Program-made: the position numbers and the translations under genes
Source: Fuerstiella sp.
GTDB taxonomy: Bacteria; Planctomycetota; Planctomycetia; Planctomycetales; Planctomycetaceae
Assembly: GCA_022447225.1 (NCBI GenBank)
Contig: JAKVAZ010000001.1
Span: 124,001-188,000, forward strand
DNA: 64,000 nucleotides
Direction of reading: 5' to 3'
Shown here: positions 1 to 64,000 of the stretch, piece by piece
Layout of the letters: every line of letters starts with the position of its first letter
Numbering within the stretch: the first letter of the stretch is position 1
The notes under the pieces: model-generated
Databases searched by the model: none
Seen by the model: the letters and a program-made list of their open reading frames with translations, nothing else
What the model was told of the DNA's origin: nothing

Positions 1-135
1 CCGTGTTCGCAGGTCATCTGCTAAATCGCTGATCGCGTACAGCTGAATATTGCGAGCCTTCCAACACGCATCAAAGTGCGCAATTTGTGCGACTGGTCCG
101 CATCCCAGAACACCGATACGCAGTTCTTTTTCCAC
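1..135 (-). CDS. Gfo/Idh/MocA family oxidoreductase, N-terminal fragment (cut by window edge)
   Basis: The 45 visible codons start at a GTG (135-133) and read VEKELRIGVLGCGPVAQIAH, then continue off the window. The GxxGCGPVA stretch after a short beta strand is the Rossmann NAD(P)-binding start of Gfo/Idh/MocA sugar dehydrogenases. The start is supported by a strong Shine-Dalgarno, GAGGTGAT, on the minus strand at 146-139. This SD overlaps the stop codon of the upstream symporter gene (144-146), so the two genes are probably one operon with coupled translation. There is no Tat signal, so the enzyme is likely cytoplasmic. Substrate unknown. Confidence 0.8.
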   Translation of the reverse strand, partial: MEKELRIGVLGCGPVAQIAHFDACWKARNIQLYAISDLADDLRTR

Positions 136-143
136 ACATCACC

Positions 144-1922
144 TCAATTTTGCGTTCTGTGTTCCACAAACAATTCGGAAAAATCTGCTGTCTGTGCCGA
201 ACCATCTGCCAAGTGTGACTGCAGTACAATGGCAGCGTCGGAAAGCTTCGATATGTCTGCAACTGAATTCTGGACTTGCTGGTGGATTTCTTCGGCAGTA
301 GCAGTTGCGGGCGTTACTTCCTTCTTCCTGAGAACGCTGAAGTCGGCAAACAGCGCATAAATTACGAACACACCAACAATCAGACCAACGCCGACTTTCT
401 TCGCGTGTACCCAGGGCGTCATGTCGACGGCACCAACGTCTTGCTGCACAAATTCTTTTTTGCATGGTGATATTTCCCCAATGACCAACTGCAGGATTAC
501 TAACCAGGCAAACACCGCCCCAAGAAAATGAAACTCGTGCATCGACTGGACGATCAAATCGAAAGGCGGCACAAAATAGCCCAGAACGATGATACCGAAT
601 CCGGCAATCAATGCGATTTTAGCGGCTTTTGGCGGCACCCGCTTTGAGAGCATGCCCACCAGAACCACCGCGAACAGAGGAATGAAATAAATTCCGTTCA
701 TCTTTTGCAGATATCCCATGATGCTGTCAGTTCCCGCAAGGAACGGGGCAATCGTCATAGCAGCAGCGGCAACAGCCCAGCCAAAAATTTTGCCTGAGCG
801 CACGATCTGTTGTTCCGTGGGATTTCTGTTGATCATGCCCTGATACAGGCCAAGGCTGAACAACGTACAGGAACTGTTCAGAGCCGAATTGAAGCTCGAC
901 AGAATGGCACCGATCATGACCGCGGCGAAGAACCCGGTCAGCGGTGCCGGCAGAACTTTGTTAACCAGCGTACCGTAAGCGTGATCAGCCCTGATGCCAT
1001 CATCCGCAAACAGAGCAACAGCGATGATTCCGGGCAGGACCAGGTAAACCGGCCCAAACAGTTTGAGTGCCCCCGTTAGCAGCACGCCTTTTTGGCCTTC
1101 CGCCAGGCTGCTGGCGCCTAAGGTTCGCTGAATGATCTGCTGGTTGGTGGTCCAGTAAAAAAATGTCAGCAAAAGGATCCCGGAAAACAATGTGCTGAAG
1201 GGTACTGAACTGTTGTTGTTACCGATTGAATTGAAGGTTTCCTCAGGGAGTTTCCCGAGCTTTTCGATACCATCGCTGAAACTGTTTTCGCCAAGGAAGA
1301 GCAGTCCGAAATACGCAATCATGACCCCCCCCACTAGCAGGCCAATCCCATTGATCGTATCCGACACAGCCACTGTTCGCAGACCACCAAAAAGTGCGTA
1401 AATCGACCCAATGATGCCTACAGTCCACACGATTGCCCACAGCACAGTCGTCTCGGATTGGATCCCGGTCAGAGTCTGTATATCCAGAATACCGATCATA
1501 CCCGTAGCGCCCGTGTAAAGGATGATGGGCAACAAAATGCAGACATAGGCCACCAGGAAGATCAGGTTGGTGATGACCTGAGTTTGGTGGTCGTATCGGA
1601 TTTCCAAATACTGTGGTACGGTCGCAATGCCACTCTTTAAAAAACGCGGCAGGAAAAACAGGGCCATGGCCACCATCCCGATTACAGACCAGACTTCCCA
1701 CACCATCACACAAAGACCGTCGTTAAATGCGGCACCGTTCAGTCCGACCAGCTGCTCCGTCGACAGATTGGTCAGCAGCAGCGAGCCTGCAATCAGTGGA
1801 AAGGTCAGTGTGCGCCCGGCAAGAAAAAAACCATTTGATGAAGTGTGATCATCATTGCGTGTCACACGGTAAGTGATTACTGCAACCAGGACTGTAAAAA
1901 AGACGAATGAAGCAACAACCAT
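144..1922 (-). CDS. Sodium:solute symporter (SSS/SLC5 family)
   Basis: This 592-residue, very hydrophobic protein has about 13-14 predicted transmembrane segments and begins with a membrane helix. Features typical of the SSS family are the early segment with LLLTNLSTEQLVGLNG, the FGGLRTVAVSD loop near residue 180, and FNSALNSSCTLFS in the second half. These match sugar-type Na+ symporters such as SglT-like proteins more than proline or pantothenate permeases, but the substrate cannot be read from sequence. The ATG is preceded by AGGACAG. The next gene downstream is a sugar-dehydrogenase-type oxidoreductase whose SD overlaps this stop codon, suggesting uptake plus oxidation of a sugar or polyol. 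Confidence 0.9.
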   Translation of the reverse strand: MVVASFVFFTVLVAVITYRVTRNDDHTSSNGFFLAGRTLTFPLIAGSLLLTNLSTEQLVGLNGAAFNDGLCVMVWEVWSVIGMVAMALFFLPRFLKSGIATVPQYLEIRYDHQTQVITNLIFLVAYVCILLPIILYTGATGMIGILDIQTLTGIQSETTVLWAIVWTVGIIGSIYALFGGLRTVAVSDTINGIGLLVGGVMIAYFGLLFLGENSFSDGIEKLGKLPEETFNSIGNNNSSVPFSTLFSGILLLTFFYWTTNQQIIQRTLGASSLAEGQKGVLLTGALKLFGPVYLVLPGIIAVALFADDGIRADHAYGTLVNKVLPAPLTGFFAAVMIGAILSSFNSALNSSCTLFSLGLYQGMINRNPTEQQIVRSGKIFGWAVAAAAMTIAPFLAGTDSIMGYLQKMNGIYFIPLFAVVLVGMLSKRVPPKAAKIALIAGFGIIVLGYFVPPFDLIVQSMHEFHFLGAVFAWLVILQLVIGEISPCKKEFVQQDVGAVDMTPWVHAKKVGVGLIVGVFVIYALFADFSVLRKKEVTPATATAEEIHQQVQNSVADISKLSDAAIVLQSHLADGSAQTADFSELFVEHRTQN

Positions 1923-2410
1923 CGTGTCTGTCCTGTTTGCTGTTATGTGGTCTGTAACCGTCAGAGCCCCGATGACACGGACTTTACTGTCCTGTATTGA
2001 ACACAGGGAAAGAAATCCGGTGTTCGATGTCTCTGATTGCAGGTACCGCGTGCAGGGTATCCGGCTGCGTCCGCACAGGAAACCAGTCTGTTTTTCAGTG
2101 CATTTTTGTTTGCCGCAATGCCAATGCTAAGTTCCTGGAATTGTCACAGCCGGAACGTTTCCAGCCGGCCGTTACTGAACGATTATTTGCAGCGGACCTG
2201 TCTTTGTTCACATCACTCGTCCCGTTGGACTGTGTGCTGCGGCTTTGTGTTTTAATTGATGGTTTGTCCGGGAGGACTGCGATTTGCACACTGTGTCGCT
2301 GCCGTCTGGCACTCCGTGTAGCCGCCGTCTGACAGACTGCAGCCATCGGAAGGTCGCCTGCTGGTGCTGCAAAAAGGAGGTTCGGACGTGAAGTCGAATT
2401 TCGGCACCGG
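1923..2410. other. Spacer without a convincing gene
   Basis: The region lies between two minus-strand genes and should contain the symporter promoter. Open frames here look like random translations. The only feature seen is a near-consensus plus-strand Shine-Dalgarno, AAGGAGG at 2374-2380, followed by a GTG micro-frame that is reported as a finding. Confidence 0.5.
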
Positions 2411-3592
2411 CTACAGATTTGCCAGCGCGTTGCCACGTTCCTGAAGCGGCAGGGCAACAGCTTGACTTCCCTGGCGATGCGACTCAAACACACCACAGAT
2501 CATCTCCAGAATCGTCGCACCTTCCAGGGCACTGCACAATGGCTGACGATCCGAGCCGATCGACGCGATTAAATCGCGAGCCGGCCGGCCATGATGTGTG
2601 ATGATTTCCGTGAGGTTATCGTATGGCTCCGGCTGACCAATACCGGCCGACGAAATCGGAACCCACGGGCGAGGTTTGTCAGTTGGCTCAAAGGGATTAC
2701 CGGGAACAAAATGGGCCAGCGGGTGTCGATCACATTTGATGGCTACGATTCCCCTGCTGCCTATAATCTGCAGTCCAAACCCATGATTGTGGGTCTGATC
2801 ACTGGCGATTGAATCAAAGCAGGCGATCACACCACCTTCCATTTCATATCGCGCGTGAACTTCGTTGCCGGCCAGCGGACCAAGTCCTTCATTGCCTTCT
2901 TTGACATCACCTTTAACAACACGACGACCGTCCTGCATCATCACTGCTGAACACGACAGTGGATTCCCGCCAAAGTAGTTGATCAGATTCATCGTGTGTG
3001 AACCGAGAACCCACAGATCTTCTCCGCCTCCGCGCCGATCACCTTTACCCCGACCACGGATTTCGAGCACTTTTCCAAGGTCCCCGTCCGCGATGAGCCT
3101 GTCGATCGCCTGCAGCGTCGGATGGTAGCGATTGCGGTGAGCAACAGCGATTTTGGCCTGATGTTTCTCGGCTGATGCGATGATCTGATCGGCTTCGCCA
3201 GGAGTACGACAAAACGGCTTTTCAACATAGATACCCTTCGCACCGGCTTCGATCGACGCGATAATCATGTCTCGATGCTGATCGGGATGCCGCGGGCAGA
3301 CCGCTACGATATGTGGTTTAACTACCGCCAACATTTTTCGATAGTCCAGGAAACTGTGTTTAGCCCCCAGACGTTTTCCGGCTTCCGCAAGCCCGTCTGC
3401 ATTCGGGTCTGCCACGGCCACAATCTCAGTCGCCGGCACGTGCATCCAGACGCTGTCCAGCCCGTGCCCATAGTTCCCGCGCCCGGTATGGCCAATCACG
3501 GCAACACGAAATTTGTCATCCGAAGCTGCCCGACCAATCAGTGGGAATGCCAGAGAAGCTGAGCTTGCGGTCAGAAATGTGCGGCGATGCAT
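2411..3592 (-). CDS. Tat-exported Gfo/Idh/MocA family oxidoreductase
   Basis: From the ATG at 3592 the protein has 393 residues (an in-frame TTG two codons upstream is the alternative). The N-terminus MHRRTFLTASSASLAFPLIG is a twin-arginine signal, as in many exported planctomycete members of this family. A Rossmann segment (FRVAVIGHTGRGNYGHG) follows. The conserved EKP motif (IYVEKPFCRTPGEAD) near residue 120 carries the lysine of the family. The C-terminal alpha/beta domain is the usual substrate domain. A periplasmic NAD(P)-dependent sugar-type dehydrogenase or a glycoside-processing role is likely; the substrate is unknown. It is encoded upstream of the symporter on the same strand but 488 bp away, so it is probably a separate unit. 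Confidence 0.85.
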   Translation of the reverse strand: MHRRTFLTASSASLAFPLIGRAASDDKFRVAVIGHTGRGNYGHGLDSVWMHVPATEIVAVADPNADGLAEAGKRLGAKHSFLDYRKMLAVVKPHIVAVCPRHPDQHRDMIIASIEAGAKGIYVEKPFCRTPGEADQIIASAEKHQAKIAVAHRNRYHPTLQAIDRLIADGDLGKVLEIRGRGKGDRRGGGEDLWVLGSHTMNLINYFGGNPLSCSAVMMQDGRRVVKGDVKEGNEGLGPLAGNEVHARYEMEGGVIACFDSIASDQTHNHGFGLQIIGSRGIVAIKCDRHPLAHFVPGNPFEPTDKPRPWVPISSAGIGQPEPYDNLTEIITHHGRPARDLIASIGSDRQPLCSALEGATILEMICGVFESHRQGSQAVALPLQERGNALANL

Positions 3593-3792
3593 GAGCAATA
3601 CTTCTGTTAAGTAGTGACCATCACGGATGGTAGCGATTATTCATCAGGTTTTTAGCTGCTTGTCCAGTGCTCGGCCAGTTGCTGACGGGCTCGCGCTGAT
3701 GGATTGCAAACGGCAGTACTGATTGACAAAGTGTATCACGGGTCGTGTTTGATCACGAATTACTATCGGCCGACGATCAGGACACCGGGGTG

Positions 3793-5141
3793 ATGAAAAT
3801 CAGCGAAACAAAAGAATCCTGGTTTCTGGTTGTGTTTTTCACTGTGTTCGTATTTGGTCTCGCGGTTGCAGACCTGGCCGCTGCAGCATCTGACAGCTCA
3901 GACGACTGGCTGCTGTTTTCGGCGAAGGGTGAACGTGCACCCGATGGTTCCGCCAGTGCTCCCGTTGTGGGCATCATCCGAGCCAACGGCAGTGCGGAGC
4001 AGTATCCCGACTTTGGAGTTCCAGGACAAAAAGGATGGCAGCTGGGACCGCAGTTTTCTGACGGGAAGTTTGTCGCGCGGAGTTTCGAAAACACCACGAT
4101 GTCTCCGGCCGGCGCAACGGTTCTGTCTGGCTGTTCGACTCCGAGTCCGGCAGGATTGAATGTGAGCTGCTTACCAATTTCGACAGTGGAGACAGTGATA
4201 TCACTGTTGATCTGGTGCTGCCTGGCAGACGGCTGCTGGTCGGCGTAATTGATAAAGATGGACAGCGTCAACTGTACGATATGGACCTGAGTGGCAGAGA
4301 CGCACGGGCAATCACCTCACCTGGCGAAGGCTTTCACTATGGGACGCACCTCAGTCCCGACCGCAGGCGTCTTTCCTGTCATCTCACAGGTGGTATCCGT
4401 CACCGCAAGAACGGACTTATCGAATCACCATTTCGTGTCGGTTACTATGCGATCAACGTGATGGGGCTGACCGGCCGCCCGCGCACACTCGTGCATGGTG
4501 AAGAGGGACATCTGTTCTTTGATCCTCGCTGGTCGCCTGACGGAAGTTCACTGATCTATCTGGACTGCCTCCCGCAGACAGACCCAGGCCACATCCGCGC
4601 CGATCTGGTACTGGCAACTTTCGACGAGTCAGCACCCGGCGGCTGGCGCAGTCGCCGGGTCACTACGGACCAGCGGCACTGGTTCGGGACGGCCTACGGA
4701 CCGGCCGACGCCCGCGGTGGTGGTTCGAACACTTCGAGCTGGTCTCCTGACGGCAGGTTCGTTACCTGGACTCGAATGACGCCCGACGCTCACATGGACT
4801 GTTATTTTGATCCGACACGTCCCAGCCACGAGGAGAACGTGTATGCCCCTGAGCGCGCCAGGGGTGGTACACAAATTTGTCTGCTCGAACCGGCAACCGG
4901 AAAGGTGATGGAACTGACTGACGCTGTCGAGCGCCGATGGGATTTTCGGCCACGCTGGTCGAAATCCGGTCGTTTGATCGCTTTCGTTCGCTGCATGGTG
5001 GGCTGTTATGCCGAACTCTGGGTGATGCGGGCAGATGGTACTAATCAGCGACGTCTGACAGCCGGCCCGGATCATGCGCCACGTGGCTGCGATCAGCCCC
5101 GGTGGGTGTACTGGCCAGGTACTGCAGTTGACCAGAAGTAA
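3793..5141 (+). pseudogene. Frameshifted TolB/WD40-like beta-propeller exported protein
   Basis: The first frame (from ATG 3793) begins MKISETKESWFLVVFFTVFV, a signal peptide, and continues with a sensible exported sequence to about 4120. It then degrades to a stop at 4248. The second frame gives propeller-like sequence from about 4117 (NGSVWLFDSESGRIECELL) to the stop at 5141. It includes repeated blades of the TolB/PD40 type (HLSPDRRRLSCH, DPRWSPDGSSLIY, SSWSPDGRFVTW, RPRWSKSGRLIAF). The two frames differ by one missing base between about 4081 and 4125; restoring it gives about 449 residues. Either the gene is a recent pseudogene or the base is a sequence error. Family members act as periplasmic propellers, often in binding or sensing roles. 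Confidence 0.8.
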
Positions 5142-5368
5142 ATACTCCTTTTGTAAGAAATCACAGTGGTGTCACAGATGTGTATTCAATTCAGCAACTT
5201 GGTTACATCCTGACTTATTACCGTGGTTTCACTCACCAAAGCCCGTCACTCATTCCGGAAATCCTTCCCCGTGAAAAAGTTCTTTCCGCGTTTTTACGCT
5301 GACAATTTATGAATGTCATTAACGGGATTGGAACCGTGTGATTTTCAGAGACGGGTGACACATCGTCT

Positions 5369-6289
5369 CTACTGTTTCGCCAGCAGCCATGCAAAAAGTC
5401 CCCTAGCCAAATGCATGCGGTTTTCTGCCTGGTGGTAGACGATACTTTGGGGTCCGTCTATCACATCATTTGTGACTTCCAGACCGCGCTTCGCCGGCAG
5501 ATCATGCATAAAGCGAGCTGTTGCCGGAGCCTGTTTCATCAATTTGCTGTTCACCTGGTAACCTGAAAATGCCTGTTTACGACGCTCAGCTTCTTTTTCC
5601 TGGCCCATACTGGCCCAGACATCTGTGTAAATAAAGTCAGCCGTGGAAACAGCATCGACAGCATCCCGCGTCTGCTGAATTTTTGCGTCAGGAAACCGTA
5701 ATTTCACACCCGGCAAAAATTCTTTGGGAAATTCAAATCCTTCCGGAACCGCCAGGGTAAATTTCAGACCGGTCATTGCCGCAGCAATCGCCAGTGATTT
5801 GGCCACATTGTTGCCATCACCAACGAAAACCAAATGGGTTCCTTCAAAGGTGTCGGCTGTTTCCTGAATGGTAAGAAGATCAGTCAACGCCTGACATGGA
5901 TGGCGCTCATCAGACAATGCATTGATCACCGGGCAGCTGCTGTACTGAGAAAAATCCAGAATCAGCTGTTGTGAAAATGTCCGCATGGTGATCATGTCAC
6001 TGTAGGAACTAAGCACAGTGGCTACGTCGGAAAGCGATTCCCGGCCATCAAGGCCGGCTTCAGCCATGGTCAGAAAAATACCGGACCCACCCAGATTGAT
6101 CATGGCAGCTTCAAAGCTGTTGCGAGTTCTCAGAGACGGTTTTTCAAAAAGCTGTACGAGCACTCGTCCGGCGTACGGAGCTGGGAGGTCGCCGGATTTG
6201 TACCGGCGTTTCAGATCTGCTGCGATACGCAGAATCTCATCAAGTTCTGCTGGAGTAACATCATCCAGGGAAGTCAGGTTTCTCGGCAT
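5369..6289 (-). CDS. argF: Ornithine carbamoyltransferase
   Basis: ArgF converts ornithine and carbamoyl phosphate to citrulline in arginine synthesis. From ATG 6289 the protein has 306 residues, the usual length; an in-frame GTG at 6310 would add seven. The carbamoyl-phosphate loop is SLRTR (52-56), with HPCQ at 130-133 and the ornithine-side SMG loop in DVWASMG from 223. The C-terminal catalytic motif, normally HCLP, reads HDLP at 262-265, so the usual cysteine is Asp. Other family members (N-acetyl- or N-succinylornithine carbamoyltransferase, aspartate carbamoyltransferase) fit less well because the SMG loop is present. No other arg gene adjoins it. Confidence 0.88.
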   Translation of the reverse strand: MPRNLTSLDDVTPAELDEILRIAADLKRRYKSGDLPAPYAGRVLVQLFEKPSLRTRNSFEAAMINLGGSGIFLTMAEAGLDGRESLSDVATVLSSYSDMITMRTFSQQLILDFSQYSSCPVINALSDERHPCQALTDLLTIQETADTFEGTHLVFVGDGNNVAKSLAIAAAMTGLKFTLAVPEGFEFPKEFLPGVKLRFPDAKIQQTRDAVDAVSTADFIYTDVWASMGQEKEAERRKQAFSGYQVNSKLMKQAPATARFMHDLPAKRGLEVTNDVIDGPQSIVYHQAENRMHLARGLFAWLLAKQ

Positions 6290-6697
6290 CGTCTGCGGGG
6301 ACCTGGTCACGATTGGGGTTCGAATTCGGGAAACCGATTATTATCTGCTTTCGAACGGTCCAAATTAAGCTCGGAATCAAGGATTCATGGTTTTTTCCGG
6401 TGGGAGAAACATAACAGGTCATCTTTCAACCATTCAGAGTGTCTGCAGACGGCCACGGGTGAACGTTTGGTGGTCTCAAGACGATTTTTTCCAAAAAGCA
6501 GCAACAAAACCTGTGAGCCATATTCAGATCTTGTTTGTTCAGCCTGATCTGAACCGTGATTTTATTCAAAAATTGGTTCTGGTGTGGTTCTGTTCATGTT
6601 GTGAACACCACCTGACAGCACACAAACAAAAATTTGAATTGGCTGGTGGCAACCCCGAACACACTGATTTTGACAGCGGCAATATCGGAGTGACGGC
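6290..6697. other. Spacer upstream of argF, no gene seen
   Basis: This stretch of about 400 bp lies between the argF start and the 3' end of the next minus-strand gene. Open frames on the plus strand lack family resemblance, a ribosome binding site and protein-like composition. No tRNA fold was found: a GGTTCGAAT-like string near 6317 does not form a T-stem. I saw no clear ARG box. Confidence 0.5.
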
Positions 6698-8314
6698 TTA
6701 TTTAGTGTCCTGTATTATCGCCTGAGCAGCATTTCTTCCACTAGCTCCCATGACACCACCACCCGGATGAGTCGCACTTCCACATAGATACAGACCCTCA
6801 ACCGGTGTGCGATAGTCGCTCCATCCCGGCACAGGTCTCATGCTAAACAGCTGGTGAAGTGACATACTGCCCTGAAAAATGTTGCCACCTGTAAGCCCGT
6901 ACACCTGTTCCAGATCAACAGGAGTCAGAATTTGTCGGTGCTCGATCGCAGACTCAAAATTCGGTGCATATTTCATAATTTCCGAGATACATCGGTCGGC
7001 AAAGGTTTCCCGATGATCTTCCCATGTGCCGTTTGCCAGCTGATAGGGTGCGAACTGGACAAATAAAGAGGCGACATGATGTCCTGGGGGAGCGATCGAG
7101 GGGTCCACGGCACTGGGTATGGTCATTTCTATGATGGGTCTTGTTGACGGATATCCCTGCCGGGCTTCAAAACAACCCTGCTCCAAATCCTGTATGTGAG
7201 CATTGATGTGGATTGTGCCGCGATGCTGAGGTCCCGGCTCATTGATGCCCGGCATTGCGGTGAAATCGGGTAGTTGATTCAGAGCAAGATTGATTTTCAT
7301 GCTGGCACTGCTGTAGTCGATCCGTTCTACGGCTGCCTGAAAGGTTGCTGGAAGTACGTCACCGGACAGCAGCCGACTAAACGTGTGCCGAGCATCTATT
7401 CCTGATGCCACATTAGCGGCTTCATATTTTGAACCGTCTTCCAGCTGGACACCACGAACATGGTTACTGTCTACTAAAATACGACTGACCGGTGCACCGG
7501 TGTGGATCTCAACACCATGACTTTGTCCGGCCGAGGCTAGAGCTTCTGACAAACGTCCCATGCCACCCCTGACATATCCCCAGACGCCACGGGCACCGCC
7601 GGCGGCTCCCATAACATGGTGAAGCAGGACATAAGCTGTCCCAGGTGCTGATACAGACTGGAAATTGCCAATAATGGCATCCGTTGCAAGTGTTCCTTTG
7701 AGTTCATCAGATTCAAACCATCGATCGAGAATGGGCAGAGCGGCTCCGGTCAGCAATTCGATCGCTTCCGGCATCTGATTTCCAAGCGATTCGATCGCTT
7801 TGTGCAAATGCACGATTTTCCGACCATCACTGATTTTTTTTCTTAGCGAACGGCGGCGCCAGGTTTTTGGCAGCGGCAGTAAATCCGGTGGTGTACTGCT
7901 CAGAATCGGTTCCAGTTTTTCAGCCACGTTCGTCAGTAGAGATTCATAACGGGGCCATGCTTCCGCGTCCTTCGCTGAAAACTTCAAAATCTCAGCATAA
8001 TTCGAGGTGTCATCTGCCCCCAGAATAAGTGATCGGCCGTCGTCAAACGGTGTGAACGAAGATGGTGTTCTCGCCAGGACTTCGTAGCCATATTGCTTCA
8101 GCTCAAGTTCCTGTTCGATCTCCGGCAGAAGCAGACTAATGACATAGGCTGCCGTAGACACTTTGTAACCCGGCCATAACTCCTCAGTTACACAGGCTCC
8201 ACCCACAATTGGCCGTCGCTCGAGTACCAGCACACTTCTGCCGGATCGCGCTAAATATGCTGCACACACCAGCCCGTTATGTCCACCGCCAATGATGATT
8301 GTGTCATACTTCAT
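6698..8314 (-). CDS. FAD-dependent NAD(P)-binding oxidoreductase, PYROXD2/phytoene-desaturase-like
   Basis: The 538-residue protein opens with YDTIIIGGGHNGLVCAAYLA, a GxGxxG FAD-binding motif, followed by LVLERRPIVGGACVTEELWPG. This is the amine-oxidase/CrtI-type N-terminus. The C-terminal second FAD motif reads GLYLCGSATHPGGGVMGASG. The closest general group is the PYROXD2/COG1233 branch rather than a dedicated carotenoid CrtI, because no crtB or other carotenoid gene is adjacent. It probably oxidises or isomerises a polyene or lipid-like substrate, but that is inference. It is divergent from the lipoprotein gene at 8414, sharing a 99-bp promoter region. Confidence 0.85.
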   Translation of the reverse strand: MKYDTIIIGGGHNGLVCAAYLARSGRSVLVLERRPIVGGACVTEELWPGYKVSTAAYVISLLLPEIEQELELKQYGYEVLARTPSSFTPFDDGRSLILGADDTSNYAEILKFSAKDAEAWPRYESLLTNVAEKLEPILSSTPPDLLPLPKTWRRRSLRKKISDGRKIVHLHKAIESLGNQMPEAIELLTGAALPILDRWFESDELKGTLATDAIIGNFQSVSAPGTAYVLLHHVMGAAGGARGVWGYVRGGMGRLSEALASAGQSHGVEIHTGAPVSRILVDSNHVRGVQLEDGSKYEAANVASGIDARHTFSRLLSGDVLPATFQAAVERIDYSSASMKINLALNQLPDFTAMPGINEPGPQHRGTIHINAHIQDLEQGCFEARQGYPSTRPIIEMTIPSAVDPSIAPPGHHVASLFVQFAPYQLANGTWEDHRETFADRCISEIMKYAPNFESAIEHRQILTPVDLEQVYGLTGGNIFQGSMSLHQLFSMRPVPGWSDYRTPVEGLYLCGSATHPGGGVMGASGRNAAQAIIQDTK

Positions 8315-8413
8315 CCGTGCTGATTCTCTGCTGTGCTGAAGGTCAGAAACAAATACCGTATGATTGGACCGTTACCCACCATCGGACCACAAACACCCTG
8401 ATACCTTTTTCTC

Positions 8414-9514
8414 ATGAAATACTTTTTCAGCTTATTCATTTTGCTGGTGTCGTTTGGTTGTTCTTCGGAAGAAAAACCGACCGGAAACGTCGTGGCACCG
8501 GAACCAGAAACCCAGACACCCGAAAAAGATGATTCCGCAGCGATTGATGTTCTTTCCCAAATTGGCGCACGCACAAAAAAGAACGCTGATGGTCTAGTTA
8601 TTGAAGTGAACCTGAGAAAAACGCAGGCGAATGATGAAACACTGCGTGCCATTGCTCCACTCAAACATGTCCGGGCATTGCTACTGAACGATCTGGAGAT
8701 TACAGATGCGGGCCTTGAGGTATTCAGTGAGGTCGACTGGCCACTGGTAAACCTGGACCTGCGCGGCTGTCCCGTTTCCAACAGAGGTCTGGCTCTGCTT
8801 ACCGAAGTTACTTCTCTCAAAGCACTCCGCCTGTCGGGGAGCAACAGCAGGACTTCCGTTGACGATGACGGCATGAGCGCCGTTGCCGCACTTAAAAATC
8901 TCAAAGTCCTGTCACTCGACAAACTTTGGATCACCAATACGGGTATCGAACGATTGCTGCCGCTCAACCAGCTCGAAGAGCTCTACCTGGCTGAAACCAC
9001 AATCGACGATGATGCCTTGATGTTGCTGGCAAAATTAGAAAACCTTCGCAAACTGCGATTATCAAAAAACCAGATTTCTGACTCGGGCCTGAAGCACCTC
9101 ACCAGCCTTGAGCAACTGGTTGAACTGGATCTCAGCGAAATTTCCCTGCTTTCTGATGAAGGGATGCAGCACCTGAGTGGTCTCACCACTCTGCAGAAAC
9201 TGAATTTATGGCGCGTTCCGGTGAGCAATTCCGGTGTAATGCAGCTCAAACCGCTTACCAATCTGGAATGGCTGAATCTGGACAACACCAGATTGTCTGA
9301 CGACGGATTATCGGCACTCGTCGAGATGAAAAAAATATCTTTTCTTCATCTCGGATCGACTCAGGTATCTGACTCGGGACTTCCACAACTGTCAGGTCTG
9401 ACCAGTCTCAAAGATCTTAAAGTCACACGAACAAGTGTATCAGCAGCTGGTGTAGCTGATTTACAAAAGAGCCTGCCCAACACAGAGATTCAGCTTGAGT
9501 ATATAGCCAAGTGA
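8414..9514 (+). CDS. Leucine-rich-repeat lipoprotein
   Basis: The 366-residue protein starts MKYFFSLFILLVSFGCSSEE, a lipoprotein signal with lipobox VSFGC and acylated Cys at residue 16. A low-complexity linker (about 17-45) precedes roughly ten leucine-rich repeats of about 24 residues. They have the pattern LxxLxxLxLxxTxIxDxGLxxL (for example SLEQLVELDLS, TTLQKLNLWRVPVSNSGV, TNLEWLNLDNTRLSDDGL). This is the RNI-like or cysteine-containing LRR type common in planctomycetes. It likely sits on the periplasmic face of a membrane and binds proteins or glycans; no enzymatic motif is seen. It has its own promoter region, shared with the divergent oxidoreductase, and ends just before the AT-rich spacer. 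Confidence 0.88.
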   Translation: MKYFFSLFILLVSFGCSSEEKPTGNVVAPEPETQTPEKDDSAAIDVLSQIGARTKKNADGLVIEVNLRKTQANDETLRAIAPLKHVRALLLNDLEITDAGLEVFSEVDWPLVNLDLRGCPVSNRGLALLTEVTSLKALRLSGSNSRTSVDDDGMSAVAALKNLKVLSLDKLWITNTGIERLLPLNQLEELYLAETTIDDDALMLLAKLENLRKLRLSKNQISDSGLKHLTSLEQLVELDLSEISLLSDEGMQHLSGLTTLQKLNLWRVPVSNSGVMQLKPLTNLEWLNLDNTRLSDDGLSALVEMKKISFLHLGSTQVSDSGLPQLSGLTSLKDLKVTRTSVSAAGVADLQKSLPNTEIQLEYIAK

Positions 9515-9859
9515 AATTCATCATGGTTTGTTGTTTATATTATCAACGAACCTGTTGATAACACGTTGCATTACCAACTAATGACCTGGACTAAACACCT
9601 AATTTTTCAACCAGTATAATTTCTGTTTGGTATGGGTATGGATAGTTAACTCTTTTATCAGACCAGTTCACCGGTCGTAATAAGGCAGGTTATCAACCGG
9701 TTATCAACACGATTTATTTCACTCATGTCATATATATAGCTGCCTGATGATGATTTTCGGTACCGGTTATCAACAATGGACGTCTACCTTATTACTATTG
9801 CTACTTAAAATTTTGTTTTACCTGTTCCCAAATCAACAACACCGACCAATCTTCCGTCA
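9515..9859. other. AT-rich spacer with a cluster of DnaA-box-like sites (possible replication origin or DnaA-binding locus)
   Basis: No gene lies here. The spacer is visibly richer in A+T than its surroundings. It carries five copies of TTATCAAC followed by A, C or G: 9540-9548 (+), 9553-9561 (-), 9690-9698 (+), 9701-9709 (+) and 9767-9775 (+). Three of them are exactly TTATCAACA, one base from the classical DnaA box TTATCCACA. AT-rich runs lie at 9729-9738 (CATATATATA) and around 9790-9830, where an unwinding element could sit. Typical origin neighbours (dnaA, dnaN, gyrB, parAB) are absent from this window, so a DnaA-titration or regulatory site is an alternative. Confidence 0.45.
9696..9775 (+). 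repeat. 14-bp direct repeat ACCGGTTATCAACA, two copies
   Basis: Identical copies occur at 9696-9709 and 9762-9775, 66 bp apart start to start. Each contains one exact TTATCAACA site with the same five-base upstream flank. The extended identity suggests conserved binding sites rather than chance. Confidence 0.8.
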
Positions 9860-11167
9860 TTATGACACTTCCCAGCCTGGATTATGATCTTTTGAAACAA
9901 ATGCTGTAGCTGTTTCTGTATTGGTAGCTCTGAGATTCGGTCCATCCCATTCCAGGGCAACACCAGATCGGTATGCAACATTTCCGAGCTGGACAGCTTC
10001 GGTCAGTGCACCGGAATAAGTGAAGTTACAGGTTGTGGGTGTCCCATTCATACACGCCTGAATCCACTCGTTGTGATGTCCCACAGAATCCGGAATTGAT
10101 TTTGGCGGTGGCACGAAACCAGCAAATTTTTCCTGGGGGAACAATCGGTACGAGCTGTAATCAGCAAACATCATTCCGTCACTCCCCACAAACATGACAC
10201 CATTTGCTTTGACACGCTGACCGTGAATTTGTTTGGGGATCATGTTTCCGTCGTACCAGGTCAAATCAAGAGCTGGATTTGTTTTGGTGGCCGGGAACTT
10301 GTAGTCGACCGTCAGACCGAGTGGACAGGAATCAGGATGCAGTTGAGGACCATGGGCGCGACAATAGGTGGGGCGAGTGAGATTCAGTGCCCAAAACGGC
10401 AGATCCATGAAATGACAGGCCATGTCACCAAGTGTTCCACTGCCGAAGTCCCACCATCGTCGCCACTGACCAGGATGATATAAGCCCTTTTTGAACGACC
10501 GGGCCGGGGCTGGCCCCAGCCACAGTTCCCAGTTCACGTGACCGGGGACAGGATCAGCTTGTTTTGGCCGTTCTCCGCCACCCCATGTCTTACCAACCCA
10601 AACATGGACTTCATTCACGTCGCCAATGGCTCCGCTCTGAATGATTTCAACTACTCGTCTATAGTTATCCCAGGCATGAATCTGGGTACCCATTTGAGTT
10701 GCTACACCGGCCTGTTCAGCAGCTTCTGCGATGATTCGAGCTTCCTGGACACTGTGTGTAAGCGGTTTTTCGCAGTAAACATGTTTTCCTGCCCTGAGCG
10801 CCCGAATCGTAGCGGGAGCGTGGTGATGATCAGGAGTTGCCACCACTACGGCATCGAATTTGTCTCCCATGCGGTCAATCATTTCTCTGTAATCAGAGAA
10901 ACCGGCTGGAGTCGCCCCATTATTTTCATGGATCATTTTTTGAGAAGCTGCCAGAAACTCACCATCGATATCGCAAAGTGCAACAATATTTTGCGACATC
11001 ACACCCTGAATATCGGCAACCGCACGATTGGCGGTGCCGATACAGGCGATATTCAGTTTGTCCAGGATCGATGAACCACGTCGGGCTTCAGCAAAACCGG
11101 ACGCGTATATGCCGGCGGCTACAGAAGCGGATGTATGAATAAAGTTTCGGCGGCTGAGCAAGGTCAT
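9860..11167 (-). CDS. Tat-exported Gfo/Idh/MocA family oxidoreductase
   Basis: This 435-residue protein begins MTLLSRRNFIHTSASVAAGI, a twin-arginine signal, then the Rossmann strand LNIACIGTANRAVADI. The family motif reads HVYCEKPLTHSVQEARI, with the EKP lysine near residue 136, and the segment VWVGKTWGGGERP follows in the substrate domain. This domain arrangement is frequent in exported planctomycete Gfo/Idh/MocA proteins. The ATG has an AGGATA Shine-Dalgarno eight bases upstream. Its 3' end faces the DnaA-box-like spacer. The redox role and sugar substrate are not deducible from sequence. Confidence 0.88.
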   Translation of the reverse strand: MTLLSRRNFIHTSASVAAGIYASGFAEARRGSSILDKLNIACIGTANRAVADIQGVMSQNIVALCDIDGEFLAASQKMIHENNGATPAGFSDYREMIDRMGDKFDAVVVATPDHHHAPATIRALRAGKHVYCEKPLTHSVQEARIIAEAAEQAGVATQMGTQIHAWDNYRRVVEIIQSGAIGDVNEVHVWVGKTWGGGERPKQADPVPGHVNWELWLGPAPARSFKKGLYHPGQWRRWWDFGSGTLGDMACHFMDLPFWALNLTRPTYCRAHGPQLHPDSCPLGLTVDYKFPATKTNPALDLTWYDGNMIPKQIHGQRVKANGVMFVGSDGMMFADYSSYRLFPQEKFAGFVPPPKSIPDSVGHHNEWIQACMNGTPTTCNFTYSGALTEAVQLGNVAYRSGVALEWDGPNLRATNTETATAFVSKDHNPGWEVS

Positions 11168-11310
11168 GGTGAGTATCCTGTGGGGCAGGCAGTGTGAAAC
11201 GGTCTACACGATAAGCGGAGAGAACGGCAGGCGGCAAGTCTTGTTCGGAAGCTCCATGACCACATACGAAAATATTGTTTTTAACTGCGGGCACAGTTAC
11301 CCCCAATAAA

Positions 11311-12930
11311 ATGAGTGAATACACAGATAATCTGATTGTGGGCCAGGGACTGGCAGGAACAACGCTGGCGTGGAGTCTGCTGGACTGCGGGCAGAGTGTC
11401 GTGCTGATAGACAGAGGAGAAACTGCTACAGCATCCAGAGTTTCTGCCGGACTGGTCACTCCCTGGACCGGTCGTCGAATGGCGCAGAGTGATGACTATC
11501 AGGATTACTGGGACACAGCCGTCAGATTCTATCGATCAATTGAAAATCGACTGAAACAGCGACTGTTTACTGAAGGGCCTATGGTACGTGTTTTTGTTAA
11601 TCGTTCGGAAGAATCTGTTTTCTACAAGCGGAAAGCTGTGGCAGCAGAGGGGGCCCTCAAATCATGGTCCGGCAAACTCCAGTCTAACGGGCCGTCTTAC
11701 GCCGGTTGCTGCATGCAACCGGCCGGGCGACTGGATGTACGGCGCTATCTTCAGACGTCAGTAGACTATTTCAGTCAGCGAGGTCTGTGGTTCCGTTTGA
11801 ATCTGGACATACCGGATGGATTGTTGCTGCAGTCGGATCAGGTGGAATTACCGAAACTTGGCCTGACAGCGAAGCGGATCATTTTCTGTCAGGGAGCCGC
11901 ACAGAATCCGTGGTTTGAAGGAGTGCCAAATAATGCATCTCGGGGAGATGTTATCAATGTCCGACTGGATGATTATGTTATGCAGGACGTGGTGCATCAT
12001 TCCGTGTGGCTGGCACCGGAACGGGACGGAAGCATTACGGCAGGATCCACATACGACTGGGAATTTGCGGACAACGCACCAACAGCAAAAGGTCGTCGAC
12101 AAATTCTTAAAGCAATGGGTCGGTTTATCGACGGCAACATTCGAGTCCATCGACATGCAGCAGCAGTACGTCCGACGATGAAAGATTACCGTCCGGTCAT
12201 TGGTCGTCATGGAATCCACAGTTCAGTGTACATATTCAACGGTCTTGGATCTCGGGGAGTTTTGACAGCACCCAGGCTGGCGGAACAGCTTGTGGAGTTT
12301 TTAACGGGGCAGCGGACCAAACTACCTCATCAAATCACCCCGGATCGTCTGCGTAATGAACAGTGGAAAGAATCATTGACACAAGTTGCCCAGAATCGCA
12401 TGGCAAGCGTACTGAGTCACGGAGACGTTGTGATTGATGCGACGGTCGGTAATGGATTTGATACCTGTTTTCTGTCAGCGCATGTGGGGCCCGCCGGGCA
12501 TGTTTACGGATTTGACATACAGCACCAGGCCATCCAGGCCACTCAAAAACGACTGAACGCAGCACAGCTGACGAATGTTAAACTGTTATCGTACAGTCAC
12601 GCTGAGATCAGCCGACATGTGACAACATCAGTCAGTGGAGCTATGTTCAATCTTGGATATTTGCCACGAGGTGATCATTCAATTGTAACCCAGGCAGACA
12701 GCACAATTACCGCCCTGAAACAGTTACAGCAACTTCTTAAACCGGGGGGAATGATCACAGTACTGGCGTATCGCGGGCATGAAGGAGGCCCGGAAGAAAC
12801 GGGAGCGGTGGAGAGCTGGCTGCAAGAACAAACCGAGTGTCTGGTGGAACGTATTGACAGCCATCAGAGCAGGTCAACCTCACCGATATTGTTTATACTG
12901 GTGAAGCGATCACAACAAACGGAAAAATAG
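11311..12930 (+). CDS. FAD-dependent oxidase (DAO/MnmC2-like) fused to MnmM-type tRNA 5-aminomethyl-2-thiouridine methyltransferase
   Basis: From ATG 11311 the protein has 539 residues and two domains. Residues 1-345 are a DAO-fold FAD oxidoreductase, with dinucleotide motif GQGLAG at 11-16, AGSTYDW at 244-250 and the C-terminal FAD motif GLGSRG at 311-316. Residues 355-535 match the YtqB/MnmM methyltransferase family: SAM motif DATVGNG at 376-382, FNLGYLPRGDHSIVT at 446-460 and YRGHEGG at 487-493. MnmM methylates nm5s2U to mnm5s2U at tRNA wobble position 34. In E. coli MnmC a DAO domain makes that nm5s2U from cmnm5s2U. The domain order here (oxidase first) is opposite to MnmC and the methyltransferase is unrelated to MnmC1. 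The likely role is both last steps of mnm5s2U synthesis; this is inference. A glycine-oxidase-like activity is the alternative for the N-domain. Confidence 0.82.
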   Translation: MSEYTDNLIVGQGLAGTTLAWSLLDCGQSVVLIDRGETATASRVSAGLVTPWTGRRMAQSDDYQDYWDTAVRFYRSIENRLKQRLFTEGPMVRVFVNRSEESVFYKRKAVAAEGALKSWSGKLQSNGPSYAGCCMQPAGRLDVRRYLQTSVDYFSQRGLWFRLNLDIPDGLLLQSDQVELPKLGLTAKRIIFCQGAAQNPWFEGVPNNASRGDVINVRLDDYVMQDVVHHSVWLAPERDGSITAGSTYDWEFADNAPTAKGRRQILKAMGRFIDGNIRVHRHAAAVRPTMKDYRPVIGRHGIHSSVYIFNGLGSRGVLTAPRLAEQLVEFLTGQRTKLPHQITPDRLRNEQWKESLTQVAQNRMASVLSHGDVVIDATVGNGFDTCFLSAHVGPAGHVYGFDIQHQAIQATQKRLNAAQLTNVKLLSYSHAEISRHVTTSVSGAMFNLGYLPRGDHSIVTQADSTITALKQLQQLLKPGGMITVLAYRGHEGGPEETGAVESWLQEQTECLVERIDSHQSRSTSPILFILVKRSQQTEK

Positions 12931-12943
12931 ATTCAGCTGTATT

Positions 12944-14035
12944 TCAGATACGACAAAGCAGTTTAGCAGCACGATCGATTTCATCCGCCGCTGCCAGCAG
13001 AAACGGATGATGCAGTGTCAGCAGCTGACTGTGCAGTGCGGCAGCGTTTTGAAGTTCACCAATGGCTCGAAAACGACTTTTTGCATGTGTGAGATGAAGA
13101 GCCGGAAATGCGGGGTCAAGGGGGAGTCCGCACAACCGGACACGTTCAGCAACGGAATCACGGTCTGTGGAAGCTGCACAGTCTGTCAGCAGGGCGACTT
13201 TGTAGTATGCTGATTCATCATCCAGCGACTTGTCCCAGACGATTCTGACTGAAGAACGGGTGTTCAGAAGAATTCGTAATTGTTTTACAGACTGTCGACG
13301 AATCAGGTTGTTTTCATCCAGTTTTTTAATCTGTGGTAACAGCACGGCGGCCTGCATTTCAGATAATGGATAAGCATCATTTCCTCGTTCAGTGTACAGC
13401 CTGATGCGCTGAGCCAGTTGTGGATCGTTGGTTAATACGGCACCCCCGCGTCCGGCGGTAAGCAGTTTACTTCCCCCAAAACTGAGTATTCCTGCGTGTC
13501 CGACTGTTCCGGACCGACGTCCGTTAATGCAGCCACCCGGTACCTGGCAGGCATCTTCAATAAGAACGAGCTGATGTTCAGCAGCAAATTCGGCTACCTG
13601 TTCAACAGGTGCCATGCAGCCGTGAAGATGAGAGCAAATAATTGCTTTGGTTGAGGACGATAAAGCTGTTTCCAGCAGATCCGGATTGAGCACAGGTCGC
13701 CCGGGCAGAGTATCGATCAGTACAGGCCTGGCACCGACAGTCAGTACATTCGAAAAATTTGCTTTGTAATCGTAAGCCGCCAGAATGACTTCATCGCCTG
13801 ACTTTATATTTGAACCGCGAAGGGCCAGTTCGACTGCTGACGTGCCACTGCTGCACAGGTGAACGTGTTTCACAGAAAAATACCGGGCAAGTGTGTCACA
13901 AAGTGCCTTACAGTGCGGACCGTGGTATCGTCCCCAACTCCCGTCCGTCAGCATTTGTTCCACTGCGATCCGTACGTCATTGTCAGGTGTCGGCCAGGGC
14001 CAGGGACCAAAGGACTCATCAGTGAGTGTGTTCAT
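12944..14035 (-). CDS. DegT/DnrJ/EryC1/StrS family PLP-dependent aminotransferase
   Basis: The 363-residue protein has the family's fold markers: SSGTSAVELAL (62-72) for PLP phosphate contact, IEDACQVPGG (159-168) with the PLP-binding Asp, and the Schiff-base lysine K190 in LSFGGSKLLTAGRGGA. Such enzymes transfer amino groups to keto-sugars for nucleotide-sugar or surface-glycan synthesis, or act on cyclitols. Its ATG overlaps the TGA of the upstream Rieske gene by four bases (14032-14035), so the two are cotranslated. The gene converges on the DAO-MnmM gene with a 13-bp gap. Substrate unknown. Confidence 0.87.
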   Translation of the reverse strand: MNTLTDESFGPWPWPTPDNDVRIAVEQMLTDGSWGRYHGPHCKALCDTLARYFSVKHVHLCSSGTSAVELALRGSNIKSGDEVILAAYDYKANFSNVLTVGARPVLIDTLPGRPVLNPDLLETALSSSTKAIICSHLHGCMAPVEQVAEFAAEHQLVLIEDACQVPGGCINGRRSGTVGHAGILSFGGSKLLTAGRGGAVLTNDPQLAQRIRLYTERGNDAYPLSEMQAAVLLPQIKKLDENNLIRRQSVKQLRILLNTRSSVRIVWDKSLDDESAYYKVALLTDCAASTDRDSVAERVRLCGLPLDPAFPALHLTHAKSRFRAIGELQNAAALHSQLLTLHHPFLLAAADEIDRAAKLLCRI

Positions 14036-14406
14036 GATGATTCAGGCGATGGAACAGAAGCAGCGTTGTCTGTGTTACCGGTATCATCCGGCGGCGGGAC
14101 ATTCACCTGAATGTCACCGTCTTCAACCCGGACATCGTAAGTCGACGTACGGATTTCACTTTTCATGTTATCCAGCCAGACGCCGTCACTCAGGCGAAAC
14201 CGCCAGGCGTGCCACGGACACATGACAGCGCCGTCATCAACGTGGCCATCGGAAAGCGAAGCACCCATATGAGGGCAAAAATCGTTGATTGCAAAGTACT
14301 GATTGTTTTCATTGAACACACCAATCATTGTACCGTGCACAGGAAAACATCGTCCCTGACCTGGTGGGATGTCACCAACTTTAGCCACTGTTTGAAAATC
14401 ACTCAT
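14032..14406 (-). CDS. Rieske [2Fe-2S] ferredoxin-like protein
   Basis: This 124-residue protein is a single Rieske domain. The cluster ligands are visible as C44-P-H46 in NDFCPHMGASLSDG and C63-P-W-H66 in VMCPWHAWRF. It is the size of NirD or BphF-type soluble Rieske ferredoxins, with no membrane anchor or signal. The start has AGGACA directly upstream. It forms a two-gene operon with the DegT aminotransferase (4-bp overlap). No oxygenase or nitrite reductase partner is adjacent, so its electron acceptor is unknown. Confidence 0.88.
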   Translation of the reverse strand: MSDFQTVAKVGDIPPGQGRCFPVHGTMIGVFNENNQYFAINDFCPHMGASLSDGHVDDGAVMCPWHAWRFRLSDGVWLDNMKSEIRTSTYDVRVEDGDIQVNVPPPDDTGNTDNAASVPSPESS

Positions 14407-14675
14407 TGTCCTGGCCGCATCTTAAACTCGAAGAGCACACGCAATCTGTTTTTGGAAATCTTCGACGGCACGTCGCTGTTGTCAAATCATCAGACGCCGG
14501 AAGCTGCAGTCCAATACTGCAGCAGAAAATATCAGGATCCAGGTCTGTCAGACAGTTACCAGACCGGTGTGAGTTATGGTTATCACGTAATCATGTGAAC
14601 TGTCAAAGAATCCGGTGGAATACGCGTTACAATATTACACGTATCATTGACCGGATGAATTCCTGAAAGAACCAA

Positions 14676-15767
14676 ATGTTTGTTGATCGAGTCCTTCTGT
14701 ACTGTCAGGCCGGCGATGGCGGGAATGGCTGCAGCAGTTTCCGACGCGAAAAGTTTGTACCGCGCGGTGGTCCGGATGGTGGTGACGGAGGAAATGGCGG
14801 CAATGTCGTGATTCAGGCGGATCGTAACCTGGGATCATTGACCAACCTCTCCGGACGCCGACACTGGAATGCCGAACGGGGCGGACACGGTAAGGGAGCA
14901 CTGCGAACAGGTCATACGGGCGAAGACACAGTCATTCCGGTTCCGCCAGGCACCTTGGTGACAGACGCAGACGAAGGTCATTTATTGAAAGATCTACAGC
15001 ATCACGAAGACCGGGTTGTGATTGCCAAAGGTGGCCAGGGAGGTAGAGGTAACAAACGCTTCGCGACATCCACGCATCAGGCACCAAGAGAATGCGAACC
15101 GGGAACAATAGGTGAATTTCGTAAAGTCAAACTGGAACTCAAGCTGATTGCCGACGTCGGACTGATTGGAAAACCAAATGCCGGAAAGTCTACTTTGCTC
15201 AGTCGTGTGTCTCATGCTTCCCCGGATATTGCTGCTTATCCTTTTACAACAACTTATCCCAATCTGGGGATGGTGCGGTTAGGATACGACCACGAATATG
15301 TTCTGGCAGACATACCAGGTCTGATCGAAGGTGCACACGCCGGAGCGGGTCTGGGACATGAGTTTCTCAGGCACGTGGAAAGGACCCGGGTTTTTGTTCA
15401 TCTGGTGGAGCCGGATCCGCTGGACCATTCAGATCCGCTGGACAACTACAAACAGATTCGTCAGGAACTGGAAAAATATAATCCGCACCTGGCGAAACGC
15501 CCCGAAATCGTGTGTGTGACGAAGGCAGAGCTGCCTGATGCAGAAACGTGTGCGGAATTGCTGCGTGAAACATCCGGTGCTGACGTACATGTGATATCCG
15601 CTGTCACCGGTTATGGAATCGACGCATTACATCAGTTGATCTTTCAGCGGTTAAGCGACGTTGACGGTGACAGATCACCGATCTCTGCTGAATACCAGTC
15701 GTCACCGGATACACAGGCAGAATCGGTGACCGAAAAATTCAGTGACGAATGCGGACAAAGTGATTGA
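14676..15767 (+). CDS. obgE: GTPase Obg (ribosome-associated, 50S assembly)
   Basis: The 363-residue protein starts FVDRVLLYCQAGDGGNGCSS and has the glycine-rich Obg fold to about residue 158 (GGPDGGDGGNGGNV). The GTPase domain follows, with P-loop GKPNAGKST, switch region YPFTTTYPNLG and the DIPGLIEGA G3 motif. It ends in an acidic, low-complexity tail and lacks the extra OCT domain of some Gram-positive Obg proteins. Obg binds the 50S subunit and links GTP/ppGpp levels to ribosome maturation. ispH follows on the same strand after 57 bp, so the two may be cotranscribed. Confidence 0.96.
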   Translation: MFVDRVLLYCQAGDGGNGCSSFRREKFVPRGGPDGGDGGNGGNVVIQADRNLGSLTNLSGRRHWNAERGGHGKGALRTGHTGEDTVIPVPPGTLVTDADEGHLLKDLQHHEDRVVIAKGGQGGRGNKRFATSTHQAPRECEPGTIGEFRKVKLELKLIADVGLIGKPNAGKSTLLSRVSHASPDIAAYPFTTTYPNLGMVRLGYDHEYVLADIPGLIEGAHAGAGLGHEFLRHVERTRVFVHLVEPDPLDHSDPLDNYKQIRQELEKYNPHLAKRPEIVCVTKAELPDAETCAELLRETSGADVHVISAVTGYGIDALHQLIFQRLSDVDGDRSPISAEYQSSPDTQAESVTEKFSDECGQSD

Positions 15768-15824
15768 AGTCACCAGCTGCATAATCCAGTTCGGCTGCCG
15801 GATTACGGGAACGAAAAGAAAACC

Positions 15825-16796
15825 ATGAAAATTCTTCTGGCAAATCCACGCGGATTCTGTGCCGGTGTCAACATGGCGATTGAGTGTCTGGATGATGCGA
15901 TTCGTCGCGTTGGACCGAACATTTACGTTTATCACGAAATCGTCCATAACAGGTATGTTGTCGATCGTTTTACTCAGCAGGGTGTCACATTTGTGGACAC
16001 AATCGAGGAAGTGCCGGAAGGGTCAATCCTGCTGTTCAGTGCTCACGGTGTCTCACCCGAGATTCGAAACAGGGCAAAACAGCGCAGGCTGCAGACCGTA
16101 GATGCCACTTGTCCGCTGGTCACCAAGGTCCATTTGGAAGCGATTCGTTACGCTCGGAACAATTTCCACATCATACTCATTGGTCACCAAGGTCACGACG
16201 AAGTCATCGGCACCATGGGTGAAGCTCCGCAAAGTATCACGCTGGTGGAAACAGCCGAAGAAGTTGATGCTTTGACGTTTGAAGAAAACGACAAACTGGC
16301 CTACCTGACACAGACCACACTCAGTGTGGTGGAGGCCCAAGCCGTTATCAGTACACTCAAACGACGCTATCCCGGGATTCAGTCACCACCGAAAGAAGAT
16401 ATCTGTTATGCCACCACAAACCGCCAGGATGCAGTAGAAGCCCTGGTGAAACAGGCAGACGTCCTGATTGTGCTGGGTAGTCAAAACAGTTCCAACAGTC
16501 GCCGGCTAATGGAGATTGGGGCTCAGCGCGGAGTCAGCTCCCGACTGGTGGACGGAGCGGAAGATCTGCGTGCCGCGTGGTTTGAAAATGCAGAAACGGT
16601 TGTCGTTACGGCTGGTGCGAGTGCCCCTGACATCGTAGTGCAGGAATGTATTGCGTACCTGACAGAACATTTTGACGCGACACTTTCCGAAGAAACACTG
16701 CGTGAAGAGAACGTACATTTCAACCTGCCGCGAGATCTGCAGCAGTTGACAGCGCTGCCGGAACCGTCAGATGCCGATGCCGTAAAAAATCTGTGA
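15825..16796 (+). CDS. ispH: 4-hydroxy-3-methylbut-2-enyl diphosphate reductase
   Basis: IspH carries out the last step of the MEP isoprenoid pathway, reducing HMBPP to IPP and DMAPP with a [4Fe-4S] cluster. The 323-residue protein shows the three cluster cysteines C12 (PRGFCAGV), C96 (DATCPLV) and C194 (EDICYATTNRQ). The substrate-site residues H41, H74 (FSAHGV) and H124 are present, with E126 in GHQGHDEVIGT. Its last 30 bp overlap the 3' end of the convergent amidohydrolase gene (16767-16796). Confidence 0.96.
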   Translation: MKILLANPRGFCAGVNMAIECLDDAIRRVGPNIYVYHEIVHNRYVVDRFTQQGVTFVDTIEEVPEGSILLFSAHGVSPEIRNRAKQRRLQTVDATCPLVTKVHLEAIRYARNNFHIILIGHQGHDEVIGTMGEAPQSITLVETAEEVDALTFEENDKLAYLTQTTLSVVEAQAVISTLKRRYPGIQSPPKEDICYATTNRQDAVEALVKQADVLIVLGSQNSSNSRRLMEIGAQRGVSSRLVDGAEDLRAAWFENAETVVVTAGASAPDIVVQECIAYLTEHFDATLSEETLREENVHFNLPRDLQQLTALPEPSDADAVKNL

Positions 16797-17606
16797 TGTT
16801 GTCCCGAAGATCTGCTTCTGTTCACTGTTCGTGATAGGACCAAGCACATCAACAAGTGACTGGTGAACCTGCTCGTAATTTGCTGCAAGTTCCAAAACGG
16901 GCCAGTCACTGCCAAACATACATCGTTTCGGTCCGAATGCCTCTAATGCTGTCTCGACGTAAGGTTTGAGATCAGAAGGTTTCCATTTGTCCCAGTCGGC
17001 TTCGGTCACGAGTCCGCTGAGTTTGCAGAACACATTTGGAAACTGTGCAGCAGCTTTGATTTCGGAAGCCCAGTTATCAATCAGGCCGTCCCTGACCATT
17101 GGTTTTGAGAGATGGTCAATGACCAGTGGAAGATTGGGCAGTTCCCGTCCCAGTCTGACAACGTGTCTGAGATGGCGGGCGCGGGTGAGAACGTCATACG
17201 GCACCCGATGTTTTTCCAGTACCCTTAATCCGTGCAAAAACTCCGGACGTACAATGAAGTCATCATCCGATTCATCCTGCACAATATGTCGAATACCGAC
17301 AAATTTAGGATGGTCTGTCAGCTCCAGCAGTTTGTCTTCGCAGGATTCATCCCGCAGGTTGATCCAGCCGACAACACCGGCAATGAAATCATTTTCTTCG
17401 GCAAGCCGCAGGGCCCATTTCGTTTCTTCAGGATTGTGCTGCGTCTGCACCACGATGGTTCGATCGATACCTAGACAGTCCAGATGCGGTTTAAGATCCG
17501 ACGGCAGATAATCGCGGCAAATCCGATGATGTTGAGGTTCATGCAGCCAGCCGTAGTCGAAAGGTTGATTCAGCTGCCAAAAATGCTGATGTGAGTCAAT
17601 GATCAT
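16767..17606 (-). CDS. Amidohydrolase-family lactonase (L-fuconolactonase-like, COG3618)
   Basis: The 279-residue protein begins MIIDSHQHFWQLNQ, with the metal-site HxH at residues 6 and 8, and continues as a single TIM barrel (VVGWINLRDE, GIRHIVQDE, VIDHLSKP, CKLSGLVTEADW, MFGSDWPVLEL). This pattern is that of COG3618 hydrolases such as L-fucono-1,5-lactonase or L-rhamnono-lactonase-type enzymes. A sugar-lactone role fits the rhamnulokinase and sulfatase elsewhere in the window, but the exact substrate is inference. It overlaps the convergent ispH by 30 bp. Confidence 0.85.
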   Translation of the reverse strand: MIIDSHQHFWQLNQPFDYGWLHEPQHHRICRDYLPSDLKPHLDCLGIDRTIVVQTQHNPEETKWALRLAEENDFIAGVVGWINLRDESCEDKLLELTDHPKFVGIRHIVQDESDDDFIVRPEFLHGLRVLEKHRVPYDVLTRARHLRHVVRLGRELPNLPLVIDHLSKPMVRDGLIDNWASEIKAAAQFPNVFCKLSGLVTEADWDKWKPSDLKPYVETALEAFGPKRCMFGSDWPVLELAANYEQVHQSLVDVLGPITNSEQKQIFGTTSQIFYGIGI

Positions 17607-17783
17607 GGGAAAACGTGGTGATCTTTAAACAAACACGTGAATTGAGAGCGACAATCGCCTGAATTGACAGACCGTAGAAAGTTTTACGATTCAGGCGGAA
17701 ACGCACAGTCGTGGAAAATAATGAGTCATATCACGGGTTAAATAACATTCGGTCTATAAAACCATCCTCCATAACCGTCCGAA

Positions 17784-20213
17784 CTACTGGTTCTTCAGCA
17801 ACCAGATTTCCGAGACCTGTACGCCTCGTTGTGCCTCGCCACAGCTCCACGTCAGTCTGAGGTTGCCGTCGGCTGTAGCTTCGCGCGGAATTTCAAATTC
17901 CTGGATTCGCTTTGGTTTTGTATCGATCAGTCCATGAATCCTGTGACTGCCGTCGGCAACCAGGCAGATTTTTTCGCCCTTGGTCCCGTAGACCACACGG
18001 ACGCGATAATCTGCTTCCGGATCGAGATCGTCGTAATTGAAGGTGAGTTCAGTTTCATAGATTGCATAGGCCTGGCGCTTCCATGCCAGCGGAAATGCAC
18101 GATCGGACTCGGCGTGAATGCGATAATCGTAAGCAATCCGCGAACTTCTGAGTGTGCCGGGATCTTCTTCCCACGGCACGGTGTTAACGATTCGTCGGGT
18201 GCTTCCTGCAGCACCCAGATCATCGTGAAATCCCCCGGGTCCAGGATCCTGTCTGTTGAGAATGTTTTCAATTGCTGCCAGCTGTTCGGACTCGTCGATC
18301 AGCAGATGAATTCGTTCAAATTCAGTAAGCAACCACTGAGCATTGTTGAGCGGTTCGTCAAGACCGTCGAGGAATGCACCCCGGACACGATTCTGTGCTC
18401 CATGAGCTTTAACCGTCAGCTGCGAACCGATTTTCTCATGTAACGTGTTTCCCAGGTCCAGAATTCGATCGTGATAATCGGTGGCTACCCGTTCAGATGC
18501 TCGTGCCAGAATCCTGGCAGCGTCGGCAATCGCCTTGTGTGCTCCGATAGTACGTGCGGTACGCAATACGTCGCGTGCACGCATCTCAAGTTCGGTCTCG
18601 TAGATAAGACGTCGTTTTGTATACGCATCGTAATAGGCGCGAAGAAGTCCCATATCGAAACGATATTGTGTACGGCCGAACCCGGTTACTTCGTTTTCCA
18701 GGCGGTGCCATTGTCCGAGAGTGATTTCAATCTGCGGATTGACTGCGAGCGGCCCTTCCCAGTTGCGCTCCAGTGCCATGTATCCGTGCGCGAGCGAATC
18801 TGCATGCTGCGGGGAAATAAACAGACGAGCATAGTCCCGCAGTGTTTCGATGACATTTTCGTCAGGGTTCCAGTCCTGGCCACTCCAGACAAACTTGTTC
18901 ACGTCATCGTTAATTCCTTCCGAGTAGGAGATTGTTCCCGCAGCATACTCATCGAATGCATTGTGAATTGCCTTCATGGCAAGCGGTCGCGGGTTGTAAC
19001 ACTCGCGGTGCAGGGTCAGGGCAAACGCCAGGTCCCAGTTTTTGACGGGGTATTGAGCCGAAACACTGTGCGTAATATCCGGATACCGTCGCAGCGGAAC
19101 GGACGGATCAATCCGGTCGCGCAGTTCTGCGATCGGTGTCTTGACCCAGGGCGCAAAAACGACTCCACCCAGCCAGTCCGGCTTTCGGTTGATGTATTCG
19201 TAGAACACCTCAAGCCAGTCATTTGTGGGACGAAACGCCTGGGGAGCCACCCAGATTTTGGCATGAGGATGGTGTTTCCTCAGCACAGGCGCCATCAAAT
19301 CCATAAACGGAAAAAATTGATCGGGATGCAGATCTCCCGGGTCACCGGCGGGGACCAGCAGATGATCGACCCGTGAAAGTCGGCTCAGGACCTCATCGCG
19401 TTCGTTGAGTTCGTATGCGATCCCTTTTTCGCTGGTGTAGTCTTTGCCGACGTTGGGATACCAGACCCACACGTCCAGACCGTAGGTGTCACAGCTTGCC
19501 GCCACTTTTGTCATCATCTCCATTGCCGGCACTTTCATGTGACGGCTGGTGCGATCATCGTCAGATACCGGAGGGATCAGTTCGATACTGTTCGTCCCGA
19601 AGAGTGCCAGTTCACGTATGTACTGATCAAACCGGGCGTGTGACCAGGCGTCGTAGGAATTCGTTTTCGGTCGGTAGCCGAGCTGATGTCCGCGTAGAGA
19701 ATATTTGGGTGCAGTCGCCATTGAGATCAGCGGAATCTGAAGTGCGCCCGCCGCCCATTCACTCCTGCGCAAAAACATTCCCACTCCGTACAACACCCCG
19801 CGCGCATCTGCGCCTGCGATCAGCACCACCGTCTGTTGATCGGTGTTAACGCTGAAATGGAATCCCTCTGCAGCGGGAACGGGGCTCTGACGAATTCGAT
19901 CAGCATAGTTTGGTGCAAACTGACGGACGTGAGATTCGAGTCCAATGGCGATCACAGCTTGAGGTGCAGTCGGCCAGTTTGCAGTGGCTGCAGGAACAAG
20001 TCCTGTTCGCTTTTCAATCTCTTCCTGCAGCACGGTAACCGCCATTCGCACACCAGGGTCTGCATCTGCTCTGGTGACAATGACGGCCCTTGACAGATCA
20101 AGCGGCTGGACAGCAGCAAGAGGACCGCTCAGACATATGATGGAGACGAAAAATATGATGCACTGTGCAGGAGTCTGAGACACGAGGGAGTCTCCGCCCA
20201 AAAGCATGAACAT
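17784..20213 (-). CDS. Large exported glycoside-hydrolase-like protein with GH20/GH67-type N-terminal domain
   Basis: The 809-residue protein has a hydrophobic leader (CIIFFVSIICLSGPLAAVQ). Residues about 40-165 resemble the alpha/beta domain found before the catalytic barrel in GH20, GH67 and GH84 enzymes: PQAVIAIG, EGFHFSV and LIAGADARGVLYGVGMFLR. A barrel-like region follows from about 175 (SLRGHQLGYRPKTNSYD, ELALFGTNSIELIPP, DVWVWYPNVGKDY, KIWVAPQAF). Then comes a helical region with many Arg and Glu, and a C-terminal beta-rich domain (from about 700). No defined GH family could be assigned and the acid/base residues were not identified. A periplasmic role in polysaccharide breakdown, perhaps on uronic- or amino-sugar polymers, is inference. 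Confidence 0.75.
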   Translation of the reverse strand: MFMLLGGDSLVSQTPAQCIIFFVSIICLSGPLAAVQPLDLSRAVIVTRADADPGVRMAVTVLQEEIEKRTGLVPAATANWPTAPQAVIAIGLESHVRQFAPNYADRIRQSPVPAAEGFHFSVNTDQQTVVLIAGADARGVLYGVGMFLRRSEWAAGALQIPLISMATAPKYSLRGHQLGYRPKTNSYDAWSHARFDQYIRELALFGTNSIELIPPVSDDDRTSRHMKVPAMEMMTKVAASCDTYGLDVWVWYPNVGKDYTSEKGIAYELNERDEVLSRLSRVDHLLVPAGDPGDLHPDQFFPFMDLMAPVLRKHHPHAKIWVAPQAFRPTNDWLEVFYEYINRKPDWLGGVVFAPWVKTPIAELRDRIDPSVPLRRYPDITHSVSAQYPVKNWDLAFALTLHRECYNPRPLAMKAIHNAFDEYAAGTISYSEGINDDVNKFVWSGQDWNPDENVIETLRDYARLFISPQHADSLAHGYMALERNWEGPLAVNPQIEITLGQWHRLENEVTGFGRTQYRFDMGLLRAYYDAYTKRRLIYETELEMRARDVLRTARTIGAHKAIADAARILARASERVATDYHDRILDLGNTLHEKIGSQLTVKAHGAQNRVRGAFLDGLDEPLNNAQWLLTEFERIHLLIDESEQLAAIENILNRQDPGPGGFHDDLGAAGSTRRIVNTVPWEEDPGTLRSSRIAYDYRIHAESDRAFPLAWKRQAYAIYETELTFNYDDLDPEADYRVRVVYGTKGEKICLVADGSHRIHGLIDTKPKRIQEFEIPREATADGNLRLTWSCGEAQRGVQVSEIWLLKNQ

Positions 20214-20651
20214 AGAAAAGTTAACAGCAAGGAGTGTCTTCTTTGCGGACAGACGAATCCATGCACTTTGCGGAATTTCCGGTTTCCGCAGCAGGCCCTG
20301 ACCCCAAAAATTCTGAACCGTTCTGCATGTGACCCGCAGCAGCGGTTTCGAACCATAAATTTCTGCCCGTCGGTAAACACTGTATGCCTGTCGGGCCTGT
20401 GTGAAAATTTAGAATTGACAGCGGGATCTGTGCCGGACGGCCTCTGTCTGTTTGTTTGAAACGACGTGAAAAAATCCGTTAATTTGTAACTCGTGTGAGA
20501 TCAAAAGCTCCCGTGCCCTGGAAACCGGTTTAGAGTGACAATTCGAGACACAGCCTGTCAGTGTAATGTCTGCTGCCGTTTTGTATTTCAAAGTTACGAT
20601 CGGGGTGTGATACTTCACTGCACTCTGTCACATGTAAATGAGAACCGCCTG
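20214..20651. other. Divergent intergenic region, no gene seen
   Basis: The 438-bp region lies between the diverging glycosidase-like gene and the sugar dehydrogenase gene, so it should hold both promoters. Open frames here are short and unconvincing. No clear operator palindrome was found. Confidence 0.5.
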
Positions 20652-23600
20652 ATGAAACTGAACCGGCTGTTAACTTTGACCTGTGTGTTCGCTGCTGTGA
20701 ACGCTCAAGTGCAGTGCACCGCAGATGAACCGGGACAACCGTACGGAATTGACATTCGAACTCCGTGGACAACATCCCGAATTCGCGGGACACCCCGACC
20801 GCCGTTGCCATACGTGACCGAGCGGGTCTTTCCGCAGCTTTCATTTGAGAATCCGGTTGACCTGATTGCCGTGCCCGGCACGAATCGAATGTTGGTCGTC
20901 GAAATTGCCGGCAGGCTGCTCACATTTCCCAATCGACAGGATGCAACGAGTTGTACGCTGGCCGTTGACATACGGGAAATTCCGGACGCCGCCGCTGTCG
21001 GCGAGGAACTGCAGTTGTATGGATTTGCATTTCACCCCGAGTTCAAAAGAAATCGACAGTGTTTTATTTGTTACAGACTGAAGTCGGGAGATCCGGAAGG
21101 TACTCGGGTGTCACGTTTTCGGGTGAGTTCCGTGGAACCGTTTCTCATTGATTCTGCGACCGAAGAAATTCTGATTACCTGGCGGGGCGGGGGACATAAC
21201 GGTGGCTCGCTCCAGTTTGGACCTCAGGACGGTCTGCTTTACATTTCCACCGGAGATGGTTCACCTGGGTTTCCGCCTGATATTCACAAATCCGGACAGG
21301 ATGTCAGTGATCTCCTTGCGTCCGTGTTAAGAATCGATGTCGATCATCCGGCCAACGGATTGCCTTATTCTGTGCCTGAGGACAACCCCTTTGTCAGCCG
21401 GGACGGCGCGCGCGGTGAAGTGTGGACCTACGGACATCGCAATCCGTGGCGCATGAGTTTTGATCCGGTCACCGGCGATTTGTGGATCGGTGACGTCGGA
21501 TGGGAAATGTGGGAAATGATCTACCGGGCTGAGCCAGGTGCGAATTTTGGCTGGAGTCTGCTGGAGCACACACAGCCCGTTCATCCGGACGATCCACGCG
21601 GTCCAACGCCCGTTACGCCGCCGGCTGCTGCGCACTCACACACAGAGTCACGTTCAATAACGGGTGGACATGTCTACCGTGGCAGTCGGTTGAGCAAACT
21701 TGCCGGCAACTACGTGTATGGTGATTACGTCACCGGAAAAATCTGGAGCCTGAACGTCGAATCTTTGGCGACGGCGCCCCGCGAACTGGCAGACACCACA
21801 CTGCAGATCGTTTGCTTTGGGGTCGACCATCAGCAGCGACTCTATATTGTTGACTATCATGGCACCATCCATCGTCTGGTCGCTAACACAGTAACCGGGG
21901 ATGAGGATCTGTTTCCGGGAAGTCTGAGTGAAACCGGATTATTCACCTCAACGTCCGAACATCAGCTTGCCGCAGGAGTCATTCCCTACAACATCAATGC
22001 TGAACCCTGGGCCGACGGAACCACTGCGCAGCGATTCATTGCGCTTCCTGGAGAATCCCGTCTTGGTGTTCATGATGAAAACAACTCTCAAAAGGGAAAT
22101 ATCCAGGGTGAGTGGAGTTATCCCGACGGTGCTGTCCTTGGCAAAACCGTGCTCCTTCAAATCGATTCTGCCAGGCAGCGACGGCTGGAAACACAAATAC
22201 TGCATCGCAACGGAGACCAGTGGGAAGCTTACAGTTATCTCTGGAATGACGAACAGAGCGATGGATATCTTACAGCAGGACCTGGTTTCGACCGGTCGTT
22301 TGACGTTTGTGATTCTGATGTTGATGGTGAAACCAGACAGCAAACCTGGCACTTTGCCAGTCGCACCGAGTGTATTCTTTGTCATACCACCCGGGGCGGA
22401 TCCATCTACGGATTTCGTCCGGCACAGCTCAATCGGGATTTCGATTATGGGTCGGTTACAGATAATCAGCTGCGAACTTTGGCGCATATTGGACTGTTCA
22501 GTAAACCGCTTCATGCGAATCACCTGGTTGACCGGCTGCCTGTGGATCATCTGTCCTGCACAACAAATCCGTTTGATTCCGAAGCATCACTGACGGATCG
22601 GGCAAGGTCGTATCTGCACCTCAACTGTGGGACCTGCCATCGCCGAGGCGGTGGTGGAACGGCCTCAATTCAGCTGGTGGAGACAGTTTCACTGTACGAC
22701 ACAGGTCTTTTCGCGAGACCCACACAGGGCACATTCGGAATTGTCGATCCGTGGATTGTTGCTGCCGGTGACCCGAATCGTTCTGTTTTGTATTATCGAA
22801 TGTCAAAACTGGGACGCGGTCGAATGCCGCACTTTGGGTCACAAACAGTGGATGTTGACGGGATTGAATTAATTCGGGACTGGATACGTCAGCTTGATGA
22901 TTCTGAAGGCCTTTCTGCAGATGCAGCACAACTGCAAATGATTACGGAATCAGCACTCGATGTGCTGACAACTCCGATTACCTCTGAAAACGACACCCGG
23001 CAGACGATCGTGGATCGTCTTTTGTCGTCTACAACCGGAGCACTTCTTTTGGCAACAGCCGTCCGCGCGGATGACGAAAATCAGCTCCATTCGGAGTCAC
23101 GTCGCATTGCGATTACCCGCGGCGGTATGCATCCGGACGCAACAATTCGAGATCTGTTCGAACCATTCCTGCCGGAACAATCACGGATCAAACGACTTGG
23201 CGCCACGATTAACCCGGAAACAATTCTGTCACTCAGTGCGAACATCGAGCGTGGTCGAAAACTGTTTTTGCAGTCGCAGACAACACAATGCCGTCACTGT
23301 CATCGTGTTTTTGGTCAGGGCAAATCAATCGGACCCGATCTAACGGGCATTGGTACACGACAGAGTCGCCGTGAAATACTGATCAACATTCTTGACCCTT
23401 CCCGCAAAATCGATCCGAAATATCAAACATGGCTGGTGCAGACCGAATCCGGTCAGATTTATTCCGGTTTGCTGATCGAGAACACGGAAACATCCGTCGT
23501 TATTCGTGACTTAGCGGGTAAGGATATGTCTGTATCCAGAGACGACATCGAGTTGCTTACTGCTCAGAAGAAATCTCTGATGCCCGAACTGTTGCTGCGC

Positions 23601-23657
23601 GATACAACCGCTCAGGACGCAGCTGATCTGCTCGGATTCCTGGTATCGCTGAAATAG
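20652..23657 (+). CDS. PQQ-type sugar dehydrogenase (GSDH) fused to multiheme cytochrome c and planctomycete heme-binding domains
   Basis: From ATG 20652 the protein has 1001 residues and a signal peptide (MKLNRLLTLTCVFAAVNAQ). Residues about 60-415 form a glucose/sorbosone-dehydrogenase propeller (VVEIAGRLLTF, GGGHNGGSLQFGPQDGLLYIS, YGHRNPWRMSFDP). A middle region of the SO2930-like diheme type follows, with heme sites CILCH and CGTCH. The C-terminal segment has CRHCH and the GPDLTGIG/ILDPSR pattern of the planctomycete heme-binding domain (TIGR02603 type). The three CxxCH sites suggest that electrons from sugar oxidation pass through hemes within one periplasmic polypeptide. The substrate is unknown and PQQ dependence is by family. 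A PQQ-like propeller gene follows at 23810. Confidence 0.9.
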   Translation: MKLNRLLTLTCVFAAVNAQVQCTADEPGQPYGIDIRTPWTTSRIRGTPRPPLPYVTERVFPQLSFENPVDLIAVPGTNRMLVVEIAGRLLTFPNRQDATSCTLAVDIREIPDAAAVGEELQLYGFAFHPEFKRNRQCFICYRLKSGDPEGTRVSRFRVSSVEPFLIDSATEEILITWRGGGHNGGSLQFGPQDGLLYISTGDGSPGFPPDIHKSGQDVSDLLASVLRIDVDHPANGLPYSVPEDNPFVSRDGARGEVWTYGHRNPWRMSFDPVTGDLWIGDVGWEMWEMIYRAEPGANFGWSLLEHTQPVHPDDPRGPTPVTPPAAAHSHTESRSITGGHVYRGSRLSKLAGNYVYGDYVTGKIWSLNVESLATAPRELADTTLQIVCFGVDHQQRLYIVDYHGTIHRLVANTVTGDEDLFPGSLSETGLFTSTSEHQLAAGVIPYNINAEPWADGTTAQRFIALPGESRLGVHDENNSQKGNIQGEWSYPDGAVLGKTVLLQIDSARQRRLETQILHRNGDQWEAYSYLWNDEQSDGYLTAGPGFDRSFDVCDSDVDGETRQQTWHFASRTECILCHTTRGGSIYGFRPAQLNRDFDYGSVTDNQLRTLAHIGLFSKPLHANHLVDRLPVDHLSCTTNPFDSEASLTDRARSYLHLNCGTCHRRGGGGTASIQLVETVSLYDTGLFARPTQGTFGIVDPWIVAAGDPNRSVLYYRMSKLGRGRMPHFGSQTVDVDGIELIRDWIRQLDDSEGLSADAAQLQMITESALDVLTTPITSENDTRQTIVDRLLSSTTGALLLATAVRADDENQLHSESRRIAITRGGMHPDATIRDLFEPFLPEQSRIKRLGATINPETILSLSANIERGRKLFLQSQTTQCRHCHRVFGQGKSIGPDLTGIGTRQSRREILINILDPSRKIDPKYQTWLVQTESGQIYSGLLIENTETSVVIRDLAGKDMSVSRDDIELLTAQKKSLMPELLLRDTTAQDAADLLGFLVSLK

Positions 23658-23687
23658 TGTGCAGAAATGGATGTTGTGATCTGCTGC

Positions 23688-23708
23688 CGATCCGCGATCC
23701 GCGATCTG
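23688..23708 (+). repeat. Short tandem repeat, three 7-bp units CGATCCG/CGATCCG/CGATCTG
   Basis: Two exact units and one with a single change lie 31 bp after the stop of the sugar dehydrogenase gene. No function is apparent. Confidence 0.7.
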
Positions 23709-23809
23709 TGACGCTGGTACTTTCCCTGGGCTTCACTCCGGAAATAAGATAAATTTGGCTGGAACACCAACCTTTGCATCTTCCTCCCTCCCGATCAAAA
23801 GAGATCCCA

Positions 23810-25054
23810 ATGAACACAAAGCTGTCAGGACTCCCTGTTTTACTGTTCGCGTTGATGGTCACGGCTGACTCCAGAGCCGTCGAATGGCGACAGTTTCGTG
23901 GTCCCGGCGGTCAGGGTGTAACGAGCGAAAAAAATCTCCCGCTGAAGTGGAGTGACACTGAAAACATTGCCTGGAAAAGGGAACTTCCCGGCTACGGAGC
24001 ATCCAGCCCAATTTCACTCGGTGGCCGTCTGTATCTCACCTGCTACAGCGGGTACGGTACTGATGAGAGCAATGCGGACAGGATGGAGGACCTGACGCTG
24101 CATGTGGTCTGCATCAGCAAAAGCGGGGAGATCATCTGGGACGAACATGTTGAACCAAAACTGCCGGAATCGAAAACTGTGCGCGACCATGGTTACGCAG
24201 GACCCACGCCCGCAACGGACGGTCAGCATCTCTATGTATTTTTCGGCAAGTCCGGTGTGCTTAAGTTCAGTCTGGATGGTCGTCAACTTTGGCGGGCTGA
24301 TGTAGGTGATGAGACGCATGGCTGGGGTTGTGGTACGTCACCGGTCCTGCATGATGATCTTGTGATCGTCAATGCCAGTGTCGAAAGCGGTTCACTGGTG
24401 GCAATCAACAAAGATGACGGCAGCGAAGCCTGGCGCGTCGGAGGAATGGTCGCATCATGGAACACGCCGCATTTGGTAGATGTCGGCAACCGGCAGGAAC
24501 TGGTGGTCAGCGTAAAAAACAAAATACTTGCTTTCGACCCGGTAACGGGTGATGAATTGTGGCAGTGTGCCGGAATCGAAGACTACGTGTGTCCAAGCAT
24601 CGTATCTCATGAAGGTGTCGTGTACGTCATCGGTGGTCGCCAGTCGAAAGCGATTGCCATTCGTGCCGGCGGTCAGGGCGATGTGACAGCGTCACACGAG
24701 CTCTGGAGAACAAACGCCGGTGCAAATGTGTGCTCGCCTGTGGTCCATGACGGCCATCTTTACTGGGTCAGCGATCGTAACAAGGTTGCCTACTGTGTGC
24801 GGCTGACAGATGGGGAAGTCGTCTACGAGAAGCGATTCCCGGATCAGCCGTATGCATCTGCAATTGTGGGTGACGGCAAACTGTACATCGTGACTCGAAA
24901 CGGCGGGACATACGTGCTGGCAGCAAAGCCAAAATTCGAGCAGCTTGCACACAACGAACTTGCTGACCGCAGTACATTCAACGCCAGTCCGATCGTTACC
25001 AATGGAATGTTATTCCTGCGCAGCGACAGGTTCCTGTATTGCATTGCCAGATAG
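23810..25054 (+). CDS. Exported PQQ-binding-like beta-propeller repeat protein
   Basis: The 414-residue protein starts MNTKLSGLPVLLFALMVTA, a signal peptide, followed directly by WRQFRGPGGQGVTSEKNLPLKWS. That is the characteristic start of planctomycete PQQ-like (outer membrane protein assembly/BamB-fold) proteins. Blade repeats are visible: VVCISKSGEIIWDEHV, LKFSLDGRQLWRADVG, LVAINKDDGSEAWRVG and ILAFDPVTGDELWQCAG. No heme site or catalytic Asp/Ca2+ signature of true quinoprotein dehydrogenases was seen, so binding or a scaffolding role is as likely as catalysis. It lies 152 bp downstream of the sugar dehydrogenase on the same strand. Confidence 0.88.
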   Translation: MNTKLSGLPVLLFALMVTADSRAVEWRQFRGPGGQGVTSEKNLPLKWSDTENIAWKRELPGYGASSPISLGGRLYLTCYSGYGTDESNADRMEDLTLHVVCISKSGEIIWDEHVEPKLPESKTVRDHGYAGPTPATDGQHLYVFFGKSGVLKFSLDGRQLWRADVGDETHGWGCGTSPVLHDDLVIVNASVESGSLVAINKDDGSEAWRVGGMVASWNTPHLVDVGNRQELVVSVKNKILAFDPVTGDELWQCAGIEDYVCPSIVSHEGVVYVIGGRQSKAIAIRAGGQGDVTASHELWRTNAGANVCSPVVHDGHLYWVSDRNKVAYCVRLTDGEVVYEKRFPDQPYASAIVGDGKLYIVTRNGGTYVLAAKPKFEQLAHNELADRSTFNASPIVTNGMLFLRSDRFLYCIAR

Positions 25055-25399
25055 TGACCCGATGTTCTCTGCAAAGTCTGACTCTTTCGGGCTGCGCGAC
25101 GTTTACACAGTCAGTTAAAGACGGAAACCGAAGACCGGGGTCTGATCGCACTGAAATCAAGACTGAAATGTCTATACCGTTTGTCAGTGCATCAGAAAAC
25201 CGATGATCTTTTTCGAAACAGAGACTTGCGCCCGTATCAATGTTCGTTTGTACCAGCGAGGCAGCTGGTACAGCACGTTCTGTGCGGAAACGATCACTGC
25301 GGACCGTTTCCCTGTGTATGTTGCATTATGGAAATCGGGTCGTAAGCATTTTGCCCTTATCCGGACATTCGATCGGTCCATTTTCACAGAAACGTCTCG
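25055..25399. other. Spacer between PQQ-like gene and decarboxylase, no gene seen
   Basis: The 345 bp contain only short overlapping frames with no recognisable protein. It probably holds the promoter of the decarboxylase gene. No terminator hairpin with a T-run was found. Confidence 0.5.
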
Positions 25400-27049
25400 A
25401 TGTCGAAACCAGCTTATCGGCAGCAACTGAAAAGGATTCGAGAAGCGTTTCCATCTCCCAGGTCTGATCGTCTTCATGATGCCTACTTCGTATTCTCAAT
25501 TATGCGAGCTCTGGACCAGGTTGACGAAATGAAGTCGGAAGTTCCGCTGCTGGGGACGACCGTCCGGCTCGATTATGCTGCAGCTGAAGCAGAACGAATT
25601 GCTGAACTGCCGTCCACGGTCGAAAGCGTCAGCAGAGAAATGGTCAGAACGCTGGAAGGTATGCCGATCTGGGGACACCCTCGTACTCAGATCAATGTCG
25701 TACCGCCGCCGACGATTCCAGGAATCGTCGGATCGTTGCTGGCATCCATCTACAATCCAAATCTGGTATCCGACGATACCTCTCACGCCGTCGAAGTTGC
25801 GGAGTGCCGTGCCGCTGCCATGTCGGCCGCACTGATTGGCTACGATCCTTCGATATCCACCGGTGTTTTTACTTTCGGCGGTACCGGAACAACTTTATAT
25901 GGTGTGCGTATCGGTATCGAAAAAGCAATACCCGATGCTCTGCACGACGGTGTTGGTGCCAAGGGTGTGATTATTACGTCCGGCCAGAGCCACTATGCCA
26001 GACTGAATGTTGCCGGCTGGCTGGGACTGGGTGAAAAGAATGTTATCAACGTACCGACGAATCTGACGAATGATGTCAGGGTGGACATCTTTGAGACAGA
26101 ATGCCGAAAAGCGATTGAAGCAGAACGCCGAATCACGGCCATCATTGCCACCATGGGCACAACGGACGCGTTTGGAATAGATGACCTGGCAGCGATTGTT
26201 GATGTTCGAGATCGTCTGGTCGAAGAATACGACCTTGATTACTGCCCGCACATTCATGCGGATGCAGTGATCGGATGGGCCTGGTCTGTCTTTAACTTCT
26301 ACGATTTTGAAGCCAATCCGCTGGGTTTCCGTCCCGGAACTGTTCGCGCACTAGCCGATGCAGGGCGCAGGATTTCGAAACTACATCTTGCGGATTCTGT
26401 TGGAATCGATTTCCACAAAACGGGTTTCGCCCCCTACGTTTCCAGTTTATTTTTGGTGCGGAACCGCAGCGACATGGAGTTGCTCGTCCGTGGTCGCGAC
26501 AAAATGCCTTATCTGTTTCAAACCGGTGAACGGCACCCCGGAGTATTCACGCTGGAGACATCACGTTCCGGAGCCGGTCCGCTGACCGCTTTGGCAAATC
26601 TGCTGCTACTGGGGCGACAGGGACTGCAGGTGATTCTCGGCCACCTCGTTGAAATGGCTGAGCTGCTGCGTGAACATTTAGAAAGTCACGGCTACACCAC
26701 GGTGCTCAACAGGGACAACGTGGGTCCGGTGACTTTATTCCGAATTTATCCTGACGATGTTGACATCTGGACAATCAAAGATCGTGAGAGAACAGACCTG
26801 TCTGCCCGAGACGAACTGCTGGCCCACAATGAGTACAATCGCCGGATTTTTTACTATCTGCACGAACAGGCAATGGCAGGCAAAGGTGTCAGAATTTCCA
26901 TGACAGACTGCTACCGTCACACGGACTACGGCGAACCGATCGTGGCACTCAAGTCGTATATGCTTTCGCCGTTTATTGACGAAGACGATGTCGAATGTCT
27001 TGTGACAACGGTGCTGCAGGCCCGCAAAAAACTTGAGACCGACAGTTAA
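25400..27049 (+). CDS. PLP-dependent group II decarboxylase (glutamate/aromatic amino acid type)
   Basis: The 549-residue protein has the group II decarboxylase markers: FTFGGTGTTLYGVR (158-170) for the PLP phosphate, the H286-A-D-A segment in CPHIHADAVIGWAW with the PLP-contacting Asp288, and the Schiff-base lysine K340 in GIDFHKTGFAPY. The N-terminal helical part (1-100) includes PPPTIPGIVGSLLASIYNPNL, which matches the conserved substrate-side region of glutamate and tyrosine decarboxylases. It is cytoplasmic with no signal. Substrate specificity (glutamate, aspartate, diaminobutyrate or aromatic acids) cannot be told. A convergent cupin gene ends 10 bp after it. Confidence 0.88.
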   Translation: MSKPAYRQQLKRIREAFPSPRSDRLHDAYFVFSIMRALDQVDEMKSEVPLLGTTVRLDYAAAEAERIAELPSTVESVSREMVRTLEGMPIWGHPRTQINVVPPPTIPGIVGSLLASIYNPNLVSDDTSHAVEVAECRAAAMSAALIGYDPSISTGVFTFGGTGTTLYGVRIGIEKAIPDALHDGVGAKGVIITSGQSHYARLNVAGWLGLGEKNVINVPTNLTNDVRVDIFETECRKAIEAERRITAIIATMGTTDAFGIDDLAAIVDVRDRLVEEYDLDYCPHIHADAVIGWAWSVFNFYDFEANPLGFRPGTVRALADAGRRISKLHLADSVGIDFHKTGFAPYVSSLFLVRNRSDMELLVRGRDKMPYLFQTGERHPGVFTLETSRSGAGPLTALANLLLLGRQGLQVILGHLVEMAELLREHLESHGYTTVLNRDNVGPVTLFRIYPDDVDIWTIKDRERTDLSARDELLAHNEYNRRIFYYLHEQAMAGKGVRISMTDCYRHTDYGEPIVALKSYMLSPFIDEDDVECLVTTVLQARKKLETDS

Positions 27050-27059
27050 CCTGCCTGCG

Positions 27060-27410
27060 TTACGTTGGAATGTAACGATTCATCAGTTCAGCATAATCTT
27101 CGCGAACGGGACTGAACACATCCAGAACCAGTACGGGACCGTCGACCACGACCGCTTTGTGAGGTACGTTGGGTGGTATGATAAACATTGCTCCCGGTTC
27201 CACGACCCGGGCCTCATCGCCAATCGTCAGTTCCAGCCGGCCCTCCAGCAACATACCGCCCTGTTCGTGCGGATGATTGTGTAGCGGAATGACAGCACCA
27301 TCATCCATTTCCAGATACGACAACATCAGGTTCTCGCCATACGGCGTCCGCAGGCGACAACCAGGGCAGACTTCGTGAGTGGGCATGGATTTGATATCGA
27401 TAAACGGCAT
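27060..27410 (-). CDS. Small cupin-domain protein
   Basis: This 116-residue protein is one cupin barrel. The metal site of motif 1 reads G-x5-HNHPHEQGGMLLEG, with His at about 43, 45 and 49-range positions. Motif 2 reads PGAMFIIPPNVPHKAVV, with a further His. Such single-domain cupins may be small dioxygenases, isomerases or ligand-binding proteins. It has an unusual Cys-rich start (EVCPGCRLR). It converges with the decarboxylase gene. No substrate can be inferred. Confidence 0.85.
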   Translation of the reverse strand: MPFIDIKSMPTHEVCPGCRLRTPYGENLMLSYLEMDDGAVIPLHNHPHEQGGMLLEGRLELTIGDEARVVEPGAMFIIPPNVPHKAVVVDGPVLVLDVFSPVREDYAELMNRYIPT

Positions 27411-27702
27411 GAGACTCTGCTTTCAGAATCATTGTGGCGCGGGCAGCAGATCCGGATTTCAACACACGACCCGGCCGGCACGAAGCTGCTGTTGAAGTTT
27501 CATAAGTCTATTCTAAGTTAACATGCACAGATTGACAGAGTCCGACGGAGCGCCGAAACACGGCCGGCCGGGTCTGTCCGAAATCGACGACGAACACGAA
27601 GACCAATACGACATAAAAATATCGAACGACCACACTGTCGTTGCAGCGGTTCTCGTGAGATGATGAGAATTCTGACCCGGGAACATGAAAGGAACCAGAT
27701 CC

Positions 27703-28950
27703 ATGCTTCGTCCTGTCACTCTTCCGTTGTTCATTGTCTGTTTTGTTTGCGGCAGCCTGCCGCTTTCGGCGGCTGATATGTTCTGGACAGGAATGCTGGG
27801 ACCGAACCGTGACGGATGGGTAAGTTACTTTCAGCCTCCCGAACAATGGCCGAAAGAACTCCGGACACAGTGGCGTGTGGAAGTGGGAACCGGGTACGGG
27901 TCACCACTGGTCGTCGGTGACCGTGTGTTTCAGCACGGTCGACAGGGACAGGACGAAGTTGTCAGGTGCCTGGACCTCCACAGCGGCAGTGTGATCTGGC
28001 AGAAAAGTCACGTGGTTCCGTTTGAGATCGGCGGTGGTGCGGAAAAACACGGGAAGGGACCGAAATCATCTCCCGTTTTTGTAAATGGTCGCCTGTTCAC
28101 GATGAGCATCACCGGGCAGCTTTCAGCCAGGGACGGTACGACCGGAAACCTGTTGTGGCGCCGAGACTACGACGCGCGATTCGGCAAGAGCTGCCCGTAC
28201 TGGGGTGCGGCCACGTCACCGATCGCAGACCGCGAGCACATTTTCGTTCATTTTGGAACGGATGAGCAGGGAGCACTGGTCGCTCTGAGTCAGGAAACCG
28301 GTGAAGAGTCCTGGACGCAGGGCAGTGATGGAGCGTCCTATTCTTCTCCCCTGGTGGTGGACCTCGACGGCGTTCGCCAGATTGTCGAATGGAATCACCA
28401 GTCCCTTGTGGGAGTCGATTGCCGCACCGGTCATCTGCTTTGGGAATATGAGTTTCCGCATGAAGGAAGTAATCAGAACATGCCCACGCCCGTTGTTTAT
28501 GGCGGTCATATTCTGCTCGGAGCAGAAAACCGCGGACTGCACAGCCTGGAACCTCAGCAGAAAAACGGTCAGTGGACAGTCGAAAACAGATGGTCGCAGA
28601 ACAAAATAGCGCTGGATATGAGCACAGCGGTGATCAATGGAGATCTGTTGTACGGGTTTTCTCACTATGGAAAGGGAAGACTGTTCTGTGTCAATGCGGG
28701 GACGGGTGAAATCCTTTGGCAGGGACCGGGCAGGTCCGGTGAGAATGCCACCTTTTTATCGCTGCCGGGACATGTTGCAGCTTTGACGGACAATGGAAAG
28801 CTGCAGATCATTACTGCGGACGGCGGGAAATCGGCAATCGCGGCGTCGTGGTCCGTTGCCGACGATCGAACGTGGGCTCCACCGGTTATGCTGCCGAACG
28901 GAATTCTTGTGAAGGATCACGATACACTTACGCGCTGGTCGTTCGACTGA
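27703..28950 (+). CDS. Exported PQQ-binding-like beta-propeller repeat protein
   Basis: From ATG 27703 the protein has 415 residues. An in-frame ATG at 27685 is possible, but GGAA at 27691-27694 is well spaced for the later start. The signal peptide LRPVTLPLFIVCFVCGSLPL leads into WTGMLGPNRDGWVSYFQPPEQWP, the family's N-terminal pattern. Blades are visible in VRCLDLHSGSVIWQKS, LSARDGTTGNLLWRRD, LVALSQETGEESWTQG and VDCRTGHLLWEYEF. It is related to the gene at 23810 but clearly divergent. It acts in the periplasm; no catalytic signature was seen. Confidence 0.87.
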   Translation: MLRPVTLPLFIVCFVCGSLPLSAADMFWTGMLGPNRDGWVSYFQPPEQWPKELRTQWRVEVGTGYGSPLVVGDRVFQHGRQGQDEVVRCLDLHSGSVIWQKSHVVPFEIGGGAEKHGKGPKSSPVFVNGRLFTMSITGQLSARDGTTGNLLWRRDYDARFGKSCPYWGAATSPIADREHIFVHFGTDEQGALVALSQETGEESWTQGSDGASYSSPLVVDLDGVRQIVEWNHQSLVGVDCRTGHLLWEYEFPHEGSNQNMPTPVVYGGHILLGAENRGLHSLEPQQKNGQWTVENRWSQNKIALDMSTAVINGDLLYGFSHYGKGRLFCVNAGTGEILWQGPGRSGENATFLSLPGHVAALTDNGKLQIITADGGKSAIAASWSVADDRTWAPPVMLPNGILVKDHDTLTRWSFD

Positions 28951-28998
28951 CAGAACCAGCGTCGTATTTTTTCCGTCCGGTGCAGCGCAGAGGCACTG

Positions 28999-29574
28999 CT
29001 AACTGTGCATCCGTGGCAGGTCACTGCCATCTGCAATAATGACGGCCTCCTGGCCGGCCAGTTCATCAAGCCGCTGGCGAATCTCTTCCGTATGGCCGTA
29101 GGATTGAGCAAGTTGCACATAAGTTGCGTGGTGTCGAGCCTCGGATTCACACAGGTCGCGATAGAAACGACTTAATTCGCGGTCATCAATATGATCTCGC
29201 AACAGCATGAATCGTTCACAGCTGCGGGCCTCGATCAGTCCGGCAATCAGCAGTCGGTCGATGGCTTTCTGAGGTTCCTGGCGGCGAACGAGTGCTTTGA
29301 GACGGCGTCCGTAGGGTCCAGGTCTGAGTTTCCGAAATTTGATTGAACGCGCGTTGAGAATTGCCAGCACAAGATGAAAGTGTTCCAGTTCCTCATTGAT
29401 GATTGCTGTCATCTGACGGCAAAGTTCCTGATTCTCCACATAGTTAAACATCAGATCCATCGCTGCTGCTGCTGCTTTTTGCTCGCAGTGAGCGTGATCG
29501 ATCAGGATCTCGTTCAGGTGGTTATCCACCTGAACCAGCCAGTGCTCGGAAGATGTCGATTGAAGATGCAGCAT
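28999..29574 (-). CDS. miaE: tRNA-(ms2io6A37) hydroxylase
   Basis: MiaE hydroxylates the isopentenyl group of ms2i6A37 in tRNAs reading UNN codons, using a diiron centre and O2. The 191-residue protein has the ferritin-like helical pattern with diiron ligands in DHAHCEQKAAAAAM, INEELEHFHLV, GLIEARSCERF and ESEARHHATYV. The length fits the family. It is encoded convergently to the PQQ-like gene (48-bp gap) and stands 48 bp downstream of the two-helix membrane protein gene on the same strand. Confidence 0.93.
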   Translation of the reverse strand: MLHLQSTSSEHWLVQVDNHLNEILIDHAHCEQKAAAAAMDLMFNYVENQELCRQMTAIINEELEHFHLVLAILNARSIKFRKLRPGPYGRRLKALVRRQEPQKAIDRLLIAGLIEARSCERFMLLRDHIDDRELSRFYRDLCESEARHHATYVQLAQSYGHTEEIRQRLDELAGQEAVIIADGSDLPRMHS

Positions 29575-29622
29575 CGCAGATACAGTACCGGTTCACCGGG
29601 TACAGCAGTCAGTGTATGAACT

Positions 29623-30381
29623 TTACACGTCTTTCTTTCCGGTGGAACTTCGCGGAATGTTGACGACATCCTTTTGATCATCTGTCCAGGCGTCGAGCTG
29701 TACAATTTTCTGCCAGATCTTGCGACTGAGTCCCGTTGTCAGAGTTTCAATGTCGTTGACGGCCGCGACCACCACGGTATCCGGAAGACTTTGAGCATAC
29801 AGTGCTGCCAGTTTACCGACGATCGACAGCATTTCGGAGCAATAATCAAGATACCTCGTCAGCTGAAACGCAGTCATTGTGCGTTTCGGCGAGGACTCAG
29901 TGGTCCGACCGGCAGCACCGATGACGCGTGAGGCGTCCTTTGTCAGCTGGTGCATATCGATGACGTGTGCGATCGCCCGTAACTCATGCAGCACCCGCTG
30001 CGCACGTGTCCGCTTGATTCTTGCCTCAATACCCACAAGAAAAAAAATCGCAGCACCTGCCAGCAGAAATTCATTGGTTACTGATTCGACCAGTCCTGCC
30101 AGTACGGATGGTGTCAGCTGTTCACCCTGTAAATCACCTAAAACGGTTGTGGCCGTAAAAGCAATCGCCGTACACAGCACAATCAAAAACAAAACGACTG
30201 TGATGCGAGTCGGATAATGGGGACGCGAAATCCAGATCACCCGCTCACGGGTTTCTCCGGCAGCTGCCAGCAGTTCATCAGCGACCCCTCCCAGGCCGGA
30301 ACCCGGAAATCGCTCGTGAATTCGCCTGCTCAGCTGTTTGAGTGTTTCAATTGCGCAATCAGCATCCAACTGGCGGTACAT
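29623..30381 (-). CDS. Two-helix membrane protein of unknown function
   Basis: The 252-residue protein has two hydrophobic segments, about 59-81 (ITVVLFLIVLCTAIAFTATT) and 104-121 (LLAGAAIFFLVGIEARI), between an N-terminal cytoplasmic-looking part and a long basic, helical C-terminal half. The second helix is followed by a basic stretch (ARIKRTRAQRV), placing the C-terminus inside by the positive-inside rule. No family is recognised. Its ATG lies one base after the stop codon of the upstream pseudokinase gene, so the two are almost certainly cotranslated and may act together. Confidence 0.8.
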   Translation of the reverse strand: MYRQLDADCAIETLKQLSRRIHERFPGSGLGGVADELLAAAGETRERVIWISRPHYPTRITVVLFLIVLCTAIAFTATTVLGDLQGEQLTPSVLAGLVESVTNEFLLAGAAIFFLVGIEARIKRTRAQRVLHELRAIAHVIDMHQLTKDASRVIGAAGRTTESSPKRTMTAFQLTRYLDYCSEMLSIVGKLAALYAQSLPDTVVVAAVNDIETLTTGLSRKIWQKIVQLDAWTDDQKDVVNIPRSSTGKKDV

Positions 30382-30382
30382 G

Positions 30383-32647
30383 TTACTTTGTGTCGCTTCC
30401 TGTGATTTCAGGGCCAGGCAGCAAATCCGGCAACGACGTTACGTCGACTCCTGGCAGCCGCTGCCCGCGTTTGGGACCATCGTAGTCAGTCAGTCTCGCT
30501 GTACGGAACGACGTGTCACTCGCGGGGGATGAATCAAATTCGGGCTGCGCCATCAAAAGTGACTCTTGCAGTATCTGTGAATCGGAAAGGGCCACAGTTT
30601 GTTTCAAAGAGCGATCGAACCATACGACTGGACGGGTGGCTGGCAACACGATCACCGGATTGGCACCTCCCGGCATTCGGAAAGCCACTGAAATATCCTG
30701 CGGTGACCACTGTGTGGCTGTGGAAGCCAGCCTGATCAGCGCCTGAGTGGGTGTCAGGACGGACTCACCGCAGGTGATGTCAACCTGCAGCGGAGACTGG
30801 TCTTCGCCGCATTTAATATCCGCAAAGCTGCTGCCACCCAGCTGAGTGACCTTTGTCATGTTAAGCCGGGCGTGCTGATGACCGACGGAGTTACAGCGCC
30901 ACGCTGTTTCAGCAGCACGGAACAGAACATTACGAAACGCAAAATTTCCAGGGGCACCTACCGTGCGGATTCCGTAGCGACCTGAAAGAAAAACCGTGTT
31001 CGTCACCCGGACAATGCTGGAACCGTGATTAAGTGGCGTCCAGCGAAGTCCGGTGCTCTGGTTCCCGCTATCGCTGTTCACAATTGTTCGACTGAGTTCC
31101 AGGACCTGACAATGGAGATCCAGAAGTGGTTGAACAGCTTCGATCGGATCGTGTTCAAACTGAACCTGCAGACCTGTCAAATGCAGTTGATCAGCCGAAA
31201 TCTTCCATGAAGAGTGTTGAGGTACCTCCACAATTGCAGGATTATCCTCCGAACAGCGAATTCGAATCGTGCCGGGTTGTTGCAGTGTTCGCGCTGCATA
31301 TCTCTGACCCCCGATTAGCTCGATCACTCCACCGGCTGTTGGCTCTGGAAGTGTCGTGTTCTTTGACCGCGGGCTCTGAACCTGCTGATCCTTTTTCGTG
31401 TTTTCAGTCAACACCCTGTCTGGTATGTGGGCAACGGGAGTCCGACGCAGATTGAGTGGCAGCGGGACCAGGCTGCTGCTTAATCCAGCCATTACGCAGC
31501 CGGTTACCGCTGCAACTGCCCAGCCTCGTTTGATCATCCGTCGTCGATTGAGGGTTGGTTTCGGAGCCGTCAGCAGACGACTGCGGTCGGGCATTCGCCG
31601 CAGTAAATTATGCGTCGCCGAATTCTCCGTGTGTGGCAGCACATTCCACTGATTGAGTGCGGCTTCGATCGTTTGAGGACGCAGTTCGGGCCGACGACGT
31701 GTGAACAGCTGCAGTTGACAGGCAAGTTCATCAGGACAGTCCGGGACCCAGCGGCGAACATCTTCCACGTCACGTTCACGGCACTGCATCAGAAATACGA
31801 CGGGATCCGCTGAGATAAACGTTGGCCGTGCGGTCAACAGTTGCCAGAGTACCGTCCCCAGAGAATACAAATCGCTCACGGCATCGCCCTGTCGGCCGCT
31901 GTCAACCAGTTCGGGAGCACTGTGCCGAATATCACGTAGTCGAAGATCAGCTCGAAAACCAACCGACGGCTTTAACCACCTTGCCGTGAACGGGTCCACC
32001 AACACGGGTTGACCGTCCGGCTGAAGTCGCACATTACGCAGTGAAATATCACCATGATTGAGTTCTTTCAGTTGCATCCGGTGAAGTCCGTCCAGCAACG
32101 TGCGGCCGATCTCCACTACAACCTGCCATGGTAACCGCCCACCACGAATCAATAATTCATCCAGCTGCCATCCGGGCACAAACGGACTAACCACCCAGCC
32201 GCAATCAGTGTTTTCTTCAGAAAGAAACTCTCGCGGTAAACAGATCGACTCCGGAATAAACGAACGTGCTTCGATTGCGGCCTTCACTTCAGCCCGAGCC
32301 CGAGCCAGCAGGTGCTCCGCTGCCGGTCGATCGGCAGCTGCCAGACGGCTCAGCACAACCAGCCGGCTCCGGTCTAAGGTCTCCGCCAGCCATGTTCTTT
32401 GTCCAATTGGCTCTCTGAGTCGATACGCTCCCTGTTGTATGAGATGTTGATCTTCGGACTGTAACACTGCGGCCTGCCACGGTGTCAGCAATCGATGGGC
32501 GACCAGGACATCCAGCCAGCACGAATCAAACCCTGGCAGACCGCCGGTCAAACGCCGAACTTCCGGTTCGCACGAAATGAGCTGCTCAGCGGTGCAGATC
32601 TGCAACTCCGTCACTGACTTTCTGAGGTTTTCCGACGGCGAAAGCAT
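30383..32647 (-). CDS. Membrane serine/threonine pseudokinase with a beta-helix-like extracytoplasmic domain
   Basis: The 754-residue protein has an N-terminal planctomycete kinase leader (LLTPWQAAVLQS, 54-65) and a degenerate kinase domain at about 70-335. The catalytic-loop Asp is kept (HGDISLRN, 198-205), as are APE (244-246) and the DLYSLGTVLWQLL helix. The beta-3 lysine position is Ser (VVLSRL, 97-102) and DFG reads DPF at 218-220. A transmembrane helix lies near 375-397. Beyond about 430, short beta repeats (IRIRCSEDNPAIVEV, LHLTGLQVQFEH, VRVTNTVFLSGRYGIRTV) resemble a parallel beta-helix. The ATG has AAGGTGAG eight bases upstream. A signalling scaffold with an outside sensor is inferred; catalytic activity is doubtful. 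Confidence 0.82.
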   Translation of the reverse strand: MLSPSENLRKSVTELQICTAEQLISCEPEVRRLTGGLPGFDSCWLDVLVAHRLLTPWQAAVLQSEDQHLIQQGAYRLREPIGQRTWLAETLDRSRLVVLSRLAAADRPAAEHLLARARAEVKAAIEARSFIPESICLPREFLSEENTDCGWVVSPFVPGWQLDELLIRGGRLPWQVVVEIGRTLLDGLHRMQLKELNHGDISLRNVRLQPDGQPVLVDPFTARWLKPSVGFRADLRLRDIRHSAPELVDSGRQGDAVSDLYSLGTVLWQLLTARPTFISADPVVFLMQCRERDVEDVRRWVPDCPDELACQLQLFTRRRPELRPQTIEAALNQWNVLPHTENSATHNLLRRMPDRSRLLTAPKPTLNRRRMIKRGWAVAAVTGCVMAGLSSSLVPLPLNLRRTPVAHIPDRVLTENTKKDQQVQSPRSKNTTLPEPTAGGVIELIGGQRYAARTLQQPGTIRIRCSEDNPAIVEVPQHSSWKISADQLHLTGLQVQFEHDPIEAVQPLLDLHCQVLELSRTIVNSDSGNQSTGLRWTPLNHGSSIVRVTNTVFLSGRYGIRTVGAPGNFAFRNVLFRAAETAWRCNSVGHQHARLNMTKVTQLGGSSFADIKCGEDQSPLQVDITCGESVLTPTQALIRLASTATQWSPQDISVAFRMPGGANPVIVLPATRPVVWFDRSLKQTVALSDSQILQESLLMAQPEFDSSPASDTSFRTARLTDYDGPKRGQRLPGVDVTSLPDLLPGPEITGSDTK

Positions 32648-33118
32648 CCGTGCTCACCTTATTTCATAGCGGAAAATAAGCGATTCCGCATCGTTTCGTT
32701 ATCATCCTGGATATCGCCGGTTCAGGCAATATCCGCCGGGTTGATCCCTGGTTTGTGCCAACAAACAAATGCCGCTTCCCGCCTGTTGTGTGTTGGGGGG
32801 CTGAAACGGCCTGTGTCCGATATCAGTGATGTGCCTCAATCATTTCAGTCCGATTCAACGTCCATTGATGTCTGGTGACCTTCGGTTTCCGCCCTGCTCC
32901 GTTCAAATTTGCCGGTAGCGGTCCTCAACCGTACAATTTAGGGTCCCGTATAAACAATTGAGACGCTGAGATTGGGGCCGGGAACCGGAATTTGTTCCTG
33001 CCGACGATGCCGGATTACCTATTTCCGATGAAGACCGGACTTGTTATTGACAACGTATACAATCTGTCCTGCCGTTCTTATGAAGTCTGTCGTAATATTA
33101 TGATGCATGGAGACAAAG
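32648..33118. other. Divergent intergenic region, no gene seen
   Basis: The 471-bp region separates the diverging pseudokinase and TPR genes. A TTGACA string at 33047-33052 has no matching -10 element at normal spacing. Nothing else could be supported. Confidence 0.5.
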
Positions 33119-34570
33119 ATGAGTGAACCGCATCCCATGCAAAAAGCTGCCCAGGAGTGGTACAGAAAGGGCACTGAGGCACTGCAAAAACAAAACTTTG
33201 ATTTTGCAGTAGAGTCCTTTGGCCGGGCTGTCAGCATGAAGCCGGACAACGTGCTGTATCGCCAGACGCGGCACGGCAGTCTGGAAAGAATGTACGAAGG
33301 AAATGGCAGCGGCGCACGGATGTCTTCAGTCAGACTCGTCAGCATCCGTGGACGGGTTAAGAAAAGCCGAATGAAAAAGGACTGGAAGGCGGTTGATCAG
33401 GCTGCTGAAGAAGGTTTATTTCTTAATCCATGGGATGCTCAACTGTTTGCCGATATTGGTGAAGCAGCCGTTCAGCGGGAATTTCAGGAAGTCGCTGAAT
33501 ATGCCTGGAAAAGGGCGGTCAAATTCGATCGTACAAATATTGCCTACAACGATGCACTGGGCAAGGTGCTCATGGAAGGCAATAAATTTTTGGAAGCTCG
33601 TGAGTGTTTTAAAAGGATTTGCGACGCTGATCCGACAAACGGAGCGGCACGATCGATGATGACCCAGTGCGACGCTCAGGCTGTCATGTATCGTGGCGGC
33701 TACGGGGACGCGGAGAGTACTCGTGATGTTGCCGCTCAGCCGGAAACCACAGTCAACGCCTATGACGAGGACCGTAAGGCGCGCAAAGCACAGCAGGCGA
33801 ACGCCGATGCTCCGGGAGAATCCAGTGAAGCAGACATGCGACATGCCATTCGAAAAGATCCCTCGAACCTTAACAACTATCTGCGTCTGGCCGAGTACTT
33901 TCGTGAACAGCGGCAGTTAACAAAATCCCTGGAACTCTACGACCAGGTGCTGGAAAAGTCACCTGGTAAAACAGAGGTACTGGAATTCAGGGAGGACGTT
34001 GAACTTGAAATCCTGAACGACAAACTGGCGGATGCCAGAAGCCTGTCGCGAATGCATCCTGATAAAACCCGTTTGAAAGAAAAAGCAGCGACCCTCAGCG
34101 CGAGTCTGATCGATCGTGAAATAGAGATTCTGGTACCTCGCATCGAACGACATCCTCAGGACATGAAAATGAAGTTCGATCTGGCCGATTTATTTCGCAG
34201 GACAAAACAATTTGTTAAGGCGATTCCTTTGTACCAGCAGGCAAGTGCCGACATTCGCCTTAAGGAAGATTCGCTGGTGTGGCTCGGAGAGTGTTTTGTT
34301 CGCAGCGGACAGGTTGCTCTCGGGATTCGACAATTTGATAAGGCACTTGAGTCACTCAATGCTGCTGACAAACCCGACCCGTTCAAGCTGGCGCACTACT
34401 GGCAGGGTCGTATCGCTGAAAAAACGGATCGCCATACTGATGCCGATCAACACTACACAGAAATTCTGAGTGTTGATTACGGGTATCGGGATGTTCAGAC
34501 ACGCCTTCAGAAGCTGCAGGGTGGTGGCAAAGAACTGACGTTCGATGACAATGACGGGGCAGACAACTGA
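33119..34570 (+). CDS. Tetratricopeptide repeat (TPR) protein
   Basis: The 483-residue protein is helical with TPR-type repeats: WYRKGTEALQKQNFDFAVESFGRAVSMKPDN at the start, DIGEAAVQREFQEVAEYAWKRAV, NYLRLAEYFREQRQLTKSLELYDQVLEKSP, and KFDLADLFRRTKQFVKAIPLYQQA. A low-complexity linker lies around residues 205-245. ATG 33119 is preferred over ATG 33107 because GGAG at 33109-33112 is then correctly spaced. There is no signal peptide. It likely scaffolds protein interactions in the cytoplasm. It is the first gene of a probable operon with the alpha/beta hydrolase and glycosyltransferase genes. Confidence 0.87.
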   Translation: MSEPHPMQKAAQEWYRKGTEALQKQNFDFAVESFGRAVSMKPDNVLYRQTRHGSLERMYEGNGSGARMSSVRLVSIRGRVKKSRMKKDWKAVDQAAEEGLFLNPWDAQLFADIGEAAVQREFQEVAEYAWKRAVKFDRTNIAYNDALGKVLMEGNKFLEARECFKRICDADPTNGAARSMMTQCDAQAVMYRGGYGDAESTRDVAAQPETTVNAYDEDRKARKAQQANADAPGESSEADMRHAIRKDPSNLNNYLRLAEYFREQRQLTKSLELYDQVLEKSPGKTEVLEFREDVELEILNDKLADARSLSRMHPDKTRLKEKAATLSASLIDREIEILVPRIERHPQDMKMKFDLADLFRRTKQFVKAIPLYQQASADIRLKEDSLVWLGECFVRSGQVALGIRQFDKALESLNAADKPDPFKLAHYWQGRIAEKTDRHTDADQHYTEILSVDYGYRDVQTRLQKLQGGGKELTFDDNDGADN

Positions 34571-34617
34571 GTTCACCGGATGTTTTGCCTGGTCAATACC
34601 TCGCGGTCAAGTCCCGG

Positions 34618-35706
34618 ATGACCGGACTGCGGGGGCTGGATACAGACGTGAATGAGTTTCATCGATCTTTCGCCGCCATCGACCGGACATTCCGGAAGAA
34701 TCTGTCATCGCCTGTCCTGCTGTCGGCTGTTTCCTCAGAAGTCACGCCGTTTGTTCCTGCTTTCGGACTGTGCGGAGGTCACCGACAAACCCTTTTGAGT
34801 GCATTTGTGACGGCATCGTCTGTTTTTCAAGGAACCCGACAGCACAGGGTTGCTGTTTCAGATGGTGACTTTGTTGTGCTGCATGATGATCGGCCGGATG
34901 ACTGGGTGTGCGGCCATCATGCGGTACTGTTGCTGCATGGATTGTCAGGATGCCACGGCAGTGGATACATGATGAGAATTGCATCCCGGCTGAATCGTCA
35001 GGGTGTCAGGTCCTTTCGGATGGATCATCGTGGTTGTGGTGCCGGGGAGGGTCTGGCCCGACACCCTTATCACGCCGGGCGGATCAACGACCTGCATTGT
35101 GCGGTTACCACCATCGAAAACCTGTGTCCCGGTTCTTCAATTTCGATTGTGGGTTTTTCACTGAGCGGCAATTTGCTGCTGCGGTACCTGGGTGACCGGA
35201 GTTTCGATCACTCCCGGAATCTTTTTCGAGCAGTCGCCGTCTCCCCCCCGATCGACCTGAAGCATTGCGTCAAACAGCTTGGTAATTCCGGGATCGGGCG
35301 GTCTTACGATTCATACTTTACCCGGCGATTGATCCGCCAGGTTTCCCGAGGGCGGCAATGGCGGGACAATCTTCCGCTGGCACAGGTGAAGCGACCGCCA
35401 CGACGGCTGTACGACTTTGATAATTTGTTCACTGCACCGGCGTCCGGATTCGAGTCGGCTGACGATTACTATAACTTCGCTTCTGCCGGACCCTACCTGG
35501 ACCGGATTAACTGCCCGACAACAATTCTGGCTGCAGAAGATGACCCTCTTGTCTCATCTGAACCCTTCAACCATCAGACATTGTCGCCTTCGGTGACCCT
35601 GTGTCTTACAAAACACGGTGGTCATCTCGGTTATCTTGGCCGCCGATGCGATGATCCCGACCGTCACTGGATGGACTGGCGAGTCATCGAATGGTTGCTC
35701 ACATGA
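34618..35706 (+). CDS. YheT-type alpha/beta hydrolase (COG0429)
   Basis: The 362-residue protein (ATG 34618; an in-frame TTG at 34585 would extend it) matches the YheT/EMB8 hydrolase group. It has PFVPAFGLCGGHRQTLLSAF near the N-terminus, then VLLLHGLSGCHGSGYM with the oxyanion-side HG, and the nucleophile Ser in VGFSLSGN. The acid is in AEDDPLV and the His in KHGGHLGYLG. Members hydrolyse short esters or act as lipid hydrolases. The stop codon overlaps the ATG of the next gene (ATGA at 35703-35706). Confidence 0.88.
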   Translation: MTGLRGLDTDVNEFHRSFAAIDRTFRKNLSSPVLLSAVSSEVTPFVPAFGLCGGHRQTLLSAFVTASSVFQGTRQHRVAVSDGDFVVLHDDRPDDWVCGHHAVLLLHGLSGCHGSGYMMRIASRLNRQGVRSFRMDHRGCGAGEGLARHPYHAGRINDLHCAVTTIENLCPGSSISIVGFSLSGNLLLRYLGDRSFDHSRNLFRAVAVSPPIDLKHCVKQLGNSGIGRSYDSYFTRRLIRQVSRGRQWRDNLPLAQVKRPPRRLYDFDNLFTAPASGFESADDYYNFASAGPYLDRINCPTTILAAEDDPLVSSEPFNHQTLSPSVTLCLTKHGGHLGYLGRRCDDPDRHWMDWRVIEWLLT

Positions 35707-36860
35707 GCCCGCATGTTGCCATCCTGTTCGAATACCCCACGCTCAGCGGGGGGGAACATTCCATGTTGACTGTGCTGCGGGAACTGCAGGGATCAGCCGG
35801 CATTCGGTTCACTGCTCTTGCCCCGTCAGAAGGACCGCTGGCGCAGCGTCTCAAAAGTCTCAATATTGCGATCAGTCCGTTTCACCTACGTTCTTCCGCA
35901 GGGATTCGGCGTGAAGCGCAGGATCTGTCAGCAGAACTAAGCTGTATCACCGGCGAACTCAGGCCGGATCTCCTGCATGCAAACAGTTTGTCGATGAGCC
36001 GATTATTAGGCCGCCTGCGTCATCTGCTGCCACAGATTCACTGCACAGGCCACATTCGCGACATCATGAAACTCAGCGCAGCAGCAGTCCGGGATCTGAA
36101 CAGACTGGACGGAATTGCCTGCGTTTCACGGGCGACATATGACTTTTACTGTTCTCTCGGACTGCAGACGGATCGTGCACAGGTCATCTATAATGGTGTG
36201 GACGACACACGATTTCGGAAACGCTCACTGGAAAATGCTCGCAGTCAACTGCTGCCGGGACTTCAGCCGTCGGATCGGGTTCTGCTCAACGTCGGTCAGA
36301 TTTGTCTGCGAAAAGGCCAACGGGATCTGGCTCAGGCCGTCACAAAGTGTCTGCAGACAAGTGCAGACATCCACCTGGTTCTGGTTGGCCGGCGGTACTC
36401 GGAAAAAGCAGAAAGTTTGGCGTATGAACAGGCAATTGCCGACGTGTTTGCATCCAGTGGGCGTCCACAGCATCTGCATCGTGCGGGGTATTGTGCGAAT
36501 GTGGAACAATGGATGAATGCAGCCGATCTACTGGTCCATTCTGCCAGGCAGGAACCGCTGGGGCGTGTCCTGCTGGAGGCCGCTGCCAGTGAACTTCCGA
36601 TTGTGGCAACCGATGTTGGTGGCACCCCCGAGATTCTGCAGAATCAGTATTCAGGTCGGTTGGTACCGGCTGGAGACATCGACGCGCTTAAACGGTCCAT
36701 TCTGCACGCACTGGATAATCCATTACAGGGACAGTCTTTTGCGGCCGTTGCACGGAATCGCGTTAAAGAAGTCTTCAGAATAAAGGGAGCGTGTACGGCC
36801 CTGTTTGAATTTTGGCAGAAAGCTCTGCACAGGCAGCAATTTCCCGGGGGAAAGGATTGA
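35703..36860 (+). CDS. Glycosyltransferase family 4 (GT-B fold)
   Basis: The 385-residue protein starts at ATG 35703, which overlaps the stop of the hydrolase gene. The N-terminal part (HVAILFEYPTLSGGEHSML) carries the GG nucleotide-sugar acceptor-side loop. The C-terminal Rossmann half includes VLLNVGQICLRKGQRDL, HLVLVGRRY and the donor-binding motif SARQEPLGRVLLEAAASELPIVATDVGGTPEIL, with the EPLGRVLLEA segment typical of GT4. It likely builds a surface glycan or lipid-linked sugar; donor and acceptor are unknown. It is coupled to the hydrolase gene, so both may act on the same lipid or glycan. Confidence 0.9.
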   Translation: MSPHVAILFEYPTLSGGEHSMLTVLRELQGSAGIRFTALAPSEGPLAQRLKSLNIAISPFHLRSSAGIRREAQDLSAELSCITGELRPDLLHANSLSMSRLLGRLRHLLPQIHCTGHIRDIMKLSAAAVRDLNRLDGIACVSRATYDFYCSLGLQTDRAQVIYNGVDDTRFRKRSLENARSQLLPGLQPSDRVLLNVGQICLRKGQRDLAQAVTKCLQTSADIHLVLVGRRYSEKAESLAYEQAIADVFASSGRPQHLHRAGYCANVEQWMNAADLLVHSARQEPLGRVLLEAAASELPIVATDVGGTPEILQNQYSGRLVPAGDIDALKRSILHALDNPLQGQSFAAVARNRVKEVFRIKGACTALFEFWQKALHRQQFPGGKD

Positions 36861-36963
36861 ACGTTTGTGTGCGTGACTGTTCCGCGCTGTACAACCGCCT
36901 TTCTGATTTGCGTTTCCGGTGTTAAAACCGTGAATTCTGCCATCAGCAAATTCCCCGGATACA

Positions 36964-37386
36964 TCATTCCTGATGGAATTCGTTCCAACGTCGCCATGCG
37001 TAGCTCCATTCCATCCACATTCGCATGACGGACCAAAGTAGTCGCATTTGTTCCAGCTGGTCCGGTTCGAATCGTGATTGCGATGCCGTCGATTCGCGAG
37101 CCGCCATGTCCAGCCCCCAGCGACGGGCCAGCGACCGGCAGATGCCGTCGGCTGACAGGTCTGCCGGGTCGTCTGCCTCATCAGAAACACCGGCTGCCCG
37201 GTCATCCCGCACCAGTTGAGCTCCATCTGCCGTCACAAACAACTCAAACAGCCGACTGCGATACGGTTCTATTTCCAGAGGTTGTGTTGTTTTGCGAGCC
37301 TCCATTAACAGAGTTTCCACTCCATTCAGAATGTCTCCGGCGACCGTCGGGTGAACAACATTGTCATGTCCGTCTGATGGTGTCAT
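36964..37386 (-). CDS. Small hypothetical protein
   Basis: From ATG 37386 this is 140 residues (an upstream in-frame start would add 27). The middle reads YRSRLFELFVTADGAQLVRDDRAAGVSDEADDPADLSADG, acidic and plausible as a real protein. The C-terminus is Trp-rich (LLWSVMRMWMEWSYAWRRW). I do not recognise a family. No signal peptide is seen. It lies 110 bp downstream of the dus gene on the same strand and could be the last gene of that unit. The protein-like composition and AGTGAG upstream of the ATG support it modestly. Confidence 0.6.
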   Translation of the reverse strand: MTPSDGHDNVVHPTVAGDILNGVETLLMEARKTTQPLEIEPYRSRLFELFVTADGAQLVRDDRAAGVSDEADDPADLSADGICRSLARRWGLDMAARESTASQSRFEPDQLEQMRLLWSVMRMWMEWSYAWRRWNEFHQE

Positions 37387-37496
37387 ACGGTTTCTCACTT
37401 TTTTCCGGTAATGTACGAGTGAAGATTGTCTTGCGGTTTTGTCTTTCAGGGCAGCGTTAAAACACAAATATGGAAACGGGAGCCGCTTCCCTATAA

Positions 37497-38558
37497 CTAC
37501 CAGTGCGACACCGGACCATTAGGAACCTTAATCAGTGCCGTTGGTACTTGACATTGGCGTTCACCATGATGTCTGCGCACGAGACGCACAATTTCATCGA
37601 AGTCTTCATAGCTTTCAAAACGACGCAGCCGGTCTTCCAGATATTCCGGAATTCCCAGCACAACCCCATACCATGCCGCAAATTTGCGAAACAGTACGCA
37701 GCTGTATTCTGCATGTTGTTCGGCCATGAGTCGAAAATGATCTTCCAGAAATGATACCTGTTCATCCGGGGAGGGATCGGCAGGAGGCAGTCCCTGCTCA
37801 AACTGCTGCAGTCGCCGAAAGATCCACGGATCCAGCATGGCTCCCCGACCGATTGCGATGCCTGCACACCCGGTATCTGCAAACATTGACTGAGCATCTT
37901 CCACCGAACGAACATCACCATTTGCAATAATGGGCATCCTGCAAACTGCCCGGACGGTTTCCCGGATTCCTGTGCGATTGACACCACCATGAAATCCCTG
38001 CTGACGCGTTCGTCCATGCACGGTGACGGCCGATGTTCCGATCTTCTCAAGTGCTTCGGCCAGTTGCGGCGCCACGGGGTGATCCTCGTCCCACCCGAGT
38101 CGCATTTTCACAGTGACCGGAATGTCGACAGCATCGATCACACGTGCCACCATCTCAACGGCTGCCTGGGTATCACACATCAGGCGGGCACCACCGCCAG
38201 CCCCATTGATGCGAGCCATGGGACATCCCATGTTGATATCAACTCCGCCGTAGTCTCGATCCTGCAGCCACTTTGCAGCTTTAACCAGATCGTCGACACG
38301 CCCACTGAACAGCTGTACGGAGAGTGGTCTGTCTTCTTCGGTCGTCGCAATCAGCTCCAGCGACTTCCGCGTTTGTGACAGCAGCATTTGGGCCTGCACC
38401 AGATCTGTGGTGGCCAGGCCCACACCACCGAGCCGACGCAACATGACTCGAAAAGCCAGATGCGTATATCCGGCCAATGGCGCAAGGAAGTACCTTGTCG
38501 ACAGATGTCGTGTACCGATTTGAAGGCCGGCGACCGACTGCAGTGTGCCAGGTTGCAT
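37497..38558 (-). CDS. dus: tRNA-dihydrouridine synthase
   Basis: Dus enzymes reduce uridine to dihydrouridine in tRNA D-loops with FMN and NADPH. From ATG 38558 the protein has 353 residues. The N-terminus YFLAPLAGYTHLAFRVMLRRLGG is the FMN-barrel start. The catalytic cysteine is in DINMGCPMARINGAGGGARLM. The Lys usually found soon after GCP reads Arg here, by my alignment. The phosphate-binding end shows IIANGDVRSVEDAQSMFADTGCAGIAIGRGAM. DusB is the nearest general type but the subgroup is not certain. It lies 13 bp after maf. Confidence 0.92.
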   Translation of the reverse strand: MQPGTLQSVAGLQIGTRHLSTRYFLAPLAGYTHLAFRVMLRRLGGVGLATTDLVQAQMLLSQTRKSLELIATTEEDRPLSVQLFSGRVDDLVKAAKWLQDRDYGGVDINMGCPMARINGAGGGARLMCDTQAAVEMVARVIDAVDIPVTVKMRLGWDEDHPVAPQLAEALEKIGTSAVTVHGRTRQQGFHGGVNRTGIRETVRAVCRMPIIANGDVRSVEDAQSMFADTGCAGIAIGRGAMLDPWIFRRLQQFEQGLPPADPSPDEQVSFLEDHFRLMAEQHAEYSCVLFRKFAAWYGVVLGIPEYLEDRLRRFESYEDFDEIVRLVRRHHGERQCQVPTALIKVPNGPVSHW

Positions 38559-38571
38559 CGTTTGACGGCCT

Positions 38572-39246
38572 TTAGCTGTGACTGTCGCCGGATTTCCAAC
38601 AGAAATTCGGGACCGGTACTCCCAGGGACTCAATCGCCCGAACAACTTCCATCATCGGGAGCCCGATGATATTACTGAGGCTGCCATCGATTGCCTCAAC
38701 AAAAATGGCTGCCTGGCCCTGAACAGCATATCCACCAGCCTTGCCGATTGATTCCTGTGTTGCAATGTAATGGTCCACAACTGACGGAGTCAGTTCACAA
38801 AATGACACAGTGGTTCGGACAATTTCTTCGTGCGACCTGTTACCGAAAGTCACTCGAAATCCGGTCCAGACTTCGTGGGTGCTTTTAGAATACAACCGCA
38901 GCATCCAGTCTCGCACCTCTGACTGCCAGTTTTCCGGGCAGGGTTGTCCCAGAACCAGTGTACCGAAGCCAGGATCATTCACCACAACAATTGTGTCGGC
39001 GGTGATTACACAGTTCCCCTGCACCGGTAATTCATAGTTTGGATTAAGCTGTTGAATGACCTGGGTCATCTTTCGCCGTACGACTGCCAGCAGTCGCTGC
39101 TGAATTGCCTGAGGATCCGAAAGATCGTCAAACCCCTGTTCGTTACTGTCCTGCGGCGGACATACAACAAGATGATCAGCGCTGACGACGGATTCAAACA
39201 ATTGACGGCGGCGGGGCGAACGGGAACCGAGTACGAATTGCACCAT
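38572..39246 (-). CDS. maf: Maf family nucleotide pyrophosphatase
   Basis: Maf proteins hydrolyse non-canonical or pyrimidine nucleoside triphosphates to monophosphates and pyrophosphate. The 224-residue protein starts FVLGSRSPRRRQLFESV, the conserved N-terminal motif, and has the catalytic Asp in CVITADTIVVV. The C-terminal segment GKAGGYAVQGQAAIFVEAIDGSLSNIIGLP is the family signature. It is slightly longer than typical (about 195-210). It lies between hppA (64 bp) and dus (13 bp) on the same strand, so pyrophosphate made here could be used by the pump next door. Confidence 0.93.
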   Translation of the reverse strand: MVQFVLGSRSPRRRQLFESVVSADHLVVCPPQDSNEQGFDDLSDPQAIQQRLLAVVRRKMTQVIQQLNPNYELPVQGNCVITADTIVVVNDPGFGTLVLGQPCPENWQSEVRDWMLRLYSKSTHEVWTGFRVTFGNRSHEEIVRTTVSFCELTPSVVDHYIATQESIGKAGGYAVQGQAAIFVEAIDGSLSNIIGLPMMEVVRAIESLGVPVPNFCWKSGDSHS

Positions 39247-39310
39247 GGCTCACTCCCGGCAGATTTAGCTCACTCAGCCGCATAAATGTCCGATCGGGCA
39301 ATGAAGCTGT

Positions 39311-41479
39311 CTAATTAATAATCCATGGAGCGATCACTAGTGCCGTCACAGAAACAAGCTTGAGCAGGATGTTGAGTGCCGGGCCGGATGTGTCCTTGAA
39401 CGGGTCTCCGACCGTGTCGCCGACCACAGACGCTGAGTGAGCGTCTGTACCTTTACCGAGTGTGACGCCGTCAACCACCGCGTTGTTTTCAATCATTTTC
39501 TTGGCATTATCCCAGGCTCCTCCTGCATTTGACTGGAAGATTGCCATCAGCACTCCGCTCACTGTTACACCTGCGAGCAAACCACCCAACATTTCCGGTG
39601 TTCCGAGAAAGCCAACCAAAATGGGTGCTGCAATCGCCAGCAGTCCCGGAACAATCATCTCCCGAATGGACGCTTTGGTTGAGATTGCCACGCAACGATC
39701 GGATTCCACTTTTTCCATGGCGTCATTCATGAGCTTTTGGTCATCTGCGGGCCAGTCACTCTGTGGTTTATCCTCATTGCGACGACACGCTTCCAGGGCT
39801 GTCTTCAGTTCGGGGATCTCCCTGAACTGTCGCCGAACTTCCTTGATCATCTTCTCTGCCGCACGACCGACTGCCTGCATCGCGAGCGAGGAGAAAAGAA
39901 ACGGCAACATGGCTCCCAGCAACAACCCGGCCATAACCTTGGGTTCAGCAATGTTGATAGCATCGATGCCTGCCGTGGCCATGTAGGCGCTGAATAAGGC
40001 CAGAGCGGTCAGTGCGGCGGACCCGATTGCAAAGCCCTTGCCAATAGCAGCTGTCGTATTTCCAACGGCGTCCAGCTGGTCGGTTCGCTGACGAACTTCC
40101 GGCGGCAGACTTGTCATTTCCGCGATGCCGCCGGCGTTGTCGGCAATGGGGCCGTACGCATCAACGGCCAGTTGAATTCCTGTGTTGGAAAGCATACCCA
40201 CCGCAGCAATGGCAATGCCGTACAGGCCCGCCATTTCATACGCTCCGATAATTGCTGCGGCAATCAACAAAATCGGAATAGCGGTGGACTGCATCCCGAC
40301 GCCCAGTCCTGAAATAATGTTGGTGGCGGAGCCTGTGACAGACTGTTGTACAATTGCTCGAACCGGTTTCTTGTCTGTACCGGTGTAGTATTCAGTGACC
40401 AGGCCGATCAGCAAACCACACCCAAGTCCGATTAGTGTCGCAAAGAACACACCGGATCTGTTGATGACCTGTTCGCCGACCGTCCAGCTTTCGGGCAGGA
40501 TGTTCATGATGACTGCCAGACTGCCAATCAGCATGATTCCGGCGGCAACCAGTTCCCCGCGATTGAGTGCCTTTTGCGGATCTGTCTTCTCGTCACCGTT
40601 GACGAAGAACGTCCCGATCACGGACGCGATCACTCCCACAGCTGCCAGCAGCAGCGGCAGCAGGACGGCTGCAAGGCCGTTGAGGTTGTCGCTGAATTCC
40701 GGAAGGCTCACGAATGTTGCGCCCAGCACCATTGATCCAATAATGGAACCCACATAGCTCTCGAACAGGTCTGCTCCCATTCCTGCGACGTCGCCGACAT
40801 TGTCACCAACATTGTCCGCAATCGTTGCGGGATTGAGTGGATGATCTTCGGGTATGCCGGCCTCAACTTTTCCTACCAGGTCGGCTCCGACGTCAGCTGC
40901 TTTGGTGTAGATTCCTCCCCCGAGTCGGGCGAACAAAGCAACGGACGACGCACCAAATGAGAACCCGGTGAGCACATTAATTGTGCGTTTGATTGAATCA
41001 GCATCCGTTCCAAACTGCAGCGAAAACAGGATAAAAAGTGTGCCTAATCCCAGTACGCCCAGTCCGACCACGGTCAGTCCCATGACTGAACCACCACGGA
41101 ACGCGACTTTCAGGGCTCCACCGAGCCCTGATTGGGCCGCCTGTGCTGTCCGAATGTTGGCCTGTGTGGCGATCCTCATCCCGAAAAAACCAGCCAGGCC
41201 TGAGAAAACGGCTCCCACTCCAAATGACAGTGCAATCAACGAATGGGATTCATCCCGATTGCCCGACACAAGCAGCAGGCCGCCGACAATCACCAGAAAC
41301 CCCAGCAGAACGGTATATTCTGCCTTCAGGAAAGCCATCGCTCCACGCTGGATACGGGCTCCGATTCCCTGCATAAGGTCGTTGCCGGGGTCCTGTTCAA
41401 TGACCCACTTGTAACGATAGGCACTGAACGCGAGACCCACAGCTCCCAGCAGAGGCACACAAGCAGCCAAAACGTACAT
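39311..41479 (-). CDS. hppA: Membrane-bound ion-translocating pyrophosphatase, K+-dependent type
   Basis: The pump couples PPi hydrolysis to H+ or Na+ export across the membrane. From ATG 41479 the protein has 722 residues and about 16 helices, the usual length. The substrate loop reads [22 protein letters not shown], near residue 200, followed by [23 protein letters not shown]. The segment [15 protein letters not shown] has Ala at the position that is Lys in K+-independent forms, so this is the K+-dependent subfamily. H+ and Na+ specificity cannot be told without a careful alignment. It heads a likely unit with maf and dus. Confidence 0.94.
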
Positions 41480-41718
41480 CGCCGACTCCGAAAAGTGCCT
41501 CGGCTGTGTGTTCCGTCGAGGCACACGATATCTGGTCTGACAGCCACTGCAAAATCACCGTGGCCGGTAAATCAGGGCGCTTTGTCGCAGAAATTTACAA
41601 CTGCTTCAATGCGTCCCCCAGGAATTCTGAACCCATTCCCGCAACCATGTTTCGGGTGGAATCGCCTATCCCGAAAACGAGACCTTATTTGACAGGATTC
41701 ACTGGCAGTCCAACACCA

Positions 41719-43137
41719 TTAGTCGAGCTCGTAGGAGACCATGCCATACCGCTGCGAGCGACTGATGCGGTCTGTTGCGTGCAGCCCGGCAAGCACAAAT
41801 TCCACACAGGACGCTCGAACGGCGGGATCTTCTGACGCATTCAGATCGAATGCTTTATCCCAGACCGGAGGGACACGTTTGAGCAGTTTCTCGTAGTGGG
41901 AACTGGGCAACATATCGCCGACTTCGATGCGGACACCTTTGGCGAAAATCTGACCGATCTCTTCGAGACCGTGAGCTTCGACATATTCCTCAAAAATCGT
42001 GCGAATTGCTTCGGCGATCACGGAGTCCAGCACCTGTTGTTCTGACATTTGATGGCTGCTCATCAGGTCAACTTCAAGCTTGCCCAGAGAAGAAGAATAC
42101 AGATGTCCTAAATCACTAATTCTTGGTACAGCCGGGGACTCCTGAAGAACGAGTGACCGACGACGGGCACTGGCAATCATTGTCTGGAAATTTGCAATGC
42201 TGAACCGGGCACTGACGCCCGACTGCTGGTCGATATGTCGACTAACGCGAGCGGCCCTGCTGATTTCCTCCACGATCTGTTTCATGAAGAAGGGTACGGT
42301 TACGGGGAATTCACCGTCCATGGGCATGCTGCATTCCTGCTGCATGATTTCGATTCCTAAATCCCGCTCCAGCGGATAATGAGTCTGAACAAGACTTCCA
42401 ATACGATCTTTCAACTGCGGAATCACTTTTCCGCTGCGGTTGTACGTTGCCGGATTGGCGGAGAACAGAATCATCACATCCAGATCAAACGTCACCGGAT
42501 ATCCGCGAATCTGTACGTCCCGCTCTTCCAGAATATTAAACAGTCCGACCTGAACCAGTTCATCCAGTTCGGGAAGTTCATTCATGGCGAACAAGCCGCG
42601 ATGCATACGTGGAATGAGCCCGAAATGCAGGGCATCTTCTGCAGACATGCTGCTGCCGGCTGCCAGTTTGGCCGGATCAATTTCTCCCACGATGTCGGCG
42701 AATTTGGTCCCCGGTGCAAGTCGTTCTGCATAACGATCTTCGCGCGACCACCATCCGATCGACACCTGCTCAGCCGGTGTTTCCCTCAGATAAGATTTGG
42801 CTGCCGCGGTTATTGGATGATGGGGATCTTCATGGACCGGGCAACCAGGCAGATCAATATACGGGATGGCTTCATCCAGAAACCTCACCATCATCCGCAT
42901 CAGCCGACTTTTCCCCTGCCCTTTTTCACCCAGGAACAACATGTCGTGTCCGGCAAGCAGTGCCAGGCTGATCTCGGGAATGACAGTATTGTCATAACCC
43001 AGTATTCCCGGAAACAATTCTTTGCCGGCGGCCAGGGCTTGCTGGAAATTGTCGCGCAGTTCTTCTTTGACACTCCTGCTTTGCCATCCGGTTTCCTGCA
43101 GTTCTGCCAGGTTGGTCACCCGTCGTTGTTCCGACAT
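41719..43137 (-). CDS. MoxR/BchI-like AAA+ ATPase
   Basis: From ATG 43137 the protein has 472 residues; the start has a strong GAGAGGA SD, and an upstream TTG is less likely. The ATPase core shows Walker A in [14 protein letters not shown] and a Walker-B region [13 protein letters not shown]. The sensor-1 region reads [30 protein letters not shown]. The family pattern is of magnesium-chelatase/MoxR type. It probably remodels a partner protein. No VWA-domain partner gene is adjacent, which is unusual for this family. It lies 161 bp downstream of lpxK on the same strand. Confidence 0.86.
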
Positions 43138-43298
43138 TCTTGTCCTCTCCCCGCCACGCGGACACGGCTTGACTTCTTTTTTGCTGTCAGACAAATACTA
43201 CCGAAATCACTCTGTTTGCGCGAACTCGATGGACGCAGAACTATTAACTGGATGGTGTCCCGTACGGCATGTGACTTTCGTCCTGTTCGTTCCTGGTG

Positions 43299-44375
43299 CT
43301 ATGACAATACTTCCTGGAGCACGGAATGCAAAAGCTCTTCCCCTTTTGTTGAATCAAACACCGTTGCGATCTGCAGTGCCAGAATCAGTATTTCCTGCTC
43401 TTGATCACTTTGAACCTGAGCGGGCTGAATCTTGACCAAATCTTTGAGTGTGGTCAGTACGGCAGTCACCCGATGTTTTGCTGCATCGCGAAGAATTGAT
43501 TCCAGATCACTTTGACTGTAGTGATGATGATCAGGAAACACTCGACAGCAGACGATTTCTGCCCCTAATCGGCGACAGGTGTCCTCAAACGCTCCTGGAT
43601 TGCCAATCGCTGTCACAATCATCACACGTTTTGCTTCAATCTGTGACAGTGGAAGTTTTTCTCCACTGGCGCAAAGGAAGCCAACGGGCCGGAATGAGAC
43701 TCGTGCCAAACGGTCTTTGTGCTGCGGTGCCGCGTAGCAGATTTGATCTTCAATCATTTCCAGTTGCGCCGCGGGTACCTGATCACAACGTGTGACGACA
43801 ATCATGTGAGCTCGTTGTAACCCTTGCAGTGGTTCCCGCAGCAGACCTCTCGGCAGGACGAACTCATAACCAAACGGATTTGTGGCGTCGATCAAAACCA
43901 TGTCGAGGTCTCGGGCAATCTGACGATGCTGAAAACCGTCGTCGAGTACGACGACATCCACATCATGTTCTTTGATCAGCTGAACGGATGCAGTAACACG
44001 GTTGGGATTCTGCAGATGAATGATTCCGGGACATAAGTGCTCCAGCACTCGTTTCTCGTCGTTGATCCCGGTCGCATCGGCGCGATAGCCTCGGCTGACG
44101 ATTCCCGGCTGTCGTTTGAGTGTCTGCAACTGCTCCACAACGCAGGCCACGATCGGGGTCTTACCGGTTCCACCGGTGGTCAGGTTTCCAACTGAAATCA
44201 CGGGCACGTCGACCCTGGTCGATTGTCGCAATCCTGTGTGGAAACAAAAATTTCTGCAGGCCGTGATGTACTGATACAACCAGGCGGCCGGGCGCAGCGC
44301 TCCACGGATGACACGGGCGACCATTCCCTGCCGATCACCGGCGATGATTTCAAAATATGCCTTTTGCCACCGCAT
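43299..44375 (-). CDS. lpxK: Tetraacyldisaccharide 4'-kinase
   Basis: LpxK phosphorylates the lipid A disaccharide precursor at the inner membrane. The 358-residue protein has the family P-loop VISVGNLTTGGTGKTPIV near residues 60-76, the conserved DDGFQHRQIARDLDMVLIDA segment (catalytic Asp of DDGFQHR), and an N-terminal amphipathic helix with RPAAWLYQYI for membrane association. The length fits. Its presence implies lipid A synthesis in this organism. It is the first gene of a minus-strand run that continues with the MoxR-like ATPase. Confidence 0.93.
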   Translation of the reverse strand: MRWQKAYFEIIAGDRQGMVARVIRGALRPAAWLYQYITACRNFCFHTGLRQSTRVDVPVISVGNLTTGGTGKTPIVACVVEQLQTLKRQPGIVSRGYRADATGINDEKRVLEHLCPGIIHLQNPNRVTASVQLIKEHDVDVVVLDDGFQHRQIARDLDMVLIDATNPFGYEFVLPRGLLREPLQGLQRAHMIVVTRCDQVPAAQLEMIEDQICYAAPQHKDRLARVSFRPVGFLCASGEKLPLSQIEAKRVMIVTAIGNPGAFEDTCRRLGAEIVCCRVFPDHHHYSQSDLESILRDAAKHRVTAVLTTLKDLVKIQPAQVQSDQEQEILILALQIATVFDSTKGEELLHSVLQEVLS

Positions 44376-44677
44376 ACGCAGCCGCAGATGATTCTAATCT
44401 TCAAGCCGTGTGCTTATTTTCTGACTGAATTGACGTCACAAGCACTGAGGCTCTCTTGAGGTATGACCAGCCTGACGGATCAGTTGCAACAGACCGCAAA
44501 CGCTGTCTGCCGATTTCCGCAGTGCGTCGACCGTCATGCTGAAACGATATTTCGGATCTTTCATTGTACTCTGTCACGAGCACTCGGGTAGTCGCCGATC
44601 GTCAGGCGCGTTCTGAACGCCGTACCGGCGGCACGGGACTCACTCGGTCATTCGCACATCTGTTGTGGCTTTCTGTG
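44376..44677. other. Intergenic region, no gene seen
   Basis: About 300 bp separate the lpxK start from the 3' end of the DUF1552 gene, both on the minus strand. Short frames only; the lpxK promoter should lie here. Confidence 0.5.
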
Positions 44678-46057
44678 TCAGATCTCCAATAACCGCTGTG
44701 ACGAGTCGCCGAATTCCTGCAACTCCAGTCCCATTCTGTCCATCAATGACAGGTAAAGACTGCTCATCCGTCGATTGTCGTGATTCAGGTAGTTCAGGAC
44801 GCGACCGGTTTTCAGCTGACCGCCTGCGCCGCCGAACAGCAGGACCGGTAACTGGCTGTTGTCGTGAGAACCAGTGAGCATGCTGGAGCAAAACATGATC
44901 ATGGAGTTATCCAGCAGAGTGCGCTCACCCTCCTGAATCGAATCCATCCGTTCCAGGATACGTGCCAAGTGACTCACGAAATACTGATTGACCTTGAGCC
45001 AGTCCGGATTTTGCTCCTGGTGAGAAAGCAGGTGGTGATTGATGTAGCCGACTCCGATATCGGGAAACCGCATGGCTGAATGATCATTGTTCAGTTTCAG
45101 TGTTGCGACTCGGGTTGTGTCGGTCTGAAAAGCCAAAACCAGCAGTTCCCCCATCAGGCTCATGTGTGTATCAATATCCTGCGGAAGTTTGTCGTCAGGA
45201 CGCTGCATGTCGGGTCGTCTGAGTGTCGGTTGCCAGTCTTTTCGGTGCTCTCTGCCGACATGGTTGATTCGTTGTTCAATCTCCCGCACGGAGTTCAGAA
45301 ATTCGTCCAGTTTGCGGCGGTCGGACAGACTGATCGTTCGCCGGACCGAATGTGCGTCGGCCAATGCAGCATCGAGTACGCTGCGATCAGCGTGACGCAC
45401 ACCCCCTGAGCCAAACAGCCGGTCAAATGCGGCAGCCGGATAAAGTTCCAGCGGTACCGGAATCGTGGGTGCACGCCACGAGATATGCGAGCTGTAAATC
45501 ATCGAGTATCCCTTGTGGATTCCCGCATAGGATTTCTCGCATCCCAGTACCAGACTGGGCACCTTCGTTTGTCCTTCCAGGTGCTCAGCTATCATTTGGT
45601 CGACACTCACTCCCGCACGGATGCGCCCACCTGATGCCAGGGGAGAACCGGTCAGCAGATTGCCGGTCATGCAGCTGTGTATGCCGCAGCCCCGTGCATG
45701 TTCGTTGTAAAGTCCCCGAATGAAATTCAGTTTTTCTTTAAACGGTGCGACGGATTCCAGCACACGGCCCAATTCCATGTCCCTGCCGCTGCCTTTGGCC
45801 CACCAGTGATCTTTGACAAATCCATTACCCGCAAACAGACAGCCAAATCGCACCGGTGGTTGATTCGAACGCGACTTCCCGTTTTCGTCGGCCCAGGCGG
45901 GCAGTGACTCGAGCCATGGTAAGGCGATGCCTGTCCCCAGACCACGCAGAATTGATCGCCGGGACCGTCGGCGCCCCGTCGCTTGTGCTTCGCGTCCGCC
46001 GGCTGTGCCGGCGGACGGACAGCAGGTGGAATTTAGAGTCGATTGCCGGGGTTTCAT
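44678..46057 (-). CDS. Tat-exported DUF1552 protein
   Basis: The 459-residue protein has a late twin-arginine motif (RRSRRSILRGLGTGIALPWL, about residues 30-49) after an unusual Gly/Ala/Cys-rich N-region. The body reads as a DUF1552 protein: PVRFGCLFAGNGFVKDHWWAKGSG, IHSCMTGNLLTG, MFCSSMLTGSHDNSQLPVLLFGG. These proteins are paired with PSD1/DUF1592 cytochromes in planctomycetes, and their function is unknown. The upstream PSD1-type gene ends 71 bp before, on the same strand. The N-region contains a perfect 9-bp hairpin (45994-46016). Confidence 0.9.
   Translation of the reverse strand: MKPRQSTLNSTCCPSAGTAGGREAQATGRRRSRRSILRGLGTGIALPWLESLPAWADENGKSRSNQPPVRFGCLFAGNGFVKDHWWAKGSGRDMELGRVLESVAPFKEKLNFIRGLYNEHARGCGIHSCMTGNLLTGSPLASGGRIRAGVSVDQMIAEHLEGQTKVPSLVLGCEKSYAGIHKGYSMIYSSHISWRAPTIPVPLELYPAAAFDRLFGSGGVRHADRSVLDAALADAHSVRRTISLSDRRKLDEFLNSVREIEQRINHVGREHRKDWQPTLRRPDMQRPDDKLPQDIDTHMSLMGELLVLAFQTDTTRVATLKLNNDHSAMRFPDIGVGYINHHLLSHQEQNPDWLKVNQYFVSHLARILERMDSIQEGERTLLDNSMIMFCSSMLTGSHDNSQLPVLLFGGAGGQLKTGRVLNYLNHDNRRMSSLYLSLMDRMGLELQEFGDSSQRLLEI
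45994..46016. repeat. Perfect inverted repeat, 9-bp GC-rich stem with 5-base loop, inside a gene
   Basis: GTCCGCCGG (45994-46002) and CCGGCGGAC (46008-46016) are exact reverse complements around CTGTG. It lies in the 5' coding part of the DUF1552 gene, just before the Tat motif, and may be an interspersed palindromic element. No second copy was noticed in this window. Confidence 0.85.
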
Positions 46058-46128
46058 CGCGTTTCCTCTGTTTAACTGTGCATGAACATACTCGACCGGT
46101 GGATATGTCGTTGAGGTCAGACAGATCC

Positions 46129-48879
46129 TCAGGGTGGCGATGGTTCACTGGTATCGACTGGTCCCCGATGTCTGCAGAACTGGTTGCTTTGAATAATGGT
46201 GAGCACTGCCGCTGAAAACTGATATTCGTTGCTTACCAATTGATCGTACATTTCTGTCAGAAGGGTTTCGTCGGAAAGCTCGATTGTTCTGCCCAGTGCG
46301 TATCCCAGTATTTTACGGCTGAACTGGCGCAGGAATTCCTCTTTGTGATCCAGCAGGTAGTTCTGTAATCCATTCAGCCCCTGCAGCGTGCTGCCGTCAG
46401 GCAGATCTGCCCGGGTTTCAACCAGGTTTCCACTCGCGTCGTAATCCCGGAGTCGACCGACGGGGTCATACTGTTCCAAGGCAAATCCGTAAGGATCGAT
46501 TTTTTCATGGCAGCCTGCGCAGGCGGAATCGGCACGGTGCTGCCGGACCAGTTGCCGCATCGACAATCCTGCTTTGTTTGCCCCATCCTCCGTCAGTTGA
46601 GGAATGTCGTCCGGTGGATTGGGAATATGGCGTCCCAGCAGCGTTTCGACAACCCACGTACCACGCAGCACCGGGCTGGTTCTGAGGGCTCCCGATTGCC
46701 TGGCAAGTACGCTGCCCATGGCCAGGAGGCCTCCGCGCCCGTGACGATCGACACCATCAACGCGGAGCCAGACATCACCTTCCACGCCGGGAATATTGTA
46801 GTGGTGTGCAAGTTGCTCATTGAGGAACGTGTGTTGAGCACGAAGGAGTTCCAGTACCGATCGATCGTTTTGAATCATGTCTGTGATAAACCGAACCGGT
46901 TCTTCGCCCAGCGTCTTGCGCAAATCAGGTGTATAGGTTGGAAATCGGACTTCACTTTTTCCTGCGTGTTCAGCGAACCCTCGAGTCTGCAGCCACTGAC
47001 CTGCAAATTCGATTGAAAGTGCCTGCACGCGCGGATCAACCAGCATTCGTTCTGTTTCGCTGCGCAGGACGACCGGGTCCTGCAGGCGTCCTGCCGCTGC
47101 CAGAATTTTCAGCCGTTCATCCGGCAGCGAGGACCACAGGAAATAACTCAGGCGGCTGGCCAGTTCCCAGTCGGAAATCGGCACGGCCTGTTTCTGTCCG
47201 ACAGGACGCTCGATCCGGTACAGAAATTTCGGAGATACCAGAATCCGCACCAGCAAGGTTCGGATTGCATCCTCATGCAGCATTTGCTGTTCTTCGCGAA
47301 GTGATTCGTAAAACTTACGCAGCGCCGTTTCCTCACCGGATTCCAGTGGGCGTCGCCACGCTTTCACGGCAATTCGAACCATGGCGTCCAGTTGCCGTGG
47401 TTGTGCAGCGACAAGCGTGCTGGTCCGGAACTCGGTGCTTCTTTCAGTCAGCTTAGGAATCAGTTCTTTCAGTCGCCGAATGTTCTCTGTGCGACTGCTG
47501 TTCGGCAGCTGATGAATAAGGATTTCTTCTGCGTTTCCAAGTTCGTGGATCGGTGATTGCGCGACGAAGACCAGTTCATCCCATAACCGATCCAATTCCT
47601 GTTTCTCAGAGGCATTTAACAGTAAACGACCAAACGGTTCATCGTCACGCAGAAACAGGTCGACGGTGACGTCTTTGTTAATCGGGACGACTGCCGGGAA
47701 ACAGAACACCGGTGGAAACAATTCCGCGCATGACACTGGCTGATTTGCGGTTTGTGGTCGCGGGATGATGGACAAAGCCGGGAGGGAACTGCCGGTTGCG
47801 TCCACCGGGTCTTTTTCTTGGGCAATCAGGTATCGCCCAAAGACCCCGATCGAACCAACCATGTGTGTCCTTTCCTGATTGATCCTCCAGTACCTGGCCT
47901 GTTCAAGGATGATTTCACGGACCAGATCGGCCCCCTGCCCCGGTTGTAACGAACGCCAGCGTCCAGCCAGCCGTGCGACATCGGACGCCGCCTCCGGATC
48001 GTGCAGGGCTTCCCAAATCTTATGCACGTATGTGGTACTCAGATCCCGCCGGCCGGCGAGCTGTTCCAGTGTCAAATGTTCGTTTTCTTGACTGCGTTCA
48101 CGGAACTGCAGCGTTGCTTCGATGTATTCGTTGAGTGCCAGAGTTCCGTCGGCAGAGGTGTAACGCGCATAGATTGATCTCAACCGGTCGACCAGTGCCG
48201 CGGTCCAGTTCGCCCGACCTTCGATCGGTGCAAATCGCAGTCCGCTGGGGGTAAGCACGGTATGAGCCGCGACCATCCGTGCAGCATCCAGATAGCCGGG
48301 CAACAGTTCCGGTGCCATGATCAGTGACTCACCGGTGTTGGCAAACCCCTCCCCGGCAACCGAATCCTCCGGAAATTTCTCAGCAGGACGCAGGTCAACA
48401 CCCGTCAGATCTCGGATTGTGTAATTGTACTCAGCTCGAGTGAGTCGCCTCATCAGCACCAGGCCTGGGTCACCGGCGTGCCTGCGAGCAACGGCCTTTA
48501 GGTAGCTGTCGGTCCAGCCGATCAGCTGCTGACGTTCTTCGGGGGACGGTTGAGAGCTGTCCTGTGGCGGCATTTCGCGGTCAACCAAGCGACGCAACAC
48601 CTTCTGCCATACTCGGGTATCACCACGAACATGCTCGGCTGTGGTGAAACGAGCGAGATCAAGATCACCCTTCGACTGCGTGGCCGAGTGACACTCCGCA
48701 CAATATTTCTGTATCAGAGAAACAATCTGTCCGGAATACTGCTCCACCAGCTGATTGGTGAAAGAATCGCCGTCAGCAATGGAATTCCGGCCCCAGAGTA
48801 ACACGAAACAGGCCGCCACGATGATGTTGAACCGTCTGATTGAATGTCCAGACGAGCGGACTGGTCGTCGATCAAACAT
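46129..48879 (-). CDS. PSD1-type planctomycete cytochrome protein with DUF1587/1592/1588/1585 domains
   Basis: From ATG 48879 the protein has 916 residues with a signal anchor (FNIIVAACFVLLWG). The N-terminal heme motif is CAECHSATQSKGDLDL, with the planctomycete cytochrome pattern. DUF1587 (LTRAEYNYTIRDLTGVDL), DUF1595, DUF1592 (LSYFLWSSLPDERL), DUF1588 (RTSPVLRGTWVVETLLG) and DUF1585 (near GYALGRTIELSDETLL) follow in the usual order. A second heme motif, CAGCHEKIDPYGFALEQYDPVG, is inside the DUF1588 region. The upstream GTG 48918 is an alternative start. It is exported and may transfer electrons; the natural partner is the DUF1552 protein encoded next. Function unknown. Confidence 0.91.
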   Translation of the reverse strand: MFDRRPVRSSGHSIRRFNIIVAACFVLLWGRNSIADGDSFTNQLVEQYSGQIVSLIQKYCAECHSATQSKGDLDLARFTTAEHVRGDTRVWQKVLRRLVDREMPPQDSSQPSPEERQQLIGWTDSYLKAVARRHAGDPGLVLMRRLTRAEYNYTIRDLTGVDLRPAEKFPEDSVAGEGFANTGESLIMAPELLPGYLDAARMVAAHTVLTPSGLRFAPIEGRANWTAALVDRLRSIYARYTSADGTLALNEYIEATLQFRERSQENEHLTLEQLAGRRDLSTTYVHKIWEALHDPEAASDVARLAGRWRSLQPGQGADLVREIILEQARYWRINQERTHMVGSIGVFGRYLIAQEKDPVDATGSSLPALSIIPRPQTANQPVSCAELFPPVFCFPAVVPINKDVTVDLFLRDDEPFGRLLLNASEKQELDRLWDELVFVAQSPIHELGNAEEILIHQLPNSSRTENIRRLKELIPKLTERSTEFRTSTLVAAQPRQLDAMVRIAVKAWRRPLESGEETALRKFYESLREEQQMLHEDAIRTLLVRILVSPKFLYRIERPVGQKQAVPISDWELASRLSYFLWSSLPDERLKILAAAGRLQDPVVLRSETERMLVDPRVQALSIEFAGQWLQTRGFAEHAGKSEVRFPTYTPDLRKTLGEEPVRFITDMIQNDRSVLELLRAQHTFLNEQLAHHYNIPGVEGDVWLRVDGVDRHGRGGLLAMGSVLARQSGALRTSPVLRGTWVVETLLGRHIPNPPDDIPQLTEDGANKAGLSMRQLVRQHRADSACAGCHEKIDPYGFALEQYDPVGRLRDYDASGNLVETRADLPDGSTLQGLNGLQNYLLDHKEEFLRQFSRKILGYALGRTIELSDETLLTEMYDQLVSNEYQFSAAVLTIIQSNQFCRHRGPVDTSEPSPP

Positions 48880-49056
48880 CAGCAAGCCGTTTCCTGATCT
48901 CGTGAAAGAATGATTCACCGAAGATTATTGAGGAGTTCTGAGGCGCAGTCCAGCAGTGAGTCAGAAGGTTTCCCGTCTCTTCTGAGTCACTACTTTATGT
49001 TGTGTCGTTCCGTGTCATGTTGGGCACAATTTATCTGTTTCCGGCCTGCATCTTTA

Positions 49057-51825
49057 TCACTGTAAATCAATCTGCACCTGGTCAAGTACCGGGTACCGGT
49101 CACCGTTGTCGGATTGAAACGTGGCCTGGTACTGCATGACTCGATGTTGTGGATCTACCCGGAATCGGCTTTGATCGATCGTTTGCCAGGGCTGTTCCGT
49201 GAGTTGCGATTTCCCGGAAGCTGATCGCACCGAAAATAAAAGCTGAGTACCGTCAGGGATGTCGGCCTGGAACGAGAAGCGACCGTTGTTCCGCGGCCTG
49301 TTCCATGTGAAGACTGAGGAACTGTAGGCATGTGTCCAGCCACGATGGTAAATGTGTCCCATGTCTTCCTGCCACATCCAGTGCGGTCCGTTTGTGGGTA
49401 ATGTTTCCACAGTTGCCTTCCGCAGGCGGTGCCCGTTGTTGTAGAAGATCCTGGAGACGGTGTTGTGTCCTCCGTCGCGTCCGTGGCAGACGACGGCCAG
49501 ATCAAGTCGCCCGTCGTGGTTGTAGTCTGCTGCCTGTGCGTCATGCGCCGAATCGCAAATCAACGGTGTTCGCCGATTCCGTGTGAATCCGTCAGGACTT
49601 CCCCAAAACAAATACGCCGGAATCGACTCGCGCGTCGCGTTGGCGTGATAATTGGGAGAAAACAGATCCAGATGGCCGTCGCTGTCGAAGTCGGCAACGC
49701 AGTGTCCAATTGGAGTAAACCCTGGAAGCCATTGAGCATTACCGGGGCGAAAGCCGGATTTGTTTCCCCAAAAAATTGTTGTTCCCGTATCGTGAAAATC
49801 TGACAGTCGGTCTCTGTAGCTGCCGGCAATCAGATCAAGGTAACCGTCAGCATTCAGGTCTGCTGTCTCCAGATCAATCGCGCTGTGGACTGTCAGACGT
49901 AATTGGCGGGTGGCGTCAAATCCGTGTTGGCTTCCGTGAAAGATACGGACCACGTCCTGCTCATACGAATTCACGGCGATGTCCAGCCACTGGTCGTGAT
50001 TGAAATCGGCAATGACCGTGCTGATCGAACGTCCGGGAGACGGAATGGCGACACGTCGTTTTCGGTCGAAACCGGAAGCGTCGCCATAATAAATAATCAA
50101 TTCCGGAGTCCCGTCAGGTTCGGACGGATAAAACTGACCGAGTGCCAGGTCCAGATAACCGTCACGGTTCAGGTCGGCAACGTTACTGGTTCCCAGAAAA
50201 ATCTCACGGAGTACGGTGCGTCGCCGTTCGATGTCAAATCCGTCAGCACTGCCCCAGAAGATGTTGAGTCCGAGATGAGGATCCGTCAGCGCCGACTCGC
50301 CTGCATGTCCCGAATTCACTGAAATCAGGTCAACATAGCCGTCATTGTTAAGATCACAGGCCGTCGATTCGTAGCCACTGGCAAAAGGAATGCTCCAAAC
50401 GTTGTTTCGATCGAATCCTGTAGCACCGCCCCAGTAAACGGTCAGAGGTACTTCTTCGTGAAGCGTTCCGCCCAGACTGTTACAAAACACAATGCCTGCC
50501 CGCCGGTCACTTGCGGCAGGTACAATCGCTACGTCCGAAGCCCCTGTGGTTGTTAACCTGGAATCGATTTGCCGGAAGCGGCGATGTCCCGTGCCCAGAT
50601 AAATCACTGAGTCGGTGGTCAGAGTTTTCCCGCCCTGATGAACGGCAACCGCCAGGTCCGGGTATCCGTCGTTATTGACGTCGCCTGCTGCAGTTGCCAC
50701 CGCGTTTGCGATCGGCAGTTTGAGGGTATGCCGGTTCGAGAAACCGTCGTCATGTCCCCAGAGTATGTTAACGAAGTCCGCTGTGGATTCGGCAGCCCCC
50801 GCTGCTTCTCCTCCACCTGCTCTTGCTGTGGAAAAATGAGTGAGCACAAGGTCGGCACGTCGGTCGGCATCGAGGTCGGCGACCGTCACCTGCGAAGTGC
50901 TGTCGGCACGGATGACTTGCGCCTCTTTCCACAAACCGTCGGCTGCACCAGGATAAATGAAGACCTGATTTTGACTGGTTCCGACGACCAGATCGAGGTG
51001 AGCGTCGTTGGTGACTTCTGAAATAGTCAGACAGGTGGATTGCTCTGTATCAAGATGCAAATCTTCTGCTGTGTGTTCAGAATCAGGAAAGACAACGCGT
51101 TGCGCTGTCAGTACGGCCAGTCGCTGTACTCCATCGCCGCGGAAATCTCCTGAGGCCAGATCGATAGCGCCGGGAATTCCCAATTCATGTCGACGGGACA
51201 ACAGAAAACCGTCTTCGCCGCCAAAAAACACACGAATGATTTCTCCCTCCGGTTGACCTGGCAGCCACGCGTGACCGCATAGCACGGCGATGTCCGGTCG
51301 GTTATCCCGGTTGAAATCGCAAATCACCAGCCTGCGGGCATCGTGCGCGGGCAGCATTCCGTGGCTGCGATGTGCGGGCCAGCCATCCTCGCCGCCGGTA
51401 ATGATTGTGATAAACCGTCGACCGTGCTGGACGCCGCTGCGATTTGGGCAAAATACGAGATCCGGAAATCCGTCCTGATCGAGGTCGTCGACAGCGACCT
51501 GCTGACTTCCAGGAACCGCCAGTTCGAACTGTGAAACCCGTTCTTCGTCTGATACGTGTGCCAGAGTTGCACTGATATCGGTGAAGGTATCGTGTGTGCT
51601 GTTGAATACCAGATCCAGATGGCCGTCCTGGTTCAGGTCAAAGCGGTGAATCGTGCGCAGCTTCCCGTCCCGGGTTACAAATAGATTCTGCCCGGCGTCA
51701 TCAGACTGACCGTCCGCAAAGTGCTCATAGGAATCTTCGACCCAGGTCTGAGCCGTCAGCAGACCGGGGAACAGAAAGATCAACACGATACCGATCACCG
51801 ATGAGAGACGGTTCGTTACAGACAT
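49057..51825 (-). CDS. Exported FG-GAP/VCBS repeat protein
   Basis: The 922-residue protein has a signal peptide (residues 1-25, SVIGIVLIFLFPGLLTAQ). It then carries many integrin-like FG-GAP repeats with calcium loops: DLNQDGHLDLVF, DLDQDGFPDLVF, DFNRDNRPDIAV, DVNNDGYPDLAV, DLNNDGYVDLIS, DLNRDGYLDLAL, DLNADGYLDLIA, DFDSDGHLDLFS and DYNHDGRLDLAV. These should fold into one or two beta-propellers. The C-terminal 100 residues lack the repeat and look like a carbohydrate-binding or beta-sandwich domain. It is probably secreted or surface-attached; ligand unknown. The DUF1501 gene diverges from it after 225 bp. Confidence 0.9.
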   Translation of the reverse strand: MSVTNRLSSVIGIVLIFLFPGLLTAQTWVEDSYEHFADGQSDDAGQNLFVTRDGKLRTIHRFDLNQDGHLDLVFNSTHDTFTDISATLAHVSDEERVSQFELAVPGSQQVAVDDLDQDGFPDLVFCPNRSGVQHGRRFITIITGGEDGWPAHRSHGMLPAHDARRLVICDFNRDNRPDIAVLCGHAWLPGQPEGEIIRVFFGGEDGFLLSRRHELGIPGAIDLASGDFRGDGVQRLAVLTAQRVVFPDSEHTAEDLHLDTEQSTCLTISEVTNDAHLDLVVGTSQNQVFIYPGAADGLWKEAQVIRADSTSQVTVADLDADRRADLVLTHFSTARAGGGEAAGAAESTADFVNILWGHDDGFSNRHTLKLPIANAVATAAGDVNNDGYPDLAVAVHQGGKTLTTDSVIYLGTGHRRFRQIDSRLTTTGASDVAIVPAASDRRAGIVFCNSLGGTLHEEVPLTVYWGGATGFDRNNVWSIPFASGYESTACDLNNDGYVDLISVNSGHAGESALTDPHLGLNIFWGSADGFDIERRRTVLREIFLGTSNVADLNRDGYLDLALGQFYPSEPDGTPELIIYYGDASGFDRKRRVAIPSPGRSISTVIADFNHDQWLDIAVNSYEQDVVRIFHGSQHGFDATRQLRLTVHSAIDLETADLNADGYLDLIAGSYRDRLSDFHDTGTTIFWGNKSGFRPGNAQWLPGFTPIGHCVADFDSDGHLDLFSPNYHANATRESIPAYLFWGSPDGFTRNRRTPLICDSAHDAQAADYNHDGRLDLAVVCHGRDGGHNTVSRIFYNNGHRLRKATVETLPTNGPHWMWQEDMGHIYHRGWTHAYSSSVFTWNRPRNNGRFSFQADIPDGTQLLFSVRSASGKSQLTEQPWQTIDQSRFRVDPQHRVMQYQATFQSDNGDRYPVLDQVQIDLQ

Positions 51826-52050
51826 GTCGTGTAATCTCCGGACTGATTTTGTGTATCTGGGTTTTTAGCCACCAAGTACTGCACCTAAGGATATCCATCA
51901 CTCCTTGGACAACACCAGTCATGCCCGTATGACCTGACGGTGTGTGGGCTAAACCCGGCATTTGGCTGCCTTCCACGTTTCCCCGGTACAGGAAAGCCTG
52001 CATAATGGATGGTTCGAACACCGGCACAGGTGAATCCCAAGGTTAGGTCC

Positions 52051-53433
52051 ATGCTGACGATTCCTGGAAATCGAACAAGCCGTTTCTGTGACGGGGTTTC
52101 CCGTCGCAGCTTTCTGCGCATCGGTTCTTTGGGACTGGGCAGTGTCGCTCTTCCTGGTTTACTCAGCCAACAGGCGACAGCAGCCTCAGGCAGCCAAACC
52201 CGGTCTGTGGTGATGATCTATCTGCCGGGCGGTCCCACACAGCACGAGACATTTGATCCCAAACCGGATGCGCCGTCTGAGATTCGCGGGTCGTTTGGTC
52301 CTGTCAGCACGAATGTGCCGGGAGTGCAGTTCTGTGAACTGTTGCCCCGACTGTCCCGGATGGCAGACAGGTTTTCTGTCGTGCGAACGCTGGTCGGCCT
52401 GGAGAACCGCCACGAGTCCTTCCAGTGTTATACGGGACGACCCGGTGGCCGTAATGAAGACAGCGAACCGGCCGGGGGGTGGCCGACATTCGGATCGGTC
52501 GCTTCGTCGGTGCTGGGTCCGGGTAGAAACGGAATGGTTCCGTTTGTCGACGCCTCACCGCACATGAACTACGCACCGTATCGCAATCAGGGTCTGCATG
52601 ACGCCTCAACAAAAATTTCATGGCCCGGGTTTACGGGACCCACGCATGTCCCGTTTGCGCTTGAGGGTGACGTGCGGCCGGACCTGGTTTTGAACGGTAT
52701 TGATTCTGCACGGCTTAACCGGCGGCGAGAGTTACTTTCATCGTTGACTGACATTCAGCGGCAGATTGAAGGTGCCGGTTCTGACAGTTTCCTGAAGCAG
52801 GCGTTCGGGCTGCTGACAGCCGGTCAACTTGCGGAGGCGTTGAATCTGGATGCAGAACCCGCGCAGGTGCGCGAACGTTATGGTGTGTCGCAGCCAACCG
52901 CTTCCGGTTTTGGTGGTGCTCCGCAAAGTCCGCGGCATCTGTTACTGACACGGCGTTTAGTCGAAGCCGGAGTGCGATGTGTTACGGTTGCGTTCGGAGC
53001 ATGGGACTGGCACGGGAATCGTGGAGGTACGGTCGAATACCTGTCCAGGAAATATCTGCCCGTATTTGATCAGGCTGTCTCGGTTTTTCTGCAGGATCTG
53101 GACGAACGTGGTCTGCTGGCCACGACCACTGTCATTGTCTGGGGTGAATTTGGACGTACACCACGCATTAATCCGAAGGGAGGACGTGACCACTGGCCTG
53201 GGACGCAGTCCGTGCTGCTTGCCGGTGGTTCGGTTCATGGTGGCCGCATTGTCGGCAAAACCGACCGGGTTGGCGGGTTTCCCGTCGAGCGTCCGGTGCA
53301 TGTTCAGGAGGTATTTGCCACGCTCTACGGACACCTGGGCATTGATACCAACAACGTCAAAATTACCGATCTGAACGGTCGTCCGCGGTATCTGGTAGAT
53401 GGCAATCGGCAGCCGATCAGCGAGCTGATGTAG
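52051..53433 (+). CDS. Tat-exported DUF1501 protein (sulfatase-fold family)
   Basis: From ATG 52051 the protein has 460 residues; an upstream GTG at 52009 is possible. The Tat signal reads VSRRSFLRIGSLGLGSVALP. The body follows the DUF1501 pattern: VVMIYLPGGPTQHETFDPKPDAP, LPRLSRMADRFSVVRTLVG, VIVWGEFGRTPRIN and GRDHWPGTQSVLLAGGSVHGG. The fold belongs to the alkaline-phosphatase superfamily, but whether it has hydrolase activity is unknown. It is usually partnered with a DUF1549/1553 protein in planctomycetes; none is adjacent here. It converges on the sulfatase gene. Confidence 0.91.
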   Translation: MLTIPGNRTSRFCDGVSRRSFLRIGSLGLGSVALPGLLSQQATAASGSQTRSVVMIYLPGGPTQHETFDPKPDAPSEIRGSFGPVSTNVPGVQFCELLPRLSRMADRFSVVRTLVGLENRHESFQCYTGRPGGRNEDSEPAGGWPTFGSVASSVLGPGRNGMVPFVDASPHMNYAPYRNQGLHDASTKISWPGFTGPTHVPFALEGDVRPDLVLNGIDSARLNRRRELLSSLTDIQRQIEGAGSDSFLKQAFGLLTAGQLAEALNLDAEPAQVRERYGVSQPTASGFGGAPQSPRHLLLTRRLVEAGVRCVTVAFGAWDWHGNRGGTVEYLSRKYLPVFDQAVSVFLQDLDERGLLATTTVIVWGEFGRTPRINPKGGRDHWPGTQSVLLAGGSVHGGRIVGKTDRVGGFPVERPVHVQEVFATLYGHLGIDTNNVKITDLNGRPRYLVDGNRQPISELM

Positions 53434-53581
53434 CTGGACATCGTTACAACACGCGGCGAACGGCAGTTGGGTTTCTTTCCAGCCGTCTTATCGGGGAGGC
53501 GGGTATGCGGACTGGTGCTCAGGATCGCCCGTTTGAACCGCCGGTCGAAGGACGGAGATCCTGGCGAGCGAACGTTCGGTT

Positions 53582-55006
53582 TCACTCATGCAGTAAGCCG
53601 TCACGTTTCAGCAGTCCGAGAATCGTTGCTGTTACGTCAGTATGGACTGCCGAAATGTCACGTTGTTCAGCAGTGTCATTTACCAGATTATAAAGTTTCC
53701 AGTCCTGCGGACTTCCTGGCTCGGTGTTGTTTCCGCCGTACTTCACCAGCTTCCAGTTGCCGTATCGCACTCCAACGGAGGTTTCGCCTTCCTCGCTGGC
53801 GAAATACAGGTATTCATGCTTTTCCTGTTCGGCGGGCCGGCCAAGAAGAGTGGGCAGATACGAAATTCCGTCAATTTTGGCCGGTGGTCGGACACCTGCC
53901 AGTTCACAGGCCGTGGGCAGGAAGTCGTAAAAGGCGGAGGGATGGTCAGAAATTGTGTCGGGCACAATGTGGTGTGGCCAGCGGGCGATTGTCGGTACCC
54001 GAATACCGCCTTCGTGCATGGATCGCTTAATTCCGGTGAGTTGTCCGTTTGAGTCGAAGTATTCGTGACTGTGTCCTCCTTCATTGTGAGGACCATTGTC
54101 CGATGTGAAGATGACCAGAGTTTCGTTCTCGATTTCCAGTTGTTTCAGCAGTTGCATGAGTCGTCCCACGTCCCTGTCCATATACGTGATCATGGCCGCA
54201 AATCCTTTCTCCGGATTCGGCCAGTCCCTGTCGGCATAGATCCCGTGACTCGGTATTTCCATCCCGTCGCCTGTGAGACGACCTCCTTCGTTATTTGCGT
54301 GCGGAATGGTCCAGTGGATGTGTAACAGAAACGGAACATCATGATGATTTCGAACAAAATTCAGGGCGGCTTCTGTCATGAAGTCGTGGGAGTAACTCAC
54401 CCGCCGGGATGACACCCGGCCGCGAGCTGCCGGCGACGGATCAAGGACGTTTCCTGGCAACGTCACCTGTCTGTCGTTTTCCCACAGAAACGTCGGGTAG
54501 AAATTGTGTGCGTTCCCCTGGTTCATATATCCGAACCAGTAGTCAAACCCGTTGAGATTGGGATGCCCGGAATTTTTAATTTCTTCAGGACGTTCCACGT
54601 GTCCCAGGGCCCATTTGCCCACTCCGCCTGTGGTATATCCGGACTCCTGGAGCAGCCTGGCAACGGTTGGTTCGGTCGAAGTCAGACTCCGTGGCCGGTT
54701 GCCGGTCAATCCTGTATGTCCGACATGTTGCCCTGTCCACAGAACCAGGCGAGACGGGCGACAGACCGTGTGACCGGCATAATGGTTGGTGAGCTTCATT
54801 CCTTCGGATGCCAGACGATCGATATTGGGTGTCTGAATTATTTTTTGTCCAAAGCAGCCGAGATCTCCGTAGCCGAGGTCATCAACCATAATGTAGATGA
54901 TGTTAGGACGGGCATCATCTTCGATTGATTGTGTATGACTTCGCGTTGACTGCGGAAAAATCAGACAGATCAGCAGCGCACACACAGGAGCACGAAAGAC
55001 AGACAT
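53582..55006 (-). CDS. Exported sulfatase (formylglycine-type)
   Basis: From ATG 55006 the protein has 474 residues and a signal peptide (FRAPVCALLICLIFPQ). The metal site begins with NIIYIMVDDLGYGDLG, and the sulfatase signature C-R-P-S-R in HTVCRPSRLVLWTGQH gives the cysteine that is converted to formylglycine. The distal part has FTSDNGPHNEGGHSHEY and LTGIKRSMHEGGIRVP. This is an arylsulfatase-A-type enzyme, probably acting on sulfated glycans in the periplasm. No formylglycine-generating enzyme gene is nearby. The in-frame extension upstream of 55006 has no SD or signal and is rejected as the start. Confidence 0.93.
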   Translation of the reverse strand: MSVFRAPVCALLICLIFPQSTRSHTQSIEDDARPNIIYIMVDDLGYGDLGCFGQKIIQTPNIDRLASEGMKLTNHYAGHTVCRPSRLVLWTGQHVGHTGLTGNRPRSLTSTEPTVARLLQESGYTTGGVGKWALGHVERPEEIKNSGHPNLNGFDYWFGYMNQGNAHNFYPTFLWENDRQVTLPGNVLDPSPAARGRVSSRRVSYSHDFMTEAALNFVRNHHDVPFLLHIHWTIPHANNEGGRLTGDGMEIPSHGIYADRDWPNPEKGFAAMITYMDRDVGRLMQLLKQLEIENETLVIFTSDNGPHNEGGHSHEYFDSNGQLTGIKRSMHEGGIRVPTIARWPHHIVPDTISDHPSAFYDFLPTACELAGVRPPAKIDGISYLPTLLGRPAEQEKHEYLYFASEEGETSVGVRYGNWKLVKYGGNNTEPGSPQDWKLYNLVNDTAEQRDISAVHTDVTATILGLLKRDGLLHE

Positions 55007-55425
55007 GTTTTGGGCTTCGATCAGGTTGGTGTTGTATTGTTGAACGGGTTGATGACCCCGCGTGATCTCACTGGTCACACACGGCGACCAGGTCTGATGA
55101 GCATTCAGGAATCGCTGCAAAGAAAGTAACCCATAATATGTAATGCGCGGCCGAATCGCATCAATCCTCAGCGTATCGCCGGTAAGTCCGTACCGCTGCC
55201 TTTGGTTACAGCCGTTTTGTTGACATGCCGGGACCGTGCAACGCATGTTTCGCACATTCCGTAACACCCTGATTACCGAGGAAGAATGTTGAGTTATACG
55301 GAGGCTTCTTTCGGCTCATTCAGTTATTGAGTCAGACTTGGCACGGTTGCCTCAAAACCAGGGTGTCTCAAACGGCAACCGCCAACAGAGTGTCGTTCAC
55401 AGATGTGAACGACAGCACGGTTCAG
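55007..55425. other. Intergenic region upstream of sulfatase, no gene seen
   Basis: About 420 bp between the sulfatase start and the 3' end of the next minus-strand gene. Open frames continue the sulfatase frame upstream but are composition-poor. The sulfatase promoter should be here. Confidence 0.5.
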
Positions 55426-56400
55426 CTATTCAATGACGCCGTTGAGTCGCTGCAGAATCAACGCTTCGGCTTCCCCCATGATTCGGCGGATCAGTTCGTC
55501 GCAGGTAGGAATGTCGTTGATGAGACCGGCCACCATGCCGCAGGACCAGGCGCCGGCGTCCATGTTTCCATCCTGCATAATCCTGGGATAAACCCCTGCA
55601 ACCTCATCCATGATATGTTCAATTTTCAGGTCGGTTCCGAGCTCCCTTTCTTTGTCCAGAAGTCGCTCGACAGCGGCGTTGTTCAATACCCGTTCTGTGT
55701 TACGCAGCGGTCGCATCACCAGCCGCGTGTCCAGCTCCGTGGCAGCCAGAATTGCCTGTTTCACATTCTCATGGACCGGGGCTTCCTGCGTGGCAATGAA
55801 GCGGGTTCCCATATTCATACCATCAGCACCCATTGCCAGCGATGCCACCAGTGAACGGGCATCTGCCATACCGCCTGATGCGACAAACGGAATGTCCAGC
55901 TCGTCTGCTGCCCGGGGCAGTAGAATCATATTCGGGATGTCGTCTTCGCCGGGATGGCCTCCGCATTCGAATCCGTCCACGGAGACCACATCGCAGCCAA
56001 TGGCCTGAGCTTTCAGCGAATGCCGTACGGAAGTGCATTTGTGAATGATCTTACACCCGGCAGCCTTTAACTTTGGAAGATGTTCCTGTGGGTTCCGGCC
56101 CGCCGTTTCGACGATTCGGACTCCTCCGTCGATGATCGCATCGATGTAGCCCGGGTAATCCGGGGCGGTTACGGTTGGCAGGAATGTGAGGTTCACTCCG
56201 AACGGTTTGTCGGTCAATTCATGACAACGAGCAATTTCCGCGGTCAGTTCCCGGGGCGTTTTCTGAGTCAGTCCTGTAATGATTCCCAGGCCACCGGCGT
56301 TTGAGACAGCAGCAGCCAGTTCTGCGAACCCGACATAATGCATGCCCCCCTGAATGATCGGATGTTGAATACCAAACAGTTCCGTGATGGCAGTTTTCAT
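55426..56400 (-). CDS. Nitronate monooxygenase-like flavoprotein (NPD family)
   Basis: The 324-residue protein is a single FMN-binding TIM barrel with ITELFGIQHPIIQGGMHYVG at the start and VNLTFLPT in the second strand. VDGFECGGHPGED is the phosphate-side region, and FVASGGMADARSLVASLAMGADGMNMGTRF is the FMN-binding end. The 2-nitropropane dioxygenase/nitronate monooxygenase family oxidises alkyl nitronates, but many members, such as FabK-like enoyl reductases, share this fold. FabK activity is a real alternative. It stands alone on the minus strand, diverging from the PQQ-like gene at 56573. Confidence 0.86.
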   Translation of the reverse strand: MKTAITELFGIQHPIIQGGMHYVGFAELAAAVSNAGGLGIITGLTQKTPRELTAEIARCHELTDKPFGVNLTFLPTVTAPDYPGYIDAIIDGGVRIVETAGRNPQEHLPKLKAAGCKIIHKCTSVRHSLKAQAIGCDVVSVDGFECGGHPGEDDIPNMILLPRAADELDIPFVASGGMADARSLVASLAMGADGMNMGTRFIATQEAPVHENVKQAILAATELDTRLVMRPLRNTERVLNNAAVERLLDKERELGTDLKIEHIMDEVAGVYPRIMQDGNMDAGAWSCGMVAGLINDIPTCDELIRRIMGEAEALILQRLNGVIE

Positions 56401-56572
56401 GGTGGGCTCTTTTCGGTCTACAATTCTACAATACCGTTCCTCGTCGACATCAGAGGTTCAGATCCGTGAGCTTAGATGAGGGCGGTATGCGATGAAATGG
56501 CCTTGACGGGTGCTGTGTCGACAGTTGGGTGAGTAGACTGTATTTTTCTCACGTTCGATATTCGGTGGACTT

Positions 56573-58255
56573 ATGACAGACGATCACCCCGTCCCGAATG
56601 GCAGCGAGCAGGAACTGCCAGGCGAACCGTATTTCGGTTCGTCTGGCCAAACAGCAACCGGTTCCCGGCGGAACACAGGAATCCGTCACCGGGGAATTGC
56701 ATTCATCATCGTGGTCGCCACAGCAAGCGGACATCTTGCAGGTCTGCAGTGGGCAGGTGATCATCTTTCACGTCGCTCACTGGGGACAGTGATTCCGTGG
56801 ACGTTTGGTTGTCTGCTGATGCTGTTATGGTGGACGTTCCTTTCCGGTGTTTGCTGGAAGACCCGATTCAGGGGGCTGGGGATCGTTGCATTCGGTGCGT
56901 TGTTGTTTGTGGGCGTGTTCCGCTGGGAAGGACAGTCGGGCAATTTTGTTCCGCACTTTGGACTTCGATTTTTTCCGACCGCCGAAGAACATGCCGTGCA
57001 ATATTTCAAGTCGGAATCCGGGGAGTCTGCATCGTTCACCGTTTCAGAAAGACTTGAAATCACGTCGGATGACTGGCCAGGATTTGGAGGAATCCGTCAG
57101 GATCAGATCGTGAGAAATGTCACGATTCGCCGCGACTGGGATGAGAAGCCTCCGGCAGTGTTGTGGCGTCATCCCGTTGGTCCCGGGTGGTCGTCGTTTG
57201 CCATTGTGGGTCAACGGGCATTTACACAGGAACAGCGAGGCGAGGACGAAGCGGTTGTTTGCTATGACGCTGCAACCGGAAAACAAATCTGGCTGCACAC
57301 AGACCGCGCTCGATTTTCGGATGCAGCCAGTGGAGCGGGACCGCGGGCAACACCAACGATTCATTCTTCGCGTCTGTATGCACTGGGTGCGACCGGAATT
57401 CTGAATTGTCTGGATCCGGTTACCGGCGATTGTCACTGGACCCGGAATATCATCGAAGATGCGGGTACTCGGCTTATCGAATGGGGAATGGCCGGATCAC
57501 CCCTGATTTATGAAGACGTTGTGATTGTGAATCCTGGCGGAAAGACGGCGGCAGTGATTGCCTACGACTGTTTAACCGGAGAACAACGCTGGTCCGGTGC
57601 CGGCGACCGGGCAACGTATGCGTCGCCGCAGATTGCGGAGCTGGACGGTGTCCCGCAGGTTCTTATCTACTGTTCCACAGGTTTGTGGGCTCACGCCGCA
57701 GACTCAGGGAAAAAACTGTGGTCATTTCCCTGGACAAATATGACCAGGCTGAATATCGCCCAGCCGATCGTGCTGCCGGACAAAAGTGTGTTTATCAGCA
57801 GCGGGTACGGAGGCGGCAGCGCCCTGCTCAGTGTGACTCGCAGTGGCGACAACTGGCAGGTCGAACCGCAGTGGACCAGACCTGACCGGTTTCAGTTGAA
57901 ATTCAACGGGGGTATTTATCGGGACGGCTATGTGTACGGGCTTGATGACGGAATTCTGTCGTGTTTCGACCTGTCGATCGGTCAAAAAACATGGAAGCGC
58001 GGGCGCTACCGTTTTGGTCAGATCGTAATGGTAGGTGACGACCTGCTGGTATTGACTGAATCCGGCAGAGTCGTGCTGGTGGAAGTCACACCCGAAACAA
58101 TGACAGAGGTGTCTGCCTTTCAGGCGATTGAAGGCAAAACATGGAACCACCCGGTCGTCAACCGCGGACGATTGTACGTCCGCAATGGCCAGGAAGCGGC
58201 CTGTTATGATCTGAGCCTGCAGGTGAAACCGGCACAGGAGACAGGACTTCATTGA
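56573..58255 (+). CDS. Membrane-anchored PQQ-binding-like beta-propeller protein
   Basis: The 560-residue protein has a short cytoplasmic N-terminus, then about three transmembrane helices (IAFIIVVATASGHLAGL, VIPWTFGCLLMLLWWTFL, GLGIVAFGALLFVGVF) and an extracytoplasmic propeller from about residue 150. The propeller begins DWPGFGGIRQDQIV and includes VVCYDAATGKQIWLH, LNCLDPVTGDCHWTRN, IAYDCLTGEQRWSG and WAHAADSGKKLWSFPW. Unlike the other two PQQ-like proteins of this window, it is held in the membrane. It ends at 58255, just before a degenerate region. Function unknown; sensing or electron transfer is possible. Confidence 0.86.
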   Translation: MTDDHPVPNGSEQELPGEPYFGSSGQTATGSRRNTGIRHRGIAFIIVVATASGHLAGLQWAGDHLSRRSLGTVIPWTFGCLLMLLWWTFLSGVCWKTRFRGLGIVAFGALLFVGVFRWEGQSGNFVPHFGLRFFPTAEEHAVQYFKSESGESASFTVSERLEITSDDWPGFGGIRQDQIVRNVTIRRDWDEKPPAVLWRHPVGPGWSSFAIVGQRAFTQEQRGEDEAVVCYDAATGKQIWLHTDRARFSDAASGAGPRATPTIHSSRLYALGATGILNCLDPVTGDCHWTRNIIEDAGTRLIEWGMAGSPLIYEDVVIVNPGGKTAAVIAYDCLTGEQRWSGAGDRATYASPQIAELDGVPQVLIYCSTGLWAHAADSGKKLWSFPWTNMTRLNIAQPIVLPDKSVFISSGYGGGSALLSVTRSGDNWQVEPQWTRPDRFQLKFNGGIYRDGYVYGLDDGILSCFDLSIGQKTWKRGRYRFGQIVMVGDDLLVLTESGRVVLVEVTPETMTEVSAFQAIEGKTWNHPVVNRGRLYVRNGQEAACYDLSLQVKPAQETGLH

Positions 58256-58514
58256 TCAGCGTATCAACAGAGCGCCATGCCTGCTTAAAAATGGGGTCTT
58301 TGGAGCGGTTGTCAACCAGGAACGAAACCGGATTAAACTGTCCCGTCGGTACGCGATCGTCGAATGCCCCTATTTTGTTTTCAACAGTAACCAGTGACTC
58401 GTCCGCCGCCCTGGCGGCTGACGAAAGCCAGGCCAGCAGCAGGGAACGTAGCCAAAGAGCCTGAGGCTGACAGGTGAACAGGCTGTTCGGTTTATGGATA
58501 GCGGAATCAGCCAC
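58158..58514 (-). pseudogene. Truncated remnant of an exported protein gene
   Basis: A GTG at 58514 with AAGAAGG seven bases upstream begins an exported-protein N-terminus. It has the signal peptide WLRSLLLAWLSSAARA followed by DESLVTVENKIGAFDDRVP and TGQFNPVSFLVDNRSKDPI. That fits the N-terminal domain of a larger planctomycete membrane protein. After about 58290 the sequence loses sense and runs antisense into the 3' end of the PQQ-like gene to a stop at 58158. The rest of the parent gene is missing, so a deletion is the simplest explanation. I recognise the style of the N-terminus but not a named family. Confidence 0.5.
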
Positions 58515-58943
58515 AGGAGTGCCTTCTTGAGAAGCCTGCAACCGGAGAATCACGGCTGTCTCTGCGCTGTAGCAGTTGCGGTGTTGTCCGTAAAACAAAC
58601 CAACGTGCGGTCAACAGGTATAAGAGTGTGAAACACGATCGCCGGGTCAATGATCCTGACAGTCCGTACGAATGAGTTTTTATTGCCGGGGTTTATTAGG
58701 TGGAACCGGCTCCTTTCCGGTGGAGAGGGAAACGTCCTTTCCACCGCTGCAATCGAGTCCGGAGGCTCCATATCCGACAGTTGAAGCTGAAGACCACCCG
58801 TGTGCATTCCGGTCGTCGCACCGGAATGTCCCAGAATTGCCGTAACTCCCGTGTGAATCGAATACGTTACGCCATTCAGGCGGTTACGACTGCCTCCGCT
58901 CAAAACAACAGATTCCATCTGTTCACAGGGCTGTTGACATCGG
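58515..58943. other. Degenerate or noncoding region, no intact gene
   Basis: Overlapping frames on both strands here have no family resemblance or SD-supported start. Together with the truncated gene next to it, this looks like decayed DNA. Confidence 0.45.
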
Positions 58944-60428
58944 CTACCTGCAAACATTTTGGAAACGGTCCCAGGCATCATCCCAGACCGTTGTATTACC
59001 GGGTGTGACCTCTTCTATTTTTTCAGAGCGTTGAACCACCGCCCGAATGTCTGCCAATGTTGCTAAATCTCCTGCTGCACGCGCCTGGATCAGCACATTT
59101 CCGAGTGCGGTTGCTTCCACCGGACCGGTGACCACAGGTCGACCACAGGAATCGGCCGTGAATTGATTCAGCAATCGGTTTTGAGTTCCGCCACCGACAA
59201 TATGAATCACAGTCACCGGAACGTCGGTCAGTTCTTCGAGCCAGCCGAGGACCATCCGGTACTTAAACGCCAGACTCTCCAGTGAACATCGTATGAACTG
59301 CCCTTCCGTTTCCGGTACTGGTTGTTCCGTTCGGCGACACTCATCTGCAATAGCGGTTGTCATATCCGAGGGATCCAGAAATTCGGGTCGATCAGGATCA
59401 ACAAGTGATCGGAATGGCGGTGCGTCGGCCGCCAGTTGCGCCAGTTCACCATAGTCGTAATCACGACCACGTTGTGCAAATGCCAGACGACATCGTTGCA
59501 CCAGCCACAGGCCCATGATGTTCTTAAGCAGTCGCCAGGTTCCGTCGACTCCGCCCTCATTCGTAACATTGCGTTCCAGCGCCTTTGAGCTGAGAATCGC
59601 ATTCTGCGTCTCGACTCCCATCAGTGACCAGGTGCCACTGCTGATATAGGCCCAGTTGGCATGGCCTGTCTGTGTCGTTGGAATCGCAGCCACCGCGGCG
59701 CCCGTGTCGTGTGTGGCAGGAGCGATTACATTGACTTTTCCAAGTCCGGTGGTGTCAGCAACTTCACCGCGAAGTGTTCCGAGATTCGTGCCGGGCAGTA
59801 CTACTTCAGGAAACATTTCTGTAGGTATCTCAAATCGACGCAACATGTCGATCGCCCAGCTGCGAGATTCCGCGTTCAGCATCTGGCTGGTTGTGGCATT
59901 GGTGAATTCAACCACTCGGCTCCCGCTCAGACACCAATGAAAGTAGTCCGGCACCATCAAAAATTTTCGGGCTTGTGCGACGAACTCCGGATCTCGTTCA
60001 CACATTGCCAGGAGCTGATACAGTGAATTGAGATTCATGAACTGTAGTCCGGTGGCGGCGAAGATTTCAGCCCGGGAAACCCGGCTGAACGCCTTTTCCA
60101 TCATGCCGTCCGTGCGAGCATCGCGGTAATGCCACGGCTGACCCAACAGCTCATCGTTCCGATTCAGCAAGACGAAGTCCACACCCCACGTATCGACACC
60201 AACCGAGACGGCGGTTCCATTCAGTTGAGACGCCGCTTTGCTGAGGCCCTGCTGAATTTCTGACCACAGTCCCGTGAGATTCCACCGCAGTGTCCCGCCG
60301 AGATTCACGGGGCCGTTCGGGAATCGATGATGTTCCCGCAGCGAGATGGTCGATCCGTCGAAGCTGCCGGACATGACCCGACCACTTTCAGCACCCAGAT
60401 CGGCCGCCAGATATACTTTGTCGACCAT
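58944..60428 (-). CDS. rhaB: Rhamnulokinase
   Basis: RhaB phosphorylates L-rhamnulose to rhamnulose-1-phosphate. From ATG 60428 the protein has 494 residues. The start has GGTGGAG six bases upstream, making it better than GTG 60440. The FGGY fold is clear: [28 protein letters not shown], the [11 protein letters not shown] substrate segment, [13 protein letters not shown] with the catalytic-region Asp, [11 protein letters not shown], and [20 protein letters not shown]. These are close to RhaB rather than xylulokinase or glycerol kinase. No rhaA or rhaD lies nearby. It supports use of rhamnose-containing glycans. Confidence 0.93.
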
Positions 60429-60975
60429 ATTTCGCTCCACCGGTTAATGATCACTGCACAGGCGATTTTAACCGTCCGACAGGGCATCGCCACGCAATTC
60501 GGATTCCGAGTCTGTTTGGTGGAAGAACCGTGTTTGTGGTGATGTTTACGGAATGAACACCATTTGATGCAGAATCATACCGTTCTAGTTGTGTGTTCAG
60601 AGTAACGAACGGAGTTCTGACACACCGAACGCCCGTAACTTGCAGGCAGGTCAGCTCCACCGGCTTTTTCCGGCAGCCGGTGCAAAACGACCTGACGGAG
60701 ACCAGATGAAGCAAAACACAGACGCGTCAAAGCGTCCGGAAGGGTCGGGTTTATACACTTGCGTCTGGATTGATCGGTTTCGGACGGGATTTAATCGGAT
60801 ATTGAAGCCTGACTGGTTTTGTGATGATTTCCCCCGTCCGAATCTATCGTTGCACACAGGGTTCGCGTGGCCCCAGTATGATTCGTGTCGCGAATGACTC
60901 CAGGTAAAATGGAAGAAGTCAAACGAGAACTAGTTTTGTCGCAGCCAGTGAAGTCCCGGGCATTCCGAAACAGGA
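60429..60975. other. Intergenic region, no gene supported
   Basis: A plus-strand frame of 102 codons (60589-60897) starts from GTG without an SD and shows no family. The region should contain the rhamnulokinase promoter. No repeats or RNA fold were recognised. Confidence 0.5.
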
Positions 60976-61815
60976 TCAGAAACCGAATCCACTGAGCTCC
61001 ATCAGTGTCACAGTTCCATTGTATGTGCCATGAACAATGATGGCAGCAAAGATCCAGCTGGCGCCATCGGCCAGCATCGGGGCTCGTTGCTGTTGTTGAA
61101 GTCGTCTCCAGATCTTCCAGACTCCAATTCCGGAAATTGTCGAACAACCTGAATGCAGCAGGACACAAACGGTCCATCGCCATTCTGCCAGTCCAGGAGG
61201 CGGATCAGGGACATAGACTTTCAGATAGATAATATTTTCTACTGCAGCAAAGGCCGCTCCGGACGCCAGCGCGCACAGCAGAATCTGTATACCGTTGCGA
61301 TACAACCATGGACGCTTTTCGACTATCCAGAGGGTTAGAGCAATCTTCATAATTTCTTCGGTCGTTGGACCGATCACCGTGACGGCAATCAGGGCACTGC
61401 CGGAAACGGACTGAGCTGCAAATGTGCCGATCACGGCAAAGAAGCCGCTGGTCAGAACAACCACAAGTGTTACCAGCCAGCTGGACAGCCCTGATGATTC
61501 GTCAACATTTTTTCTGTACCAGCGATACCAGGTCACAGCATCCGGGGGTATTTCTCCGGCCAGAGCAGACGAAAGTCCGGGTTCATCCCACACGGACTGA
61601 TCTTCGGGAACATGATCCGACAATGGCAGAACCGGACCGGGATCATTCTTGTCCTGTGGATGCAGAATGTCTTCCATCCACGGTTCAGCGAACACAGAAG
61701 TATCTTTACCTGACTTCTCATGATGTGGCTCCGCATGTGGCTGGCGGAACGGTGACCCGGTCAGATCGGCCCTGTTGTCCGACCCGCTGTTTAATTTTTT
61801 CTCCGGCGGTGTCAT
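60976..61815 (-). CDS. PrsW-family intramembrane metalloprotease
   Basis: The 279-residue protein has a disordered, charged N-terminus (1-108) and then about five or six membrane helices. PrsW-type motifs are present: E153-E154-xx-K157 in PTTEEIMKIAL, FAAVEN (189-194), H221 in LLHSGCSTISGIG, and H262 in VHGTYNG. PrsW in Bacillus cleaves an anti-sigma factor, and related proteins process membrane targets under stress. Its ATG overlaps the stop of the upstream YbjQ-like gene (61812-61815), so they form an operon. The target protein is unknown. Confidence 0.88.
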   Translation of the reverse strand: MTPPEKKLNSGSDNRADLTGSPFRQPHAEPHHEKSGKDTSVFAEPWMEDILHPQDKNDPGPVLPLSDHVPEDQSVWDEPGLSSALAGEIPPDAVTWYRWYRKNVDESSGLSSWLVTLVVVLTSGFFAVIGTFAAQSVSGSALIAVTVIGPTTEEIMKIALTLWIVEKRPWLYRNGIQILLCALASGAAFAAVENIIYLKVYVPDPPPGLAEWRWTVCVLLHSGCSTISGIGVWKIWRRLQQQQRAPMLADGASWIFAAIIVHGTYNGTVTLMELSGFGF

Positions 61816-62288
61816 TCGGTGTCGCTCGTGTGGTAAGCAGTCGCCGTGGCAATCACTGCGGCCATGGGGACCCGTCGCTGCACGGTGGAGCCTCCAACAT
61901 CGGCCGATTCGATTCGGACGTTGCAGATCGCGTTAAATCCCTGATCGATGGCGGTTTGTCTGAGACGTGCAACAGCCTCGCGTCTGGCACGCGTCTGCAG
62001 GGATTGAAATGACCGAACCTCACCACCAAACAGCTTACGCCAGTTTGCAAACCAGCTCTTGAGATAATCACTGGCGATGACGACTTCGGCCACAACGAGT
62101 GACGGTGCAGGTTCCACGTGCTTTGCCATGGGGAACGATTTGATCTGAGTAATCAGAAATCCATCGTTCGCCGCATCAAATGCGTCCAGCCGCCGAAAAT
62201 GTCGTTTCTCTACGGTCCGTCCGATGACGAGTCCAAAGACGACGAACGGCACTACAAAAATGAGAAGATTAATAACCAAGGGGATCAT
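61812..62288 (-). CDS. YbjQ-like heavy-metal-binding-domain protein with N-terminal membrane helix
   Basis: The 158-residue protein begins with a membrane helix (MIPLVINLLIFVVPFVVFGL) and then a YbjQ/DUF74-like domain. GGEVRSFQSLQTRARREAVARLRQTAIDQGFNAICNVRIESAD matches the conserved core, with an ending in VPMAAVIATATAYH. The YbjQ family forms small beta-rich pentamers of uncertain function. The stop overlaps the ATG of the PrsW gene (ATGA), and a second YbjQ gene lies 117 bp upstream. A membrane-tethered regulator of, or partner to, the protease is inferred. Confidence 0.82.
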   Translation of the reverse strand: MIPLVINLLIFVVPFVVFGLVIGRTVEKRHFRRLDAFDAANDGFLITQIKSFPMAKHVEPAPSLVVAEVVIASDYLKSWFANWRKLFGGEVRSFQSLQTRARREAVARLRQTAIDQGFNAICNVRIESADVGGSTVQRRVPMAAVIATATAYHTSDTE

Positions 62289-62405
62289 GACATTTCCTCC
62301 TCAGGAATCCGGTCCGAACTTTCTTTTTGCGTCGTCTTATCCGGGACGCCTGGCCGTGATGACGGCATCAGCATGACGGATACATGGAACAGAGTGACAT
62401 TGAGC

Positions 62406-62741
62406 TTAGACAGACTGCTCAAGACTGACGGCTGTGCCGTAGGCATACAGTTCTGCAGCACCGGCAGTGACGGCACTCGTGGTGAAACGTACGTTGACCA
62501 CTGCATTCGCGCCCAGCTGCTGTGCCTGAGCCAGCATGCGCTGCATGGCTTCACGGCGTGATTCTGTCAGTAGTTCTGTATATCCCTTCAATTCACCACC
62601 AACCAGGTTCTTAAAGCTGGCGGCAATGTCACGGCCGGCATGTTTGGCTCGCACCGTATTTCCCTGTACCAGCCCGCAGATTGCAACGATGTCATACCCG
62701 GCTACGGTTTCAGTATTAGTGACAATCATGGCGAACGGCAT
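62406..62741 (-). CDS. YbjQ-like heavy-metal-binding-domain protein
   Basis: From ATG 62741 the protein has 111 residues; ATG 62729 is an alternative because GAGGAGA abuts the first ATG. The sequence follows the YbjQ pattern: MIVTNTETVAGYDIVAICGLVQGNTVRAKH, the GGELKGYTELLTESRREAMQRML core, and LGANAVVNVRFTTSAV. It is soluble, with no signal, and typical in length. It is the first gene of a unit with the membrane-anchored YbjQ-like gene and PrsW. Confidence 0.88.
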   Translation of the reverse strand: MPFAMIVTNTETVAGYDIVAICGLVQGNTVRAKHAGRDIAASFKNLVGGELKGYTELLTESRREAMQRMLAQAQQLGANAVVNVRFTTSAVTAGAAELYAYGTAVSLEQSV

Positions 62742-62892
62742 TCTCCTCAGATTCAGTGCACAGAAGACAAGTTCCCAACGATATCGCGCACAGGCAATCT
62801 TGTGAATCGTTTGGGAGGAGTCGGCGCTCCCGTCGGAACGATTCAGCCCGTCGGTCAGTCTCAGCAGCCGGAGTGAATCTGTTCGAAAGGAT

Positions 62893-64000
62893 TTAGTCCT
62901 TCCGAATTCGGATTCGGCGATATTCCATTTGTCCGCGGTCACCTTCCAGACCGATCGGACCGGATTCCGGAAGCCTGAATTCGGCTTCCAGAATTTCTCC
63001 ATTGCAGGTGCAGTGAGCCACGTTGTCGTTGACCACAACCACCAGCTCATTCCAGTCCTGCTGGCGATACTTTTTTAGTTCCGTGTACGGACCGGCCAGT
63101 ACGTAGTCTCGACACTGCAGCTGCGGTTTGCGGATGAAGACCCCGCTGTCTGCATTAGGTGTTGCACGGAATTCCAGTTTCAGTGTGAAGTCACCCGTGA
63201 ATTCTTCTTTCGTCCACAATTGCTGGAAACGCCGACCTTCAGCGGGTGTGGTGACGATCAGCCGGTCGTTCAATGCCACATAACGACCATCCGGAGTTGA
63301 CGACGAGCTAAAATACTGAGGTTCATGTTCCTTTGGACGAAAGCCCCAGCCCGTCAGGTCTCTACCATTGAACAAACTGCGGAATCCGGACTCGATTTGA
63401 AAGTCGTCGGGTTTCGTTTCCAGGTAGCCCAGTGTGGCGAAGATTGGAACCAACGCTTTGGCCCACATGGCATAACCAGCCTGGTTGGGATGCAACAGGT
63501 CTGGAAATTCGGTTTGGTTCGCATCACCATGTTCATTGGCAAACAGTGTCCACGTATCCAGAACCGTGATCTGAGCATCACCTCTGACAGCTGTTTCATT
63601 CAGCTCGTTCAGCTTTTGAATAGCGGTGGCCGGACGTTTCAGGTTTGCTGACGACGGGAAAACACGGCAAAGCACAATCGGCATTGTTGCACTGTGTTTC
63701 TTCAATGCCGCAATGATCAATTCGACGTTACCTGAAATTGTCTCGGGAGACGCACCTTCTTCCAGGTCATTGGTGCCCATCAGGATCACGACGGCAGAGG
63801 GATTCAATGAAAGGACATCCTGGTTCAGACGTATCAGCATACCGCGCGTTGTATCGCCACTGATTCCTCGATTGGCAGCATTGAGGCCCGGGAAATGATC
63901 TTTGAATGTGGGCCCCCATCCCTGGGTGATCGAGTCACCCAGAAAGACCACGGCCCCCTGTTTTTTTGAAATTTCTCCGGCAAACGCGGTGCGGCGACTC
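62893..64000 (-). CDS. SGNH/GDSL hydrolase fused to DUF1080, 5'-truncated by window edge
   Basis: The frame is open to the window end, so the start is missing; 368 residues are visible. The first visible part FAGEISKKQGAVVFLGDSITQGWG holds the catalytic-Ser GDS motif, followed by GTNDLEEG (block III Asn) and DLLHPNQAGYAMWA (block V Asp-xx-His). The C-terminal half from about residue 205 is a DUF1080 (3-keto-disaccharide hydrolase) beta-sandwich: SLFNGRDLTGWGFRP, NADSGVFIRKPQ and DWNELVVVVNDN. An internal GTG at 63951 is not the start because the open frame extends upstream in phase. An exported esterase plus glycan-binding or hydrolase role is likely. Confidence 0.9.
   Translation of the reverse strand, partial: SRRTAFAGEISKKQGAVVFLGDSITQGWGPTFKDHFPGLNAANRGISGDTTRGMLIRLNQDVLSLNPSAVVILMGTNDLEEGASPETISGNVELIIAALKKHSATMPIVLCRVFPSSANLKRPATAIQKLNELNETAVRGDAQITVLDTWTLFANEHGDANQTEFPDLLHPNQAGYAMWAKALVPIFATLGYLETKPDDFQIESGFRSLFNGRDLTGWGFRPKEHEPQYFSSSSTPDGRYVALNDRLIVTTPAEGRRFQQLWTKEEFTGDFTLKLEFRATPNADSGVFIRKPQLQCRDYVLAGPYTELKKYRQQDWNELVVVVNDNVAHCTCNGEILEAEFRLPESGPIGLEGDRGQMEYRRIRIRKD

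Follow-up and report, generated by a model that had tools for sequence, protein, structure and literature searches.

The analysed window comprises 64,000 bases (bases 124001-188000) of contig C1 (608,954 bases), which belongs to a marine planctomycete genome of 5.43 Mb in 33 contigs. Among named relatives, Fuerstiella sp. ALOHA_ZT_14 came out nearest, its Gfo/Idh protein being 87% identical. Within the window, a 345-bp intergenic spacer separates a gene for a leucine-rich-repeat (LRR) protein from a convergently oriented gene for a Gfo/Idh/MocA-family oxidoreductase. The spacer has a G+C content of 36% vs 50-54% in the neighbouring 10-kb bins, which bears out its earlier description as AT-rich. 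A search of positions 9300-10100 against Rfam gave no match. The features of the locus, in window coordinates, are as follows.

8414-9514, plus strand: flanking gene for an LRR protein, a neighbour conserved in relatives
9515-9859, no strand: entire intergenic spacer (345 bp), proposed oriC, between the convergent LRR (plus) and Gfo/Idh (minus) genes
9540-9548, plus strand: candidate DnaA box 1 (TTATCAACG), left half of an inverted pair, kept in some relatives
9553-9561, minus strand: candidate DnaA box 2 (TTATCAACA), in inverted orientation, separated from box 5 by 213 bp (201-215 bp in relatives)
9690-9698, plus strand: candidate DnaA box 3 (TTATCAACC), tandem partner of box 4 at a distance of 11 bp, without regular conservation
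9701-9709, plus strand: candidate DnaA box 4 (TTATCAACA), 66 bp upstream of box 5
9767-9775, plus strand: candidate DnaA box 5 (TTATCAACA), the box belonging to the unwinding module
9789-9806, plus strand: six DnaA-trio triplets, TTA TTA CTA TTG CTA CTT, 13 bp after box 5
9791-9813, no strand: AT-richest 23 bp of the spacer (83% A+T), a putative unwinding region that overlaps the trios and continues past them
9860-11167, minus strand: flanking gene for a Gfo/Idh/MocA-family oxidoreductase, a neighbour conserved in relatives
11275-12930, plus strand: next gene, a ThiO-like oxidase fused to an MnmM-like methyltransferase, often adjoining Gfo in relatives

The product of the last gene combines a ThiO-like glycine oxidase domain with an MnmM-like tRNA methyltransferase domain and has near-full-length matches in many relatives.

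The sequence TTATCAAC occurs in the window at 9540-9547 (plus), 9554-9561 (minus), 9690-9697 (plus), 9701-9708 (plus), 9767-9774 (plus), and 26043 (plus). The first-pass annotation had reported a cluster of five such sites, three of them TTATCAACA and one inverted, as well as a single further copy in the window; all are present where it placed them, and the cluster exceeds chance. Over the whole window, the count of six compares with a shuffle mean of 1.34 and a maximum of 5, while 2,000 dinucleotide shuffles of the 345-bp spacer, where five copies are observed, averaged 0.034 copies and never gave more than 2. Contig C1 (609 kb) harbors 18 copies in total, and C1:327579 is the sole other place on it with two copies inside 250 bp. 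There, an inverted TTATCAACA pair at C1:327579-327622 (L008:7579-7622) encloses AATCAACA, and the region is possibly DnaA-regulated. Across the genome, TTATCAACA is enriched, with 41 occurrences vs 12 for the reversed pattern.

Box 5 is followed, after 13 bp, by the six triplets at 9789-9806, which are 3′-NAN-5′ when read on the opposite strand. The bacterial basal unwinding system described in PMC8287927 consists of a DnaA box and three or more DnaA-trios of the form 3′-NAN-5′, most commonly 3′-GAT-5′, with a short spacer between box and trios. In the same source, the box-to-trio spacer has its peak around 10-13 bp, the search having been limited to 16 bp. Judged by its sequence, the ensemble of box 5, trios, and AT-rich stretch is of this published type. 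A weight matrix for the box-trio module, built without sequences of the window's genus, gives the site 37.9 bits, the only match above 5 bits on either strand of the 609-kb contig. When the box columns are removed, the site still ranks first of 1,217,792 positions, with 20.0 bits vs 10.7 bits for the next separate place. The box cluster had been noted earlier, but the trio array and the fixed 213-bp layout were absent from that account.

The layout that recurs in relatives is an inverted DnaA-box pair, approximately 213 bp, TTATCAACA, 13 bp leading to DnaA-trios, and an AT-rich stretch, and the LRR-Gfo spacers of relatives carry TTATCAACA boxes in matching positions. Only boxes 2 and 5 recur regularly; boxes 1, 3, and 4 are found in part of the relatives, and a box-like sequence lies near the box 4 position in many of them. 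The pattern GTTGATAA-N190..220-TTATCAAC is present in 26 of the 170 genomes of the family. A trio-like array (a CTA/TTA/CTT run) follows the last box in 21 of these 26, and an LRR and/or Gfo gene lies within 1.5 kb in 20 of the 21. The pattern matches in G025, G028, G107, G151, and G159 have no trios and look like chance. A tandem-only pattern, TTATCAAC-N0..30-TTATCAAC, was abandoned in favor of the spaced inverted one, as it fell mostly on unrelated sites (16 of 170 genomes). A DNA similarity search with the whole spacer returned only the spacer itself and two 23-bp matches in genus g10, which map to separate portions of the spacer and were regarded as fortuitous.

An alignment of 22 rows was assembled from the 21 trio-bearing genomes and G016, in which the last box is TTACCAACA. 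Its rows share TTATCAACA, a variable spacer, NTN triplets rich in CTA and CTT, and T-rich DNA. Under a strict test, which asks for at least three consecutive NTN triplets at the scanned distances, 18 of the 22 rows pass; in the four that fail (L131, L145, L147, and L152), a CCA interrupts the array. Putative origins of the LRR-Gfo kind are found in the genera designated g1, g6, g7, g24, and g50.

An additional inverted motif, CGTAA...TTACG, is observed approximately 20-60 bp before the last box in L204, L209, L211-L213, and other LRR-Gfo sites. TTACG occurs in 11 of 25 LRR-Gfo sites vs 2.5 expected and in 4 of 23 dnaA/dnaN sites vs 1.8 expected, both expectations being derived from mononucleotide shuffles. 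The motif is absent from the window's own spacer. A possible role is that of a site for another origin protein.

A sequence-only profile, R1, was trained solely on the 22 LRR/Gfo-type sites and searched in the 170 family genomes. It yields 25 strong matches (E<=1.3e-6), spread over 24 genomes. Of these genomes, 22 are training members; the matches beyond training are those in G018 and G130 and a second copy in G127. Within 1.5 kb of 24 of the strong matches, both LRR and Gfo genes are found in 17 cases, LRR only in 4, Gfo only in 2, and neither in 1. The 50 weaker matches (E 1.7e-4 to 0.3) are distributed differently: 28 are next to dnaA and/or dnaN, 3 are next to Gfo, and 19 adjoin none of these genes, and at E<=0.01 the respective numbers are 16, 1, and 1 (n=18). 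In seven complete g10 genomes, the match is located at record base 1326-1392, between dnaA and dnaN. DNA beside dnaA or dnaN is the usual place of oriC; therefore, R1 recognizes presumed origins that were absent from its training. At E<=0.3, a single match is obtained in the window's own genome and likewise in G014, a complete relative, and nothing is found in 106 of the 170 family genomes. A further search covered 37 genomes, none of them with a match at E<=0.01, and only 7 gave any match at E<=1. An order-wide search covered the 170 genomes of the family search again and added nothing. The same-genus genome G099 lacks TTATCAAC in the 16.2 kb analysed around Gfo, and R1 does not match it either, not even in a search restricted to a smaller set of genomes and run with relaxed filters. 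The comparison with related genomes that had been proposed at the outset is favorable across genera but not in G099, where the site is absent.

The dnaA-dnaN-linked origins of g10 (L225-L227), g35 (L230), and g48 (L234) likewise have a DnaA-box-like sequence followed by this trio array (CTGATACTACTACTACTAAA or a close variant). The g10 origins differ from the window site in that their box is closer to TTATCCACA. The dnaA genes beside the g10, g35, and g48 origins are divergent, those of g10 and g48 being short and without a detectable domain I. Specifically, the dnaA beside dnaN in g10 and g48 (L225-L228 and L234) encodes 341-346 aa with no detectable DnaA_N domain, and the g35 frame (L230) encodes 443 aa, likewise without this domain. 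The three of these proteins that were tested (L225, L230, and L234) score under the NCBIfam DnaA cut-off.

In the window's own genome, dnaA is located on contig C4 and dnaN at C1:353.9 kb, approximately 220 kb from the site, such that the site adjoins neither; the first-pass annotation was correct that both genes are missing from the window. The 3.5 kb around dnaA contain no TTATCAAC, and the region around dnaN (C1:350.8-357.0 kb) contains neither TTATCAAC nor a trio array. Domains I, III, and IV are present in the encoded DnaA (521 aa), as is the helix-turn-helix motif GGRDHSTV. None of the 24 genomes with a strong site has dnaA next to it: 23 carry the gene on a separate contig, and in G014 it is 2.44 Mb distant. 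The G014 record begins with dnaA at its very start, and its first 6 kb hold no dnaN homologue and no trio array.

Strand skew was assessed in G014, a single contig of 8.92 Mb, from 40 stretches of 20 kb (9% of the genome). The best two-break fit places one break at 6.40-6.55 Mb with T-A or combined skew, or at 6.175-6.40 Mb with GC skew alone; the homologous site is at 6,481,038-6,481,259. On contig C1, which contains the window, the site lies at 133.6 kb. The T-A change point is at 155 kb (bootstrap 120-215 kb), and the gene-strand-corrected third-position sum has its optimum at 156 kb but fits almost as well at 134 kb (bootstrap 70-164 kb). For GC skew alone, the change point falls at 75 kb (bootstrap 60-105 kb), as it does for the simple sum (65-90 kb). 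As the latter two intervals exclude 133.6 kb, the own-contig skew supports the region rather than the base. Both skews switch sign between 75 and 155 kb, flanking the site. The G+C content is approximately 55-58% over C1:1-110000 and mostly 50-55% beyond, with a step near 110 kb, which may disturb the GC-skew change point. On the question raised earlier, of whether the skew minimum might lie elsewhere, G014 thus agrees well with the site, while the own contig agrees only roughly, its GC-only change point being off.

Other explanations for the cluster have been weighed against these observations. The spacer could be a DnaA-titration or DnaA-reactivation locus of the E. coli datA/DARS type, in which case the true origin would be somewhere else; the first-pass annotation had allowed for titration. 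The remoteness of the boxes from dnaA and the GC-only skew change 58 kb off the site on the own contig are in keeping with such a locus. However, loci of this type need neither a trio array nor a melting region, whereas the window site has the complete box-spacer-trio module; its profile matches the dnaA/dnaN-linked sites, R1 finds just one place at E<=0.3 in the own genome and one in G014, and the skew of G014 switches at the homologous site. A titration or reactivation locus is therefore very unlikely.

Ordinary transcription-factor operators that resemble DnaA boxes by accident are harder still to credit. The inverted pair TTATCAAC-N6-GTTGATAA does resemble a dimer site, but an operator would explain neither the rigid 201-215 bp spacing to the box-trio module nor why the profile also matches dnaA/dnaN sites. 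Furthermore, the spacer lies between convergent gene ends, and thus no gene start faces it. That the boxes cluster by chance is barely conceivable. AT-richness (36% G+C) would favor fortuitous matches, yet same-spacer shuffles never exceeded two copies, as opposed to five observed, and the arrangement is conserved across genera, so that the controls already refute this explanation.

The spacer is very probably the chromosomal replication origin, oriC, an assignment made from sequence comparison. It is favored by the conserved position and architecture, the trios beside the last box, the cross-match of R1 to dnaA/dnaN sites, and the skew switch in G014. In the proposed mechanism, DnaA would bind the TTATCAACA-type boxes, and an ATP-DnaA filament starting from box 5 would extend rightward onto the single-stranded DnaA-trios. 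The filament is predicted to open the AT-rich stretch at approximately 9789-9813, where helicase would be loaded and replication would proceed in both directions. Assembly of the complex may be aided by the inverted pair at a distance of 213 bp and by the box at 66 bp. This mechanism is already known; the novelty lies in the site, in the TTATCAACA boxes it carries, and in its separation from dnaA and dnaN. Computational support is strong for a DnaA-dependent oriC, in itself a common type of element, in an unusual location that several genera share.

In other genera, the module is kept at dnaA-dnaN or at dnaN, and hence the origin appears to have moved in the LRR-Gfo group. In the own genome and in G014, DnaA is full-length and unlinked from the proposed origin. 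It is tentatively suggested, as a possibility that falls short of being probable, that a move within the family from a dnaA-dnaN site to the LRR-Gfo site was accompanied by a change in the initiator: full-length, unlinked DnaA in the LRR-Gfo group, as opposed to a shorter or divergent DnaA lacking a detectable domain I beside the dnaN-linked origins of other genera. On this view, the unwinding module persisted as the box shifted towards TTATCAACA, and initiator and origin may have been re-matched or replaced together.

If the oriC assignment is right, the site would be a start point for shuttle plasmids and for growth-rate (peak-to-trough) estimates in these bacteria. It would also mean that several related genera carry an origin away from dnaA and dnaN with the unwinding module retained. 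A circular record begun at dnaA, as in the case of G014, need not have its origin at base 1. No description of the oriC of this planctomycete family was found in the titles and abstract openings of open-licence papers, although an earlier computed prediction, for instance in DoriC, may exist.

Origins apart from dnaA occur in E. coli, Caulobacter, and some cyanobacteria. These unlinked origins have other neighbours, whereas the window site has LRR and Gfo/Idh genes. In Kuenenia, another planctomycete, PMC7709395 places the origin at dnaA by GC skew. As for the box, TTATCAACA appears as one box in Cyanothece (PMC4674748) and as a candidate DnaA box in a phytoplasma, where the source itself doubts the motif (PMC3322544). 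The Mollicute-type box TT(T/A)TCAACA (PMC3322544) has the same base change from TTATCCACA, in an unrelated phylum. The closest likeness in design described in these sources is the Bacillus subtilis type of oriC (PMC8287927), which shares with the window site a DnaA box, a 13-bp spacer, at least three NAN trios on the other strand, and AT-rich DNA. In contrast to that type, the window site employs TTATCAACA rather than TTATCCACA as its box and adjoins neither dnaA nor dnaN.

Follow-up and report, generated by a model that had tools for sequence, protein, structure and literature searches.

Does this locus encode, in a single polypeptide, both activities needed to turn cmnm5(s2)U34 of tRNA into mnm5(s2)U, and are they built from parts other than those of MnmC? 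The question is raised by a gene at 11311-12930 (+) of the window, the whole 64,000-nucleotide stretch of Fuerstiella sp. DNA that was analysed. A first-pass annotation had read this gene as an MnmC2-like oxidase of the DAO fold followed by an MnmM (YtqB) methyltransferase, in the order opposite to that of MnmC, and had proposed that it provides a one-protein route to mnm5s2U.

One reading frame carries an FAD oxidase domain and an MnmM domain

Translation of 11311-12930 (+) gives one 539-residue frame with no internal stops; an upstream TTG is a possible alternative start, and the ATG at 11311 agrees with the homologues. The order of the domains is as the annotation had it. An FAD-dependent oxidase domain (residues 1-331; 11311-12303, +), in which PF01266 matches residues 8-329 with E=7.9e-32, is followed by a linker (residues 332-354; 12304-12372, +) that fills the gap between the PF01266 and NF053511 matches, and then by a SAM-dependent methyltransferase domain of the MnmM (YtqB) type (residues 355-535; 12373-12915, +). 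The profile comparison that had been recommended for the C-terminal half returned PF06962 with E=7.9e-41, and NF053511, the MnmM family, matched residues 355-532 with 195.6 bits for the whole fusion and 199.3 bits for the MnmM domain alone, above its curated cut-off of 135 bits. The AlphaFold2 model, computed from an alignment of the window protein and its relatives, has a mean pLDDT of 91.8 over both domains and lower values, about 79-83, in the linker. In Foldseek searches the top fold matches of the DAO half were IdaA, CmiS2, glycine oxidases/ThiO and MnmC, and the MnmM half matched 3eey and the MnmM-tRNA complexes 8h1b and 8h0s.

The five motifs that had been picked out of the translation are all where they had been placed. 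Three lie in the methyltransferase half and were aligned with B. subtilis MnmM, in which K11, D34, N101, Y104, K110, Y141 and H144 are essential, mutants being nearly inactive, and Asn101 is the proposed general base (PMC9976899). The SAM-site motif DATVGNG (residues 376-382; 12436-12456, +) precedes Asp384, the equivalent of Asp34; FNLGYLPRGD (446-455; 12646-12675, +) contains Asn447 and Tyr450, the equivalents of Asn101 and Tyr104; and YRGHEGG (487-493; 12769-12789, +) contains Tyr487 and His490, the equivalents of Tyr141 and His144. Five of the seven essential residues are thus identical in the fusion. The other two are replaced, Lys11 by Gln361 and Lys110 by His456, which stands just after FNLGYLPRGD; relatives have His or Gln at the first of these positions and His or Lys at the second.

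In the oxidase half, GQGLAG (residues 11-16; 11341-11358, +) is the GxGxAG FAD (Rossmann) motif, and its Ala15 is common to MnmC1 and not to ThiO. Tyr248 (12052-12054, +) aligns with E. coli MnmC Tyr521 and is a tyrosine in 92% of the oxidase family and missing from ThiO. Arg287 (12169-12171, +), the equivalent of E. coli MnmC Arg567, is present in 99% of the oxidase family and in 100% of both ThiO and MnmC1; it aligns with the carboxylate-binding arginine of glycine oxidase. The FAD motif and Arg287 are conserved at 99-100% over 97 members of the oxidase family. GLGSRG (residues 311-316; 12241-12258, +) corresponds to the LGS[RK]G motif of MnmC1 (E. coli Gly616-Ser617-Arg618-Gly619), which does not occur in ThiO or DadA. 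With Leu312, Gly313 and Ser314 of this motif, Ala15 and Tyr248 make up the positions that the oxidase family and MnmC1 share as against ThiO/DadA, and the positions common to ThiO but not to MnmC1 are fewer. Gly271, Gly273, Arg567, Gly578 and Gly619 are over 98% conserved in MnmC (PMC3648344), and their equivalents are all retained in the oxidase family; Gly287 and Gly518 of the E. coli protein are seemingly conserved too in the oxidase alignment. A C-terminal arginine motif (E. coli MnmC Arg653) gave the impression of being shared too, but it is also present in ThiO tails and is left out of this comparison.

The fusion and the gene pair recur

Among 392 genomes of the host's phylum, the full-length fusion was found in three more genomes of the host's family: G344, of the same genus, and G307 and G291, both single-contig assemblies. 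The annotation had allowed for an assembly artefact; recurrence of the fusion in other genomes, including single-contig ones, rules this out. The family contains 23 genomes with the DAO gene, in four of which it is fused to MnmM and in 16 of which the two genes are neighbours in the same order; they lie apart in G024, G283 and G321. Many of the DAO-MnmM pairs have a 4-base ATGA overlap, which we read as a mark of translational coupling. MnmM is present in all 23 DAO genomes of the phylum sample, both genes are missing from five genomes of the host's family, and the rest of the sample has MnmM in five other genomes only (Fisher p about 1e-32 for co-occurrence, a value inflated by shared ancestry). 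A 698-residue frame in G259 (L037) that holds MnmM was rejected as a fusion, as it overlaps a frame resembling Xaa-Pro-aminopeptidase in another reading frame.

The scan of genome contigs was carried out with the DAO alignment, a query with a single protein having given no matches, and the best 80 of 575 loci were taken, which biases the set toward near relatives. Of the 80 loci, 39 contain MnmM, which is fused to the oxidase in ten and separate in 29. Nine of the ten fused loci are planctomycete, adding to the three relatives in answer to the suggestion that the fusion be sought in other planctomycetes, and one is verrucomicrobial (Akkermansiaceae). The separate MnmM genes are mostly directly downstream of the DAO gene and occur in Planctomycetota, Verrucomicrobiota, Hyphomicrobiales/Alphaproteobacteria, Mariprofundus and Methylomonas; in an Omnitrophota locus (L088) MnmM is upstream. 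Within 1.5-kb flanks, MnmM was found near none of 35 loci of ThiO or other DAO proteins. On the tree of 53 DAO proteins the state must switch six times between fused and separate, and well-supported branches make three of these switches unavoidable, so fusion (or splitting) has occurred more than once. The feature is therefore wider than one gene, with fusion apparently a repeated event.

Some minor observations accompany these scans. Linkage is looser in two verrucomicrobial loci, the oxidase and MnmM genes being separated by about 1.8 kb in L103 and about 0.4 kb in L112. For the DAO, a tblastn search of plasmids returned no more than four matches, all weak, and matches to the MnmM half in phage records were located in unannotated records.

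The oxidase family forms a clade of its own

The top NCBIfam match of the DAO half was the ThiO profile (TIGR02352) at 92.7 bits; the MnmC1 profile (TIGR03197) gave 73.5 bits, and both scores are far under the respective cut-offs of 250.8 and 174.2 bits. All 23 of the DAO relatives matched the MnmC1 model (best E 4.6e-24), and solved glycine oxidases outscored MnmC against the DAO half. In a tree built without long branches, the oxidase family is a clade (support 100/99), MnmC1 is another (100/98), and ThiO and DadA together form a third group (100/96); the tree is unrooted, so its topology does not give the nearest pair of clades. In a quick tree with all rows included, support for the oxidase family was just 11. 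Oxidases that act on tRNA could not be told from amino-acid oxidases by isoelectric point. The label "MnmC2-like oxidase" therefore needs amending: the likeness to the MnmC oxidase holds, in the LGS[KR]G motif and the residues described above, but the oxidase half of MnmC is MnmC1, or MnmC(o), and the score does not make the protein a member of TIGR03197. Judged by its sequence, the oxidase is MnmC1-like but is not an MnmC1 by score and lies outside the MnmC1 clade.

These data bear on the alternative that the DAO half is a ThiO-like glycine or D-amino acid oxidase acting on a free amino acid, its fusion to MnmM being accidental or regulatory. ThiO shares with it the fold, the FAD motif and the carboxylate-binding arginine, and is among its top-scoring solved families by sequence; besides the leading place of the ThiO profile, the top fold matches, IdaA, CmiS2 and glycine oxidases, can be cited for this alternative. 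The 92.7 bits nevertheless fall far short of 250.8, ThiO is without LGS[KR]G, and a firm grouping with glycine/D-amino acid oxidases, which the annotation had named as grounds for abandoning its reading, was not seen, the DAO clade being split from ThiO and DadA. The two enzymes also coexist: a separate ThiO over the cut-off stands beside the fusion in G344, G307 and G291, and occurs in other DAO genomes as well. The host (G000) has no ThiO over the cut-off, and a thiamin role is possible in this one genome; the same-genus G344 has ThiO at 273.7 bits, and its absence from the host may be a gap in a genome that is 97% complete. The recurrent linkage across phyla to two unrelated kinds of tRNA U34 methyltransferase likewise argues against a free amino acid as substrate, and we regard this alternative as very unlikely.

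The oxidase is also linked to an MnmC(m)-type methyltransferase

The second kind of methyltransferase appears in an Omnitrophota locus (L104:1972-3745), where the DAO gene overlaps a gene for an MnmC(m)-type methyltransferase; these are two genes in the E. coli domain order, and the methyltransferase matches the methyltransferase half of E. coli MnmC with E=1e-58. Fifty DAO genomes were checked; in 20 of them the DAO locus also contains MnmM, and in 30 it does not. PF05430 was found in 20 of the 30 genomes without adjacent MnmM, an unlinked MnmM in three more and neither in seven, whereas only one of the 20 genomes with MnmM in the locus, that of L115, has a PF05430 match, and a weak one (20/30 versus 1/20, p about 1e-5, uncorrected for ancestry). 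The occurrence of the oxidase with one or the other of two unrelated U34 methyltransferases points to the step that precedes both.

Neither MnmM nor PF05430 was found at the thresholds used in G404, G414, G418, G420, G428, G432 and G433; their oxidase loci are L097, L110, L114, L116, L124, L130 and L131, and the isolates Emticicia aquatica and Chitinophaga pinensis are among them. These genomes have either divergent methyltransferases that were missed or another partner. In Bacteroidota (L089, L096, L107, L116, L126 and others) the oxidase is common with no MnmM nearby, and many of the oxidase genomes have an unlinked PF05430 methyltransferase. The oxidase family is a candidate MnmC(o) for Bacteroidota, where that enzyme is missing.

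The host has MnmE, MnmG and MnmA and no MnmC

Searches of the host genome bore out the gene complement that the annotation had predicted, with mnmE, mnmG and mnmA present and mnmC and ytqA absent. MnmG scores 816.9 bits, MnmE is a 506-residue frame ending in FSSFCIGK (a stop that was reported within the match is not part of that frame), and MnmA is 43% identical to the E. coli protein. In this 97% complete genome, from which a gene might have been missed, there is no PF05430, so there is no MnmC(m) in the same protein or genome; there is no MnmC1 over the cut-off; and the best match to TIGR01212 (YtqA/MnmL-type radical SAM) reaches 41.4 bits, where the cut-off is 180. A complete MnmC in the same genome, which would have counted against the proposal, was accordingly not found. 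A test of 39 genomes, including 13 of the host's family, gave no MnmC1 over the cut-off in any of them.

Proposed route from cmnm5(s2)U to mnm5(s2)U

Taken together, linkage, gene set and residues support the one-protein route that had been proposed from an oxidase and MnmM in reversed order. On the other side of the balance stand the higher score of the DAO half with the ThiO than with the MnmC1 profile, the two replaced MnmM residues and the seven DAO genomes in which neither methyltransferase was found. We conclude that the fusion is very probably a converter of cmnm5(s2)U to nm5(s2)U and on to mnm5(s2)U, like MnmC in action but made of other parts; its substrate, chemistry, products, any hand-over from site to site and any benefit of fusion are here predicted. 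MnmE and MnmG with glycine would first form cmnm5(s2)U34. The N-terminal FAD domain would then oxidise the N-carboxymethyl, glycine-like side chain of this nucleoside, the resulting imine would hydrolyse to nm5(s2)U and glyoxylate, and the flavin would be reoxidised by O2. Finally, the C-terminal MnmM domain would transfer the methyl group of SAM onto nm5(s2)U, giving mnm5(s2)U. The first of the two reactions on the side chain has precedents: MnmC(o) takes the carboxymethyl group off cmnm5U (PMC9976899), and IdaA breaks down N-carboxymethyl amines, releasing the amine and glyoxylate (PMC7312458). IdaA and CmiS2 are the best fold matches of the DAO half and differ from it in acting in small-molecule catabolism or biosynthesis, with 20-22% identity in the fold alignment; the group that IdaA strips as glyoxylate is also carried by cmnm5U, on which the same chemistry is required.

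If the DAO half instead acted on another modified nucleoside, or undid the work of MnmM by oxidative N-demethylation of mnm5U, it would resemble the sarcosine oxidases, members of its superfamily that act on N-methylglycine. An eraser fused to its own writer would be futile, however, the association with MnmC(m)-type enzymes and the MnmC1-like motif favour the MnmC(o) reaction, and the families tested offer no alternative for that step in the host; we consider such an activity highly improbable. There is likewise only a very small chance that MnmEG makes nm5U directly from ammonium for methylation by MnmM (the E. coli enzyme can form nm5 in this way; PMC3936742, PMC9976899), with the DAO half serving a minor set of tRNAs or inactive, since the DAO gene is kept together with MnmM and the near-invariance of its FAD motif and Arg287 indicates that it is under selection.

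The MnmC(o)-like reading extends, with somewhat less assurance, beyond the fusion: the oxidase half likely represents a previously unassigned family that, in many bacteria without MnmC1 and MnmL, performs the MnmC(o) step. Its partner would be either MnmM, to which it would have been fused on several occasions, or an orphan MnmC(m)/MnmD.

Relation to known systems

The predicted converter is like the gammaproteobacterial bifunctional MnmC (MnmC(m)-MnmC(o)) in placing an FAD/DAO oxidase and a SAM methyltransferase on one polypeptide for the path from cmnm5U through nm5U to mnm5U, and in the LGS[KR]G, Tyr521 and Arg567 positions of its oxidase. It differs in having MnmM in place of PF05430, in its reversed domain order, and in an oxidase that lies outside the MnmC1 clade and under the MnmC1 cut-off. 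With MnmM (YtqB) of B. subtilis and S. aureus it shares the NF053511 family, key residues and the predicted nm5-to-mnm5 reaction; the planctomycete MnmM is, unlike those, fused to or beside an oxidase, and has Lys11 and Lys110 replaced. In Bacillus, MnmM is encoded beside MnmL. The MnmL-MnmM (YtqA and YtqB) system is a two-step route from cmnm5U to mnm5U in which MnmM also acts last, the first step being taken there by a radical-SAM protein and in the fusion by an FAD oxidase. The abstract of Jaroch et al. 2024 is said to mention fusion proteins and alternate arrangements in this pathway, and for that reason the DAO-MnmM fusion may already have been noted before.

Cho et al. 2023 described as unknown the oxidase that acts ahead of MnmM and, in Bacteroidota and other groups, ahead of an orphan MnmC(m) (PMC9976899); MnmL was later assigned to the step in Gram-positives/Bacilli (Jaroch et al. 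2024, cited in PMC12548931). The present family supplies a concrete and testable candidate for this step, an FAD oxidase, in Planctomycetota, Verrucomicrobiota and Hyphomicrobiales and, probably, in Bacteroidota. If the assignment is true, the family would be a third class of enzyme for the MnmC(o) step, and would supply what the literature describes as missing in Bacteroidota that have an orphan mnmC(m). The finding further suggests that, more than once and from different components, both steps of this tRNA reaction have come to reside in a single protein; such a history would make the bifunctional enzyme a product of convergent evolution. Two members of the Pseudomonadota, Methylomonas sp. 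SURF-2 and Mariprofundus sp. KV (L106 and L120), have the DAO-MnmM pair and no MnmC1 over the cut-off, which suggests that in these genomes MnmC has been replaced by the pair.
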